DNA of 64,000 nt. It comes from Zhongshania sp. GTDB lineage: Bacteria; Pseudomonadota; Gammaproteobacteria; Pseudomonadales; Spongiibacteraceae. Under the pieces are notes generated by a model. That model did not search any database, was not told where the DNA came from, and worked only from the letters and a program-made list of their open reading frames with translations. The number at the start of each line of letters is the position of its first letter. Position 1 is the stretch's first letter. The DNA is taken from assembly GCA_018066965.1 (NCBI GenBank), contig JAGPVP010000011.1, forward strand, positions 1 to 64,000, given 5' to 3'. The translations under genes and the position numbers were made by a program. Positions 1 through 64,000 of this stretch are shown here, piece by piece.

Positions 1-507
1 GGCTCTATTACAAACCTCACGTCATGCACAGGCTCCGTTACAAACCTCACGTCATACTCGGCCACGACCGAGTATCCAGGTGAACGAAGTGAATGCCTTT
101 TGTTTTTACGAAGTGCGATGTGATCCGTAACCCGTGGTTTATGGATCCCCGATCGGGGTCGGGGATGACGGTGGGGAGGTGTGTCCACCGGTTTTCGTTG
201 TGCTTAGTGACACGTGGCTGCTTGTGAAAAAATCAGCGTGAATTTCGGCTGAGCTCGGGCTCCATTCCAAACCCAGGGTCATACTTTGTTGAGTTCAGGT
301 TCCGTCCCAAATCCCACGTAATTTTCCGATGAGCTCAGGCTCTATTACAAACCTCACGTCATGCACAGGCTCCGTTACAAACCTCACGTCATACTCGGCC
401 ACGACCGAGTATCCAGGTGAACGAAGTGAATGCCTTTAGTTTTTACGAAGTGCTATGTGAGCTATAAGCCGTGGTTTATGGATCCCCGATCGGGGTCGGG
501 GATGACG
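1..507. repeat. Direct repeat of about 170 bp (1-170 and 338-507, offset 337) with degenerate sub-copies between
   Basis: GGCTCTATTACAAACCTCACGTCATGCACAGGCTCCGTTACAAACCTCACGTCATACTCGGCCACGACCGAGTATCCAGGTGAACGAAGTGAATGCCTTT is identical in both copies; both end in GGATCCCCGATCGGGGTCGGGGATGACG. Confidence 0.9.
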
Positions 508-538
508 ATTGAGTACGTGTGGCTGTCGACGCTAGATA

Positions 539-1978
539 TTATTGAGTCAGCAATGCGTCAATATCCAAATGCGTTTCAAGATAGTCTGCCAAGCGGTCAA
601 TATTACTTTCAATAATACCGGAGTAGTCGAGGTCTTCAACCTCGCTAGCGCCCGCCCAGCTCAGTAATTCGTTGCGGGTTTCGCTTTCATCAAATAGGCC
701 GTGCAAATAGCTGCCGATGATTTGGTCGTCGTCGCTTCGGCAGCCGTCACGGTGGCTAGCTAATTCTGCGAAGGCATTGTCTAGGGCGGGGCCAGAGCTG
801 ATACCGGCATGAATTTCGTAGCCGCTGATTTTTGCGCCACTGCCGATGAGTTGTCCGCTCACTCTGCGTAAGGTCTTATCTCTGTCGAGGGTGGTTTCCA
901 TGTCGAGAAAACCTAAGCCTATACTTGAGCCGGCGTCGCCTTCAATGCCGTTTGGATCGTGAACGGCCTTGCCCAGCATTTGGAAGCCGCCACAAATACC
1001 CAGCACTTTACCGCCGTAGCGAAGGTGTTTGCTGATGTCGACGTCCCAGTTATTGCTGCGTAAATAGTCGAGGTCGCGGCGGGTGCTTTTGCTGCCGGGA
1101 ATAATGATCAGGTCGCAGGGAGGGATCGCCTCGCCTTTGCCGACAAAACACAGATCCACTTGGGGATGTAAACGCAGCACGTCAAAGTCAGTGTGGTTAC
1201 TAATGCGGGTCAGTACTGGCACGACCACTTTAATGGCATTTCCAGAAACTTGTTGGCGCTTGTCGATGGCGTCTTCGGCTTCTAAGTGAAGGTCATGAAT
1301 ATAGGGCACCACGCCAATGACTTTTTTGCCGGTGCGCTCTTCTAACCAATCGAGCCCCGGTTGCAGCAGGGCGATATCGCCGCGAAAGCGATTGATGATA
1401 AAGCCTTTAACTCGGGCTTGTTCGGTTTTCGACAGCAAATCGAGTGTGCCGACCAGATGCGCAAATACGCCGCCGCGATCAATATCCGCGACAATCACAA
1501 CTGGGCAGTCCACCGCTTCGGCAAAACCCATATTGGCAATATCGTTGGCGCGTAAATTTATTTCCGCAGGGCTGCCTGCGCCTTCAACTACAATCACGTC
1601 GTATTGTTCGCTGAGTCGTTGGTGTGATTCTAATACCGCGCCCATGGCGCGTTTTTTATAGTTGTGATAATCCTGCGCCTCCATATTACTCAAGGCTTTG
1701 CCGTGAATAATAACCTGCGCGCCGGTGTCGCTATTGGGCTTGAGTAGTACAGGATTCATGTCGGTGTGGGGCAGTAAACCACAGGCCTGGGCCTGCACGG
1801 CTTGGGCGCGACCGATCTCGCCACCCTCTGGGGTGACGGCGCTATTTAAGGCCATGTTTTGTGGTTTAAAGGGAGCCACGCTCAAACCGCGACGCCTAAA
1901 TACTCGGCAGAGTCCTGCGACGGTGACACTTTTGCCGGCGTCTGAGGTGGTGCCTTGAATCATTAATGTTAGGGTCAT
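539..1978 (-). CDS. cobQ: Cobyric acid synthase
   Basis: [61 protein letters not shown]-terminal GATase region [10 protein letters not shown]. Confidence 0.96.
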
Positions 1979-2028
1979 GGTTGTTTCGCTTTAATTTAAT
2001 TTAATCGGGTGTCGTTTAAATAGTCGGA

Positions 2029-2283
2029 CGTCAGGCGTCGGACGAAGGAATTGGCGTTCTGCCTCTAGCATCTCCCGTTTTTAGGGAATGCTTTACGCTA
2101 GATGGGAGACGGTAAACGCTTAAAACACTGCTCGAAGCGAGGCTGAGGAATGGCAATATCTCGTGGACGTATCTGCTTACGTCAGACACCCGACCTCCGA
2201 CCTCCGACCTCCGACTTATCTTCTTAGCGTTTACCGTCTCCCGTCCAGCGTTCTGCAGCCACCGCGTCCGACATCAGACCTAA
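2029..2283. repeat. Nested inverted-repeat element with a 7-bp tandem core (CGACCTC x3)
   Basis: 2096-2120 CGCTAGATGGGAGACGGTAAACGCT pairs with 2226-2250 AGCGTTTACCGTCTCCCGTCCAGCG; outer arms GTCAGGCGTCGGACG / CGTCCGACATCAGAC; CCTCCGACCTCCGACCTCCGAC inside. Confidence 0.8.
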
Positions 2284-2939
2284 TCCAGCCACCCATCTTG
2301 CATTATCAATTCGTCGATATTTTGGCGCTCGGCCCAGCGTTCTGTTTCCAGCATGGGCCGAGGGTAAAACTCCTCGACTGGACCAAGGCATAGCACGGCA
2401 ATGGCGCGACTGCCTTCGGGCATATTGAGCAAACTTTGTAATGAATCTGGATCGAATAGCGATACCCAGCCCATGCCAAGCCCCTCAGCGCGGGCAGCCA
2501 GCCAAAGATTTTGAATAGCGCAGGACGCGGAGGCCAAATCCATTTCTGGCAATGTGCGGCGCCCAAAAATATGTTTCTCGCGGCCATCCATTAAACAAAC
2601 AATCAGCAGTTCGGCGCAGTCCCGCACGCCTTCAACTTTTAAACGCATGAACTCATCTTCGCGCTCATTAAGTGCTTGCGCGGTTTTAATTCTTTCGTCT
2701 TGGATTAGCTGATAAATATTCTCGCGCAGCTCGGTTTTACGTATACGAATAAATCGCCAGGGCTGCATAAAGCCAACACTGGGGGCGAGGTGAGCGGCCG
2801 ACAGTAATTTCTTTAAGGTGGCTTCGTCTACCTGCCCACCGCTGAAATGACGCATGTCGCGACGCTCGGCCATTACTCGATAGACGGTATCGCGATCTTC
2901 GGCGCTGTAGCGTAAATCGTCGATATTGGATTTAGTCAC
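2280..2939 (-). CDS. bluB: 5,6-dimethylbenzimidazole synthase
   Basis: Nitroreductase-fold: RRDMRHFSGGQVDEATLKKLLSAAHLAPSVGFMQPWRFIRI; sits in a cobalamin operon. Confidence 0.93.
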   Translation of the reverse strand: MTKSNIDDLRYSAEDRDTVYRVMAERRDMRHFSGGQVDEATLKKLLSAAHLAPSVGFMQPWRFIRIRKTELRENIYQLIQDERIKTAQALNEREDEFMRLKVEGVRDCAELLIVCLMDGREKHIFGRRTLPEMDLASASCAIQNLWLAARAEGLGMGWVSLFDPDSLQSLLNMPEGSRAIAVLCLGPVEEFYPRPMLETERWAERQNIDELIMQDGWLD

Positions 2940-3714
2940 GGCGGGCGTTCCTGCTGCTGACGGGCATAAAATAAGTTTGGCCTTCGCTGGTGATCATACT
3001 TAGTTCTTGGTCGTAGAGACGTTCGAGTGCGGCGACGGTAAGCATCGCCTCGGCGTCTCCCCAGCAGGCGTCGCCGTTGGGGTAAAGCAGAAGAATTTTG
3101 TCGCACCAATGTGCGGCTAAATTTAAGTCGTGAAGGCAGAGGACAATACCGCATCCCGCATCGGCTTGTTCGGCCAACAGACCCATAATTTGAACTTGAT
3201 GCTTCAAGTCTAGGTGGTTGCTGGGTTCGTCTGCCAGCCATAGCTTGGGGCTTTGGCAAAGTGCGGTGGCGATGGCCAGCCGTTGGCGCTCGCCGCCGGA
3301 CAAGGTGCTGACAAGGCGTTGTTCTAAATCGCTGAGTTCTAATCTTTGTAGGGCGTTGCGGGCAATGGCGAGATCGTCTGCGGTTTCAATATCCCACGGT
3401 GAAATAAAGGGATGGCGACCAATCATGGCGGTTTCTAATACGGTGGCGGGAAAGCCTTCGCCGTTGTTTTGAAACACCACGGCAAGTTGTTGAGCGACCT
3501 GCTTGCGGCGTAATTGTTGAATATTATCTTTGTTTAAATTTACTGAACCAACGCGCGGCTTTTTAAGCCCCGCGAGGGTGTGTAGCAAGGTGGTTTTGCC
3601 TGCGCCATTGGGGCCGAGTATGCCCCAGATTTCTCCGGCTTTGACTTCAAAGGACAGCGGCGTGCCACTTTTACGCTCGGGAATATCAATGACGAGATCG
3701 GTCGCGGCCAGCAT
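2932..3714 (-). CDS. btuD: B12 ABC transporter ATP-binding protein
   Basis: Walker A GPNGAGKTT, signature LSGGERQR, Walker B LWLADEP; next to btuC/btuF homologues. Confidence 0.88.
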   Translation of the reverse strand: MLAATDLVIDIPERKSGTPLSFEVKAGEIWGILGPNGAGKTTLLHTLAGLKKPRVGSVNLNKDNIQQLRRKQVAQQLAVVFQNNGEGFPATVLETAMIGRHPFISPWDIETADDLAIARNALQRLELSDLEQRLVSTLSGGERQRLAIATALCQSPKLWLADEPSNHLDLKHQVQIMGLLAEQADAGCGIVLCLHDLNLAAHWCDKILLLYPNGDACWGDAEAMLTVAALERLYDQELSMITSEGQTYFMPVSSRNARRD

Positions 3715-3716
3715 AC

Positions 3717-4721
3717 TCAGCGACTCCGGTGTAATAAGTATAAGAAACTAGGCACGCCAATCAACGCGGTAATGACCCCGGCGGGTAATTGCTCCGGCGC
3801 GATTAAGGTGCGAGCCAAGGTGTCGGCCAGTGTGAGCAAAGCGCCACCGGCTAATGCCGCAGCGGGCAGAATTAGACGCTGGTCGTTACCTAATGCCAGC
3901 CGCAACATATGTGGAACAATTAAGCCGACAAAGCCAATGCTGCCGGCGGTGGTAACGGCAAAGGCGGTTAGCAAACTGGCCGAGATATAAATCGTCCATT
4001 CTAACGGCCGCACTGATACGCCCAAGGCGGAGGCTTGCATTTGGCCGCGAGCTAGCACATTTAAACTACGGCCCAGCGGTAACATAAGGACTGAAATAAT
4101 TGCCAAGACTGTAAGAGCCATCCACGGTGAGCGGGCATAGGCGAGGTCGCCCATAAGCCAGTAGAGCATGCCGGGTAGTTGATCGCTGGGGCTGACCGCC
4201 AACATAAAGGTAATCGCTGCACCCCAACCGGAGGCGATCACCACGCCGGTGAGCAATAAGCGGGTGGGGGTCCAGCTGCCCGTGCCGTGGGCAAGCCCGA
4301 ACACGGTAACGGCCGAGATCATGGCGCCGATAAAGGCGGAGCCAGATACCATCGCTGCGCTCAAGCCGCTGAGCATGGCGAGTAATGCACCAACCGCCGC
4401 GCCGCCAGACAAGCCGAGCACATAGGGATCGGCTAAGGGATTGCGTAGCAACACTTGCATTAAGGCGCCGGCAACGGCAAGCAAGCCGCCAGCGGCAAAA
4501 GCAGATAAAGCGCGGGGCAAACGTAGTTCAAAAACCAGTGTGCGGTGCAGTGGTTCGCCACCGCCAGTGATAACTTGCCAAAGTTCTTGATTAGAAATGT
4601 GTACGCTGCCGGTGGTAATGGCCAGCGTTAAGGCGCCTAGCGTTAAGATAAATAACACCAGCAGCGGCGTTAAAAAACGCGGCAGTGCGCCAGCGGTAGA
4701 ATTGGTTTTAACGCCGGCCAC
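3717..4721 (-). CDS. btuC: B12 ABC transporter permease (FecCD family)
   Basis: LRLPRALSAFAAGGLLAVAGALMQVLLRNPLADPYVLGLSGGAAVGA; GFVGLIVPHMLRL. Confidence 0.9.
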   Translation of the reverse strand: MAGVKTNSTAGALPRFLTPLLVLFILTLGALTLAITTGSVHISNQELWQVITGGGEPLHRTLVFELRLPRALSAFAAGGLLAVAGALMQVLLRNPLADPYVLGLSGGAAVGALLAMLSGLSAAMVSGSAFIGAMISAVTVFGLAHGTGSWTPTRLLLTGVVIASGWGAAITFMLAVSPSDQLPGMLYWLMGDLAYARSPWMALTVLAIISVLMLPLGRSLNVLARGQMQASALGVSVRPLEWTIYISASLLTAFAVTTAGSIGFVGLIVPHMLRLALGNDQRLILPAAALAGGALLTLADTLARTLIAPEQLPAGVITALIGVPSFLYLLHRSR

Positions 4722-5604
4722 GGGCAGTGTCCAGATGTTCGCAGAGCATGGTGGTGCCCTGTAGTAGGCGCGGCGTAGGGCGCTGAATAGTTGATGGTGG
4801 AATAAAGAATAAATTATTGCGGCGCACGGCGGTCAGGCCGCTAAAACGTCGCCAGTCTTTGAGCCAATCGTGATTTTCTTCGCCCATGCCACCGGCAATA
4901 ATGGCTTCTGGGTTGGCGGCAAGCACGGCTTCGTTGTCGATGCGCGCGGTTAAATTGGGTAGATCGCCAAAGACGTTTACGCCGCCACAAATACGCGTTG
5001 CTTCGCTAATGATGTGCTCGTTATTAACGGTCATCAGCGGGTTGATCCAAATTTGTTGAAATACGCTCACCGGCGCCGCATCGCTGTAGCGCGCACGTAA
5101 ATTGTCTACGCCGATCCGAAATGTTGCTGCGGCCGTGTTGGCGGTATCTGCCGTGCCCGCTAATATGCCGAAGCGTTCAAGGCTACTGGCAACGTCTTCA
5201 AAGGCACGCAGTTCACTGTAGTAGATTGGCATGCCCAAGGCTTGCAGTTGCGACAGCTGCTCGCGGGGATTACCACTGAGCCAGCCAATAAGTAAATCCG
5301 GCTTTAAGGCGAGAATAGCCTCTTGGTCAAAGCGGTTGTAGCTGCCAACACGGGGAAGTTTTTTGGCGGCGTCTGGGTAGTCACTAAAACTAACCGCAGC
5401 GACTAATTTGTCACCCGCACCGGCCGCATAAACTAATTCTGTTGCGCCGGGCGACAGCGCAATAATTCGCTGCGCAGCTTTGGGTAGACAGAGTTGGGCG
5501 CCGCTATCGTCTGTGACGCAGATTTCAGAATGCGCGTTTGCTGCAAAAAGCGCGCAGCCAAGAAGTAGCGCGTGAATGAGTTTTAGCGGACTGCGCATTA
5601 CCAC
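4708..5604 (-). CDS. btuF: Cobalamin-binding periplasmic protein
   Basis: Signal peptide, RIIALSPGATELVYAAGAGDKLVAAVSFSDYPDAAKKLPRVGSYN. Confidence 0.9.
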   Translation of the reverse strand: MVMRSPLKLIHALLLGCALFAANAHSEICVTDDSGAQLCLPKAAQRIIALSPGATELVYAAGAGDKLVAAVSFSDYPDAAKKLPRVGSYNRFDQEAILALKPDLLIGWLSGNPREQLSQLQALGMPIYYSELRAFEDVASSLERFGILAGTADTANTAAATFRIGVDNLRARYSDAAPVSVFQQIWINPLMTVNNEHIISEATRICGGVNVFGDLPNLTARIDNEAVLAANPEAIIAGGMGEENHDWLKDWRRFSGLTAVRRNNLFFIPPSTIQRPTPRLLQGTTMLCEHLDTARGRR

Positions 5605-6203
5605 TCCACGCCCTTGCGGGCTTTTATGCCGCCGCGAAAAGCGTGTTTTTTGTCGTCGATCATCGACACGGTATCGGCCAATTCTTTGAGCGGGACGGGC
5701 GCGCCACGGCCAGTGATAATCACGCTTTGTTCACGGGGGCGATTGCGCAGTGCCTCGTAAACCTCTTCGGCGTCTATATAACCGTATTTTAAAATATAGG
5801 TGAGTTCATCTAGCAGGACGAGATGAATGGATTCGTCTTGCAGTAATAGTTTGGTTTGTTGCCATGCTTGCTGAGCCGCTTCACGGTCTTGTTCTTTGTT
5901 TTGGGTTTCCCAGGTAAATCCGGAACCCATCACAATAAAGGGGACTTCTGGGCAGCGCTCTTGAATGAAATTGCGCTCGCCGCAGTCCCACGTGCCTTTG
6001 ATGAATTGCACCACGGCGGCTTTATAGCCATGGCCCAGAGCGCGAATAATGGTGCCAAAGCCCGAGCTAGATTTGCCCTTGCCGGGGCCGCTTAATACGA
6101 TTAGCACGCCGCGCTCTTCAGTGGCCTTGGCGACTTTTTCGTCGATCATGGCTTTTTTAATCTGCATTCGCTTTTGGTGCTTTTCTTCGTCATTAAGCGT
6201 CAT
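5598..6203 (-). CDS. cobO: Cob(I)yrinic acid a,c-diamide adenosyltransferase (CobO/BtuR type)
   Basis: RGVLIVLSGPGKGKSSSGFGTIIRALGHGYKAAVVQFIKGTW; ATG at 6203 preferred over the longer ORF start at 6227. Confidence 0.94.
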   Translation of the reverse strand: MTLNDEEKHQKRMQIKKAMIDEKVAKATEERGVLIVLSGPGKGKSSSGFGTIIRALGHGYKAAVVQFIKGTWDCGERNFIQERCPEVPFIVMGSGFTWETQNKEQDREAAQQAWQQTKLLLQDESIHLVLLDELTYILKYGYIDAEEVYEALRNRPREQSVIITGRGAPVPLKELADTVSMIDDKKHAFRGGIKARKGVEW

Positions 6204-6275
6204 GGTGGCTCCTGATTGCTGAGTCAAATCTGCGCTGTTTTGTAGCGCAGATTATCTGAACGGTGAATGATACCT

Positions 6276-8144
6276 TTATTTTGGCGTGTAAGTGATGCTT
6301 AGCATGGCTTCACGGCCGATTGAAAGGTAATCGCCAAAGCTAAAGCTACGGGCGCTGACATATTCTTTGTCGAAGATGTTTTTTAGCGCCAGCTGCAGCT
6401 TTACCTGCTCGTTTACACGGTAAGACACGGTGCTATCGACCAAGCCGTAGCCGCCGAGTTCGTCGTTATTAGCAGTGTCTTCAAAGCGGCTACTCACTAA
6501 GCGCAGGCTGCCATTTACGCTCCACTGTTGCCATTCGCGGCCAACATCGAGATTGGCTTGTTTGTCAGCGCGACGGCGCAGGTCTAAGCCGGTTTTCGCG
6601 TCGGTGGCGTCGAGTAGGCTGATGTTAGCGTCGATACTCCATTCTTGGATAGCGCTTGAAACGCTGAATTCCCACCCTTTTATTTCGGCGCCTTCAATTT
6701 GGTCTGGACCAAAGGTGGCGGGGTTGTACTGAATTAGGTTGTCGACGTCATTTTCAAAGCGGGTCGCGGACCAGTTTCCCCAGCGCTGATTGCCACGCAA
6801 TTCAAGTTCCAAATTTTGCGATGTTTCAGGGTTTAGCGTTGAGACGCCATAGAATGGGTAATAGAGGTCGTTAAAGGTAGGCGCGTTATAGCCTTCTCCG
6901 TAAGAGGCAATGATTTTAATCTCATCATCTAAGTCAAAACCAAGGGATATATTTTTAGTTTCGTTTTTGCCGAATTGATCATTATCGTCTTTGCGGAAAC
7001 CGACCAGCGCGTCAACCACACCATAGTCACCTTGCCACTGTGCGTAGCCGCCTTTATTACCACGATTTACCTCACCGTAACTGAGGTTGCTTTCAACGTG
7101 ATCGAGTGAGCGTTCGGCACCGACGGTGAGGATGTGGTGTTCGCCGAGCATCCAATCATTTTGCAGGCTGTAAACGCGTCGTGTTGTGTCAAAGGTGTCG
7201 CCGCTAACGCCAACTGCGGCGGGATCGACATAGTGATAGTCGATGGTGGATTCGTCTTTGGATTCGCCAGCAGACAGTGTGAGCAACCAGCTCTCTAATG
7301 GACGGAATTCGCCACGAATATTGGCGATGCTGACTTCGCCGTCGGTGTAGGGAGAGCACTGATAGCTCACGCCGCCAGCGCGACAGCTATTGTCGTAGTC
7401 ACTCTCGGTTTGGCTGTTTTGATAAAGTGCGAATAATTCGGCGGCGTCATTAATTTTGTGACTGAAACTCGCGTTGATTGCCGTTTGTTCAAAGGCGTCG
7501 TCGTCGCCAGCTACCCCAGCTTTGCTAGAGGTGTTATCTACCCCGTCGGTCTCTTCGTGCAAGATACTGATGTTGGCTTGGGTTTGCTCATTGCCGCCGC
7601 TGAGGGCGGCCAACACTTTACGAGTGCCTTGGGTGCCGACGCCGACTTGCAGCATGGGCTGTATGCCGTCAGTGTCATGGTATTTGCGGGTAATAATATT
7701 GATGACGCCGCCGATGGCCTCTGAACCATAAAGGCTGGAGCGTGAGCCGCGCACAATTTCAACGCGTTCGATTAATTCTGGCGGTAAATTGGTGAGTGCG
7801 GGCGCGCCGTTAGTCGCTGAGCCAATGCGTACCCCGTCGATCATCACTAGAGTGTGATTACTCTGGTTGCCGCGCAGAAATAGACTGGTGCTGGCGCCGC
7901 GGCCACCGTTGCGGACAAAGCTGACCCCTACCGCACGAGAGAGTAATTCCTGTAAATCGTTGGGTTGAATACGCTCAATGTCAGCGCGCTCAAAGACCGT
8001 AACTGGCGCCAGAATATCGGCCACCGATTGCTCGGTGCGGGTTGCAGTGACGATGGTGGTTTCGATATGGGATTCGTCCGCCGCAAAAAGTGGTGACGAT
8101 GCAAGGGTAAAAATACTGCCAACGGCAAAAGTGGTTTTGTTCAT
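6276..8144 (-). CDS. btuB: TonB-dependent vitamin B12 receptor
   Basis: ETTIVTATRTEQSVADILAPVTVFERADIERIQPNDLQELLSRAVGVSF; RGSRSSLYGSEAIGGVINIITR; directly behind a B12 riboswitch. Confidence 0.94.
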   Translation of the reverse strand: MNKTTFAVGSIFTLASSPLFAADESHIETTIVTATRTEQSVADILAPVTVFERADIERIQPNDLQELLSRAVGVSFVRNGGRGASTSLFLRGNQSNHTLVMIDGVRIGSATNGAPALTNLPPELIERVEIVRGSRSSLYGSEAIGGVINIITRKYHDTDGIQPMLQVGVGTQGTRKVLAALSGGNEQTQANISILHEETDGVDNTSSKAGVAGDDDAFEQTAINASFSHKINDAAELFALYQNSQTESDYDNSCRAGGVSYQCSPYTDGEVSIANIRGEFRPLESWLLTLSAGESKDESTIDYHYVDPAAVGVSGDTFDTTRRVYSLQNDWMLGEHHILTVGAERSLDHVESNLSYGEVNRGNKGGYAQWQGDYGVVDALVGFRKDDNDQFGKNETKNISLGFDLDDEIKIIASYGEGYNAPTFNDLYYPFYGVSTLNPETSQNLELELRGNQRWGNWSATRFENDVDNLIQYNPATFGPDQIEGAEIKGWEFSVSSAIQEWSIDANISLLDATDAKTGLDLRRRADKQANLDVGREWQQWSVNGSLRLVSSRFEDTANNDELGGYGLVDSTVSYRVNEQVKLQLALKNIFDKEYVSARSFSFGDYLSIGREAMLSITYTPK

Positions 8145-8214
8145 GGTTAAACCTCAAAGCTATAAAAGGAAGCAATGAGGGAGGGGTAGGGGTTATATAC
8201 AAGTATACGACCGC

Positions 8215-8400
8215 TGATGGAGCCCTCCGCTTCATCGGGTGAATCAGTAGAGGCCGGTTCCGGGCTCGCACTTTCAAATTGAAATGTGCTTACCGTTGCG
8301 GGGGCAGCGTTGGCATTGCGGCACTCGTGAGAGTGGGCGCGCACCAGACTTCCCGTTTAACTCTTTGTCACCAGATTCGTGACGCAGGGCACCTGTTACT
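8215..8400 (-). ncRNA. Cobalamin riboswitch
   Basis: On the minus strand: AGGTGCCCTGCG...AAACGGGAAGTCTGGTGCGCGCCC...GCTGCCCCCGCAACGGTAA, the B12-element core, about 70 nt upstream of btuB. Confidence 0.95.
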
Positions 8401-8470
8401 TGGCGCGCACTCTAAGGCTGCGTTGGGTTTTTGTCAAATTGTCGGGGGATGCGAGGCGTTGTGATCAGAG

Positions 8471-9445
8471 CTAGTTAGTGGCTGAAATGCGTTTGATGTC
8501 TTGTAGTAGTTGCTGGTTTAAGGGCATCTTGATGTTGTGCTCTTCGGCCAGCTGGCAAAGGTATCCGCTAATGGCGTCGATTTCAGTTTCCCGGCCTGCT
8601 TCTATGTCTTGCAGCATAGACGAGCGATTGTTGGCGGTGGCCTTGGCGACATTGATGACGTGCTCGTGAAGGTCCTCTAGCCAATGGTCTCGATTCAAGG
8701 CGGCGCTGAGGTGTAATACTTCATCGACGATTTGCCGCATTTGAGTGATGGTTTCTGGCGTATTTAATAGTTCACCGTTGCGGCAGCGATGAATAACCGT
8801 CAAGGGGTTAATGACACAGTTGACGGCGAGTTTACGCCATAGCACGGCCTCGATATTATCGCTGACACTTACCATTAAGGGTGGGAAGGATAGTGATGCG
8901 GCGAGCTGGGTGACGACGGCCAGATCGGTCTTGTTGTTACTGTTAACAGTGCCAATAAACGTGTCACCGTGCCCCGCATGTACAAATTCAAAATCGGTTT
9001 GGCGATAGCAGCCTTCGGTAGTGGACCCTTGTAGTACGGTTGCTTGTGGGAATTCGCGCCGAATTTGTTCAGCAATACCAAGGCCGTTTTGTAGCAGTAC
9101 TAATACCGCGTTATCGGCAATATGGGGTTTGATAGCCATCAATGCGCTCAGCGTTTGCTGGGCCTTGGTGGTGATCAGTAAGTGCTGAATGGGGCTTGAT
9201 ATACTTTGCGGGCAGTCTGCCGGTACTGGGCTGAGTAGGGTTTGGCTTGTATTGCTTAAACGAATGCCAGACTGCTTTTTGTAGTCGTTTACAGTAGCTT
9301 GATTGCGGAGAAGAAGGCGAATATTGGCCCCCGCTTGATAGCCATAGCTTGCCCACAGGCTGCCGATGGCGCCGGCGCCCAGAATATACAGGGGGCTTGC
9401 TGATGTGAACGGTGGCTTGGCTTTTGACACGAGAGTTGCCTTCAT
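8471..9445 (-). CDS. panE: 2-dehydropantoate 2-reductase
   Basis: YILGAGAIGSLWASYGYQAGANIRLLLRN; KLAVNCVINPLTVIHRCRNGELL. Confidence 0.93.
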   Translation of the reverse strand: MKATLVSKAKPPFTSASPLYILGAGAIGSLWASYGYQAGANIRLLLRNQATVNDYKKQSGIRLSNTSQTLLSPVPADCPQSISSPIQHLLITTKAQQTLSALMAIKPHIADNAVLVLLQNGLGIAEQIRREFPQATVLQGSTTEGCYRQTDFEFVHAGHGDTFIGTVNSNNKTDLAVVTQLAASLSFPPLMVSVSDNIEAVLWRKLAVNCVINPLTVIHRCRNGELLNTPETITQMRQIVDEVLHLSAALNRDHWLEDLHEHVINVAKATANNRSSMLQDIEAGRETEIDAISGYLCQLAEEHNIKMPLNQQLLQDIKRISATN

Positions 9446-9519
9446 TTATCCAAGAGACATTTTGTCGCTTCGCAGCTAATGCTAAACTGCGCCCGCAACA
9501 TAACAAAGGAAATTAGGCT

Positions 9520-10002
9520 ATGCCAGCGTTCGATATTGTCTCAGAAGTGGATTTACACGTCTTTACCAATGCCGTTGATCAGGCTGGTCGGGTCATTGAG
9601 ACGCGCTTCGATTTTAAGGGTGTGGATGCGCGGTTTGAGCGCGAGGCACTGACCGTAACCATGTTTGCCGAGGCAGAGTTTCAATTGCAGCAAATGGAAG
9701 ACTTGCTGCGCGCTGCCTTAGTTAAGGTGAAAATCGATCCTCTCGCGATGGAGCTAGGGGACGTAAAGGGCGCAGGTAAGCAGGTGAAGCAGCTGGTTAC
9801 CATGCAAAGCGGCTTGACCTCAGATGTGGCGCGTAAAATCGTTAAATTGATTAAAGACCGCAAACTAAAAGTACAAAGCCAAATTCAAGACGAGCAAGTA
9901 CGGGTGACAGGTAAAAAGCGCGATGACCTACAGGAAGTTATGGCGATATTACGGGCAGAAGAGTTGGACCAGCCCCTGCAGTTCACCAATTTCCGCGATT
10001 AA
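9520..10002 (+). CDS. yajQ: YajQ family nucleotide-binding protein
   Basis: MPAFDIVSEVDLHVFTNAVDQAGRVIETRFDFKGV; IQDEQVRVTGKKRDDLQEVMAILR. Confidence 0.97.
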   Translation: MPAFDIVSEVDLHVFTNAVDQAGRVIETRFDFKGVDARFEREALTVTMFAEAEFQLQQMEDLLRAALVKVKIDPLAMELGDVKGAGKQVKQLVTMQSGLTSDVARKIVKLIKDRKLKVQSQIQDEQVRVTGKKRDDLQEVMAILRAEELDQPLQFTNFRD

Positions 10003-10111
10003 TGGCGTAAGTGTTAGCGATTAGCTGGCGATTACTTCACGGTAATTGATAAGCCCTTGCAATCTTGCTGGCGGTAGCCAGAATGAAGCCATCGTTATTG
10101 TGGAATCCCCT

Positions 10112-11386
10112 ATGAGTGATCACCAGCCGATATCGGCTTTGCCTTGGCATAAGGCGATTTTTAATCGCCACATGTTCATTTGCGTATTAACCGGCTTTGC
10201 ATCCGGCTTGCCGCTGTATTTTCTTATTCAGTTGGTTCCTGCATGGCTGCGTAGCGAAGGGGTTGGGCTAACTGAAATTGGTTTGTTCGCCTTGGTGGGT
10301 TTTCCCTATAACTGGAAGTTTGTTTGGGCGCCCCTGATGGATCGCTATGTGCCTCCGTTTTTAGGGCGGCGGCGGGGCTGGATGCTGATTACTCAGATTG
10401 GTCTCATCATCTCGATTGCGGCATTAGGTTTTATTGATCCGGTATTTTCTGTGGGTTTGGTTGCCTACGGCGCGGCGGCGGTGGCATTTTGCAGCGCCAG
10501 TCAGGATGTGGTTTTAGACGCTTATCGGCGTGAGTTATTGCACGATGATGAGCTTGGTCTGGGTAATTCAATCCACGTACAAGCTTACCGTTTGGCCGGT
10601 TTAGTTCCTGGCTCTATTGGTGTGATTTTGGGCGACTATTTGCCGTGGAGTACGGTCTTTATTGTCATGGCTGGATTTATGATGATCGCGGTGGTGGCGA
10701 CAATTTGGATTGATGAAGCGGTTGATGCCAGTATTGCGCCATTGAGCCTGCGGGCGGCGGTGGTTGAGCCCTTCAAGGAATTCGTAAACCGTAAAGGCTG
10801 GGCCAGTGCCCTGTATTTATTGCTGTTCTTATTTTTGTACAAGCTTGGCGACAATATGGCGACGGCCTTGTCCTCGCCATTTTATTTAGACTTAGGCTTT
10901 ACCCTCACTGAGATTGGCACTATTGCTAAAACCGCCTCCTTAACAGCGGCGATTATCGGCGGATTGGTGGGCGGTGTGATCATGATCCGCCTCGGTATTA
11001 ATCGCGCGCTGTGGTTATTTGGCGTGGTGCAAGTGTTGAGTATTCTCGGCTTTGCGGCCTTGGCAGAAATCGGCCCAAACCGTATGGCCTTGGCAGGTGT
11101 GATTGTTTTTGAATACCTTGGGGTAGGTTTGGGCACCGCTGCCTTCACTGCCTTTATTGCCCGCGCAACTATGCCGGCGTATGCGGCGACTCAGTTTGCC
11201 TTGTTTACAGCATTGGCGGCATTGCCGCGTACCTTCGCCAATGCAACTACGGGCATTATTGTTGAGTCGGTGGGCTGGACTAATTTTTATCTGCTTTGCA
11301 CGGCCGTTGCCATCCCTGGCATGGTGATGTTGTTTAAAGTGGCGCCGTGGTCCGAGGAAACGGTATTAAACGATAAAAATGGCTGA
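10112..11386 (+). CDS. AmpG-like MFS transporter
   Basis: FASGLPLYFLIQLVPAWLRSEGVGLTEIGLFALVGFPYNWKFVWAPLMDRY; GRRRGWMLITQ; ATG at 10112 preferred. Confidence 0.88.
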   Translation: MSDHQPISALPWHKAIFNRHMFICVLTGFASGLPLYFLIQLVPAWLRSEGVGLTEIGLFALVGFPYNWKFVWAPLMDRYVPPFLGRRRGWMLITQIGLIISIAALGFIDPVFSVGLVAYGAAAVAFCSASQDVVLDAYRRELLHDDELGLGNSIHVQAYRLAGLVPGSIGVILGDYLPWSTVFIVMAGFMMIAVVATIWIDEAVDASIAPLSLRAAVVEPFKEFVNRKGWASALYLLLFLFLYKLGDNMATALSSPFYLDLGFTLTEIGTIAKTASLTAAIIGGLVGGVIMIRLGINRALWLFGVVQVLSILGFAALAEIGPNRMALAGVIVFEYLGVGLGTAAFTAFIARATMPAYAATQFALFTALAALPRTFANATTGIIVESVGWTNFYLLCTAVAIPGMVMLFKVAPWSEETVLNDKNG

Positions 11387-11993
11387 GGCTAATTTCCGTA
11401 TAAGACGCGCTTGTTTGCATTATTGGCCAACGGCGCTGCTTATTTTTTTCTTATTTATTATTGATTATTTCCACCGTATTTATAACTTGTCCTATCAACG
11501 AGAGTTGCTTGAGGGCGGCCAGTGGTGGCGGCTTTTCAGTGGCCAATTTGTACATAATAATAGCTCGCATTTAATGTCTAATATTGCGGCCTTAGTTCTG
11601 TGTAGGGTTCTGCTCGTTCGGGTGTATACCGAACGCAGTTTTGTTATGAGTCTGCTGAGTTGTGCGCTTATGACTGGGCTGTTAATTCACGTCTTGCTAC
11701 CGTCTTATAATTATTACCTGGGCGTGTCGGCGGCGCTTTACGGCATCCTTGTTGCCGGTGCGATAGCTATGTTGCGAAGACGATCATTTTTTGGCGCGGC
11801 CTTATTGTTGCTAATTAGCCTTAAGCTACTACAGGATTATTTTGTTCCGAGTGCGGTGCTTCCAGTGTCTGAACGTATCGGTGTGCCGGTCGCCGTTGAG
11901 GCACATTTTGTGGGTGTGCTAGCCGGTGTTTTACTTGGCGCTGCGCAAATTGCGGGGGCTTTATTCCGGCCAGCGGCATTGCCGCCAAAATAA
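11379..11993 (+). CDS. Rhombosortase-like rhomboid family protease
   Basis: QWWRLFSGQFVHNNSSHLMSNIAAL, GVSAALYG (position of the GxSG motif), VEAHFVGVLAGVLLG (catalytic His helix). Confidence 0.75.
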   Translation: MAEANFRIRRACLHYWPTALLIFFLFIIDYFHRIYNLSYQRELLEGGQWWRLFSGQFVHNNSSHLMSNIAALVLCRVLLVRVYTERSFVMSLLSCALMTGLLIHVLLPSYNYYLGVSAALYGILVAGAIAMLRRRSFFGAALLLLISLKLLQDYFVPSAVLPVSERIGVPVAVEAHFVGVLAGVLLGAAQIAGALFRPAALPPK

Positions 11994-12269
11994 TCGGCCG
12001 GATTCGTCGGCGCTGGATTCTTCAATTAAATGATTTAATTGCCGTTGGTAGCTTTCGCTATTCGGCGGCAGGCTGATTTTGCCTTGGCTGTTTACAATTC
12101 TAAACCACGGCAGACGAGTGTCTTTGGGGAGTTGGCTGAGTAGGCGACCTACGTAGCGGGCATTGCCTGCAAGGCCAGCGAGTTCAGCTACTTTGCCGTA
12201 GCTACACAGGCGCCCCGCAGGGACGCCGTGAATTACTGCGTAAATTTGCTGAATTGCTTCTTCGTTCAT
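11961..12269 (-). CDS. Alkyltransferase-like (ATL) protein, MGMT fold without active-site Cys
   Basis: IHGVPAGRLCSYGKVAELAGLAGNARYVGRLL...LPWFRIVNSQGKIS; PCHR replaced by PWFR. Confidence 0.9.
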   Translation of the reverse strand: MNEEAIQQIYAVIHGVPAGRLCSYGKVAELAGLAGNARYVGRLLSQLPKDTRLPWFRIVNSQGKISLPPNSESYQRQLNHLIEESSADESGRLFWRQCRWPE

Positions 12270-12290
12270 AGTGTCATTAAACGGAGGTAT

Positions 12291-12953
12291 TTATTTCGCG
12301 TCGCTCTCTGCTTCTAGGTTGCGGGTGCGCTCCCAGTAGTCTTCATAAAAGAAGTCGACTTCACCGGTTTCTAGCGAATACTCCGCACCTACGACTAGAA
12401 GTTTGCCTTCGTTGATGAGATTTTCCAGCGTGGATGAGCCGCTGCTGAGGTGTTCTACAGAAGCTCTAACATTGGCGCGTACTGATTGCTCAATTAATGC
12501 CTTGTGATCGTGACGAAGCTCTGTGCAAAGCAGGGTTTCAACCGCAGGACGAATTCGTTTCACGATAGAGTGCAGGTTTTGCGACGGGATTTTGCTATTG
12601 CCGGTGAGTACGTCAACAGTGGCCGAAATGGCGCCGCAGCTTGAATGTCCGAGTACCACCACCAGCGGTGTGCCGAAGTTTAAGGCGGCGAATTCGACGC
12701 TACCAATGCCAGATGGCGCGACGATGTTGCCAGCAACGCGAATAACAAATAAGTCGCCCAAACCCTGGTCGAAGACCAGCTCTGCCGGTACACGGGCATC
12801 TGAGCAGCCTAGAACAATAGCGAGAGGGGCTTGAGTTTCAACAAGCTCAGGTCGTTTGGTGTGGATGACGCTAGCACCATCGCTATTTACATTGCTGACA
12901 AAGCGGGCATTGCCTTCTTTTAATCGCGTTAATGCTTCTTGTGCTGTGATCAT
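12291..12953 (-). CDS. Beta-class carbonic anhydrase
   Basis: LGCSDARVPAELVFDQGLGDLFVIRVAGN; VVVLGHSSCGAI. Confidence 0.96.
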   Translation of the reverse strand: MITAQEALTRLKEGNARFVSNVNSDGASVIHTKRPELVETQAPLAIVLGCSDARVPAELVFDQGLGDLFVIRVAGNIVAPSGIGSVEFAALNFGTPLVVVLGHSSCGAISATVDVLTGNSKIPSQNLHSIVKRIRPAVETLLCTELRHDHKALIEQSVRANVRASVEHLSSGSSTLENLINEGKLLVVGAEYSLETGEVDFFYEDYWERTRNLEAESDAK

Positions 12954-12981
12954 ATGTAGATTCCCGTTAAGTGAGGTTTGC

Positions 12982-14004
12982 TTACAGCCAGTCGCTGATC
13001 AGTACGCCAATACCGATACTTTCGATGGCGTTATTGTATTCAATCAGGCTCTCTCCGTAGCCATTAAAGTACTTCACGTAGGCCTTTACTCGCGAGCTAA
13101 TAGGGAAGCTCCAGCCTAGTTCAATTGCCCCTTTACTCTCGCTGCGTAAATTGTTGCGCAGCATGACGCTCAGGGTTCTATTGTGCCACTGGTAAATACC
13201 CATCCATTCAAAATGGCCAAGGTATTTTTCGATGTCTGGGTTGTCATCATCTTTTGATGATTCAGGCAGTCGATACCAGGGTTTGAATGACATCGCAAAA
13301 CGATCTCGTTCAAATACCATATTTAACATAATGCGGTTCCAGCTCCGCGACAGTGGCTCGCCGCGGCCGTTGGATTGGTGGTTGAAAATAAATTGGTTTG
13401 CCACATTGCGTATGCCCATCCACTCCCAGTCGTTTGCAAAGGTCAGCATTAACTCGGGTTCGTGGTTGGTTTCTCGAAAGGGGGCAGACGCCGCACTATT
13501 ATAAGCCTGCCAAAAAGAGCGGTTGGTATAGCCGACGCTAAGATAGCCGTTATCGTCAAAAATTTGTTCCCACACAGTGACCTTAATGCTGAGCTGAAAC
13601 TCTAGCTCTATACGGTCGGCGTCGGCGCTATTATTGGGAAGAAAACCACTGTAGTCACTAATATCATCGCGATATGACACTGGCAGTATGTAGTTGGTGC
13701 GGTGTGGGGTAAGCACAAAGGGATTGTCGATTGTGAAGCGTTCTAGTGCAAAGCGTTCTTCGATTACGCCGCTGCGTCTAGCACGTGTTTTATCGGGGGC
13801 TTGGCTTTGGTTTGGGTCGCTTGCGGTGGGGCTTACGGGTGTGCTGCAATAGCTGCGAAGCTCGCCAACTGTGGTGGATTCGGCGGCAGATTGAGCTGCT
13901 AATTGTAGGCATTCAGCGTCGTTGTTTGTGGTTTGGGCCTGACTTTGACTGACATAGAACAAGTTCACAACAAATAGCAGAGCGAAGTATGTAGCGAATC
14001 GCAT
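12982..14004 (-). CDS. pldA: Outer membrane phospholipase A
   Basis: GYTNRSFWQAYNSAASAPFRETNHEPELML; FNHQSNGRGEPLSRSWNR; signal peptide from ATG at 14004. Confidence 0.92.
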   Translation of the reverse strand: MRFATYFALLFVVNLFYVSQSQAQTTNNDAECLQLAAQSAAESTTVGELRSYCSTPVSPTASDPNQSQAPDKTRARRSGVIEERFALERFTIDNPFVLTPHRTNYILPVSYRDDISDYSGFLPNNSADADRIELEFQLSIKVTVWEQIFDDNGYLSVGYTNRSFWQAYNSAASAPFRETNHEPELMLTFANDWEWMGIRNVANQFIFNHQSNGRGEPLSRSWNRIMLNMVFERDRFAMSFKPWYRLPESSKDDDNPDIEKYLGHFEWMGIYQWHNRTLSVMLRNNLRSESKGAIELGWSFPISSRVKAYVKYFNGYGESLIEYNNAIESIGIGVLISDWL

Positions 14005-14183
14005 TGTGCTCCTTGTCTCCTCTGTTATTGGTGTGCGGCAGGCCCAATTGTAAACCAAAGTCGCGTATTGTGACGGAGTTTTTATGCCCTAATGCACATA
14101 GTATGCCTGCGGCTAGGACGCCTGCTTGCATTTTGAGCTTACACCCCAACCTATTAAGAAAGCCTGAGCTGAGTGAGTCTCTG

Positions 14184-14693
14184 ATGCGATTTTTATTCCT
14201 GATATTTGTTGGCCTACCGATTATTGAAATGTGGCTGTTGATTAAAGTTGGCGCTGTTATCGGTGCGCTGCCAACCATTGCCATGGTGGTGTTTACCGCT
14301 ATTGTTGGTGCTGCTCTCCTTAAAAAGCAGGGGCTGGATACCTTAACTCGTGCGCAGCAGCGCATGAATGCTGGGCAGCTGCCCGCGACCGAAATTCTAG
14401 AGGGTCTTATGTTGGCGGTGGGTGGTGCTTTATTGCTAACCCCAGGTTTTGTGACCGACGCCTTGGGCTTTGTGTGTCTTATTGCTCCACTGCGTCGGAT
14501 GTTAATTGCGGCTTTGATTAAGCGCGGCGTGATGCAGGTGCAAATGAATCAGTTTGCTAGCGGCGCCAGCCCTTTCGGAGCGGGGTCTCCGGACTTTGGT
14601 ACACGGCCCAGTGGTCAGGTCCACGATGAGCCCGTCAAGAGCCGGTCTTCTGAATCGGTGGTTATTGAAGGTGAGTACAAAAAAGAAGAATAA
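14184..14693 (+). CDS. fxsA: FxsA family membrane protein
   Basis: MRFLFLIFVGLPIIEMWLLIKVGAVIGALPTIAMVVFTAIVGAALLKKQGL. Confidence 0.93.
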   Translation: MRFLFLIFVGLPIIEMWLLIKVGAVIGALPTIAMVVFTAIVGAALLKKQGLDTLTRAQQRMNAGQLPATEILEGLMLAVGGALLLTPGFVTDALGFVCLIAPLRRMLIAALIKRGVMQVQMNQFASGASPFGAGSPDFGTRPSGQVHDEPVKSRSSESVVIEGEYKKEE

Positions 14694-14706
14694 TTTTGTG
14701 GACGCT

Positions 14707-14734
14707 CTTGAAATGTTTTCTACGAACCCCATTT
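14707..14734 (+). promoter_or_regulatory. Sigma-32 (heat-shock) promoter of groES-groEL
   Basis: CTTGAAA - 13 bp - CCCCATTT, upstream of groES. Confidence 0.9.
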
Positions 14735-14924
14735 ACATGACAGCCCACGGTGACTTGGTGATTGCACTTGGTTTTCCCAGTCGGAGCATGAGCATGTTCT
14801 GATCCGTATGAAAGGGGTTTCAGGTCAAAATGCTAGCAGGTGTAAGAGCCTTTGGTGTTTGGGCTGATGCCGGTTTAACCGGTCCAAAAATTCTAAATCA
14901 TTGATTTAATGGAGATTGATAAAA

Positions 14925-15215
14925 ATGAAAATTCGTCCGTTATACGATCGCGTTGTAGTCCGTCGTAAGGAAGAAGAGAAGACAAGTGCCGGCGGTATTG
15001 TTCTGCCTGGTTCAGCTAAAGAAAAGCCAAACCAAGGTGAAGTACTGGCCGTTGGCGAAGGCAAATTACTGGAGAGCGGTGAATTGCGTCCGGTTGGCGT
15101 AAAAGCGGGCGATCTAGTTATTTTTGGACAGTACTCTGGTAGCACAGTAAAAGTCGACGGCGAAGAGCTGATCGTTCTGAGTGAATCAGAAATCTTCGGT
15201 GTGGTAGAAGCTTAA
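14925..15215 (+). CDS. groES: Co-chaperonin GroES
   Basis: [44 protein letters not shown]. Confidence 0.99.
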
Positions 15216-15260
15216 GTCCAACACAAGATTTCTTTTTTAAATCAACGAATTAGTACATAA

Positions 15261-16931
<1,671 letters not shown>

Positions 16932-16955
16932 TTTAGCCCCACCTCGCTCGATCTA

Positions 16956-16983
16956 AAAACCTCGCTTCGGCGGGGTTTTTTTA
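16956..16983 (+). terminator. Rho-independent terminator after groEL
   Basis: AAAACCTCGCTTCGGCGGGGTTTTTTT. Confidence 0.9.
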
Positions 16984-17170
16984 TGCCTGAATTTTGACCC
17001 CATTAGAATTTGGGACTTTAATCTAACAAGTGATCTTAGTTTTGTCTTGTGTGGTCGGTGATAACATGTATAGTATTGTCATATAATTGAAATAATGTGT
17101 AGTAGTTGCGCTCCCTTAGAAGCGGTGCGGCGCTATTCAAACCATAACAATAAATCTTCAGGTGCCTGTC

Positions 17171-19951
17171 ATGTCCTTTAGTCGTTATATCTACGTCCTA
17201 GCAGCAGTTGCAGTTTTATCAGCCTGCGGTGGTAATTCTGTTTCAGGTTCCGGTGTCGCGGGGTCATCCAATAATGGTGGGGGTGGTGTAAACCAAGCGC
17301 CGGATATGGATTCTGATGGGGTCGCAGACAGCATGGATAATTGCCCAGCGAACAGCAATGCTGGGCAGGCGGACATAGATTCTGATGGCACTGGTGATGC
17401 CTGCGACAATGATGCCGATAACGACGGTATCAATAACAGTAATGATAACTGTCCATCTATTGCGAACTCGAATCAATCTGACACCGACGGTGATTCTATT
17501 GGTGATGCTTGCGACGCGATTGATAATAGTGGCGATGGCGATGACGGGCAGTTGGTAGATAGCGATTCTGATGGTATTGCCGATAGCAGCGATAATTGCC
17601 CCGCCGCATCAAATCCTGGTCAAGCCGATGCAGATAGCGACGGGGTGGGTGATGCCTGCGATAACGATGCCGATAATGATGGTGTGGAAAATGCGGTTGA
17701 TAATTGCCCCGCAATTGCGAACGCTACCCAGAATGATATTGATGGCGATGGCATTGGCGACGCTTGCGACCCACAAGATGATCGCGATACTGACGGCGAC
17801 GGTGTAGTTGATTCACTTGATAATTGCCCGATGACTGCAAATGCCGATCAACAGGATTTAGACGCGGATACCGTTGGTGACGTCTGCGATCCCAATGATA
17901 ATCGCGACAGTGACGCAGATGGTGTCGGCAACGAGACTGACTTATGCGCAGACTCAGCGGCAGGTGTGAGTGTTGATGCGAGTGGTTGTGCGGTCACGCA
18001 AATCAATGCCTCCTGTGGCGATAGCTTTGCTAGCGTGACGGCCAATCGCCATTACCAAGTGGTGCTGCCTTCGGCCAGTGGCGAAAATATCAGCTTTGAA
18101 GTCTTTGAACCGGCAACAATTAACTGTGGGCAACGTAGCCAAGGTGCGCATCCATTGGTGCTGCACAGCCATGGCTTCGGTGGCGCAAGGGTTAGTGATA
18201 CCGGTGGCGAATACACTGGCAACGCAATTGATCGTATGGTGGCAGGTGGCTATCCCGTCATCAGTATTGATTTACGCGGTTTTGGTGACAGCAGTGGCAC
18301 GGTGAGGGTATTAGATCCTGATGTTGAAGGCTTGGATTTATTGCAGATTCTGGATTGGGCGGAAGCAAATTTAGATTACTTAGCATGGCGTGACGAAAGC
18401 ACGGGTGATCTTGTCGCCCGTCCCGAAGCGCCGGTGAGTGTAGCTGGCGGAGTTAACCTGTTAGCCGGTTCAGTCGGTTCAAGCTACGGTGGCGGTTATC
18501 AAATGCTGATTCATGGCGTTGACGAAAAGCAGCGCCTAGATGCCATGATTCCCGATATTACGTGGCATAACTTACCCTACAGTCTGAATCAGGGCGATGT
18601 GGTCAAATCTGCTTGGTCTTTGTTGTTGGTGGCGGGCGGCGAGGCGGGTAGTTATCCGCCAGGCTTCGAAAATCAGGATTCGCCGCTGGCAAGAGGGCTT
18701 GATCCTTTTGTATTGGAAACGCTGGTGCGTGGCTTGGCGACTAATGAATTCCCCCGTGACGCATTAGATTGGTTTACCTACCACAGCCCGCGTTACTGGT
18801 GTGGTCTGAACGGTCAGGCGACTATGCCCTACAGCGTCGCCGCCAGTGATTTGAATAACAATATTGCTAGCGAGTTTAACGAAGCGCCGGGCAGTAATAC
18901 TTACAACGGCCAACCAGGCGTGGATATCTTACTTACCCAAGGTATTCGCGATACCTTATTTAATTTCAATGAGGCGTGGTGGAATTTCCAATGTTTAAGT
19001 GAGCGTGCGGCCGAGACTGGTCATGAGGTGAGGCTGCTTACACATGAAAGCGGCCATATCATTTCTGGCTTTATTGGCGAGACGCCGGAGCCGCTATATT
19101 TTCAGGCGCCGGCGGGCAAGTTTGCCTGCGGTGGTATTGATCAGCGTGATGCCGAAATTGCTTGGTTAGATGAAAAGCTACGTGGCTTGCCGGCGGCGCC
19201 ATACCTAAGCGGTGACAATGCAATTTGCACCTCGCTGGCTGACGACGACGCGGTAATGATTCCAGTGGCGAAATTTAAAGCGCGTCGCTCTGCCAATGAC
19301 GATACTCCGGTGAGCTTTACCGAATATAGCAATTTATCTGCGAGTAATGTGTTAAATGGCGTTGCCGCACAAGTGGCGCATTTACCCGGCCAAGATGTGG
19401 TTGTGGTGCCAGTGTTAAGTGTGACGGATAGCGATGGCCTGATCATAGCTGGTATTCCGCAGCTCGATATTACGGTGACTACGCCGCAAATGGTGAATGA
19501 CGCCGTGTGTGCCTTGGGCAGTATCCCCACCTTGCGTATAGGTTGTGACAGCATATTATTTGCGGGGGTGGCTATTCGTAACGCGGGTGGTGAGTGGCGT
19601 TTACTCGATGACCAGATCGCGCCGGTTCGGGGTTTGGGTGCACATCTAGATGTTGATATGGTGGGCATTGCTGAACGTTTAGCTCAGGGCGATGAATTAG
19701 GTTTGTGGTTAAGTGGTTACCACCCCCAATACTTAGAAGCCTTCTCCCGCGATGTCACCATTCCTGCGGTTAATGTCGCTGCGAGTTTACGTTTGCCGCT
19801 ATTTGCGGTAAAGGCCGATGGTCAGCCCGACTTTGCTGCCAACGTTGACGAATCACTTGGTGCGCCAAGCAATGCTGGCTCGTCTCTTGGTTTGCCAGAT
19901 CTGGGCGGTGTGCCAGATTTAGGTGGCGGGGCGGGGCTGCCATTCCCGTAG
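17171..19951 (+). CDS. Lipoprotein with thrombospondin type-3 repeats and a CocE/S15-like alpha/beta hydrolase domain
   Basis: Lipobox LSACGG; repeated DxDxDGxxDxxDNCP...GDACD units; DLRGFGDSSG and nucleophile elbow GSSYGGG. Confidence 0.85.
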   Translation: MSFSRYIYVLAAVAVLSACGGNSVSGSGVAGSSNNGGGGVNQAPDMDSDGVADSMDNCPANSNAGQADIDSDGTGDACDNDADNDGINNSNDNCPSIANSNQSDTDGDSIGDACDAIDNSGDGDDGQLVDSDSDGIADSSDNCPAASNPGQADADSDGVGDACDNDADNDGVENAVDNCPAIANATQNDIDGDGIGDACDPQDDRDTDGDGVVDSLDNCPMTANADQQDLDADTVGDVCDPNDNRDSDADGVGNETDLCADSAAGVSVDASGCAVTQINASCGDSFASVTANRHYQVVLPSASGENISFEVFEPATINCGQRSQGAHPLVLHSHGFGGARVSDTGGEYTGNAIDRMVAGGYPVISIDLRGFGDSSGTVRVLDPDVEGLDLLQILDWAEANLDYLAWRDESTGDLVARPEAPVSVAGGVNLLAGSVGSSYGGGYQMLIHGVDEKQRLDAMIPDITWHNLPYSLNQGDVVKSAWSLLLVAGGEAGSYPPGFENQDSPLARGLDPFVLETLVRGLATNEFPRDALDWFTYHSPRYWCGLNGQATMPYSVAASDLNNNIASEFNEAPGSNTYNGQPGVDILLTQGIRDTLFNFNEAWWNFQCLSERAAETGHEVRLLTHESGHIISGFIGETPEPLYFQAPAGKFACGGIDQRDAEIAWLDEKLRGLPAAPYLSGDNAICTSLADDDAVMIPVAKFKARRSANDDTPVSFTEYSNLSASNVLNGVAAQVAHLPGQDVVVVPVLSVTDSDGLIIAGIPQLDITVTTPQMVNDAVCALGSIPTLRIGCDSILFAGVAIRNAGGEWRLLDDQIAPVRGLGAHLDVDMVGIAERLAQGDELGLWLSGYHPQYLEAFSRDVTIPAVNVAASLRLPLFAVKADGQPDFAANVDESLGAPSNAGSSLGLPDLGGVPDLGGGAGLPFP

Positions 19952-19975
19952 CTACAGTGCATATCTAAGTAAACG

Positions 19976-20000
19976 AAGGCGACGGCAGGGTCGCCTTTTT
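19976..20000 (+). terminator. Rho-independent terminator
   Basis: AAGGCGACGGCAGGGTCGCCTTTTT. Confidence 0.85.
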
Positions 20001-20171
20001 GCATTTTGGTGTTTCGCTTTTTGCGGCTGAGCGTAAATTGTTGGCTTACCATGCAAACCGTTTGTACTGCCCCCGCTGCGATCACTATACTTGCTTAGCG
20101 GCCATCAATATTGTGCGCCTAATGACTTAAGCGGTTGTAGATCACGAGACTGTTATTATTGAGAGGACGTT

Positions 20172-20855
20172 TTGGAGCTGTCATCCATTGTTCCATGGGG
20201 GCGATCTTACGGTGAATATTGCCGCATGTTTTCCCTGTCAGAGCGAGACCTAGAAGGGCATATATTGGGCTGTGGTGACGGGCCGGCTAGCTTTAATGCT
20301 GAGCTAACGCAGCACGGTGGTCGCATTATGTCTGTCGACCCCATATACCAATTTTCTGCCGAGGGGATTCGCGGTCGTATCCAGCGGGTGTATCCCGGTA
20401 TGATTGCTGAGCTGGCTCGCAATGCGCAGCAATATTACTGGAGCAGTTTTAAAGACCCTGGCCATTTGGGTTCTGTTCGTATGTCGGCAATGAATCGTTT
20501 TTTAGATGATTTTGAAAAAGGTCTTGAAGATGGCCGCTACGTTGATGCAAGCCTACCCGAACTCCCTTTTTTTGACGGCGAATTTGATCTGGCGCTGTGC
20601 TCCCATCTCTTGTTTTTATACAGCGATCAAATTGATGCGGCGCAGCATATCAATGCGCTAACTGAAATGTGCCGGGTCGCTAAGGAAGTGCGAATATATC
20701 CATTGTTAAGCTTAGATGGCCGAGTTTCTCAGCATGTACCCGGTGTGCTTCGCTACTTTAATGAGCGCGATTATATTGCTGAACTAAAACCCGTGGCCTA
20801 CCAGTTTCAAAAAGGCGCAATGGACATGATGGTGGTGCGTAAAAAAATTGCGTAA
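20172..20855 (+). CDS. Putative SAM-dependent methyltransferase-like protein
   Basis: HILGCGDGPASFNAELTQHGGRIMSVDPIYQFS; LPFFDGEFDLALCSHLLFLYSD; TTG start after GAGGAC. Confidence 0.65.
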   Translation: MELSSIVPWGRSYGEYCRMFSLSERDLEGHILGCGDGPASFNAELTQHGGRIMSVDPIYQFSAEGIRGRIQRVYPGMIAELARNAQQYYWSSFKDPGHLGSVRMSAMNRFLDDFEKGLEDGRYVDASLPELPFFDGEFDLALCSHLLFLYSDQIDAAQHINALTEMCRVAKEVRIYPLLSLDGRVSQHVPGVLRYFNERDYIAELKPVAYQFQKGAMDMMVVRKKIA

Positions 20856-20895
20856 ATCTGTGCGATTGAAAATTAAACAAGGTAGGGGGTGTTAG

Positions 20896-21840
20896 GTGAC
20901 TGCAGATATGGCCGCGAGCATAGACGTGCTTGAATTGCGCAATGCCCAAATTCACTTACGACCTGCCAGTGCTGTTTTTACCGAAGCAGAAGGTTTTTTG
21001 GCGCTAAATTCCACGTCGGCAGATCTGCCTGTTTTAGAGTGCATTAGTGATAAATGCCGCGCTATTATTTCTTTGCAAGGCGCCCAGGTTCTGTCTTTTC
21101 GCCCAGCGGGTAAGACAGATTTGCTCTGGTTAAGTCCGCTGTCACAATTTCATGCCGGCGATGCAATTCGCGGTGGTATTCCGGTTTGCTTACCGTGGTT
21201 TGGGGTAAACCGCCGCCAAGCCGATTTGCCAAAGCATGGCCTTGCACGAACCCAGTTGTGGTCACTAGACGATGTGCAGCAGGCAGAGGATGACACCATA
21301 GCGCTGCGTTTGGTGTTTCGTCCAAATAGTGAGGATTTAGCGCTATTCCCCTATGCTTTTCTTGCCGAACTAACTATTGAGCTTGGTAATGAATTGCGCC
21401 TTAGCTTACGCATTATCAATGAGGGGCGAGACACCATGCCCCTGAGTTTCGCGCTGCATAGCTATTTTTCGGTTAGTGATGCCCAAGTTGTAAACATTGA
21501 TGGTATCGCCGGGCGCGAGTATCTCGACAATTGCCAAAGCTTATCGCGCTGTGTGCAAAGCGATAAGCTAGTATTTGATCGAGAAATAGATCGAGTATAC
21601 GAAGCGGTCGGTGGCCGTCAGGCGATTGTTGATGCCGCTCGCCATATTGCTATCGAAGGGCGGGGCTGCGATACCGTGGTGATATGGAACCCAGGTGCGG
21701 CGCTGGCAGAAAAAATGGCTGATGTTGGTCTACATTATCGCGAATATGTCTGCGTTGAGCGCGGTATGGCGTTTGGTGATGAACTTGAGCTGGCGGCTGG
21801 AGAGGTCGTACTGGCCGACATGTTGCTGTCATTGAATTGA
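20896..21840 (+). CDS. D-hexose-6-phosphate mutarotase (aldose-1-epimerase family, YeaD-like)
   Basis: GAQVLSFRPAGKTDLLWLSPLSQFHAGDAIRGGIPVCLPWFG; ALHSYFSVSD; YVCVERG. Confidence 0.92.
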   Translation: MTADMAASIDVLELRNAQIHLRPASAVFTEAEGFLALNSTSADLPVLECISDKCRAIISLQGAQVLSFRPAGKTDLLWLSPLSQFHAGDAIRGGIPVCLPWFGVNRRQADLPKHGLARTQLWSLDDVQQAEDDTIALRLVFRPNSEDLALFPYAFLAELTIELGNELRLSLRIINEGRDTMPLSFALHSYFSVSDAQVVNIDGIAGREYLDNCQSLSRCVQSDKLVFDREIDRVYEAVGGRQAIVDAARHIAIEGRGCDTVVIWNPGAALAEKMADVGLHYREYVCVERGMAFGDELELAAGEVVLADMLLSLN

Positions 21841-22057
21841 TCATCCGGTGAGCGGCATGATTTTAATTAACTAAAAAGAAAAATTAACGAGATTTATAGC
21901 TTAGGTAAGCCGCTCCGCAGTTGTTAATTTTAGGTGTTAAGTTCCAGTGTTCAGTTTCAGTTAAGCTATGCAGCGTAGTATGACCCCACAGTAGAAAGTA
22001 AGCGGCAAATGCAAATGCACGCAGCCGCGCTTAATTAAAATATCTGAGGGGAATATT

Positions 22058-22603
22058 ATGCGTTTACAGTTAATTTTTGCCGTTATTTTATCAAGCCTTG
22101 TCGTAGGCTGTAGCAGCACAGGAACAACGTATCAGCCGGCAGATGAGCGCGGTGCTTACGGTTATACCGAAACAGAGTTGGGCAGCGATCGCTACCGCGT
22201 TACCTTTACCGGCAATAGCCGTACCGACAAGGAAACCGTCAACGACTACGCCATGCTGCGTGCCGCCGAACTAACCTTACAGAATGGCTATAATTGGTTT
22301 CATTTAGTAAATCGGGATACCGAGAGCAAAAGTCGCAGTAGTACCAGCATCTCTGGTGTGAATGATTTTGGTGGCCATACTGCGGTGTATCAACGTTGTG
22401 GTTTGGTAAGTTGCAGCACCGTAGTAACTCAGAGCCCATCGCGCTTGAGTGGTGGTGTAGCGTCAACAACTACGCGTACCAACTACCAGGCGTCTTTAGA
22501 AATTAAAATGGGTAAAGACCCTATGCCTAACGATGCAGAGGCATATAATGCCCAAGAGTTGGCATCTACTCTCCGTCGCTGGATTGGCAAAAGCGCGAGA
22601 TAG
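22058..22603 (+). CDS. Putative lipoprotein, resembling the CC0125/CC1285 family
   Basis: Lipobox VVGCSS; GYTETELGSDRYRVTFTGNSRTDKETVNDYAMLRAAELTLQNGYNWF. Confidence 0.8.
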   Translation: MRLQLIFAVILSSLVVGCSSTGTTYQPADERGAYGYTETELGSDRYRVTFTGNSRTDKETVNDYAMLRAAELTLQNGYNWFHLVNRDTESKSRSSTSISGVNDFGGHTAVYQRCGLVSCSTVVTQSPSRLSGGVASTTTRTNYQASLEIKMGKDPMPNDAEAYNAQELASTLRRWIGKSAR

Positions 22604-22623
22604 TTTGCGGTAATTTACTGAAT

Positions 22624-22651
22624 ACCGGGCGCTTGTCGCCCGGTTTTTGTT
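22624..22651 (+). terminator. Rho-independent terminator
   Basis: ACCGGGCGCTTGTCGCCCGGTTTTTGTTT. Confidence 0.9.
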
Positions 22652-22667
22652 TATGCAGGAGTTGGCA

Positions 22668-23033
22668 GTGAGTGAGACAGTATTGGTATTAGGGGCAAGT
22701 CCAAAACCAGAGCGCTACTCTTTTAAGGCGGTGCAATTACTTAGCGAATATGGCCACAAGGTCTTGCCGGTGAATCCCTATCACGCAGAGGTGAGTGGGG
22801 TAAATTGCGTTGCGGCGATAGCGGCGGTGAGCGAGAAGGTCGACACGGTCACCGTTTATGTTAGGGCCGAATTATTAAAAAATGATCTCGATCAGCTTAT
22901 TCGCTTGGCGCCGCGTCGAGTGATTTTTAATCCAGGTACTGAGTCAGATGAAATGGCCGAGCATTTAGAACAGGCTGGCATTGCGGTGGAAGAGGCGTGT
23001 ACGCTGGTGTTGCTGCGTACCGGACAGTACTAA
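22668..23033 (+). CDS. CoA-binding domain protein
   Basis: VLVLGASPKPERYSFKAVQLLSEYGHKVLPVNPYHAEVSG; GTG start at 22668 preceded by CAGGAG. Confidence 0.88.
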   Translation: MSETVLVLGASPKPERYSFKAVQLLSEYGHKVLPVNPYHAEVSGVNCVAAIAAVSEKVDTVTVYVRAELLKNDLDQLIRLAPRRVIFNPGTESDEMAEHLEQAGIAVEEACTLVLLRTGQY

Positions 23034-23064
23034 ACACCTGTTTCGGGGTGTGACAAAATCAAAT

Positions 23065-23091
23065 AAAAAGGGAGCCAGTGGCTCCCTTTTT
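23065..23091. terminator. Bidirectional Rho-independent terminator between convergent genes
   Basis: AAAAAGGGAGCCAGTGGCTCCCTTTTT. Confidence 0.92.
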
Positions 23092-23106
23092 GGTTTTGCT
23101 AACCGC

Positions 23107-23760
23107 TTAAACGAATTGAAGCAGTGCCACCATAGCCACTGCCAGAGCGATGCTGCAATGCACAACGCCTTTCACGGTTGTCATCGGGCCAGTTTTACCA
23201 AACATGGCATTAAGCTGAAGCAGCGCAATTAAGCCGATGCAAATCCACAGGCCTAGGCTGATAGATGTGCCTGCTTTACTGACTGCCGCTGCACCCGCCG
23301 CGCCAGCGCCGTGGAATGAGCCGAGCATGCCGATGAGCATCGGTGCTGAGAATAAAGTGTTAGTGCGTGATGCTAAGCCAGCTTTAGGGGCTGCTTTTGC
23401 CGCGTCACCCGGTACAATGCCGCAGACGATTTTTTGGTTTGGCCAAATAATCAACCACACGTTTAGGAACATTAAAGTACCCATCAGCGCGCCGATAATA
23501 ATATAGCCGTTCAGGCCGCGAGCCATGGTGAAATGCAATAAACCAAGGCCAGTCAGGAAGGTGAACATAGCGCCCCAGCGGAACCACCAGAGTGCTCTGG
23601 GAGCTAATTTTTTCACTGCATCTGCTTTGGCAGAGGCTTCGGCCTCTTTAAAGTATTCTGTTTGTACAAAGTTGAAATAGTAAAGTAGGCCTATCCAAGT
23701 GATGCCGAACAGGACGTGTAACCAGCGAAGTAACAAATCTGGTGAAATAAATGCATCCAT
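23107..23760 (-). CDS. PuuD-like urate hydroxylase family membrane protein
   Basis: LLLRWLHVLFGITWIGLLYYFNFVQTEYFKE; ALWWFRWGAMFTFLTG; multiple TM segments. Confidence 0.75.
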   Translation of the reverse strand: MDAFISPDLLLRWLHVLFGITWIGLLYYFNFVQTEYFKEAEASAKADAVKKLAPRALWWFRWGAMFTFLTGLGLLHFTMARGLNGYIIIGALMGTLMFLNVWLIIWPNQKIVCGIVPGDAAKAAPKAGLASRTNTLFSAPMLIGMLGSFHGAGAAGAAAVSKAGTSISLGLWICIGLIALLQLNAMFGKTGPMTTVKGVVHCSIALAVAMVALLQFV

Positions 23761-24001
23761 TAAATTACCCTCATTTTGCGTGTTGGTTTGTCAGGTTTTT
23801 ATTGTTGTTATCGTACTCAAATATCGCGCTTAATGCGGTTTGAGCATAATGCGCAACACTAAAACCGCTAAAGTATAGCAAAGCATATGAACTTGGGTAG
23901 TGAATAAGACTCAAATGACCCAGTAGGTGCTTTAACCCCCGACATGCCAGTGTCATAATGCCGCTTCTTTTACCTCTTTCGAATACAGTGAGTTAATAAC
24001 C

Positions 24002-24796
24002 GTGAGCACGGACAGACAGGAACCAAGTATTTCACTCTCTATAGATGATGAGGATATCGTGCGGCCCGCTGCGGCGAAAAAAAGCGCGCCGCCACCACCG
24101 CCACAACAAGTGGACGGACCTAAAGGCGGTAGCGGCGGTTTTGTCATGTTTATGCTGACGGCGCTGGTTTTACTACTCTCTGGTGTTTCTTACTATTTGT
24201 ACGACCAGTTAACTGCGGCCCAGACGCAGCTACTGGCAGGCCAGGATCGCTTAGATGCCTTGGAGATGCGTCTTTCATCGGCAGATGAAAGCATTAGCGA
24301 AAGCACTGTGACCACCTCGGTTAAGTTAAAAGAGCTGGATCTTGAGGTTCGTAAGCTGTGGGACAATGTTTGGAAAAAGCAGCAGGACGAGCTAGCCAAG
24401 CACGAGGCCACTTTAGGCAAGCAGCAGTCTGCGATGGATGCGGCGGTCAAGCGCGTTGTGGCCTTAGAGGCGAAGCTTAAAACCAGTGATGAGCTTTTGA
24501 GTAAAATTTCGAAGTCGTATAACAGCGACCGCGAGTCGATTACTTCAATGTCGGGTAAATTGGACAGAGTGATTGCGCAGTCTGAAGTGAACCGTAAAGA
24601 ACTCCTTAATATGGGCAAACAAGTGGCGTCTGGTGGCGGTTTGGATGCGCGAGTTAAGGATGTTGAGCGCCGTATCGCACAAAATGAAGAGTGGTTAGAT
24701 TCGGTAAATGCCTTCCGCAAGCAAGTTAACCGTGACATAGAATCTATGCGTCAGACCATGACCCAGTACCACTCGGGCAGTCCTTCGCCCCGTTAA
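24002..24796 (+). CDS. Hypothetical single-TM coiled-coil protein
   Basis: Basic/proline-rich N-terminus (AAAKKSAPPPPPQQ), one TM helix, then a long heptad-like region. Confidence 0.7.
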   Translation: MSTDRQEPSISLSIDDEDIVRPAAAKKSAPPPPPQQVDGPKGGSGGFVMFMLTALVLLLSGVSYYLYDQLTAAQTQLLAGQDRLDALEMRLSSADESISESTVTTSVKLKELDLEVRKLWDNVWKKQQDELAKHEATLGKQQSAMDAAVKRVVALEAKLKTSDELLSKISKSYNSDRESITSMSGKLDRVIAQSEVNRKELLNMGKQVASGGGLDARVKDVERRIAQNEEWLDSVNAFRKQVNRDIESMRQTMTQYHSGSPSPR

Positions 24797-24910
24797 TTTA
24801 GTCTGATAAGCGGTGGTGTGGCCCTTTGCGCTACACTACCGCACTCCTGCTGGTGTATACTCTGCCGCCTTTCTGGGCGCTGTCGCCAACCATTTAGCTG
24901 GAGTCTTCCA

Positions 24911-26428
24911 ATGACCGTAATTCGTCAAGATGACCTTATTCAAAGTGTGGCCGACGCGCTGCAATATATTTCTTATTACCACCCCGTCGATTTTATTCGC
25001 GCCATGGATGAAGCCTACCAGCGCGAGCAAAACCCCGCAGCCAAGGACGCGATGGCGCAAATCCTGATTAATTCTCGTATGTGTGCCGAGGGCAAGCGTC
25101 CAATTTGCCAAGATACCGGTATCGTGACCGTATTCCTTACTGTGGGCATGAATGTGCAGTGGGAAGGCACAATGGGCGTGACTGATATGGTTAACGAAGG
25201 TGTTCGTCGTGCTTACAATTTGCCAGACAACGTCCTGCGCGCCTCTATTTTGGCCGACCCAGATGGCGCTCGTGCTAACACCAAAGACAATACCCCAGCG
25301 GTTATTCACTACGAAATCGTTCCTGGCGATACCGTAGAAGTTCACGTTGCAGCGAAAGGCGGCGGCTCTGAGGCGAAATCGAAATTCGCCATGTTGAACC
25401 CCTCTGATTCGGTGGTGGATTGGGTGTTGAAAATGGTACCGACGATGGGCGCTGGTTGGTGTCCACCGGGTATGTTGGGTATCGGCATTGGTGGCACCGC
25501 AGAGAAGGCGATGATTATCGCCAAAGAAGCCTTGTTAGACCCTATTGATATTCACGATCTACAAAAGCGTGGTGCAAGTAACCGCAGTGAAGAGCTGCGT
25601 TTAGAGCTGTTCGACAAAGTGAACAAGCTTGGTATTGGCGCGCAGGGTCTTGGCGGTTTAACGACTGTCCTAGACGTGAAAGTAAAAGACTTCCCAACGC
25701 ATGCGGCGAACAAAGCCGTAGCAATGATTCCAAACTGCGCGGCGACTCGTCACGCTCATTTTACGCTTGATGGCAGCGGCCCAGCGGCACTCACACCGCC
25801 ATCATTGGACGAGTGGCCAGAAGTAACCCGTGAAGCGGGTGAAGATGTAAAGCGCGTTAATCTGGATACCGTCACTCAAGAAGAAATGGCCACTTGGAAG
25901 CCCGGTGATACGGTATTGTTGAGTGGTAAAATGCTTACCGGTCGCGATGCCGCGCATAAGAAAATGGTTGATATGCTGGCGCGTGGTGAAGAGCTGCCTG
26001 TCGATTTAAAAGGTCGTTTTATCTATTACGTTGGCCCTGTCGATCCGGTGCGTGACGAAGTGGTTGGCCCCGCTGGCCCCACTACGGCAACTCGTATGGA
26101 TAAATTTACCCGCACTATGTTGGCCGAAACTGGTTTAATGGGCATGATTGGTAAGTCCGAGCGCGGCGATGTGGCTATTGAAGCCATTAAAGAATTCGGT
26201 GCCACTTACTTAATGGCAGTGGGCGGCGCGGCGTATTTGGTGGCGCAGGCTATTAAAAAGTCTGAAGTGGTTGGCTTCCCAGAATTGGGTATGGAAGCAA
26301 TCTATGAATTTACCATTGAAGATATGCCGGTAACCGTTGCTGTTGACGTGCGCGGCGAGTCTGTTCATAAAATCGGCCCCCAAATTTGGAAGGCTAAAAT
26401 CGAAGAGCAGGCGATAGAAGTAGTCTGA
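24911..26428 (+). CDS. Fumarate hydratase, class I
   Basis: RPICQDTGIVTVFLTVGMNV; GIGIGGTAEKAMIIAKEALL; YYVGPVDPVRDEVVGPAGPTTATRMDKF; ATG at 24911. Confidence 0.96.
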   Translation: MTVIRQDDLIQSVADALQYISYYHPVDFIRAMDEAYQREQNPAAKDAMAQILINSRMCAEGKRPICQDTGIVTVFLTVGMNVQWEGTMGVTDMVNEGVRRAYNLPDNVLRASILADPDGARANTKDNTPAVIHYEIVPGDTVEVHVAAKGGGSEAKSKFAMLNPSDSVVDWVLKMVPTMGAGWCPPGMLGIGIGGTAEKAMIIAKEALLDPIDIHDLQKRGASNRSEELRLELFDKVNKLGIGAQGLGGLTTVLDVKVKDFPTHAANKAVAMIPNCAATRHAHFTLDGSGPAALTPPSLDEWPEVTREAGEDVKRVNLDTVTQEEMATWKPGDTVLLSGKMLTGRDAAHKKMVDMLARGEELPVDLKGRFIYYVGPVDPVRDEVVGPAGPTTATRMDKFTRTMLAETGLMGMIGKSERGDVAIEAIKEFGATYLMAVGGAAYLVAQAIKKSEVVGFPELGMEAIYEFTIEDMPVTVAVDVRGESVHKIGPQIWKAKIEEQAIEVV

Positions 26429-26430
26429 AG

Positions 26431-26492
26431 ACGCTTGATGGGAGACGGTAAACGCTATGGTGTTTGCGTCTCCCGTCTCCCGTTTAGCATCT
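26431..26492. repeat. Compact inverted-repeat element, same family as 2029-2283
   Basis: ACGCTTGATGGGAGACGGTAAACGCTATGGTGTTTGCGTCTCCCGTCTCCCGTTTAGCATCT. Confidence 0.8.
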
Positions 26493-26505
26493 AGGGGAGT
26501 ACATT

Positions 26506-27945
26506 TTGGCCAATCAAACCTTCTACTGGCACGATTACGAAACCTGGGGTGCGAATCCCGCCCGCGACCGACCAGTGCAATTCGCCGGTGTACGAACTGA
26601 CGCCGAGCTGAATATTATCGGCGAGCCATTAATGGTGTATAGCCGCCCCAGTCCAGATTATCTTCCTCATCCTGAGGCGTGTTTAATCACCGGCATTACG
26701 CCTCAGCAAGCTCTGCAAGAGGGCGTGTCTGAGTCTGAGTTTATTGCCACGGTACACGCTGAATTATCGCAACCGGGCACCTGCGGAGTGGGTTACAACA
26801 GCATTCGCTTTGATGATGAAGTGACTCGCTACACCTTATACCGCAATTTCTATGATCCCTACGCACGGGAGTGGCAGAACGGTAACTCACGCTGGGATCT
26901 CATCGACGTTGCACGCTTGTGTCGCGCTCTACGACCAGAGGGCATTGAATGGCCCTTGCGTGAGGACGGTACTCCGAGCTTTAGGCTGGAAGAGTTAAGT
27001 GCGGCCAATGGGCTTAGTCATGAATCTGCCCACGATGCTTTGTCCGATGTGTATGCGACTATCGATTTGGCAAAGCTATTAAAACAGCGTCAGCCAAAAC
27101 TATTCGACTACGCCTTGAGTTTACGTGATAAGCGCACGGTTGCCGCCATGCTCGACGTTGTTAAGCAGGTGCCGGTTTTACATGTGTCGGGTCGTTTACC
27201 GGCAGCTAAATTTTGTTCGGCTTTGATGATGCCATTGGCATTGCATCCAGAGAATAAAAACAGCGTTATTGTTTACGATCTAAGTGTTGATCCCACGCCA
27301 TTGATCGAATTGTCAGCTGAAGAGATTGCGGCGCGAGTATTTAGCGCGACCGCAGACTTGCCCGAAGGCACTGAGCGCATTCCCCTAAAGGAAATCCACA
27401 TTAATCGCGCTCCTATTATTGCCACCGCCAAATTGGTGGATGAGTCGGTCAGCCAGCGCTTACAAATTGATATGGCGCAATGCCGGCGTCATTGGGCGCA
27501 GCTCCATAAAGCGCCCGGCGTGGTTGAGAAATTGCATAAAATTTTTGGCGCGCGCCAGTTTGCTGAAAGTACTGACCCAGATGTGATGTTGTACGGCGGT
27601 GGATTTTTCAGCGGCGATGATAAAAAAATGATGGATGAAGTACGCCGTGCGACGCCAGACATTCTTGCCATGCACAGTTATCACTTTAGCGATGCACGTC
27701 TGCCGGAATTGTTGTGGCGCTATCGTGCTCGAAACTTCCCCATGAGTTTGTCTGATTCTGAACGCGAAAAATGGCGCAGCTTCTGCCGTCGCTGCTTACG
27801 TGAGCCAGAGCAGGGGCAGTTGGGCTTCGCAGAATTCCGTCAGCGCTTAGTTGAACTCGCAGGTGAGCGAAGCTCAAGTAAAGATGTAATGATTTTAAGT
27901 GAGTTAAACGATTACGCCGACGCCTTGGAACAAGAAGGTTTGTGA
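26506..27945 (+). CDS. sbcB: Exodeoxyribonuclease I
   Basis: FYWHDYETWGANPARDRPVQFAGVRTDAELNIIGEP; GYNSIRFDDEVTRYTLYRNFYDPYAREW. Confidence 0.97.
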   Translation: MANQTFYWHDYETWGANPARDRPVQFAGVRTDAELNIIGEPLMVYSRPSPDYLPHPEACLITGITPQQALQEGVSESEFIATVHAELSQPGTCGVGYNSIRFDDEVTRYTLYRNFYDPYAREWQNGNSRWDLIDVARLCRALRPEGIEWPLREDGTPSFRLEELSAANGLSHESAHDALSDVYATIDLAKLLKQRQPKLFDYALSLRDKRTVAAMLDVVKQVPVLHVSGRLPAAKFCSALMMPLALHPENKNSVIVYDLSVDPTPLIELSAEEIAARVFSATADLPEGTERIPLKEIHINRAPIIATAKLVDESVSQRLQIDMAQCRRHWAQLHKAPGVVEKLHKIFGARQFAESTDPDVMLYGGGFFSGDDKKMMDEVRRATPDILAMHSYHFSDARLPELLWRYRARNFPMSLSDSEREKWRSFCRRCLREPEQGQLGFAEFRQRLVELAGERSSSKDVMILSELNDYADALEQEGL

Positions 27946-28193
27946 GTTCGGCATGGTGGGTTTATATGGTGCGCAGTCGCAGCGGCAAACTGTATACCGG
28001 TATTAGCACCGACCCAGAGCGTAGATTTAGAGAGCATTGTGGCGAGGGCGGGCGCGGCGCGCGGTTTTTTCGAGGCGACCCCGCTGAGGCTATTGTGTAT
28101 CGCGAGCCGGCAGAAAATCGCTCAGTGGCATCGCAGCGCGAAGCGGCAATTAAGAAATTACGCCGCAGTGAAAAAGAGTCCTTGATTGCATAG
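27942..28193 (+). CDS. GIY-YIG nuclease domain protein
   Basis: WWVYMVRSRSGKLYTGISTDPERRFREH. Confidence 0.93.
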   Translation: MSSAWWVYMVRSRSGKLYTGISTDPERRFREHCGEGGRGARFFRGDPAEAIVYREPAENRSVASQREAAIKKLRRSEKESLIA

Positions 28194-28290
28194 TTGCATC
28201 CTTAATCCTTATAACCAGTAAAAGCCTTGAAACGTTGCTTTCCCGCGCTGGTGATAAAGGCGATAATGCGCGGCTACGCAGGGGAGAGTT

Positions 28291-30096
28291 ATGACGGATA
28301 CCGGTTCAGAGCGCGAAAAAAGCACGAACGTCGGCGTATTAAAGGCGATGATGGCCTTTTTGCGACCTTATCGCTGGCAGATGATTGGTGCCAGTATTGC
28401 TCTGATTTGCACTGCGGGTATCACCCTGTCGATTGGCCAAGGTTTGCGGATGTTGGTCGATCAGGGCTTTTCTAGTAATGCTTCGGTAGACGCGTTAAAT
28501 CAGGCATTGTTGCTGTTTATGGTGATGATCCTGCTTTTGGCGACCGGCACCTTTGTGCGTTTCTATTTAGTATCTTGGATTGGCGAACGGGTTAGCGCAG
28601 ATTTGCGTAAAGCGGTGTTTGCTCATGTGGTCCACCTCCACCCCGGTTATTTTGAAACCAATCTCAGCGGCGAAATTCAGTCGCGTATCACCACGGATAC
28701 GACCTTACTGCAAACGGTGATTGGCTCGTCGGTATCTATCGCGCTGCGCAATTTTTTAATGTTTATTGGCGGTTTAATTTTATTGTTTATTACCAACCCC
28801 AAGTTAACTGGTTTGGTGATGCTCAGTGTGCCACTGGTGGTGGTGCCGATTATTGTGTTTGGGCGCCGCGTTCGCAGCCTGTCGCGCACCAGTCAAGATC
28901 GCATTGCTGGGGTGGGTAGCTTTGTTGGCGAGGCCGTTAAAAATATTAAAATGGTGCAGGCTTTTAATCATCAGACGCTAGATAAAAGCGCGTTTGATGG
29001 CCATGTAGAATCGGCGTTTTCCGTTGCGATTGTTCGTATAAAGCAGCGCGCATGGCTCTCTACTGTGGTGATTACACTGGTGCTGGGCGCAGTAACGGCC
29101 ATGTTATGGGTTGGCGGCTTAGATGTGCTGGCCGGTAAAATCAGTGGCGGCGAGTTAGCGGCATTTATTTTTTACGCGGTGATGGTGGCGGCGTCTGTTG
29201 GTGCTATCTCGGAAGTTTACGGCGATTTGCAGCGTGCGGCGGGAGCGACTGAGCGATTATTAGAATTGTTGGCCGCTGAGAATTTAGTGCCATCGCCAGA
29301 AACGCCATTGCCATTACCGGCGGAGCCAGAAGGCAATTTGCAGTTCGAAAATGTGAGCTTTAGCTATCCGTCTCGCCCAGAACAGCGCGCTATTGATAAT
29401 TTAAATTTGAATATTGCGCCGGGCAGCAGTGTTGCTTTGGTCGGCAGCTCCGGCGCGGGCAAGTCGACCTTGGTTGATTTAATTCTGCGGTTTTACGATG
29501 TGCAGAGCGGCGCAATCCGCTTTGATGGCATTGATATTCGCGAACTCAGTCTTGAGGATCTTCGCAGTCAAATTGCCATGGTGCCCCAGCAACCCGTATT
29601 GTTCACCGGCACCGTGGCCGATAATATTCGCTACGGCAAACCCAGTGCGAGTCTGGCAGAAATTGAAGCGGCGGCGCGCTCAGCTTACGCCCATGAATTT
29701 ATTGAGCGCTTGTCAGATGGCTACGACAGCTTTGTTGGCGAGGGTGGTATTCGTTTATCGGGTGGCCAGCGCCAGCGTATTGCGATTGCCCGTGCGATAT
29801 TGGCTGACCCTACCTTATTGCTATTGGATGAAGCGACTAGCGCGCTGGATGCCGAGAGCGAGTTTCAGGTGCAGCAAGCCCTTGAGTTATTAATGAAGGG
29901 GCGTACCACTATCGTGATTGCCCACCGTTTAGCCACGGTGGTAGATGTTGATATTATCGCGGTCTTAGATCACGGTAAGTTGGTGGCGACGGGCAGTCAC
30001 ACCGAACTTTTACAAAGTTCGCCGCTCTATGCTCGTTGGGCTAGCCTACAATTTGATGAAGGCGCGAACACTCCAGAAGTGTTGGCGACGGTTTAA
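28291..30096 (+). CDS. MsbA-like ABC transporter (fused permease/ATPase)
   Basis: Six-TM domain; GSSGAGKSTLVDLILRFYD; LSGGQRQRIAIARAIL. Confidence 0.93.
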   Translation: MTDTGSEREKSTNVGVLKAMMAFLRPYRWQMIGASIALICTAGITLSIGQGLRMLVDQGFSSNASVDALNQALLLFMVMILLLATGTFVRFYLVSWIGERVSADLRKAVFAHVVHLHPGYFETNLSGEIQSRITTDTTLLQTVIGSSVSIALRNFLMFIGGLILLFITNPKLTGLVMLSVPLVVVPIIVFGRRVRSLSRTSQDRIAGVGSFVGEAVKNIKMVQAFNHQTLDKSAFDGHVESAFSVAIVRIKQRAWLSTVVITLVLGAVTAMLWVGGLDVLAGKISGGELAAFIFYAVMVAASVGAISEVYGDLQRAAGATERLLELLAAENLVPSPETPLPLPAEPEGNLQFENVSFSYPSRPEQRAIDNLNLNIAPGSSVALVGSSGAGKSTLVDLILRFYDVQSGAIRFDGIDIRELSLEDLRSQIAMVPQQPVLFTGTVADNIRYGKPSASLAEIEAAARSAYAHEFIERLSDGYDSFVGEGGIRLSGGQRQRIAIARAILADPTLLLLDEATSALDAESEFQVQQALELLMKGRTTIVIAHRLATVVDVDIIAVLDHGKLVATGSHTELLQSSPLYARWASLQFDEGANTPEVLATV

Positions 30097-30114
30097 TTAT
30101 TCGGAGAGGCAGTA

Positions 30115-31131
30115 GTGAAATTTTCCGGTAGTCATATTCTCTCTATAAGTCAGTTTGATCGCGATGATATTGAGCGCGTGTTTGAGGTTGCAGATCGCAT
30201 GGTGCCCTACGCGCATCGGCAGCGCGTGACCAAGGTGCTCGATGGCGCCATCCTCGGCAATATGTTTTTTGAGCCCTCTACCCGAACGCGGGTGAGTTTT
30301 GGTTGTGCCTTTAATTTGCTGGGTGGTGAAGTGCGTGAAACCACAGGTTTTGAAACCTCAGCGATTGCTAAGGGTGAATCACTTTACGATACCGCACGGG
30401 TACTAAGCGGCTATAGCGACGTGATTGTAATGCGACATCCGGTGTCGGGTTCGGTCGCCGAGTTTGCAGCGGCGAGCCGAGTGCCGGTGATGAACGGTGG
30501 CGACGGTGCTAACGAACACCCCAGCCAAGCCTTGTTAGATTTGTATACCATCCGTAAAGAATTACAGCATCAGGGTCGCAGCGATCTTGATGGCCTTCGC
30601 ATTGCCATGATTGGCGACTTAAAATATGGCCGTACCGTGCATTCGCTGTGTAAATTGCTGTGCTTGTATAAAAACGTGACGGTGACGCTGATCTCCCCCG
30701 ATGAATTAAAAATGCCGGAAGCGATTGTCGAGCAGTTGCGCGAAGCGGGTCACACCGTACAAGAATCCGATGTGATGGAAGGCAGTATTTCAAAAGTCGA
30801 TATTGCTTATTCCACGCGTATCCAAGAAGAGCGGTTTGCCAGCCCCGCCGAGGCAGATTTATACCGTGGTCGCTACCGCCTGAATCAAGCTATATATACC
30901 CGCTATTGCGAACCGAACACGGTGATTATGCATCCGCTGCCGCGTGATTCGCGCACTGAGGCCAATGAGCTGGATAATGACCTGAACGATAATCCTAATT
31001 TGGCAATATTCCGCCAAGCGGATAACGGCGTGCTGGTTCGTATGGCCTTGTTCGCACTGACACTGGACGTTGCCGATCAGGTTGATAAAGCGGCTCGCGA
31101 TGTGAATTGGTATACCGAAAGGCGCTTTTAG
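30115..31131 (+). CDS. pyrB: Aspartate carbamoyltransferase catalytic subunit
   Basis: MFFEPSTRTRVSFGCAF; NGGDGANEHPSQALLDLYTI; IMHPLPRDSRTE. Confidence 0.95.
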   Translation: MKFSGSHILSISQFDRDDIERVFEVADRMVPYAHRQRVTKVLDGAILGNMFFEPSTRTRVSFGCAFNLLGGEVRETTGFETSAIAKGESLYDTARVLSGYSDVIVMRHPVSGSVAEFAAASRVPVMNGGDGANEHPSQALLDLYTIRKELQHQGRSDLDGLRIAMIGDLKYGRTVHSLCKLLCLYKNVTVTLISPDELKMPEAIVEQLREAGHTVQESDVMEGSISKVDIAYSTRIQEERFASPAEADLYRGRYRLNQAIYTRYCEPNTVIMHPLPRDSRTEANELDNDLNDNPNLAIFRQADNGVLVRMALFALTLDVADQVDKAARDVNWYTERRF

Positions 31132-31176
31132 TTTTTGGTTTTTTTAGTGTGGCTCCAAGGGCAGCGGATATTTTGA

Positions 31177-31788
31177 ATGGCAGACTTTGAACGCAAAGAT
31201 GTAGAAGTTGACGAAGACCGCGCGGCATGGCGCGGTTTTTTTCAGGTGCGCGAACTGCGTTTGCGTCATCGCCTGTTTGGCGGTGGCTGGGGTAATTGGC
31301 TGAGCCGCGAACTATTTATGCGTGGCCCCGCAGTGGGCTTGCTGCCCTATGACCCCGTCAACGACTGTATTCTCAAAGTGGAGCAATTTCGGATTGGCGC
31401 GCTTAGTCGCGCCCAAAGCCCGTGGTTATTAGAATTGGTTGCCGGCATTATCGACACCGATGAAAGCCCTGCTGAAGTAGCGCGCCGTGAAGCAAAAGAA
31501 GAGGCGGGTTTGGATATTGGCGAGATGGAGTCCATTGCCGAGTATTATTCTTCGCCGGGCGGTAGTGATGAATATTTTTATCTATTTTGTGGCCGTGCCG
31601 ACTTGAGCTCGGCGGGTGGTTATTTCGGCTTGGCCGCCGAAGGTGAAGATATTCATGCCCAAGTTATTTCCTTTACTGACGCGATGACGATGCTCGACGC
31701 TGGCAAAATAAATAATGCGCACAGCATAATCGCGATGCAGTGGCTACGCCAACACCGCGACGAGCTGCGGCAGCGGTGGCTGGTGTGA
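31177..31788 (+). CDS. nudF: ADP-ribose pyrophosphatase (Nudix hydrolase)
   Basis: Nudix box GIIDTDESPAEVARREAKEEAGLDIG. Confidence 0.9.
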   Translation: MADFERKDVEVDEDRAAWRGFFQVRELRLRHRLFGGGWGNWLSRELFMRGPAVGLLPYDPVNDCILKVEQFRIGALSRAQSPWLLELVAGIIDTDESPAEVARREAKEEAGLDIGEMESIAEYYSSPGGSDEYFYLFCGRADLSSAGGYFGLAAEGEDIHAQVISFTDAMTMLDAGKINNAHSIIAMQWLRQHRDELRQRWLV

Positions 31789-33374
31789 GTGATGCAGTGG
31801 TAAAGCCGGTAAAGCAACGCGGCTTATTGCGTTCAAGTTTATTAGTCAGTGTGATGACGCTATTGTCGCGGGTGTTGGGCTTAATTCGCGATGTTGTGAT
31901 TGCGATTTTTTTGGGTGCCAGCAGCAACGCTGACTGCTTTTTTGTTGCCTTTAAAATTCCTAATTTCTTACGGCGCTTGTTCGCCGAAGGCGCGTTCTCG
32001 CAGGCCTTTGTGCCGGTGTTGTCTGAATATAAAGAAAATGGCAGTACAGAATCCGTAAAGCTATTAATTGATCGCACCGCAGGTGCACTCGGCGGCGTGT
32101 TATTACTGGTAACGTCAGTGGCGGTCATTGCCTCGCCTTTGGTGGCCACTTTGTTTGCGCCGGGCTTTCGGGATGACCCCGCCAAGTTTCAGCTCACCTC
32201 GGATATGATCCGAATCACCTTCCCGTATCTGTTTCTTATTTCCATGACGGGTTTCGCTGGCGCTATTTTAAATACCTTTGGCCGCTATGCGGTGCCCGCA
32301 TTTACGCCGGTGCTATTGAATGTCTGCTTGATTGTATCGGCGCTGTATTTCTCCTCCTACTTTGCCGAGCCAGCAATGGCTTTGGCTTGGGGTGTGTTGA
32401 TGGCCGGCGCAGTGCAATTGGTATTTCAGTTACCATTTTTGCAGCGCATTCAAATGCTGCCTCGGCCACGCTGGGACTGGCATAACGAGGGTGTGCAAAA
32501 GATTGTTACGCTAATGATTCCGGCCTTGTTCGGGGTGTCGGTTAGCCAGATTAATTTATTGCTCGATACGATATTGGCGTCCTTTTTACCCACCGGTAGT
32601 ATTTCTTGGCTGTATTACTCAGATCGCTTAGTGGAATTGCCCTTGGGTGTGTTCGCGATTGCGGTCGCCACCGTGGTGTTACCCAATTTGTCCCGTCAGC
32701 GCGCTGGCGGCAATGAGGTGGCTTTTTCCTCAACGCTAGATTGGGGGCTACGCAGCGTGTTGTTGATGGCGGTGCCCGCCGCTGTCGCCTTAATGCTATT
32801 GGCGGAGCCTATTTTAATCACCCTGTTTCAGTACGGTGAATTGCAAATGCGCGACGTAGAAATGTCGGCATTGAGTTTGCGGGCCTATACCTTGGGCTTG
32901 ATCCCCTTTATGTTAATAAAGATCTTGGCGCCGGGTTTTTACGCTCGCCAAGACACCAAAACCCCAGTTCGCATCGGCATTATCGCCATGGTGTCGAATA
33001 TGGTGATGAATATTGCCCTAGTTATTCCACTGCACCATTACTGGCAAGTCGGCCACGCCGGTTTAGCGCTAGCCACCGCCGCCTCGGCATGGCTCAATGC
33101 GGGGCTGTTGTATCGCGGTTTACGTCGGGGTGCTGGTTTTACACCTCTAGCGGGGTGGGGTCGTTATTATGTGCAGTTAGTGTGCGCGGTGGCGGCGATG
33201 AGTGCCTGCTTGTATTTTGGCTTGCAGTGGTTTACTGGTTGGGAGGCTTGGAGTGTATGGGAGCGAGCCCTGCACTTATTGGCCTTGTGCGCGGCCGGTA
33301 GCGGTGCCTATGTGCTAGTGATGTTGATGTGCGGTTTACGTCTGCGAGACATAAAGGGATCGGCCGCGCACTAG
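31740..33374 (+). CDS. murJ: Lipid II flippase MurJ
   Basis: MTLLSRVLGLIRDVVIAIFLGASSNADCFFVAFKIPNFLRRLFAEGAFSQAFVPVL; actual start may be the GTG near 31785. Confidence 0.96.
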   Translation: MATPTPRRAAAAVAGVSDAVVKPVKQRGLLRSSLLVSVMTLLSRVLGLIRDVVIAIFLGASSNADCFFVAFKIPNFLRRLFAEGAFSQAFVPVLSEYKENGSTESVKLLIDRTAGALGGVLLLVTSVAVIASPLVATLFAPGFRDDPAKFQLTSDMIRITFPYLFLISMTGFAGAILNTFGRYAVPAFTPVLLNVCLIVSALYFSSYFAEPAMALAWGVLMAGAVQLVFQLPFLQRIQMLPRPRWDWHNEGVQKIVTLMIPALFGVSVSQINLLLDTILASFLPTGSISWLYYSDRLVELPLGVFAIAVATVVLPNLSRQRAGGNEVAFSSTLDWGLRSVLLMAVPAAVALMLLAEPILITLFQYGELQMRDVEMSALSLRAYTLGLIPFMLIKILAPGFYARQDTKTPVRIGIIAMVSNMVMNIALVIPLHHYWQVGHAGLALATAASAWLNAGLLYRGLRRGAGFTPLAGWGRYYVQLVCAVAAMSACLYFGLQWFTGWEAWSVWERALHLLALCAAGSGAYVLVMLMCGLRLRDIKGSAAH

Positions 33375-33509
33375 CGGCCAGCGCGGTGTCTTGGCGCGTA
33401 AAATTGCTGATAACAGTTCGCTGCGGTAAGAGTCACAAACTCTGGCGTTTTAGTCAGGCCTACTCCTAGGCTATAATCCCTCGCTTTGCTGGGCAAAAAG
33501 ACGGTAGTC

Positions 33510-34439
33510 ATGGAGTTAATTCGCGGATTCCAACATTTTCGTCCCCGTCATCGTGGCTGTGTGGCTACGATTGGGGCTTTTGACGGTGTGCATTTAGGGC
33601 ATCAGGCGGTGTTGCGCCAGTTAATTGCGAAAGGTCGGGAAATGGGCTTACCGTCGACCGTGGTTATTTTTGAACCACTGCCTAGAGAGTTTTTTTCGCC
33701 CGATGAGGCGCCTGCGCGGCTAATGAGCTTCCGCGAGAAGTTTATTGCGCTGCGGGATCTGGGTATTGATCGGGTGATGCGAATCCGCTTTACACCCGAT
33801 TTCCGCGATATGACCGCGAACGAGTTTATCCATAAATTATTCGTTGCCGGTTTGGGCGTGAAATACATTGTAGTCGGCGATGATTTGCGATTTGGCCGCA
33901 ATCGCAGCGGCGATTTTGATTTGCTACGTAAGTTTGGAAAAATTGACGACTTTGAAGTTGTTGATACTTCAACCTTGGAGGTTACTGGCGAGCGGGTAAG
34001 CAGTACGCGCATTCGCGAGGTCTTGGCCTGCGCTAATTTTGACATGGCTGAACGCCTATTGGGACGGCCTTATAGTATTTCTGGGCGTGTTATTGTCGGT
34101 CAGCAGTTGGGTCGTACCATTGGTACGCCAACCGCCAATATGGAATTACATCGCCTGCGCTCACCTTTGTCGGGTGTGTTTGCGGTGGAAGTGTATGGCG
34201 CGGATAAAGTCATGCGCCCAGGTGTTGCTAATGTGGGCGTACGGCCCACGGTGGGCGATTTGTCTAAGGCGATTTTAGAAGTCCATATATTAGATTTTAA
34301 GCAAAATATTTATGGCCGCAACATTAAGGTCGTATTCCGTAAAAAGCTGCGGGATGAACACAAATTCGACGGGCTTGATGCCCTGAAGGAACAAATTGCG
34401 CGGGATGTTGAACAGGCGCGACGCTATTTTGATCTTTAG
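33510..34439 (+). CDS. ribF: Bifunctional riboflavin kinase/FAD synthetase
   Basis: ATIGAFDGVHLGHQAVLRQL; VSSTRIREVLACANFDMAERLLGRPYSISGRVIVGQQLGRTIGTPTANM. Confidence 0.96.
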   Translation: MELIRGFQHFRPRHRGCVATIGAFDGVHLGHQAVLRQLIAKGREMGLPSTVVIFEPLPREFFSPDEAPARLMSFREKFIALRDLGIDRVMRIRFTPDFRDMTANEFIHKLFVAGLGVKYIVVGDDLRFGRNRSGDFDLLRKFGKIDDFEVVDTSTLEVTGERVSSTRIREVLACANFDMAERLLGRPYSISGRVIVGQQLGRTIGTPTANMELHRLRSPLSGVFAVEVYGADKVMRPGVANVGVRPTVGDLSKAILEVHILDFKQNIYGRNIKVVFRKKLRDEHKFDGLDALKEQIARDVEQARRYFDL

Positions 34440-34489
34440 CCCTAACCCTCAATTCATAGTACTGATCTTTGGAATAACAGAACACCGAT

Positions 34490-37312
34490 ATGAGTGATTA
34501 CAAGCACACCCTGAATCTACCCGAAACCAGCTTCGCTATGAAGGCGAACCTGTCGCAACGTGAACCCGGTATGCTTAAGCGCTGGCAGGATGAGGGTGTG
34601 TACGAGCAAATTCGTGACGCCCGTGCCGGTCGCGAGAAATTTATTCTTCACGATGGCCCTCCGTATGCCAATGGCGATATTCACATTGGCCACGCGGTGA
34701 ATAAAATTCTCAAAGATATGATTGTGAAATCAAAAACTTTGAGCGGTTTTGACGCGCCCTATGTACCTGGTTGGGACTGCCACGGCCTGCCGATAGAGCT
34801 GAATGTAGAAAAGAAAATTGGCAAGGCTGGCCACAAAGTAGACGCCGCGACCTTCCGCGAAAAATGCCGTGAATACGCTTATAAACAGGTCAACGGTCAA
34901 CGTGAAGACTTTAAACGTTTGGGCGTTTTTGGTGATTGGGACAAGCCATATTTGACAATGGATTTTGGTTTTGAAGCCAATATCATCCGCGCCCTAGGCA
35001 AAATTGTTGAGAATGGCCATATGCACAAAGGCTTTAAGCCAGTGCATTGGTGTATGGACTGTAGTTCGGCTTTGGCTGAAGCCGAAGTTGAGTACAAAGA
35101 CAAAACTTCTCCTGCCATTGATGTGGCATTTGCGGTGGTTGATCGCGATGCCGCTATATCCAAAGGTGGACTGCCCGCTGAGATCGACGGCGAATTGAAT
35201 TTAGCCATCTGGACCACTACGCCTTGGACCTTGCCCGCCAATATGGCGGTGTGTCTGCACCCCGAACTAGATTACGTGTGGGTGAGCTTTAGCCGCGACA
35301 ATGGCGACACAATGGTGTTGCTATTGGCTGAGGCGCTACACGAATCAACATTGGCGCGTTACGGAGTTGAAGACTTTGCGATTGTGGGCCGCTGCAAGGG
35401 CGCAGCGCTAGAAAACCTGCAATTACAGCACCCGTTTTACGGTCGCCATGTTCCGGTAATATTGGGTGAACACGTAACGACGGATGCCGGTACTGGCGCT
35501 GTTCACACCGCACCAGCTCACGGCCAAGATGACTTTGTGGTCGGTAAGCAATACGGTTTAGAGGTGTATAACCCCGTAGCCGCCAATGGCACCTTTTTAG
35601 AAGGCACCGAATTATTTGAAGGCCAGTTTGTATTTAAGGCAAACGACAGTGTAATCGCAATCCTCACCGAGCATGGTCGCTTGCTTCACTGCAAAAACTT
35701 TGAGCATAGCTATCCACACTGCTGGCGCCATAAAAGCCCCATTATCTTTCGTGCTACGCCGCAGTGGTTTGTGAGCATGAAGCAAAACGGCTTGCTTGAT
35801 ATGGCGATGGCGGCTGTCGATACCGTGAATTGGACGCCAGGCTGGGGGCGTGCGCGCATCGAGTCGATGATGCAAGAGCGGCCCGATTGGTGTATTTCGC
35901 GTCAGCGTACTTGGGGCGCTCCTATCGCACTATTTGCACATAATGACACCGCCGAGTTGCACCCGCGCACCGCCGAGCTGATTGAGCAGGTTGCCAAGCG
36001 TGTTGAGGGCGGCGGCATCCAAGCGTGGTTCGATTTGGACGCGGCGGAATTACTCGGTGACGAGGCGGCGCAGTACAGTAAAGTGACCGATACTTTAGAC
36101 GTGTGGTTCGACTCCGGCGTTACCCATTACGCGGTGTTGTCACAGCTAGAAATCTTACAGTTCCCCGCTGATCTTTATTTAGAAGGCTCTGATCAACATC
36201 GCGGCTGGTTCCAGTCGTCGATGTTGACCTCGATCGCGACTAGAGGCGTGGCGCCGTACAAAGGTGTGCTGACCCACGGTTTCACCGTTGATGCCCAAGG
36301 CCGCAAAATGTCGAAGTCGGTGGGCAATGTGGTTGCGCCGCAAAAGATCATGAATACCCTCGGTGCTGATATTTTACGCTTGTGGGTGGCCGCAACAGAT
36401 TACCGTAATGAAATGACGGTATCGGATGAAATCTTCAAGCGCACCGCCGATTCGTATCGCCGTATTCGTAATACCGCGCGCTTCTTACTCGCCAATATGG
36501 CCGGTTTTGAGCCCGCCGAACACTGCGTTAAGCCGGAAGAAATGCTCGCACTAGATCGCTGGATTATGCATCGCGCAGCGGTGTTGCAAGATGAGATAGT
36601 GGCGGCGTACGAAGCGTATCAATTCCATTTGGTTTATCAAAAGCTGCATAATTTCTGCGTGTTGGAATTAGGCGGTTTTTATCTGGATATTATTAAGGAT
36701 CGGCAGTACACCACCAAGGCAAACAGCTTGCCGCGACGCTCTGCGCAAACGGCGCTTTACCATATCGCCGAAGCACTCACGCGCTGGATTACGCCAATCT
36801 TAAGCTTTACCGCAGATGAGTTGTGGGAGCATTTACCCGGTGAGCGTTCTGGTACCGTGTTCGCAGCTGAGTGGTATTCGGGCCTGAGCAAAATGTCCGC
36901 TGAAAGCGGCATGGGTGACGGCTTTTGGAACACCGTGCAAGACGTTAAATCCGCTGTCAATAAGGTGCTAGAAGGCGCGAAGAAAGACGGTTTTGTGGGT
37001 GGTAGTTTGGCGGCAGAAGTGACTTTGTTTTGCGACGAGTCGTTAATGACCACCTTACATGCACTGGGCGATGAATTGCGGTTTGTGTTGATCACTTCTG
37101 CGGCTCGCTTGGCACCATTGTCGACGGCTAACGAAGCGATACAGACCGATATCGAAGGCTTGCAGGTTCGCGTAGCGGCTAGTGACGGCACTAAGTGCAC
37201 ACGTTGCTGGCATCATCGCGAAGACGTGGGACAATCTTTAGACCATCCCGAGCTGTGTTTCCGCTGCATCGACAATGTTGATGGCGAAGGGGAAGTGCGC
37301 TTGTATGCATGA
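34490..37312 (+). CDS. ileS: Isoleucyl-tRNA synthetase
   Basis: [36 protein letters not shown]-terminal [12 protein letters not shown] zinc motif. Confidence 0.98.
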
Positions 37313-37826
37313 GCCCGGAGTAGATAGCGAAATGGCTGCCCAACGTCGCAGCCGCGTGTTTTGGTTGCTGGTCGCGGCGGCGGTGATCGTGCTGGATCAA
37401 ATCAGCAAATATTTTGCGAATAACAATTTGGACTACGCCAGCCCGCTAGAAATTTTGCCGGTGCTGGATATTACCCTGCACTATAACCGCGGCGCGGCAT
37501 TTAGTTTTTTAAGCGATGCAGGCGGTTGGCAGCGCTGGTTTTTTACTGCGATCGCCCTCGTAGTGAGTGGGTATATTTGTGTGTGGTTGCTGCGTTTACA
37601 AAAGCAGCAGTGGTTATTGTCACTAGCCTTGGCCTTAGTACTAGGTGGTGCGCTAGGTAATTTGTGGGATCGTATTTACCTAGGCCACGTTGTCGATTTT
37701 ATATCGGTACACTGGGGGCCGAGTTATTTCCCCACCTTTAATATTGCCGATGCGGGTATCAGCGTGGGCGCCTGCCTGTTATTACTCGATATGGTAGTAA
37801 ACCCCGAATCGAAAAAATCAGCCTAA
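37305..37826 (+). CDS. lspA: Lipoprotein signal peptidase
   Basis: [53 protein letters not shown]. Confidence 0.95.
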
Positions 37827-37845
37827 GTGGCTGTGTGGAATTGTA

Positions 37846-38304
37846 TTGATCATGACGAATATTAGCGTAGCACCCGGTACTGAAATTAGTCTGCATTTCT
37901 CCCTTAGCATTATCGATGGCGACGAGGTCGATTCTACTTTTGGTGGTAAGCCCGCCACGTTTGTATTTGGCGATGGCAACTTGCTTCCCAGCGTAGAAGC
38001 AAAATTACTGGGTTTGACCGCAGGTGCAAAAGAGACATTTACGCTGGAGCCACAAGACGGTTTTGGTCAGCGCAATCCTGGCAATATTCAGCGTTTTCCG
38101 CGCAGTCAGTTTGCCGCAGACATGGTTTTAGAAGAAGGCTTGGTGATTTCCTTTGCCGACGCCGCGCGCGCTGAACTGCCTGGCGTGGTAAGCGAAGTGG
38201 GTGACGACTACGTGATGGTGGATTTTAACCACCCATTAGCGGGAAGAAATTTGGCCTTCCGCGTTGAAATTTTAAGTGTCAGCGCGCAGGCTGACGCGAA
38301 GTAA
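37846..38304 (+). CDS. fkpB: FKBP-type peptidyl-prolyl isomerase, SlpA/FkpB type
   Basis: [52 protein letters not shown]. Confidence 0.9.
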
Positions 38305-38345
38305 TATTGATTTCTGATAATCGGAAATCTGGGCATGGTGATGTA

Positions 38346-39314
38346 ATGAGTAACTCTGGCGAAAAAATGCAAATTAAAATGGCGAACCCGCGTGGGTTTT
38401 GTGCCGGAGTAGATCGTGCCATCGAAATTGTAAACCGTGCTTTAGACGTGTTTGGCGCGCCGATTTATGTGCGTCACGAAGTGGTACACAATAAATTTGT
38501 GGTAGAGAACCTGCGCCAGCGCGGTGCTCGGTTTGTTGAAGAATTAGACGAAGTACCAGACGACAAAATTGTTATTTTCAGTGCGCATGGAGTGTCCCAA
38601 GCCGTGCGTACCGAAGCGGATCGTCGCGGCCTTAAAGTATTTGATGCCACCTGCCCGCTAGTGACTAAAGTGCATATGGAAGTTGTTAACTTCAGTGGTG
38701 GTGGTCGCGAGTGCGTATTGATAGGTCACAAGGGCCATCCCGAAGTGGAAGGCACAATGGGCCAATACGATGCCTCGCAAGGTGGTGATATTTACCTCGT
38801 GGAAGACGTTGAACAAGCGCTGGCGCTAGAAGTAAAAGACCCTGATCATTTGTCCTATGTGACTCAAACGACGCTTTCTATGGACGATACCGCAGCGGTT
38901 ATTAAAGCGCTGCGCAGCAAATTTCCGAATATAGAAGGGCCGCGTAAAGATGATATTTGCTACGCCACCCAAAACCGCCAAGACGCAGTAAAAGCCTTGG
39001 CGCAACAAGTCGATGTGGTGTTGGTTGTTGGCTCACCCAATAGCTCCAACTCAAACCGCTTAAGAGAGCTAGCCGAGCGAATAGGCTGCCGTGCTTACTT
39101 GGTCGATAGCGAAGAAGACATTCTTCCTGAGTGGCTGGAAGGTTCACCAAAAATTGGGATTACCGCCGGCGCATCTGCACCTGAGGTGCTGGTTAGCGCG
39201 GTGATTGATCGCCTGTGCGAGTTGGGCGCCTCTGCGCCAGTAGAGCTCGAAGGTCGCCCTGAGAACATCACCTTCTCGCTGCCTAAAGAGCTGCGCTTAG
39301 TCGACGTTTCGTAA
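38346..39314 (+). CDS. ispH: 4-hydroxy-3-methylbut-2-enyl diphosphate reductase
   Basis: [47 protein letters not shown]. Confidence 0.97.
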
Positions 39315-39318
39315 ATTT

Positions 39319-39825
39319 TTAGCACTCTTCAATATCGACTTTCACCATGCGCAAGCGCCCGCCAATACTCAGTACAATTTGGTAACCAGTGCTTTGATCT
39401 TCAGTGCACGCGGTGATCGTGCCCACTTGAAAGGCGCCACTAACAGTGTGCGCACTGCCGTCAGCATGAAACATAATATAGTTTGCAACCCAGCGGTTGC
39501 CGCTTAACTGTATTTTTTCCTGATTAGCCCTGCGGTAAAGTATTTGCTCCCCCGCGTTTAGCTCACCGTCTTCATTGTCGTCTAAAAAGATTTCTACATC
39601 GCTTGCCCAATTACCGTCAGTATTCCAAACCGTGACTTGGCGATTGCGCATGACCGCACTTGCCCTAGCGCTGTTCAGGGTTTGAAATAAAGTCTGGGCA
39701 GATGCCCTTAGCCGGTGACTTTGTAGAGTGTTGTAAAGTGATGGTATTGCGACTAGGCCGAGCACGGCTGATATAGCCAGCGTCGACAGTAGCTCAATTA
39801 GCGTCATTCCCTGAGTTTTCATCAT
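39319..39825 (-). CDS. GspH/FimT family pseudopilin
   Basis: GMTLIELLSTLAISAVLGLVAIPSL prepilin motif; WASDVEIFLDDNEDGELNAGEQIL. Confidence 0.88.
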   Translation of the reverse strand: MMKTQGMTLIELLSTLAISAVLGLVAIPSLYNTLQSHRLRASAQTLFQTLNSARASAVMRNRQVTVWNTDGNWASDVEIFLDDNEDGELNAGEQILYRRANQEKIQLSGNRWVANYIMFHADGSAHTVSGAFQVGTITACTEDQSTGYQIVLSIGGRLRMVKVDIEEC

Positions 39826-39894
39826 AGACTCCCTTCCATGATTGCCGTTTTATCATAGGAGAGATCAGGGAGCGTGTCTATTTGGGGCTGCCGC

Positions 39895-39910
39895 TGGTCG
39901 CGACATTGCT
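39895..39910 (+). promoter_or_regulatory. Candidate sigma-54 promoter of the minor pilin operon
   Basis: TGGTCGCGACATTGCT; GG and GC elements separated by exactly 10 bp; PilS/PilR encoded nearby. Confidence 0.5.
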
Positions 39911-40038
39911 ACCGTATATCTGGTAAATAAAGAACTAGTCATTGTTTTGGGGTAGGGTGGAAAATGACATTAATACTAATTCAGTGATCTTCCAAAATCC
40001 GAGCACTGTTAAAAATGAGGCAATTTGTGGGACACAGA

Positions 40039-40536
40039 ATGACAATAAAAGGTTTTACCCTGATCGAATTGCTAACGACGGTGGCTGTTGTCGGCATTCT
40101 ATTGGGTATTGCGGTGCCCAATTTTACGTCGTTTATAGACAAGTCGCGAGCCCGCTCAGACATACAGTCGCTAAATCAAAGTTTGGTTGCGGCCAAGTCA
40201 GAAGCGGTTGTGCGGTCTGCGGTTGTCACCGTCACGGCGACAGGCGGCGATTGGAAGAACGGATGGCGTAGCTGGGTTGATCTAAATACCGATGGCACGC
40301 TGGATGATGGTGAGGTCATCAAAAAAGTTGAGGGGATAAAAAGCGGTGCAGCGGTCAGCGCAAGTCAAAGCAGTAGCGCAATAAGCGCATTTTCATTCGA
40401 TGCAAACGGATTTTTAGTAGGTGCTGTGCCGGTATCTATATCGTATCGCACCTCCCCTGAGCATTGCTCTAGAGATCGTGATATTCAAATTAGCGCCAGT
40501 GGTCAGGTGAGAACAACAGAGAGGACTTGTCCATGA
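40039..40536 (+). CDS. fimT: GspH/FimT family type IV minor pilin
   Basis: KGFTLIELLTTVAVVGILLGIAVPNF; WKNGWRSWVDLNTDGTLDDGEVI. Confidence 0.88.
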   Translation: MTIKGFTLIELLTTVAVVGILLGIAVPNFTSFIDKSRARSDIQSLNQSLVAAKSEAVVRSAVVTVTATGGDWKNGWRSWVDLNTDGTLDDGEVIKKVEGIKSGAAVSASQSSSAISAFSFDANGFLVGAVPVSISYRTSPEHCSRDRDIQISASGQVRTTERTCP

Positions 40537-40997
40537 ATAGGGGGATTACCAGCTTGGCTTCGAGACGAAACCAATTTGGGGTAACACTGGTGGAAGTGTT
40601 GATTGCCGTATTGATTACCGCGACCGGAGTGCTTGGCGCGGCGGCATTACAGCTTAATTCAGTGAAGTTTAATCAATCTGCCAGTACACGTTCTTCTGCG
40701 GTATTTTTGGCTAACGATATGGCTGACCGACTGCGCTCTAACCGCGGTTTGGCATTGCTTGGATCTTATGATCTGGCGATGGATGCGGATATTCCTACAG
40801 GCGACGATATAAATTTAGTGGATCAGCGCGAGTGGCTAACGGAGTTGGCGCTCCGTTTACCCGCTGGTGATGGCTCAATTACGCGTAATGGTTCGACATT
40901 TACGATTACAGTGCAGTGGAATGAAGCCCGCCTATCGGCGACGCGTGAAACGACCGCGAGCGATAACGAAGCTTTTGTGTTTGTAACGGAGTTGTGA
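40527..40997 (+). CDS. pilV: Type IV pilus modification protein PilV
   Basis: GVTLVEVLIAVLITATGVLGAAALQL; ANDMADRLRSNR. Confidence 0.92.
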   Translation: MSMNRGITSLASRRNQFGVTLVEVLIAVLITATGVLGAAALQLNSVKFNQSASTRSSAVFLANDMADRLRSNRGLALLGSYDLAMDADIPTGDDINLVDQREWLTELALRLPAGDGSITRNGSTFTITVQWNEARLSATRETTASDNEAFVFVTEL

Positions 40998-42049
40998 TGC
41001 CGACATTATCTTATAGCAAATTTAAAGCTAGCGGCTTTGGCCTTGTTGAGTTGATGATTTCTATTACGCTTGGGCTGGTGTTAAGTACCGCGGTTATCCA
41101 AGTTTTTGTTGCGAGTAATAGCAGTTCCTTAGTTCAGCAGTCGCTTGCCCAAGTACAAGAAAATGCACGATTTGCTATGCGTACGATTAGTCAGGAAGTT
41201 CGCATGTCAGGTTATTTAGGGTGTACGTCGATTGGTGTGGTGACAACAAATCCAGTTGCGCTACCAGCAAGTGCGGTAAATTTTAGTCCGACAACAGCAT
41301 TTGTTGGTCAAGATAATGTTACTAACGGAAATGCGCTGGGTGCGGTAGTAGGAACTGACGCCATGCAGATAAGGCGAGCATCTGATGAATTTATTCGTAT
41401 GGATTCTACGACCATAGCATCGGTGGGGAAGATAACGATAAATGATAATAGTCTCAATTTTAGTTCGGGCGATTTCGCGATGGTAAGCGATTGCTTAAAC
41501 GCTGACATTTTTCGCGTGACGAATACGCCTTTAGCAAGTGGTAAAGGCGCAACAGAGTTAAAGCATGACTTAGGAGCAAAAAATTCTTCTGCGAGCTTGG
41601 GGAAAATTTATGGCCCCGATGCTGAAATTTTTGCATTTGAAACAATAGCGTATTTTGTGAGAGATACCGGTCGAAAAACTGAAGCGGGAAGCCCAATTAA
41701 TGCACTATATGTTCAACAAACCGTTGCGGGTTCTGGCGGAGTAGCGAGCGCGGCAACCGAGCTAGTGGAAGGTGTAGAGGATATGCAGCTTAGCTATGGC
41801 GTTGATACCAACGGTGATAGAGCTGTCGATGAATATCGCAGCGGCGCGGCAGTAACTAATTGGTCGACGGTGCTAAGTGTAAAAGTAGCCTTACAGATGG
41901 TTGGTTCAGAAAATAATGTTGTTGGTAAAACCGGCAGCGGCAATGCGCAGAGTGTCGCCGATGTGAATGGAAATATTATTGCCAATAACGATGGTCGGCT
42001 TCGGCAGGTGTTTACCAATGTGTTTGCTATCAGGAATAAGGTGCCATGA
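40994..42049 (+). CDS. pilW: PilW family minor pilin assembly protein
   Basis: GFGLVELMISITLGLVLSTAVIQVFVAS; ENARFAMRTISQEVRMSGYLGC. Confidence 0.92.
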   Translation: MMPTLSYSKFKASGFGLVELMISITLGLVLSTAVIQVFVASNSSSLVQQSLAQVQENARFAMRTISQEVRMSGYLGCTSIGVVTTNPVALPASAVNFSPTTAFVGQDNVTNGNALGAVVGTDAMQIRRASDEFIRMDSTTIASVGKITINDNSLNFSSGDFAMVSDCLNADIFRVTNTPLASGKGATELKHDLGAKNSSASLGKIYGPDAEIFAFETIAYFVRDTGRKTEAGSPINALYVQQTVAGSGGVASAATELVEGVEDMQLSYGVDTNGDRAVDEYRSGAAVTNWSTVLSVKVALQMVGSENNVVGKTGSGNAQSVADVNGNIIANNDGRLRQVFTNVFAIRNKVP

Positions 42050-42594
42050 GAACACGCTTTAAAAGTATCCCCTTCGCGAGAGTTCAGCGCGGCGCGGCGT
42101 TGATAATCAGTTTGGTGTTCATGCTCATACTGACCATTATTGGCGCCGCATCAATGCAGTCTGCGACATTACAAGAGCGGATGGCGGGTAATGCTAGAAA
42201 CGTAGATCAGGCATTTCAAGCCGCTGAGGCTGCACTGCGAGAAGCAGAAACCCAATTGGCAGGCGTGTCTGTTGGACCATTTAATGGTAGTGGTGGCTTA
42301 TATCTTTCATGTATCGATCCTGCAGATACACGGACATCATGTAAAGAACCTACTTGGAGTGACTATAGTTCTACCGGCTGGAAGGTGCTAGCCAGCGATA
42401 CCGTGGCGGGTGTTAGTAAACAGCCTGAATTTATTATTGAAGAATTAAGCAGTGTAGCGGATCCCGATGCGGCTTTAGACTCAGATAAGCCAATTGCGAT
42501 CATGGGATATTATCGAATAACTGCGCGTGGCTACGGTTCTAGTGATCGTGGCATGGTGGTGCTTAGCACTACTTATAAGCGTGATGGGGCGTAA
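42046..42594 (+). CDS. pilX: PilX family minor pilin assembly protein
   Basis: QRGAALIISLVFMLILTIIGAASMQSATLQERMAGNARNVDQAFQAAEAALREAE. Confidence 0.93.
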   Translation: MRTRFKSIPFARVQRGAALIISLVFMLILTIIGAASMQSATLQERMAGNARNVDQAFQAAEAALREAETQLAGVSVGPFNGSGGLYLSCIDPADTRTSCKEPTWSDYSSTGWKVLASDTVAGVSKQPEFIIEELSSVADPDAALDSDKPIAIMGYYRITARGYGSSDRGMVVLSTTYKRDGA

Positions 42595-42608
42595 GCCGGA
42601 GAATAATT

Positions 42609-45600
42609 GTGAGTAATGTAATAATGAAAAATATACGTACGAGCTTGTTCCTTGCGCTTACCTCATTGGCGGTTAATCTTCTGTATGTGCCAACTGCTTT
42701 TGCCGCAGATACTTGTACGGTTGAAAGAACGGCAGGCGAGTCTGTCGGTAAAAAGAATAAGGTGCGTAGTTATACTTTTGATGATTTAGCTAAAATCACG
42801 GAAATTATAGATGTAGATGTCGATAAGAATAGAACTTGCCCTGCTAGTAGGTATGGGTTTAATGACAATATAGTAACGGTTAATAATAGTGGTAGCGGCA
42901 ATAGTTACTGTAAGGCCAAGTTTACTGTTCGAGGCGAGAAAAAGGACTGTGAAACGGAAGAGCCGGTTAATGACGAAATTGCACAGCAGCCTTTGTTTCT
43001 AACCCAGCCAGCTGCTCCTAATGTTATGTATATATTAGATGACTCTGGTTCTATGCAATTTGAGTTGATGCCAGATAGCATTATTTATAGTAGTGCGCGA
43101 TATATATACCCTAGGGCTGACGGGGTTTATAAAGGTAGCGATTACTCTAACTATGTTCCTACAGTCGACGCTAATTCGGGCTTTAATGCGCGGTCGCGGT
43201 CTCCGCAAGTAAACTCAATTTATTATAATCCGGGAACAACTTATGATCCTTGGGTTAAGGCGGATGGGAGTTATTATCCTGACGCAAATCCGTCTTGCGC
43301 GTTCCATAACCCAGATCGACCCACAAATAGTTTTGATGCTAAATATTGCCGAAAACTTAATGTAGAGGCAAATGAAAACTACAATAGTGTGCGCTGGTAC
43401 GAGTGTAATAGCTCTGGTTCATGTAGTTACGTAACTTCCGCGAAAAAATACTGGCCTGCAAAATACTTTTGGTATAACGGCACTGGCAGTAACTGGACAT
43501 GGGGTAATTTTACTGAAGTTAAAATTATTTCTACAACAACAAGTTATACGGGCCACGGCCGAGAAAATCGCGATGATTGCGACGAGGCGGACGACGGAAG
43601 TATTTCCTGTACTTATACTCAAGAAATGCAGAATTTCGCTAACTGGTATACTTATTATCGATCTCGTATTTTAACTGCGCGGGGCGGCAGTGGTTATGCA
43701 TTTGCAAGCCAGGGCGCGGGTTTGCGGGTGGGTTTTGGTAGTATAAATCAGGGTGAGTCTACCATAGACGGTGTAAAGACCGATGTGATTGCTAACGGTG
43801 TGCGCGCATTTGAGGGCGATGCCCGAACAGACTTTTATAAATCACTGTACGAGAGAGAAATCCCGAATGCGGGAACGCCACTTCGGTTGTCAATTGATGC
43901 GGCGGGTAAATATTTTTCACGAACTGATAATAAGGGGCCGTGGGGTGAAGAGCCTGGCACCGATAATTCGGCTGATCAGCTGCAGTGTCGGCGCAATTAT
44001 ACAGTATTGATGACGGATGGTTATTGGTCTGGTAACGCTCCAAGTGGTGACCCTAGTAAGAATAATGATGGCGGAAGTGGATTTCCTACACATGTAGGCC
44101 CGACTGGCGCGAGTTACACCTATACAGCAAAATCGCCGTTCAAAGATAATAACTCTGCGACCTTAGCCGATGTTGCAATGTACTACTGGCAGAATGATTT
44201 GCGAAAAGATATGAGCAATGTTGTGGCGGTTTCTAAAAACAGCCCTGCATTTTGGCAGCATATGGTGACCTTCGGAGTGGGACTTGGTGTATACGGTACG
44301 ATCGAACCCGACAAGGCACTGGCTGCAATTGCCAGTGGTGAAGATATAAGTTGGCCAAACCCAGCAAGTAGTGAAGTTTATAAAATTGACGATTTACTCC
44401 ATGCCGCAGTGAATACTAGAGGTGGTTTTTTCAGCGCTGCAGAACCGGATGTATTTGCAAGCCAGCTTTCAGATATTTTGCAAACAATTGCGAATGAAAG
44501 TAAATCGTCGGCGTCTTCTGTGGCAGCTAACTCAACCCGATTAGACTCTGGGACGTTGGTGTATCAAGCGAGTTTTAATAGCCTTGAATGGTCGGGGCGT
44601 ATCATTGCCTATTCCTTGAATAATGATGGCAGCTTAAAAGATATTGAATGGGATACCAATAAAGGTGGTATACCGGCGGCAGCATCCAGAAATATTATTA
44701 CTGGGGTTGGCGATCAAAAAACCTTAATTAATAAGGCCGTTAATTTTACTGTTGGCAATTGGGCCGAACTTAGCACCAGCCAGCAGAATGCCTTAAAAGC
44801 GGGTGAAACCACTGATGATGGAAAGGCGAGATTGTCATGGATGCGTGGTGATAAGAGTAAAGAGGGGACGGCTTTTCGGCAGCGTTCGGTCATATTGGGC
44901 GATATTGTTAACTCTGATCCATTCTTTGTGGGGGTTAATGAAAACTACGGTTTTACTAAGCTGCCTGGAACCGAAGGAAGTAGCTATGCGAGCTTTTTAA
45001 CGTCTAAGGCAAGTCGTATGCCGATGATTTACGTGGGCGCCAATGACGGCATGTTGCATGGTTTTAACGCAGCAACCGGTGTGGAAAAATTCGCTTATGT
45101 TCCTGTGTCAGCGTACCCACGTTTAGCCGCGCTGACAGAGGATGGCTATTCGCACACGTATATCGTTGATGGGTCACCTCGTGTTCTTGACGCGTATATT
45201 GATGGTAATTGGAAGTCGATTTTAGTGGGCTCAACGGCCGCGGGCGGGCGTGCTGTTTTTGCCCTTGATGTCACTGACCCTAGTAATCTTGGAGCGTCTA
45301 GTCTGTTGTGGGAGTTTGCAACAGCTAGTGATGCTACCGATAAGTTAGGTGTCGCTATGAGTCAACCTGCTATTGCGCGTGTTGCGGCGGGTGGTAAATG
45401 GGTCGCAATCTTTGGTAATGGCTATGGTGCAGGCGATAAGCTTAAATTATTTGTGGTTGATCTTAAGACTGGCGCGCTGATTAAAGCGATAGATACAGGT
45501 ATCAGTGGTGCTGACAACGGCTTGGCTACACCAGTCCCTGTAGATGTCGACAATGATCGTATTACAGATTTTGTATATGCCGGAGACCTTAAAGGTAATC

Positions 45601-46427
45601 TTTGGAAGTTTGATTTGAGAGGATTAAGCAAAGATGTATGGGATGTTGCTTATAAAGTATCAGGAGTGCCTAAACCGCTTTACACCGTATTAGATTCTGA
45701 TGGTAATGGGCAGCCAATTACTTCGCGCCCGACGGTTGGCCTTCATCCTAAGGGTGGATATATGGTTTATTTCGGCACGGGGAAATACATAGAGAATAGC
45801 GATGGAATTTTGCCAGCGACTCCTCAGTTTCAAGACTTTTACGGAATTAGGGATAACGGGGCTAGCTTTGCTGGCCGGGATAAGTTGCTTTCACAAACAG
45901 TGATATTTGAAGGCTCGCCGATAACAAAGAATGGTTCTAAAAGTAGTACTGAAATTCGAATAGTTTCAAATAATAGTGCGGGAACACCGCCTACTTATGG
46001 ATGGCATATTCAGTTAACACCACCTTCTAAATTGCGTACCGGTGAGCGAGTGGTATCACAGCCTATTTTGCGTAATGGTCGTATTATTTTCGCGACGATT
46101 ATTCCGTCTGAAAGTGTGTGTGGCTTTGGCGGTAATAGCTGGTTAATGGAATTAGACGCGGTTACAGGTGGGCGTATAGGTGATCCAGTATTAGATATCA
46201 ATGCTGATGGTAAAGTGGATCTACTAGATCTGGCGTATTACAACGGTGACTATTACCCTGCGAGTGGTGTGGGTAGTGAGGAAATGATCAAGACACCAGG
46301 TATTATCGGTGCCGGTGAGATTGAGTTTAAATACACCTCGGGTACTAGCGGCTCAATCGGTATTATTACAGAAAGCGCCGGCGATGAATCGCAAGCTGGT
46401 CGTCAATCATGGAGACAGTTGCAGTGA
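42609..46427 (+). CDS. pilY1: PilY1-like type IV pilus tip/assembly protein
   Basis: VWA-like VMYILDDSGSMQFE; C-terminal beta-propeller MIYVGANDGMLHGFNAATG; Ca-loop DVDNDRITD. Confidence 0.93.
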   Translation: MSNVIMKNIRTSLFLALTSLAVNLLYVPTAFAADTCTVERTAGESVGKKNKVRSYTFDDLAKITEIIDVDVDKNRTCPASRYGFNDNIVTVNNSGSGNSYCKAKFTVRGEKKDCETEEPVNDEIAQQPLFLTQPAAPNVMYILDDSGSMQFELMPDSIIYSSARYIYPRADGVYKGSDYSNYVPTVDANSGFNARSRSPQVNSIYYNPGTTYDPWVKADGSYYPDANPSCAFHNPDRPTNSFDAKYCRKLNVEANENYNSVRWYECNSSGSCSYVTSAKKYWPAKYFWYNGTGSNWTWGNFTEVKIISTTTSYTGHGRENRDDCDEADDGSISCTYTQEMQNFANWYTYYRSRILTARGGSGYAFASQGAGLRVGFGSINQGESTIDGVKTDVIANGVRAFEGDARTDFYKSLYEREIPNAGTPLRLSIDAAGKYFSRTDNKGPWGEEPGTDNSADQLQCRRNYTVLMTDGYWSGNAPSGDPSKNNDGGSGFPTHVGPTGASYTYTAKSPFKDNNSATLADVAMYYWQNDLRKDMSNVVAVSKNSPAFWQHMVTFGVGLGVYGTIEPDKALAAIASGEDISWPNPASSEVYKIDDLLHAAVNTRGGFFSAAEPDVFASQLSDILQTIANESKSSASSVAANSTRLDSGTLVYQASFNSLEWSGRIIAYSLNNDGSLKDIEWDTNKGGIPAAASRNIITGVGDQKTLINKAVNFTVGNWAELSTSQQNALKAGETTDDGKARLSWMRGDKSKEGTAFRQRSVILGDIVNSDPFFVGVNENYGFTKLPGTEGSSYASFLTSKASRMPMIYVGANDGMLHGFNAATGVEKFAYVPVSAYPRLAALTEDGYSHTYIVDGSPRVLDAYIDGNWKSILVGSTAAGGRAVFALDVTDPSNLGASSLLWEFATASDATDKLGVAMSQPAIARVAAGGKWVAIFGNGYGAGDKLKLFVVDLKTGALIKAIDTGISGADNGLATPVPVDVDNDRITDFVYAGDLKGNLWKFDLRGLSKDVWDVAYKVSGVPKPLYTVLDSDGNGQPITSRPTVGLHPKGGYMVYFGTGKYIENSDGILPATPQFQDFYGIRDNGASFAGRDKLLSQTVIFEGSPITKNGSKSSTEIRIVSNNSAGTPPTYGWHIQLTPPSKLRTGERVVSQPILRNGRIIFATIIPSESVCGFGGNSWLMELDAVTGGRIGDPVLDINADGKVDLLDLAYYNGDYYPASGVGSEEMIKTPGIIGAGEIEFKYTSGTSGSIGIITESAGDESQAGRQSWRQLQ

Positions 46428-46873
46428 GTTATTATTCTAAAAATGCGCGGGGCTTTAGTCTGCTTGAACTCATGATTACGGTAGCCATAGTCGGTATTTT
46501 GGCGTCTATTGCTTATCCTTCGTATCAGGAGTCGGTAGCTAAGTCGCGGCGCAACGAGGCGAGCAATGCTCTGTTTACGTCGGCGCAGGCCTTAGAACGT
46601 TATTACTCAACGAATGGCCGTTATACCACGGCGGTTGGTGGCTCGACGTTGCCGGCGGTGTTCCCTACCAAGGTGCCAGAGAACGGAACGGCTTATTACA
46701 CTATTGGGGCTACGGCTGCTTCGGCCAATGCCTTTACCCTAAAAGCGACGCGTGCTGGGGTGATGGCTAGCGATGCCTGTGGTGATTTTACCTATGACGA
46801 AACGGGGGAGTTAGCGCTTACCTCAAAGCCATCCGGATCGTCTAAGACTTTGGCAGATTGTTGGCGGCGATAG
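46409..46873 (+). CDS. pilE: PilE-like type IV pilin
   Basis: RGFSLLELMITVAIVGILASIAYPSYQESVAKSRRNEASNAL. Confidence 0.93.
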   Translation: METVAVSYYSKNARGFSLLELMITVAIVGILASIAYPSYQESVAKSRRNEASNALFTSAQALERYYSTNGRYTTAVGGSTLPAVFPTKVPENGTAYYTIGATAASANAFTLKATRAGVMASDACGDFTYDETGELALTSKPSGSSKTLADCWRR

Positions 46874-46900
46874 CTTGGCGACAATAGCTTAGTAACAATT

Positions 46901-46929
46901 AAAATCGGCGGCTAATAGCCGCCGTTTTT
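46901..46929. terminator. Bidirectional terminator between pilE and pilR
   Basis: AAAATCGGCGGCTAATAGCCGCCGTTTTT. Confidence 0.9.
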
Positions 46930-48295
46930 AATTGTCTAGTTGATATTTTTTGAGTTTGTATCGAAACTGCCTAAAGGTAACCCCAAGCATTTTAGCGGAT
47001 TCGGTTTTATTCCAGCGATTGGCCTCTAAAGCGTCGGTGATAATCTGCATTTCAATATTCGCGAGATAGCTTTCCATGTCGCCTTTGGCAGCGTCCATGT
47101 GTGACCCTTGGGGTATATCCGTTTCCATGCTCTTTTTGGTATTTGAATGCGCCGAAGGCAGCGATAGGTCATTAGGCTTAATGATGTTTTGTTCGCACAG
47201 GGTAGCCGCGCGTTCAATGATGTTTTCAAGTTCGCGAACATTGCCGGGGAAGTGGTATTCGCATAGCGTTTGAAGAGCTTCGTCGCTTAGGTGCGGTGGT
47301 GTCATGTCCCATTCGCGGCCGATTTTGTTGAGCATGAATTTTGCTAGCAGGGGAATGTCTGTGCGACGGTCACGCAAGCTTGGCACTTGCACTTCAATGA
47401 CATTGATTCGGTAGAATAAGTCACTACGGAAATGTTCAGCGGCAACCGCTTTGGCTAAGTCGCGATGGGTAGCACTGAGTATGCGAACGTCGACCGAAAT
47501 TTCTTGGTTGGAGCCAATCCGGCGCACGGCCTTTTCTTGAATAGCACGTAATAATTTTACCTGCATATTTAAGGGTAGATCAGCGACTTCATCTAAAAAT
47601 AGCGTGCCGCCATTGGCTGCTTCAAATAGTCCTTCTTTGTGGTCGTAGGCGCCGGTAAAGCTACCTTTGGCGTGACCGAAAAACTCACTTTCAACTAGCT
47701 CGCTCGGAATCGCGCCACAGTTGACGGGAACGAAAGGCGCATCACTGCGGGGGCCATTGGCATGTATTAAACGTGCTACCACTTCTTTACCGCTGCCTGA
47801 TTCGCCGCTGATATAAACTGGTGCTTGGCTGCGCGACAGTTTGATAATTTGTTCGCGGAGGGTGACGATACTCGCGGTTTCGCCGAGTAGGCGGGTGTTG
47901 CTACTGCCGTCAAATTGGGTGTCGCGCTGCCCTAGTTTTAATGCGCTTTTTACAAGATTGCGCAGCTGCTCCACCGACACAGGTTTATTGATAAAGTCGA
48001 AGGCACCCGCTTTTAAGGCCTCAACAGCGATCTCGGTGCTGCCGTAGGCGGTAAGTACGGCGACTGCAGTGCACATCGATGCGCTTTGAATATGGCGAAC
48101 TATCTCTAAGCCGGAACCGTCGGGTAGTTTTATGTCGGTTAGGCATAAATTAATGTCAGAATTTGACTGGAGTGCCTGCAATGCATCGCGCACCGTGCCG
48201 ACGGCAATGGTGTGTAAACCCATTCTACTAATGGTGATGTCGAGGAGTTCGCGAATATCGGGTTCGTCATCAATAATTAGCACGGTTTGTTGCAT
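46928..48295 (-). CDS. pilR: Sigma-54-dependent response regulator PilR
   Basis: TVLIIDDEPDIRELLDITI; GESGSGKEVVARLIH; GAFTGA-type loop GSFTGAYDHKEGLFEAANGGTLFLDEV; C-terminal Fis-like HTH. Confidence 0.95.
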   Translation of the reverse strand: MQQTVLIIDDEPDIRELLDITISRMGLHTIAVGTVRDALQALQSNSDINLCLTDIKLPDGSGLEIVRHIQSASMCTAVAVLTAYGSTEIAVEALKAGAFDFINKPVSVEQLRNLVKSALKLGQRDTQFDGSSNTRLLGETASIVTLREQIIKLSRSQAPVYISGESGSGKEVVARLIHANGPRSDAPFVPVNCGAIPSELVESEFFGHAKGSFTGAYDHKEGLFEAANGGTLFLDEVADLPLNMQVKLLRAIQEKAVRRIGSNQEISVDVRILSATHRDLAKAVAAEHFRSDLFYRINVIEVQVPSLRDRRTDIPLLAKFMLNKIGREWDMTPPHLSDEALQTLCEYHFPGNVRELENIIERAATLCEQNIIKPNDLSLPSAHSNTKKSMETDIPQGSHMDAAKGDMESYLANIEMQIITDALEANRWNKTESAKMLGVTFRQFRYKLKKYQLDN

Positions 48296-48322
48296 GTGGC
48301 TTGGCTCTTTAAACATAGGTTT

Positions 48323-49912
48323 TTATTCTGCTAGGGTGCCGCGATCTGGGTGAGAGAACTGCAGGCGGAAGCAACTTTCACCGATCTCAGTGCGACGATA
48401 ATAAATATGTATTTGGTTGGCCAGACAAAGCTCTCGGCAAAGATAGAGTCCTAAGCCATTCCCCTGTTCTTGTGTGGTGAAAAAGGGTTCAAATATTTTG
48501 TCTTCGTCTTCTGGTTTTATACCCGCGCCATTGTCAATAATATCAAGGTTGACGGCGCCCGAGCTGAGATTTTTTTGACAGCGGAAAATGAGTTGCGCAC
48601 GACCATTTGATTTGGCGCCATGGCGCGCACCATTTTCAGCAATATTAGAAATGATTTGTGCAAGCTGGCTGCGATCAACATTGACGTCGTCGTTTTCTAG
48701 CTTGCTGTCTATTTTAATATCTAAGGGAGTATGGTTGGTTGGCTGCCAGTCATCTAGAAACTGCTGTAACCACGAGCTTAGATTAAAACGTACTGGCTCT
48801 GAGCTGCGGCCGCGTGAAAGATCCAATATATTTTTGATAATATCATTCATGCGCAGCGCGTTATTTTGAATGATGGCGGCAAAGCGTTGATCGGCCACTG
48901 GTAGGTCGGGGCTTTCTGCCAATAGTTGCGCGGCGTGGCTTATGGCGCTGAGCGGGTTGCGAATTTCATGGGCGATGCTGGCGGTAAATCGCCCCAGCGA
49001 CGCAAGTTTGAGATTTTGCGCCCGCTGATTAATTTTGCTGATGTTCTCAATATAAAGTAGGCGGTCACTGTCGCTGCTTTTTTCAAGAATACTCATATTG
49101 ACATGCACATCGAGATGCTGAGAGCCAATATTAATGACTTTCGAGCAGTTTCCCGTTCCGCGGGCCATATCAATCAGCACCGGTGGTACGTAGTGGTTGT
49201 TGTCGGTAACCGGGGAGGGGATGTCGAGAAGTTCCGTGGCGGCAGCATTGATGAGTTTTATTTGGCCGCTTTGGCTCATCACCACAATGCCGGTTTGCAT
49301 GCGCTGTACTATTCGTTGATTGATGCGCGATAGTTGTTCAATGTCGCCGCGCCGCCGCTCTGCCAATTGCTGGGTTTTAACAATGCGGCCGCTTAAATAG
49401 CGGATGGCGATAGCGGCAGAGAAATACGCAGTGCCGGTCATGCCTGCAACAATAAAGCGCTGGGCAGAGACACGTTCGCTTAATGTATGGGCGGCGACTT
49501 CGCTTATTGCGGATATTGTGGCGAGTGCGGCAATGGCCAAGCTCAGTTGGCCGGGCATGGTAATACTGGCGGCACTGATGGTGACGATGAGCAGCAAGGG
49601 CAAGCCAGAATCGGCGCTGCCAGAGCAATAGCTCATTAGCATAATGACGCCAATATCGATAAAGAACTCGAAGAAGAGCTGAGTTTGAGAGTATCTGGTG
49701 CTAAATAAGGTGTGAATTATCAGTGCTAAGGTGGCAAACAGTACGTAGCCGGTGACCGCGATGGCAAACCATTTTGGTGCGGTAATTCCCAGCGTGGAAT
49801 TTGCGGGCCCAAAGAGCAGGGCGATAAGTATCATACCCGCTAGTGCGACGCGGTAGGCGCTGTACACTCGCATAATCGCGCGTTGCTGGGGAAAATCTTG
49901 CGCAAACGACAT
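48323..49912 (-). CDS. pilS: Sensor histidine kinase PilS
   Basis: Multi-TM N-terminus; FTASIAHEIRNPLSAISHAAQLL; GNGLGLYLCRELC. Confidence 0.94.
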   Translation of the reverse strand: MSFAQDFPQQRAIMRVYSAYRVALAGMILIALLFGPANSTLGITAPKWFAIAVTGYVLFATLALIIHTLFSTRYSQTQLFFEFFIDIGVIMLMSYCSGSADSGLPLLLIVTISAASITMPGQLSLAIAALATISAISEVAAHTLSERVSAQRFIVAGMTGTAYFSAAIAIRYLSGRIVKTQQLAERRRGDIEQLSRINQRIVQRMQTGIVVMSQSGQIKLINAAATELLDIPSPVTDNNHYVPPVLIDMARGTGNCSKVINIGSQHLDVHVNMSILEKSSDSDRLLYIENISKINQRAQNLKLASLGRFTASIAHEIRNPLSAISHAAQLLAESPDLPVADQRFAAIIQNNALRMNDIIKNILDLSRGRSSEPVRFNLSSWLQQFLDDWQPTNHTPLDIKIDSKLENDDVNVDRSQLAQIISNIAENGARHGAKSNGRAQLIFRCQKNLSSGAVNLDIIDNGAGIKPEDEDKIFEPFFTTQEQGNGLGLYLCRELCLANQIHIYYRRTEIGESCFRLQFSHPDRGTLAE

Positions 49913-50060
49913 AATGTGCCCTGATGTTAGTCAAAGCGTAGTTTATACGTCCATAGTGGGGGATGCACTCTCGCTTATTTGCTAGAATAATGCGCTGTAT
50001 TCATGTGCTGGGCTCGGGACGACCGAGTACGGCCTCGTATCTATTGATGGAATTGCATTA

Positions 50061-51689
50061 ATGACTTCCCTGCGTATCGTAATGGCTCAGATAAATCCCG
50101 TCGTCGGAGATATCGAGGGCAATACCAACAAGATTATTGCCACGATTGAAACTGCGGTATCGCGTCACGATCCCCAGCTGATTTTATTTCCCGAATTGGT
50201 GGTTACCGGCTACCCGCCAGAAGATTTATTACTGCGCTCTAGCCTCGCTCACCGTATTGAGCGGGCGTTGCAGCGCATCGCCAGTCACGCGCCTAAATGT
50301 TATGTCGTCGTAGGCTACCCGCGTTCGATTGATGGTGATTTATTTAATGCGGCGGGGGTGTTCTTTGGCGGCAAATTGGTTAATGAATACCATAAACAGT
50401 GCCTGCCAAACTATCGGGTTTTTGACGAAAAGCGTTATTTCAAAGAAGGCCGCGATACCTTGGTGATGGATATTTTTGGCGTGCCTACGGCCATTAGTAT
50501 TTGTGAGGACGTGTGGGAAGATGCGCCGACTGCGGGTGCTAAAGCTGAGGGTGCGCAGTTGATGTTGAATCTGAGCGCCTCGCCTTTCCATGCCGGCAAG
50601 CAAATAGAACGCGAGGCCTTGTTGGCGCAGCGCGCGTGGCAGGGTGGTATGCCGGTGGTGTATTGCAATTTAGTGGGTGGCCAAGATGAATTGGTATTCG
50701 ATGGCGCGTCGATGGTAGTGTCTGCTGAAGGCGAGTTAATTGCCCGTAGCCCCGCCTATGTCGAATACATTAATTGCGTGAATGCCCGTTGGGACGGTCG
50801 TCGTTTACGTTTTGATGATGGCGAAGTCAGCGATCTGCGGCCAGTGTTAGAAGACATATATGAAACCCTAGTGTTGGGTGTGCGCGATTACGTCAACAAA
50901 AATGGTTTTAACGGCGTGGTATTGGGCTTGTCTGGCGGTATCGATTCGGCATTAACGCTGGCCATTGCGGTCGATGCCTTGGGCGCAGATCGGGTAGAGG
51001 CGGTAATGATGCCCTTCCGTTATACCGCGTCAATGAGTATGGAAGACGCCCAGTCCCAGGCGAAGGTGCAGGGCGTGAGCTACAAAGTCATGTCGATTGA
51101 GGCGATGTACGACAGCTTTATGCTGGCATTGGCCGATGAGTTTGCAGGTATGTCTGCGGACAAAACCGAAGAAAATTTACAAGCCCGTTGCCGTGGCGTG
51201 TTGCTGATGGCTATTTCAAACAAGAAGGGCTATTTGGTGCTCACCACGGGCAATAAAAGTGAAGTGGCGGTGGGCTACTCTACTTTATATGGCGATATGG
51301 CCGGTGGTTTTGACGTATTAAAAGACGTAGCCAAAATGCGAGTGTTTGAGCTGGCTAAATATCGTAACACGGTATCGCCGGTTATTCCTCAGCGCGTCAT
51401 TGACCGGCCACCGTCGGCGGAGCTGGCGCCGGATCAGAAAGACCAAGATAGCCTGCCGCCCTACGATATTTTAGATCAGGTATTAGAGCGGTATATTGAG
51501 GATGACGAGAGCGCCGAAACCATCATTGCCGCAGGTTTCGACCGAGAGATGGTGTATCGTATTTTGCGCTTGGTAGATTTAAATGAATACAAGCGCCGCC
51601 AAGCGCCAATCGGGACGCGGATTACCGAGCGCGGCTTCGGTCGGGATCGTCGTTATCCGATTACTCAAAAGTGGGTGATTGGCGACTAA
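50061..51689 (+). CDS. nadE: Glutamine-dependent NAD+ synthetase
   Basis: N-terminal nitrilase domain MAQINPVVGDIEGN; VVLGLSGGIDSALTLAIAVDALG. Confidence 0.96.
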   Translation: MTSLRIVMAQINPVVGDIEGNTNKIIATIETAVSRHDPQLILFPELVVTGYPPEDLLLRSSLAHRIERALQRIASHAPKCYVVVGYPRSIDGDLFNAAGVFFGGKLVNEYHKQCLPNYRVFDEKRYFKEGRDTLVMDIFGVPTAISICEDVWEDAPTAGAKAEGAQLMLNLSASPFHAGKQIEREALLAQRAWQGGMPVVYCNLVGGQDELVFDGASMVVSAEGELIARSPAYVEYINCVNARWDGRRLRFDDGEVSDLRPVLEDIYETLVLGVRDYVNKNGFNGVVLGLSGGIDSALTLAIAVDALGADRVEAVMMPFRYTASMSMEDAQSQAKVQGVSYKVMSIEAMYDSFMLALADEFAGMSADKTEENLQARCRGVLLMAISNKKGYLVLTTGNKSEVAVGYSTLYGDMAGGFDVLKDVAKMRVFELAKYRNTVSPVIPQRVIDRPPSAELAPDQKDQDSLPPYDILDQVLERYIEDDESAETIIAAGFDREMVYRILRLVDLNEYKRRQAPIGTRITERGFGRDRRYPITQKWVIGD

Positions 51690-51699
51690 GAGCCTGCTT

Positions 51700-51772
51700 C
51701 TCGTCGCGACGATTCCACCAGTATGGTCGCGACGAGCTTATACTTCTCATTTAAATAAGCCCGCTAGGCGGG
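51700..51772. terminator. Two hairpins after nadE; weak terminator candidates
   Basis: CTCGTCGCGAC-N15-GTCGCGACGAG (51700-51736) and CCCGCTAGGCGGG (51760-51772); no strong T-tract. Confidence 0.4.
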
Positions 51773-51867
51773 ATTCTTGCTTGGTTTCTAATTATCTGCG
51801 TGGCTACTCATACTGGTTTGCGCATATCTATTTATATTAAATGACGTAAACAACACTCGGGGCCGCA

Positions 51868-53508
51868 ATGGAATTACGGGCAAGCAATGTAAGTAAACTG
51901 CGTGATGGTTACTTCGACGTGCTTATTTTAGGCGGCGGCATTAATGGCGCCGTGTCGGCGGCGTCGCTGGCGGCAAAAGGGGTAAAGGTGGCCTTGGTCG
52001 ATAAAGGCGACTTCGCTGGCTTAACTAGCTCGAATTCCTCTAATTTAGCGTGGGGCGGCATTAAGTATTTAGAAAATCACGAATATTTTTTGGTCGATAA
52101 GCTGTGCCGTAGCCGCAATCATTTGATGCGCAGCTACCCATCCACGGTAAAAGAAATCCGCTTTCTGACAACCATTCAGAAAGGCTTTCGCTTTCCTGCG
52201 TTTATTGTATTTCTCGGGACTATTCTCTACTGGATAATTGGTCGCTTCGTCACCCGTGCGCCAAAGTATTTGAGCCCCGCTGGTCTCAGTAAAAGAGAGG
52301 CGGTGATTGATACGTCTAAAGCGGCGGGAGGTTTTGAATATTCCGATTGCTATCTATATGACAACGATGCGCGTTTTGTATTTAATTTTATTCGCACCAG
52401 CTTGAACTACGGCTGCATTGCCGCGAATTATGTCGAATCTATCGGTTCTGTGCGCAAGGGTGGTTTGTGGCACACACAGTTGAAAGACAATATGAGCGGC
52501 GAGACATTTACGGTGCGCAGCCGCGTGCTGATTAATGCCTGCGGCCCCTATGTGGATAAGCATAATCAGTTAACTGGACAGCACACCGAGCATCGGCATT
52601 TGTTTTCCAAGGGTGTTCATTTAATTGTAGATCGGGTGTCTGATACCCAGCGGATTTTGACTTTTTTCGCCAGCGACGGACGCTTGTTTTTCGTTATTCC
52701 CATGGGCCCAAAAACCTGTATTGGCACCACCGATACGCAGGAAGCGAGTCCCGAAGTGGAGCTGACTCCGGCAGATCGTCAGTTTGTACTCGATAACGTC
52801 AATGCCTTACTAAAATTGGAACGGCCATTAACTGCAGACGACGTGATTGCTGAGCGCTGTGGTGTTCGGCCCTTGGCATTAAAGGGACGTGATGGCGTCG
52901 CGGACTGGGTGAAATTATCCCGCAAGCACGCCATCGATATTAATAGTGCCGATCAACATCTGAGTATTTTTGGTGGCAAGTTGACTGACTGCTTAAACGT
53001 GGGCGATGAAGTGTCGGATATTGTGGCTAAATTAGGCGTAGCCGTGCCGTTTCCTGCTAAGTGCTGGTACGGCGAGCCGAGTAATAGTGTGAAAGAAGAA
53101 TTTATGCATCAAGCCATGTTGATGGGGCTGGATGACATGACCGATGCCTCTTCTTCTGAGCCATTAACCCAACGCCTGTGGCGGCGTTATGGTCGCAGCG
53201 CCATTGAAATGCTAGAAATGATTCGTGAAGACCCCAGCTGTGCGGAATTGTTAATCGAAAATGCAGAGTATTTACGTTGCGAAATTGAGCACGCCGCGCG
53301 CCGCGAAATGATTACCAAGCTAGAAGACTTCTTACGTCGCCGCTCTAAGATTTCTTTGGTCGTGCGCCGTGAAGAAATCATCAATGCACCGGGCCTGAAA
53401 GAAGCGTGTGAGATTTTGTTTGGCGATGAAGCTGAGGCGAAGTTGCAGGAGTATATCGATATGACGGGAGATGCTGGACGGGAGATGGGAGGCGCCATAG
53501 AAGGCTAG
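51868..53508 (+). CDS. Glycerol-3-phosphate dehydrogenase-like FAD oxidoreductase
   Basis: FDVLILGGGINGAVSAASLAAKGVKVALVDKGDFAGLTSSNSSNLAWGGIKYL; IGTTDTQ. Confidence 0.9.
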   Translation: MELRASNVSKLRDGYFDVLILGGGINGAVSAASLAAKGVKVALVDKGDFAGLTSSNSSNLAWGGIKYLENHEYFLVDKLCRSRNHLMRSYPSTVKEIRFLTTIQKGFRFPAFIVFLGTILYWIIGRFVTRAPKYLSPAGLSKREAVIDTSKAAGGFEYSDCYLYDNDARFVFNFIRTSLNYGCIAANYVESIGSVRKGGLWHTQLKDNMSGETFTVRSRVLINACGPYVDKHNQLTGQHTEHRHLFSKGVHLIVDRVSDTQRILTFFASDGRLFFVIPMGPKTCIGTTDTQEASPEVELTPADRQFVLDNVNALLKLERPLTADDVIAERCGVRPLALKGRDGVADWVKLSRKHAIDINSADQHLSIFGGKLTDCLNVGDEVSDIVAKLGVAVPFPAKCWYGEPSNSVKEEFMHQAMLMGLDDMTDASSSEPLTQRLWRRYGRSAIEMLEMIREDPSCAELLIENAEYLRCEIEHAARREMITKLEDFLRRRSKISLVVRREEIINAPGLKEACEILFGDEAEAKLQEYIDMTGDAGREMGGAIEG

Positions 53509-53668
53509 GAGTTTGCTTTCAAGCTTAGTGTTTTACGTTTGCTATTAAGCTCTCTATGAAAGTTATTCTTTTTTATATGGTTCGCAATGATTGGACCAGC
53601 TCGACGGGAGATACATGGAAGCCGCTTTTAAGTTTAGCGTCTCCCATCTCCCATCAAGCCTTCTGCAG
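53464..53668. repeat. Inverted-repeat element, same family as 2029-2283 and 26431-26492, in the glpD-like/bamD convergent gap
   Basis: Left GGGAGATGCTGGACGGGAGATGGGAGGCGC, right AGCGTCTCCCATCTCCCATCAAGCCTTCTGCAGC; the right arm resembles 2226-2259. Confidence 0.7.
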
Positions 53669-53669
53669 C

Positions 53670-54536
53670 TTAATCGTCTTCGCGGTTATCAAACTTCGGT
53701 GGCTCGTAACGGTCAAGCAAACCAAAGGTCGCCTTGTTTACGAAAGAACCTTCCTGATCGACGCCGACTTGACTGATAAAGTTACCGTTCTTATCCAGTG
53801 ATGGATGATCTGGGTAGTTTTTACGCAGAACAGTCAGCGACTGTTCGGCCACGTCGTCCATACCCAACAGCAGGTAGGCTTGCACCATGACTGCCAATGC
53901 GTCTGGGGTTGCGGGTGTTTGCGGTAGGTTCTCAATTACGTAGCGACCACGGTTAGCGGCGGCCAAATAGGCTTTGCGCTTAAAGTAGTAATTGGCCACG
54001 TTAATTTCGTAGCGAGCCAGACGGTTACGTAATTGAATCATCCGCGCTTTGGCGTCGTCTGAGTATTCGCTGTCTGGGAAGCGTTGCAGCAATTGACGGA
54101 AATCGTCAAATGACTGAATAGTCGAGCCTGGGTCGCGCTGGGTCATATCGGTGGGAATAAAGCGCTCTAAGAAACCTTCACCATCGGTATAGTTTGCCAG
54201 GCCGCGCATATAGTAGGCGTAATCGACTTTTGGGTGCTGTGGGTGCAGGCGAATGAATCGATCTGCTGCAGCCACAGCCGCTTCATTATCACCGCGCCGA
54301 TAATGGGCGTAAATGATTTCAAGCTGTGCTTGTTCAGCGTAAGGCCCAAACGGATAGCGACTTTCCAGTAGCTGTAAATTGTCGACAGCCAATGCAAAGT
54401 TCTTGCTTTTCAGGTAGCCTTGCGCGGTTTCGTAGATTTCCCGCTCAGACAAATCTGGGCGATCTGGATCGCCAGCGCAAGCGGCAACCAAAATTGTGAT
54501 AAACAGTAGTGCAAAGACCTTAACGACAGCTTTCAT
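53670..54536 (-). CDS. bamD: Outer membrane assembly lipoprotein BamD
   Basis: Lipobox [60 protein letters not shown] at 54536. Confidence 0.95.
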
Positions 54537-54633
54537 GTAATTTTTCCAAATAGCGGAATATCCCCAACGACCCCTTGCCATAGCGAGGGCCTGCTATTTA
54601 AACACAGCCGGATGATGGTATAAAGAATCACAT

Positions 54634-55590
54634 ATGACCGAGATTATTGATCGACAGGAAATTGTCCCCGACGCTAACAATGGCGAGCGTTTCGACCAAG
54701 TGGCGGCGCAGTTGTTCCCGGAGTATTCCCGCTCTCGCTTACAAACTTGGATAAAAAGCGGCGAACTCACGGTGGATGGCCAAATTAGACGCACCCGCGA
54801 CAAGGTGTTGGACGGTGAAATGCTGCACTTGAAGGCCGAATTGCAGGTTGAGGTGCGCTCGGTGGCGGAGCCCATCGACTTAGATATTGTGTACGAAGAT
54901 GACTATGTCATGGTCATTAATAAGCCCGCGGGGCTGGTCGTGCATCCGGGTGCGGGTAATCCCGACGGGACCTTGCTGAATGCCTTGCTCAATCATTTTC
55001 CTGAAATTGATAAAGTCCCGCGTGCAGGTATTGTTCACCGCTTAGACCGCGACACCACGGGTTTGATGATTGTTGCTAAAACTTTAGAAGCCCACACCAG
55101 CTTGGTTTCGCAGCTGCAGTCTAGGGAAGTGCACCGCGAATACGATGCCGTGGTGTTTGGCACCATGACCGGTGGTGGCACGGTGGATGAGCCCATGGGG
55201 CGTCATCCGCGTCAGCGCACTAAGATGGCGGTGTCGCAGATTGGCGGCAAAGAAGCGGTGACACATTATCGAGTGACGCGCCGTTTTCTCACTCACACCC
55301 ATATTCGCTGCTTCCTAGAAACGGGTCGCACCCATCAAATTCGGGTGCATATGGCGCATATAAAGTACCCCTTATTGGGTGATCCGCTCTACGCTGGGCG
55401 TCCGCGTCTACCTAAAGGTGCCACAGATCTGCTGATAACGACTTTACGTGGTTTTGGCCGTCAGGCTTTGCATGCGCGCAAGTTGGAGCTAGAGCACCCG
55501 ATCACGGGCGATACCATGTCATGGGAAGTGCCGCTACCGGATGATATGAAGGCCTTGTTGGCGGTATTGTCGACGGAAGATGTTCGCTAG
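54634..55590 (+). CDS. rluD: 23S rRNA pseudouridine synthase RluD
   Basis: S4 domain SRSRLQTWIKSGELTVDG; AGIVHRLDRDTTGLMIVAKT. Confidence 0.95.
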   Translation: MTEIIDRQEIVPDANNGERFDQVAAQLFPEYSRSRLQTWIKSGELTVDGQIRRTRDKVLDGEMLHLKAELQVEVRSVAEPIDLDIVYEDDYVMVINKPAGLVVHPGAGNPDGTLLNALLNHFPEIDKVPRAGIVHRLDRDTTGLMIVAKTLEAHTSLVSQLQSREVHREYDAVVFGTMTGGGTVDEPMGRHPRQRTKMAVSQIGGKEAVTHYRVTRRFLTHTHIRCFLETGRTHQIRVHMAHIKYPLLGDPLYAGRPRLPKGATDLLITTLRGFGRQALHARKLELEHPITGDTMSWEVPLPDDMKALLAVLSTEDVR

Positions 55591-55658
55591 ATCTCTATTA
55601 TCTTGTCCCCCGATACTCTGCTTCTGGGTGGGGTAACATTTTTGTGCGGTGGTGATTC

Positions 55659-56435
55659 ATGGCAGTTGATTCACTCATAGTGCCGGATTGGCCGGCGCCC
55701 GCGAATGTCGTGGCGCTAGCTACTACCCGACTTGGTGTGGCTGGTTTTGCTGGTGCCAGCGTAGCGCCGTATTCCCACTTTAACCTCGGCGATCATGTAG
55801 ATGATGATCGCGCCAGTGTTGATCAAAACCGTGATGCCTTAATTTCGGCGTGCGATGGCTTAAATTCTATTGCGTGGTTGCAGCAGGTTCACGGTGTTGA
55901 GGTCTGCGATGCGTCTAATGCGGTTTCTGCACCACTGCGGGCAGATGCAAGTATTAGTCATGTAAAAGGTCTTGCCAGTGCGGTATTAACGGCCGACTGC
56001 CTTTCGGTATTGTTTTGTCGAACAGACGGCAGCGCAGTTGCTGCCGCTCACGCTGGTTGGCGGGGCTTGTGTGCAGGCGTACTTGCAAACACGGTGAAGG
56101 CATTTAATTGTCGCCCCCAGGAATTGATGGCGTGGTTTGGTCCTGCTATTTCTTCCGCTCATTTTGAGGTCGGGCCAGAGGTGTATCAGGCTTTTGTAAG
56201 CGGTTTTGCCGGTGTGACTAAAGCCCAAACTGATGATGCGTTTAGGCCGTCTTCCGATAAGCGGGGACATTTTTATGCTGATCTTAATGCTTTAGCTCGG
56301 TCTCAGCTTCAGAATTTAGGATTAGCATGGATTGGCGGTGGCGATATGTGTACTTATGCCGATGTGAATCGTTTTTATTCCTTTCGTCGCGACGGTCAAA
56401 CCGGTCGACAAGTTAGCCTTATTTATCGCCGCTAG
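55659..56435 (+). CDS. pgeF: PgeF/YfiH family (laccase-domain) protein
   Basis: ATTRLGVAGFAGASVAPYSHFNLGDHVDDD; LTADCLSVLFC; AAAHAGWRGLCAGVL. Confidence 0.94.
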   Translation: MAVDSLIVPDWPAPANVVALATTRLGVAGFAGASVAPYSHFNLGDHVDDDRASVDQNRDALISACDGLNSIAWLQQVHGVEVCDASNAVSAPLRADASISHVKGLASAVLTADCLSVLFCRTDGSAVAAAHAGWRGLCAGVLANTVKAFNCRPQELMAWFGPAISSAHFEVGPEVYQAFVSGFAGVTKAQTDDAFRPSSDKRGHFYADLNALARSQLQNLGLAWIGGGDMCTYADVNRFYSFRRDGQTGRQVSLIYRR

Positions 56436-56468
56436 ACTCTAATAAGAATATCTACTTAGTTTTTCCTG

Positions 56469-56497
56469 CTTGAAATTTTCTTATTCACACCCCATTT
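56469..56497 (+). promoter_or_regulatory. Sigma-32 (heat-shock) promoter of clpB
   Basis: CTTGAAA - 14 bp - CCCCATTT, about 60 bp upstream of clpB. Confidence 0.9.
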
Positions 56498-56558
56498 ATA
56501 GTTCAGGGAAGACGAAGTGTGACTTCGTTATTTCATCTGATTATTTGGGGAAGCTGAC

Positions 56559-59147
56559 ATGCGTGCTGATCGTTTCACTAATTCATTGCAAACCGCGCTC
56601 GCCGATGCGCAATCGCTCGCGCTTGGTAAAGACCATCAATATATCGAAGCGGCACATTTACTGTCTGCTTTGCTAAAACAGCAAGGCGGAAGTACTCGGC
56701 CGCTCTTGGCGCAGTCCGGTGCAAATATGCCGGCCTTGGAACAAAAAATAGCCGCTGAGTTAAATCGTTTGCCAACTGTGCAGGGCGCTGGCGGTGACGT
56801 TCATGTGTCTCAAACTTTGGCGCGGGTATTCAATGTCTGCGATAAGCTTTCTCAGCAACGTCAAGACAGTTACATTTCAAGTGAATTAATTTTATTGGCG
56901 ATGTTAGAGGTAGGTGGTGAAACCGCAAAATTACTCACCGACAACGGCATCGCTAAACAGGCTTTAATTGCCGCTATTGATAAAGTTCGTGGTGGTCAGC
57001 CCGTAAACGATGCCTCGGCTGAAGAGTCTCGCCAAGCCTTAGATAAATACACTATCGACCTTACCGAAAGAGCGGCGTCCGGCAAGCTCGATCCGGTGAT
57101 TGGTCGCGATGATGAGATTCGTCGCACCATTCAAGTTTTACAGCGTAGAACGAAAAACAATCCGGTATTAATCGGCGAGCCGGGCGTGGGTAAAACCGCC
57201 ATTGTTGAAGGTTTGGCGCAGCGAATAGTCAACGGCGAAGTGCCCGAAGGTTTGAAGGGTAAGCGGGTGTTGTCTTTGGATTTGGCTGCCTTATTAGCGG
57301 GCGCCAAATTTCGTGGTGATTTTGAAGAGCGTTTGAAGTCGGTATTGAATGAACTGGGTAAAGAAGAAGGCCGAGTTATATTATTTATCGACGAATTACA
57401 TACCATGGTTGGCGCGGGTAAGGCTGAAGGCGCCATGGACGCAGGCAATATGTTAAAGCCCGCCTTGGCGCGTGGTGAATTGCATTGCGTTGGCGCGACC
57501 ACTCTAAATGAATATCGCCAGTCTATTGAAAAAGACGCGGCGCTAGAGCGTCGTTTTCAAAAGGTCTTGGTGGAAGAGCCATCAGAAGAAGACACCATTG
57601 CCATTTTGCGCGGTTTAAAAGAGCGCTACGAAGTGCATCACAGTGTCGATATCACTGATTCGGCCATTATTGCGGCGACTAAGTTATCGCAGCGTTACAT
57701 CACTGATAGGCAGTTGCCGGATAAAGCGATTGATTTGATAGACGAAGCGGCGAGCCGCATTCGCATGGAGATCGATTCAAAACCGGAGGTAATGGATAAG
57801 CTTGAGCGCCGTCTGATTCAATTAAAAATTCAGCGTGAAGCGGTGAAGAAAGAGGATGACGATGCGGCGCGTAAGCAATTAGAAAAATTAAATATCGATA
57901 TTGAAAAAGTCGGTAAAGAGTTCGCCGACTTAGAAGAGATTTGGAAAGGCGAAAAAGCGGCTTTGCAGGGTTCTGCGCAAATTAAAGTTGATCTCGAAAA
58001 AGCCAAATTAGATATGGACAGTGCCCGCCGCGCGGGTGATTTAACCCGTATGTCAGAGCTGCAGTACGGGGTTATTCCTGATCTTGAGAAAAAGCTTGTC
58101 GATGCCGACTCCGTGGATCACGGTGAAATGCAGCTGTTACGCAATAAAGTTACCGAAGAAGAAGTCGCCGAAGTGGTGTCGCGTTGGACCGGTATTCCCA
58201 TCAGCAAAATGCTAGAGGGCGAGCGCGATAAATTACTGCGCATGGAAGATGAGCTTCATCGTCGTGTGGTTGGTCAAAGTGAAGCGGTGGATGCGGTGTC
58301 GAATGCGGTACGGCGTTCCCGTGCCGGTTTGAGTGACCCAAATCGCCCCAATGGTTCTTTCCTGTTTTTAGGGCCAACCGGCGTTGGTAAAACGGAGTTG
58401 TGTAAAGCGTTGGCCATGTTCCTTTATGACAGCGAAGACGCCATGGTGCGTATCGATATGTCGGAGTTTATGGAGAAGCACTCCGTTGCACGCTTGATTG
58501 GCGCACCTCCGGGCTATGTCGGCTATGAAGAGGGCGGTTACTTGACGGAAGCCGTGCGTCGTAGACCCTATTCTCTGTTGCTGTTAGATGAGGTCGAAAA
58601 AGCGCATCCCGATGTGTTTAATATTTTATTGCAGGTATTGGATGATGGCCGCCTAACCGATGGTCAGGGTAGAACAGTCGATTTTAGAAATACCGTGATC
58701 GTGATGACATCGAATCTCGGTTCAGATGTCATTCAAGACATGACAATGGCTGGCAGCGAATATCCGAAAATTCGCGATGCAGTGTTGAATGTGGTGTCGG
58801 GGCATTTCCGACCTGAGTTTATTAACCGTGTAGACGAATTAGTGGTCTTCGAGCCGCTGGACAGAGAACAAGTTAGGGCCATTGCCGGTATTCAAATAGC
58901 TATTCTCAATGGCCGTTTAGCGGAGCGCGAGCTGCGTTTGGAAATTAGTGATGAGGCAATGGCGCGCTTGGCCGATGTCGGTTTCGACCCAGTGTACGGT
59001 GCGCGGCCGTTGAAGCGAGCAATACAGCAGCGTTTTGAAAATCCCTTGGCGCAGCGGCTTCTTAAGGGCGAATTTAGTCCGGGGCAGGTGATAAAAGCGA
59101 CCGTTGATGGCGATGATATTGTCTTCGGTGTAGCGCGCTTGCAATAG
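56559..59147 (+). CDS. clpB: ATP-dependent disaggregase ClpB
   Basis: [70 protein letters not shown]. Confidence 0.98.
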
Positions 59148-59259
59148 TGATTCTTATGACTTGAGCGCTAAGCTCGTGTAGATATTTTTATTTTAGTGAT
59201 CTGTGTTGAGTGGGGCCGCGTACAAACTGCGGACAATCCATAATAACCGAGGTGCTAAG

Positions 59260-60843
59260 ATGAAATTATCTACACGGGGGCAGGTGTTTGCGCTGTCATT
59301 ACTCAGTGCAAGCGTCATAAGTCAATTTGCACTTGCGTCTAGCCATCGGGAGGCACCGTTTATTGCCGGTTCGCCCAAGGTAGATGGTACAGATTTCTAC
59401 ATGTTCCGGAGCTATGAAGCTGGTCGCGGTAATTTTGTTACCTTGATTGCAAACTATCAGCCGCTGCAAGATGCTTACGGCGGGCCAAACTACTTCACCA
59501 TGGACCCAACCGCGCTATACGAAATTCACGTCGACAATGACGGTGACGCTGTTGAAGATTTAACTTTCCAATTTAGATTTAACAACGCCTATGGCCAAGC
59601 CAATGCATCGGGTTTAATTCGCGATGGTGGTATAGACACTGGCGCTGGCAGCGATGCGCAAGTGCCTTTGGCGGCGGTTGCGCCAGCGAGTGCTGTCGGT
59701 GGTCAAACCGGCTTGCTTAATGTCGTTGAAACGTATTCGGTTAATGTCGTAACAGGCGATCGCCGTACCGGTACTAGCACTGCAGTGAGCGAAGCTGGTG
59801 GCAGCAATGTTACTTTTACCAAGCCTGTTGATAATATCGGCGCGCTGACGATTCCTGACTACGAAACTTACGCCAACCAGTATATTTACGACGTCGCGGT
59901 GCCAGGTTGTTCTACCCCAGGTCGTTTGTTTGTAGGACAGCGCCGTGAAGGCTTTGTGGTGAATTTGGGTGAAATATTCGACCAAGTAAACCTTAATCCA
60001 CTGGGCGCACGTGATTCTCGCAGCAATACCATTGATGACAAAAACGTGACCTCACTGGCCTTGGAAATACCGTCAAGCTGCTTAACCAGCGGTGACGACA
60101 CGGTGATTGGTGCATGGACTACGGCAAGTAAACGTCAGGGTCGTGTGCTTAATCCATCGCCGACTGGTCCTACCGATACAGATTCCGGCAAAGGTCCTTC
60201 TGTAGAGCTTGGCGCGTGGACACAAGTCTCTCGTTTGGGTAGCCCGCTAGTCAATGAAGTGGTTATTGGTATCACCGACAAAGACAAATTTAATGCGAGC
60301 GAGCCAAAAGACGATGTGGCAAATTTCGGTGCCTATGTGTTGTACCCAACACTACCAGTACTGATTGACGTGTTGTTTCCTGGGGCTACCACCGTGCCGG
60401 CAACGCCGAGAAATGACTTATTGGCCGCTTTTGTGACGGGTGTAACGACTGGCCCGACTGATACGCCAGCAAACTTCAAGTTTACTGCGCCTGCAAACCT
60501 GACTACACCGGGTGAAATGCTGCGGATGAATGTGGCCATTGCGCCGGTAGTACCTGGTGCTGCGGGTTACAGTGACCTTGGTTTCTTGGGTTGTGATTTA
60601 GCAGGTTTCCCTAACGGTCGCCGTGTTACCGACGATGTGGTGGATATCGCGCTTACGGTTGCTGAAGGTGCGCTATTGGGTCTCAATGGTTTGCAAACCT
60701 GTGATCTTAGTGGTGCATCGCCGGCTATCGCTAACCCTGGTGGGGTAGTGAATGACGGCGCTTTACCGTCAACAGCTGATTACTTAACGGTGTTCCCTTA
60801 CTTGAACACGCCGATTCCTGGCGTAGCAACGGCGAATAGATAA
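59260..60843 (+). CDS. DUF4331 domain exported protein
   Basis: Signal peptide; ASSHREAPFIAGSPKVDGTDFYMFRSYEAGR; ATG at 59260. Confidence 0.88.
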   Translation: MKLSTRGQVFALSLLSASVISQFALASSHREAPFIAGSPKVDGTDFYMFRSYEAGRGNFVTLIANYQPLQDAYGGPNYFTMDPTALYEIHVDNDGDAVEDLTFQFRFNNAYGQANASGLIRDGGIDTGAGSDAQVPLAAVAPASAVGGQTGLLNVVETYSVNVVTGDRRTGTSTAVSEAGGSNVTFTKPVDNIGALTIPDYETYANQYIYDVAVPGCSTPGRLFVGQRREGFVVNLGEIFDQVNLNPLGARDSRSNTIDDKNVTSLALEIPSSCLTSGDDTVIGAWTTASKRQGRVLNPSPTGPTDTDSGKGPSVELGAWTQVSRLGSPLVNEVVIGITDKDKFNASEPKDDVANFGAYVLYPTLPVLIDVLFPGATTVPATPRNDLLAAFVTGVTTGPTDTPANFKFTAPANLTTPGEMLRMNVAIAPVVPGAAGYSDLGFLGCDLAGFPNGRRVTDDVVDIALTVAEGALLGLNGLQTCDLSGASPAIANPGGVVNDGALPSTADYLTVFPYLNTPIPGVATANR

Positions 60844-60853
60844 GGAGGCGTTT

Positions 60854-61084
60854 ATGAATACCATCATTAAATGCAGCCTGTTTATCTGTTTGGGGCTTGG
60901 CTTATCGGCGTGTAATAACGACGACGGTAAGTACGATGGTCGAGCAGGTGGCGGTGATTCGTCAATCAGTGCGAATCAGCTGCTCACCTCGGTAATTATG
61001 CAAGACGCAAATGCCGAGCCGATATCAGTGAATGATAAAAATATTACCGACAGTTCTGACCCTATTGATGTCGACAGTCTGTAA
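60854..61084 (+). CDS. Small lipoprotein of unknown function (76 aa)
   Basis: Lipobox LSACNN; RBS AAGGAGG upstream of ATG; immediately downstream of the DUF4331 gene. Confidence 0.75.
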   Translation: MNTIIKCSLFICLGLGLSACNNDDGKYDGRAGGGDSSISANQLLTSVIMQDANAEPISVNDKNITDSSDPIDVDSL

Positions 61085-62195
61085 TTTACCGGAAAAAATA
61101 GCGCGGCGATGTGTTCATCGCCGCGCTATTTTTTTAAGCGTACTATTCGCATTAAGCTCTGCAACTTTTTGCAGTAGTTTGTGGGCAGCGTCTCTCGACG
61201 GGCCGCAAATAAGCCAGCCCAGTGATAACGACGCCATTGTTTATCGTATTACTTCCTCATCTGCGGCTATAAATTCGGCGACCAATGGCACTCCTCAGCA
61301 GCATCTAGATGCAGCAAAGCAGGCCTTAATCTCATTTAGAAATACCGCTAATCCTCGTGATTTAGGTGATGCCGAACGCGAACTGGCGGCACTTACTGAT
61401 GATCAACGTAACACTGATTTTTATTTTTACCGTGCCTCACTCAGGCAGAGCCTGCATTTATTTGATGAGGCATTAGATGATCTCGACACGATTTCTGTCA
61501 TGCAGGGAGACAATCTTGAATCCCTGATGATGCGTTTCACCATTTCTTTTGTGACCGGCAAATACCAAGCCGCTGAGCAGGCTTGTGAGGCGCTTAAGCA
61601 TCGTGACAACAATCTTTATGCGGCCAGTTGCGCGCAGCAGCTACAAGCCGCGACTGGCGACCCGAGTACAGCATATCGAGATCTTAAACATGCGATGGCC
61701 GAATTTGGCGTGTTAAGTGACCGGCGGGCATTAATTTGGGCAAGTGGAACCTTGGCCGATATCGCCGAGCGCGCGGGTCGCGATGACACGCTTACGTTAT
61801 GGCAGCTTGCCTTGCAGCTTAACCGCGATGATTTGTATACCCGTGCGCGCCTTGCTGCGGCGCTGCTAGCGCATGGCGATTATGCGCAGGTGCTGTCTGT
61901 AACAGAAGATTATATGGCGGTGGATGCCTTGGCGGTGAGTCGTGCTATTGCACAAAAGCAATTGGGCGACGGTGATGCATTAATAACAACACTGCGAGAG
62001 CGTTTTGACGAAGCGCGTTGGCGTGGCGAAATTTTGCACAAGCGCGCCTACGCGCAATTTTTATTAGATATTGAGCAGCAGCCAGCGGCGGCCTTGGCGA
62101 TGGCAGAAATGAACTGGACGCATCAGCGCGAGTGGCCAGACGTCATTATTTTAGCGCGGGCACGCGATGCAATGAATAATAAGGTGACGCCGTAA
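61068..62195 (+). CDS. Exported TPR-like repeat protein
   Basis: Signal peptide RRAIFLSVLFALSSATFCSSLWAA; helical repeats RDLGDAERELAALTDDQRNTDFYFYRASLRQSLHLFDEALDDLDTI; no in-frame ATG after 61068 before the signal peptide. Confidence 0.75.
   Translation: MSTVCNLPEKIARRCVHRRAIFLSVLFALSSATFCSSLWAASLDGPQISQPSDNDAIVYRITSSSAAINSATNGTPQQHLDAAKQALISFRNTANPRDLGDAERELAALTDDQRNTDFYFYRASLRQSLHLFDEALDDLDTISVMQGDNLESLMMRFTISFVTGKYQAAEQACEALKHRDNNLYAASCAQQLQAATGDPSTAYRDLKHAMAEFGVLSDRRALIWASGTLADIAERAGRDDTLTLWQLALQLNRDDLYTRARLAAALLAHGDYAQVLSVTEDYMAVDALAVSRAIAQKQLGDGDALITTLRERFDEARWRGEILHKRAYAQFLLDIEQQPAAALAMAEMNWTHQREWPDVIILARARDAMNNKVTP
61093..61135 (+). terminator. 19-bp perfect stem, TGTT loop, T-tract; terminator/attenuator-like hairpin overlapping the TPR CDS start
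   Basis: AAAAAATAGCGCGGCGATG-TGTT-CATCGCCGCGCTATTTTTTT. Confidence 0.9.
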
Positions 62196-63283
62196 TGCCT
62201 CGGCTATTGTTGATATTAATATTGGCGCTGGTATCGACAGTGTTTTCCCGAACGGTCTTGGCGCATAAGGCCAGCGATAGCTTTATGTACATCAGCGCTG
62301 AGCAAATACGCCTAGATATTGCCGTGCAAGACATGGTGCGCATTCAGGCTTTGGATTTAAATAAGGATTCGGCGGTGAGTTGGGGAGAACTGCGCGCCAC
62401 TGAGCCGGCATTCTCGCAACTGCTTGCGCAGCGTATCGCGCTGAGCCACGGCAATGAATCCTGCCCGTTGGGTATTAAACTAAGTGGCATTAGCGAGCAT
62501 AGCGACGGCCCTTATGCGGTGTGGTCACTCACATCAAGATGTCTGTCCGAAGCGGCGGTAAGACTCGATTATTCGCTGCTATTCGATATCGACCCCCTGC
62601 ACCGGGTATTACTAGTCAGTGATTTAAGCGGCGAAAAGCAGTTAAGCGTCCTGTCGCCATCGAGTCGCTCGGTGGTCTTAGGCGAGCAGATTTCGGCGCT
62701 AAGTACCGCCGGTGTATTTTTATGGCAGGGCGTGGTGCATTTGTTGGTTGGTTACGACCACATGCTGTTTTTATTGGCCTTGCTGCTGCCTGCTACCCGC
62801 CGAAAAGGCAGCGGTGCTCAAGCACAAACTTTGCGGCAGGTATTCACCGATGTGGCCTTGGTGATCACCATGTTTACCTTGGCGCACAGCTTCACTTTAG
62901 TGGCCGCCAGTTTGGGTTGGTTTAGTCTGCCGTCGCAGCCAGTGGAAATTGCCATCGCCTTGTCTATTAGTTTGGCCGCAGCCATGGCGCTAATGGACGT
63001 GAACGTGCGTTTTCAGCGGGGCTTGGCGATGGGGGTAGGTTTAATTCACGGCTTTGGTTTTGCGGGAGTGTTGTCAGATTTGTTGGCAGCTAGCCCACTA
63101 AAATTACTGGCGCTGGGCAGTTTTAATGTTGGTATTGAACTGGCTCAATTGGCCTTGGTGATTTTGGTTTTACCGCTGCTATACCGTGTCAGCTTCCATG
63201 CGGTGTATCAGCGCCTAGTATTTCCGCTGGGTGGGGTGTTGTTGATCGCCAGCGGGCTTTACATGGCTTTGCAGCGTATTTAA
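62195..63283 (+). CDS. HupE/UreJ family membrane protein
   Basis: GVVHLLVGYDHMLFLLALLLPA; VNVRFQRGLAMGVGLIHGFGFAGVLSDL; ALGSFNVGIELAQLALV. Confidence 0.87.
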   Translation: MPRLLLILILALVSTVFSRTVLAHKASDSFMYISAEQIRLDIAVQDMVRIQALDLNKDSAVSWGELRATEPAFSQLLAQRIALSHGNESCPLGIKLSGISEHSDGPYAVWSLTSRCLSEAAVRLDYSLLFDIDPLHRVLLVSDLSGEKQLSVLSPSSRSVVLGEQISALSTAGVFLWQGVVHLLVGYDHMLFLLALLLPATRRKGSGAQAQTLRQVFTDVALVITMFTLAHSFTLVAASLGWFSLPSQPVEIAIALSISLAAAMALMDVNVRFQRGLAMGVGLIHGFGFAGVLSDLLAASPLKLLALGSFNVGIELAQLALVILVLPLLYRVSFHAVYQRLVFPLGGVLLIASGLYMALQRI

Positions 63284-63289
63284 AGTGAA

Positions 63290-63739
63290 TTAATTGCAGT
63301 GCAGTTTGATAACTTGCTGCGCGCGATTTTCCTGCTGCTTAATTTCTTCTGCGTTCAACATGCGGCTGCTGCCGTCTGGGTTAGTGATGCGGATTCTCGC
63401 GCCATTGGCTTGCAGTGACTGCATATTTGCGTTGGCTTTCGCACACAAGGCTGGGTCTTTGGGGGGCAGAATCTCTATTTTCTCTGGCGTGATTTCGCTG
63501 CTGTCGGTGTCTTGCTCGTCGTTTGTGTCGGCAAACATCCCATTGCCGTCGCTGTGGGTCGTGGCGCCGCTCCGTGTTTCTACAAAATCGTACTGGCGTC
63601 CCTTGGGTGGCTGCTGGGTAAAGTGTTGTTTGCCCTCGTTGTCGGCCCAGCGGTAATAGCCTGTTTTATCTGCATTGGCACCTAGGCTGCAAACTAAAAA
63701 TCCAGCGCAAAGCGCAATTGTGAGGGCAGTATTTTTCAT
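63290..63739 (-). CDS. DUF4124 domain exported protein
   Basis: Signal peptide; GYYRWADNEGKQHFTQQPPKGRQYDFVETRSG. Confidence 0.85.
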   Translation of the reverse strand: MKNTALTIALCAGFLVCSLGANADKTGYYRWADNEGKQHFTQQPPKGRQYDFVETRSGATTHSDGNGMFADTNDEQDTDSSEITPEKIEILPPKDPALCAKANANMQSLQANGARIRITNPDGSSRMLNAEEIKQQENRAQQVIKLHCN

Positions 63740-64000
63740 GGCTAATAATGACCGTTACGATGAGTTGCCTAGATTATGGCAGATTATTCCTAGTCTTGAA
63801 CAACTGGAGCCAAACCAAGCAGATTTATCGGGCTTTAACGCCGTTACTGGCAAATGACCTGAATTAAGTCATTGTTTGGTATTGACATAGATCGCCATAG
63901 GTTAAAAAATATGCGGTCTATCTTTACGATAGCAAATGGCTGTTTTCCGCGCCGCTTACCTGCGGCCTAAGTACAGAGTATGACTCATCGTGTCGTACTG

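Follow-up and report, generated by a model that had tools for sequence, protein, structure and literature searches.

The anglerases Ang-1 and Ang-2 consist of a signal peptide, a histidine as first mature residue (His1), a beta-sandwich of ~140-170 residues and a HupE_UreJ_2 domain (Franco Cairo et al. 2025, PMC12537917); for Ang-1 (PDB 9GCE), binding of both Cu and Ni is described in the same paper. HupE/UreJ nickel permeases, among them R. leguminosarum HupE, carry an HxxxGxDH motif followed by later His motifs, while ZrgA and PA4063 are periplasmic zinc-binding proteins. As regards regulation, the published ChrR-ECF promoter consensus, of the RpoE-ChrR type, is TGATCC-N16-CGTA (PMC5507510).

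In the window, that is, the whole stretch of 64,000 nucleotides of Zhongshania sp. DNA that was analysed, four co-directional genes encode a DUF4331 protein, a small lipoprotein, an exported TPR protein and a HupE-like permease, all as stated by the first-pass annotation. This set is a conserved cell-envelope system that apparently has not been described so far; the same proposal in the first-pass annotation is supported by strong co-occurrence, by presence in several phyla and by persistence through rearrangement.

Organization of the locus

All features described here lie on the forward strand. The DUF4331 gene (59260..60843; 527 aa) is followed by the gene for the lipoprotein (60854..61084; 76 aa, lipobox LSAC), which represents a DUF4331-associated family. 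A lipoprotein-like ORF is found directly 3' of DUF4331 in 78/81 loci, against 2/63 after HupE stops; the family shows a C-terminal motif of the type EPxxIN...DPxxI, and Pfam and NCBIfam searches gave no match. The TPR gene (61068..62195) has its preferred start at ATG 61068, within a longest ORF of 61032-62195, which gives a 17-nt overlap with the lipoprotein stop; this overlapping frame is retained in loci L002, L004 and L007. TPR scores of the window protein are sub-threshold; its Streptomyces and Adhaeribacter homologues clearly score as TPR proteins. The permease gene (62195..63283) abuts the TPR stop, and a TPR homologue stands immediately 5' of HupE in most loci.

The short or overlapping junctions noted in the first-pass annotation need one correction: a strong intrinsic-terminator-like hairpin with a U-run (61098..61135) separates the lipoprotein and TPR genes, and with them the two gene pairs, within the 5' coding region of the TPR gene. 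Its stem of 14 bp spans 61098-61129 and the T-run extends to 61135, with a fold energy of -33.9 kcal/mol for 61086-61145; it was recovered by direct folding, a generic terminator scan having missed the long stem, and it recurs in L002, L003, L004 and L007. Given this hairpin and U-run, the four genes may form two transcriptional units. An Rfam search around the operon found no known RNA. The first-pass annotation had not noticed this hairpin, nor the regulation by an ECF factor, the links to secretion systems and the EF-hand-like loop that are described below.

Conservation of the gene neighbourhood

The TPR-HupE pair is near DUF4331 in 65/81 loci; the two genes abut or overlap in 61 of these 65, and in 15 of the 65 the pair has another orientation or position. 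A complete nearby pair is missing in 16/81 loci, some through contig ends, and this counts against a metal-capture function. The DUF4331-lipoprotein pair is intact where TPR-HupE has moved or is absent. When the class was sampled evenly, 25/276 genomes had DUF4331, and 19 of these 25 have a HupE_UreJ_2 gene within 5 kb of it; the two families are associated in their presence (odds ratio 39, p=6e-12, phylogeny uncorrected). In Streptomyces DUF4331 loci, the third gene encodes a NicO nickel transporter family protein instead of HupE. The DUF4331-TPR-HupE association is real and old; the conserved-neighbourhood analysis of DUF4331 with HupE and TPR genes proposed by the first-pass annotation revealed strong co-occurrence, and the lack of it, named there as the refuting outcome, was not seen. 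A HupE that has both the EF-hand-like loop and a TPR partner is a specific mark of DUF4331 loci: away from DUF4331, just 1/40 HupE loci shows this combination.

The DUF4331 protein

The DUF4331 protein matches PF14224 over the whole model, with 426.7 bits against a gathering score of 27 (E=1.6e-127), and consists of a signal peptide followed by a mature start SSHREAP. Its AF2 model is confident, with a pLDDT of 85.4 and a pTM of 0.90; PDB sequence searches with the protein and its profile found no relative, and a PDB fold search with the model gave no credible match, the best TM-scores being <0.3. Numerous acidic residues are invariant; no metal site was identifiable in DUF4331, which counts against metal capture. 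A T2SS cluster surrounds DUF4331 in four Rhodobacterales and a T9SS tail is found on DUF4331 in Bacteroidota, suggesting that the protein is probably secreted. A literature search of limited scope found no papers on DUF4331 or PF14224.

The HupE permease

The HupE protein matches PF13795 with 129.9 bits (gathering score 24.5; E=8.7e-38), and its AF2 model has a pLDDT of 89.9. His1 (codon at 62264..62266) is the first residue past the predicted signal peptide, with cleavage between VLA and HKASDS judged by eye; a His is aligned right after an AxA-type site in 64/64 HupE homologues, and H1 is invariant in A2. In Foldseek comparisons the N-domain resembles ZrgA, PA4063 and Ang-1 (9GCE) with a probability of 1.00, at E values of only 1e-3 to 1e-2. 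The membrane domain contains the motifs HxxxGxDH, FTxAHSxT and LIHG.

The N-domain also contains an EF-hand-like loop, DLNKDSAVSWGE (62354..62389, mature residues 31-42), which in the AF2 model is flanked by helices 21-27 and 40-57 in a helix-loop-helix arrangement. Its pattern, D-x-[DN]-x-[DN]-x6-E, is present in ~62/64 HupE homologues and missing in 39/40 HupE loci away from DUF4331; the loop probably binds Ca2+.

A metal-transport role of the HupE-like protein, as the first-pass annotation had supposed, is supported by the anglerase-like layout and by the NicO substitution in Actinomycetota, from which we infer it. A hydrogenase or urease accessory role as primary function was rejected: the window lacks hydrogenase and urease genes, as already noted in the first-pass annotation, no match to a NiFe hydrogenase was found in the genome, and urease alpha is encoded only on another contig (C30, the window being on C109).

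Promoter and ECF sigma factors

An ECF-sigma-type promoter, TGATCT-N16-CGTA (59197..59222), lies upstream of DUF4331, one base off the ChrR-ECF consensus; it is kept in all nine Zhongshania/Spongiibacter loci examined (9/9), with a diverging spacer. Other DUF4331 loci have GCATCY-N16-CGTA at the equivalent position. Overall, an ECF promoter is found upstream of DUF4331 in 67/80 loci (0.4 in shuffles), and the same promoter precedes ECF genes in 18/45 cases, TonB receptors in 9/16 and the relocated TPR-HupE pairs of L011, L012, L014, L020 and L045. Most relatives have an ECF factor with an RskA-type anti-sigma factor. In the window's genome no RskA match was found and the RskA-type promoter is not above background; an ECF-ChrR operon with its own TGATCC-N16-CGTA site is present on contig C7, unlinked to the window. 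The promoter motif occurs at 70 sites in this genome against 52 in the control; it is not clearly enriched, which weighs against metal capture. A literature search on mycobacterial SigK did not find a metal role for SigK itself.

The TonB receptor adjoins in only 16/81 loci, a further point against the metal-capture reading. Its family and PDB matches are ambiguous among YncD/PqqU-, B12- and siderophore-like receptors, and for this reason its substrate was left unnamed. A paralogue from this receptor's TonB family in the window's genome lies behind a cobalamin riboswitch and adjoins cobB, which speaks for metal capture; in the stretches examined, no match to the motif was found upstream of the genome's TonB paralogues.

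Proposed function and alternative explanations

The gene set, its conservation, the domain architecture, the motifs, the promoter pattern and the secretion-system associations are computational observations. An ECF-controlled envelope system that captures and moves a transition metal is the best reading of them, and we consider its chances evenly balanced. An ECF sigma factor would be released from its anti-sigma factor, of RskA type in most relatives and of ChrR type elsewhere in the window's genome, and would transcribe DUF4331-lipoprotein, TPR-HupE and, in many relatives, also the TonB receptor. Once exported, DUF4331 would probably be secreted or exposed on the cell surface, with the small lipoprotein holding or assisting it, and would bind a metal or a metal-ligand complex; the metal would cross the outer membrane, via the TonB receptor where present, to be picked up by the N-terminal His1 domain of HupE. 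The EF-hand-like loop, probably binding Ca2+, may stabilise or gate this domain, which would pass the metal to the permease motifs, while the TPR protein may assemble the parts. Which metal is concerned, its direction (import being favoured), DUF4331 ligand binding and all protein contacts are matters of inference. A more ambitious version is rather doubtful: it would be a widespread, so far undescribed system for acquiring trace metals, where DUF4331, as a dedicated secreted protein with a new fold, and its lipoprotein partner hand the metal over to a His1 permease, either HupE or NicO, that is gated by calcium, and where a single ECF sigma factor controls all components.

Against metal capture, ECF factors under the control of RskA or ChrR classically respond to stress, so that efflux or repair may be at work, and the NicO family includes exporters. 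An oxidative or photo-oxidative envelope-stress module, with ChrR/RskA-controlled envelope protection or metal clearance and HupE exporting or redistributing metal, would agree with the ChrR-ECF promoter type, with the ECF-ChrR pair of the genome and with the ChrR regulons of Pseudomonas and Shewanella, which react to singlet oxygen and peroxides (PMC5507510, PMC4336711). However, the ECF factor of most loci is another one, of RskA type; peroxidases, photolyases or repair enzymes do not recur among the neighbours, and many loci have a TonB receptor, an importer, as the partner. This explanation is unlikely. Quite unlikely is also that DUF4331 and the lipoprotein form a separate secreted or surface-structural unit, such as an adhesin or matrix protein, with TPR-HupE as its metal-loading or assembly helper: the cohesion of the first pair where TPR-HupE has moved or is absent, the T2SS and T9SS links and the hairpin between the two pairs point in this direction, but both pairs strongly co-occur and have the promoter in common even when apart.

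Less probable again is a calcium- or lanthanide-centred system, in which the EF-hand loop and the acidic DUF4331 would bind Ca2+ or lanthanides and the permease would move or sense the same ion. It would fit the invariant acidic residues of DUF4331 and the fact that the HupE as well as the NicO partners have a canonical loop of EF-hand-like type, and the HupE profile picks EF-hand proteins in the PDB, although these matches are weak only; moreover, the lanmodulin-type proline at loop position 2 is missing in the window HupE and most homologues, and His1, like the HupE/NicO motifs, is a feature of transition-metal proteins. Finally, a chance or ancestral neighbourhood with no functional link could draw on the fact that loci of related genomes have gene order in common generally, e.g. 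on the clpB side; it is hardly credible, being already contradicted by 15 rearranged loci, by distant phyla, by NicO replacing the permease and by the common promoter.

A secreted protein of unknown fold and a very small lipoprotein that accompany a permease with His1 and an EF-hand-like loop point to a new mode of trace-metal capture. DUF4331 is a large, apparently unstudied family that occurs in at least three phyla and has no relative of solved structure; it gains a testable functional frame, as does the small lipoprotein family, which has no database entry; moreover, the link to a concrete ECF promoter makes the inducing signal and the metal accessible by simple assays.

Comparison with known systems

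ECF systems with RskA (ECF19/SigK) or ChrR are adjacent in many DUF4331 loci and their promoter class matches, whereas in the window's genome the ECF-ChrR pair is unlinked. The HupE N-domain is similar in fold to ZrgA and PA4063, but these are stand-alone proteins, while in the window the domain is fused to a permease. HupE/UreJ nickel permeases have the HxxxGxDH and later His motifs in common with the window HupE, which differs by its extra periplasmic domain. The Streptomyces NicO protein resembles it in gene position, TPR partner and possession of its own His1 and EF-hand-like loop; it belongs to another permease family and has a His-rich internal loop.

The window HupE has the signal peptide, His1, beta-sandwich and HupE_UreJ_2 domain of Ang-1 and Ang-2. 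Ang-1 itself matches it by fold but not by sequence: neither protein nor profile gave a 9GCE sequence match, unlike another HupE subfamily (control L126), which matches 9GCE with E=6.5e-11; moreover, the window HupE family does not conserve Asn41, which in Ang-1 is the second ligand of Cu. Both points count against metal capture. Conversely, 9GCE has no EF-hand-like loop in the aligned region, and the fixed TPR, DUF4331 and lipoprotein partners of the window HupE are not mentioned in the main text of the anglerase paper (PMC12537917). The combination of the anglerase architecture, that is His1, a metal-binding-type beta-sandwich and a permease, with an EF-hand-like loop in HupE is new, and the recently proposed idea of a His1 permease is extended by this loop and by a second permease family.

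Organization and conservation of the gene set

The four plus-strand genes that the first-pass annotation had described are present in the window in the order it gave: a DUF4331 protein (59260-60843), a small lipoprotein (60854-61084), a TPR protein (ending at 62195) and a HupE_UreJ_2 permease (62195-63283). Their coordinates hold overall, except for the start of the TPR gene, which is more likely the ATG at 61068, with a 17-nt overlap with the lipoprotein stop, since other Zhongshania retain the overlapping frame. The corresponding locus of Zhongshania aliphaticivorans is nearly identical (98% identity for DUF4331). A terminator-like hairpin, with a 14-bp GC-rich stem and a U-run, lies within the first TPR codons (61098-61135) and is kept in the Zhongshania loci L002, L003, L004 and L007; it resembles an intrinsic terminator or attenuator separating DUF4331 and the lipoprotein from the TPR-HupE pair and, located in a coding start, is possibly a translation-dependent attenuator. 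After HupE, a convergent DUF4124 gene (63290-63739, minus strand) adjoins the system and is conserved only in nine close relatives.

Co-occurrence across genomes, on which the first-pass proposal of a common system depended, is indeed conserved. Of 81 loci (80 named loci from a genome scan plus the window), 65 carry both TPR and HupE, with TPR first, and in 61 of these the two genes abut or overlap. A small lipoprotein-like ORF of 70-105 amino acids directly follows DUF4331 in 78/81 loci; in the control, the same scan found such an ORF after 2 of 63 HupE stop codons. The pair is inverted, upstream or divergent with respect to DUF4331 in 15 of the 65 loci, thus the link to DUF4331 survived rearrangement; a complete nearby pair is missing in 16/81 loci, some at contig ends. 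In an even sample of the class (276 genomes, co-location counted by hand), DUF4331 is present in 25 genomes and HupE_UreJ_2 in 80, and the two lie within 5 kb in 19 of the 25, the chance of this being <1% per genome by a rough estimate from genome size. Their presence is associated with an odds ratio of 39 (p=6e-12, 276 genomes, kinship ignored). In Pseudoalteromonas (L083:10532-11041), the conserved C-terminal motif of the lipoprotein is fused to an Ig/cadherin-like domain.

Regulation and the TonB receptors

Genes for ECF sigma factors are found near DUF4331 in 37 loci, for RskA-type anti-sigma factors in 32 and for ChrR-type cupins in 8. The motif GCATCY-N16-CGTA lies upstream of DUF4331 in 46/80 loci, and in 67/80 with the GAATCY and TGATC variants included, while 0.16 and 0.41, respectively, were expected from shuffles. 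The same motif precedes 18/45 ECF-cluster genes, 9/16 genes for TonB receptors and five relocated TPR-HupE pairs, but almost none of those that remain in the operon. The -35 box of Zhongshania and Spongiibacter has shifted to TGATC. The genome of the window has no RskA match; it contains an ECF-ChrR pair with its own promoter, TGATCC-N16-CGTA, which is the published ChrR-ECF consensus (PMC5507510, PMC4336711). This genome has 70 motif sites (52 in the control), a single match alone being not significant; the window promoter carries weight because it is conserved in nine loci with differing spacers.

A TonB receptor family with a conserved plug histidine (LDHGTDF, HxHGQGY) accompanies 16 loci and has two close paralogues in the window's own genome. 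One, on contig C72, follows a cobalamin riboswitch (L167:4405-4670, 83.8 bits) that is flanked by cobB at its opposite end, suggesting that some of the family, at least, handles cobalt or a corrinoid. The other, on contig C67 (L166:1695-4303), lies divergently to a gene for a repressor with weak CopY/BlaI similarity.

DUF4331 and its probable secretion

DUF4331 is strongly conserved, its mature N-terminus (SSHREAP) being invariant along with many acidic residues; its model is confident (pLDDT 85.4, pTM 0.90), and no relative was found in the PDB by sequence or fold. In the Rhodobacterales Sulfitobacter, Paracoccus, Jannaschia and Marinovum (L082, L170, L172, L173) it is located inside type II secretion clusters, which include an A24 prepilin peptidase; in the last three genera, the small protein lies directly behind DUF4331. 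Since, in addition, the Adhaeribacter protein bears a type IX secretion tail and the window's genome encodes a GspK homologue, DUF4331 is likely secreted to the surface.

In other phyla, plasmid records place DUF4331 and TPR together in Miltoncostaea, with a TonB receptor in Adhaeribacter, and with an annotated "nickel transporter" of the NicO family in Streptomyces. Behind this last set, a second DUF4331 gene is followed by a sortase gene (L084:16067-18459, L174:11234-13302).

The permease and its relation to known systems

Histidine is the first mature residue (His1) in 64/64 HupE homologues, and about 62/64 have a loop of the D-x-N-x-D-G-x-x-T-W-G-E type. Among 40 HupE_UreJ_2 loci distant from DUF4331, 39 have neither a TPR neighbour nor the EF-hand-like loop; thus, the DUF4331-linked permease is a distinct subtype. 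The remaining locus (L133:3766-6221) has both but lacks DUF4331 nearby, and the class sample lists no DUF4331 match for its genome. A second HupE_UreJ_2 protein of the window's genome (contig C108, L090:5786-6811) starts with AHKLAPS, and no such loop is evident within the stretch read.

The results fit a sigma-controlled system for transition-metal capture: computation shows the genes, their conservation, their motifs and a common promoter pattern, and we infer the metal handled, the transport direction and the role of DUF4331. The same genes may rather serve stress-linked efflux, or the metal may be Ca or a lanthanide; DUF4331 may also belong to a structural unit that is secreted and loaded with metal by a helper.

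The Streptomyces NicO N-terminus (AAA, then HPLGNF from the first mature residue, then DSDHDGTVTDSE) shares His1 and an EF-hand-like loop with the HupE proteins. In the anglerase Ang-1, a metal-capturing HupE permease, Cu and Ni are bound by His1, and capture and transfer to the permease have been proposed (PMC12537917); the main text of that paper contains no DUF4331, TPR, EF-hands or sigma factors. The AF2 model of the window HupE (pLDDT 89.9) shows a beta-rich domain, then a helical membrane part, with the EF-hand-like loop between two helices, and Foldseek ranks as closest to it ZrgA, PA4063 and the Ang-1 domain with bound Cu (9GCE), at probability 1.00 and with E values between 1e-3 and 1e-2. 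By sequence, the window HupE does not match 9GCE, whereas a different HupE subfamily does. The predicted design (His1, beta domain, permease) is anglerase-like, yet the protein is a separate variant.
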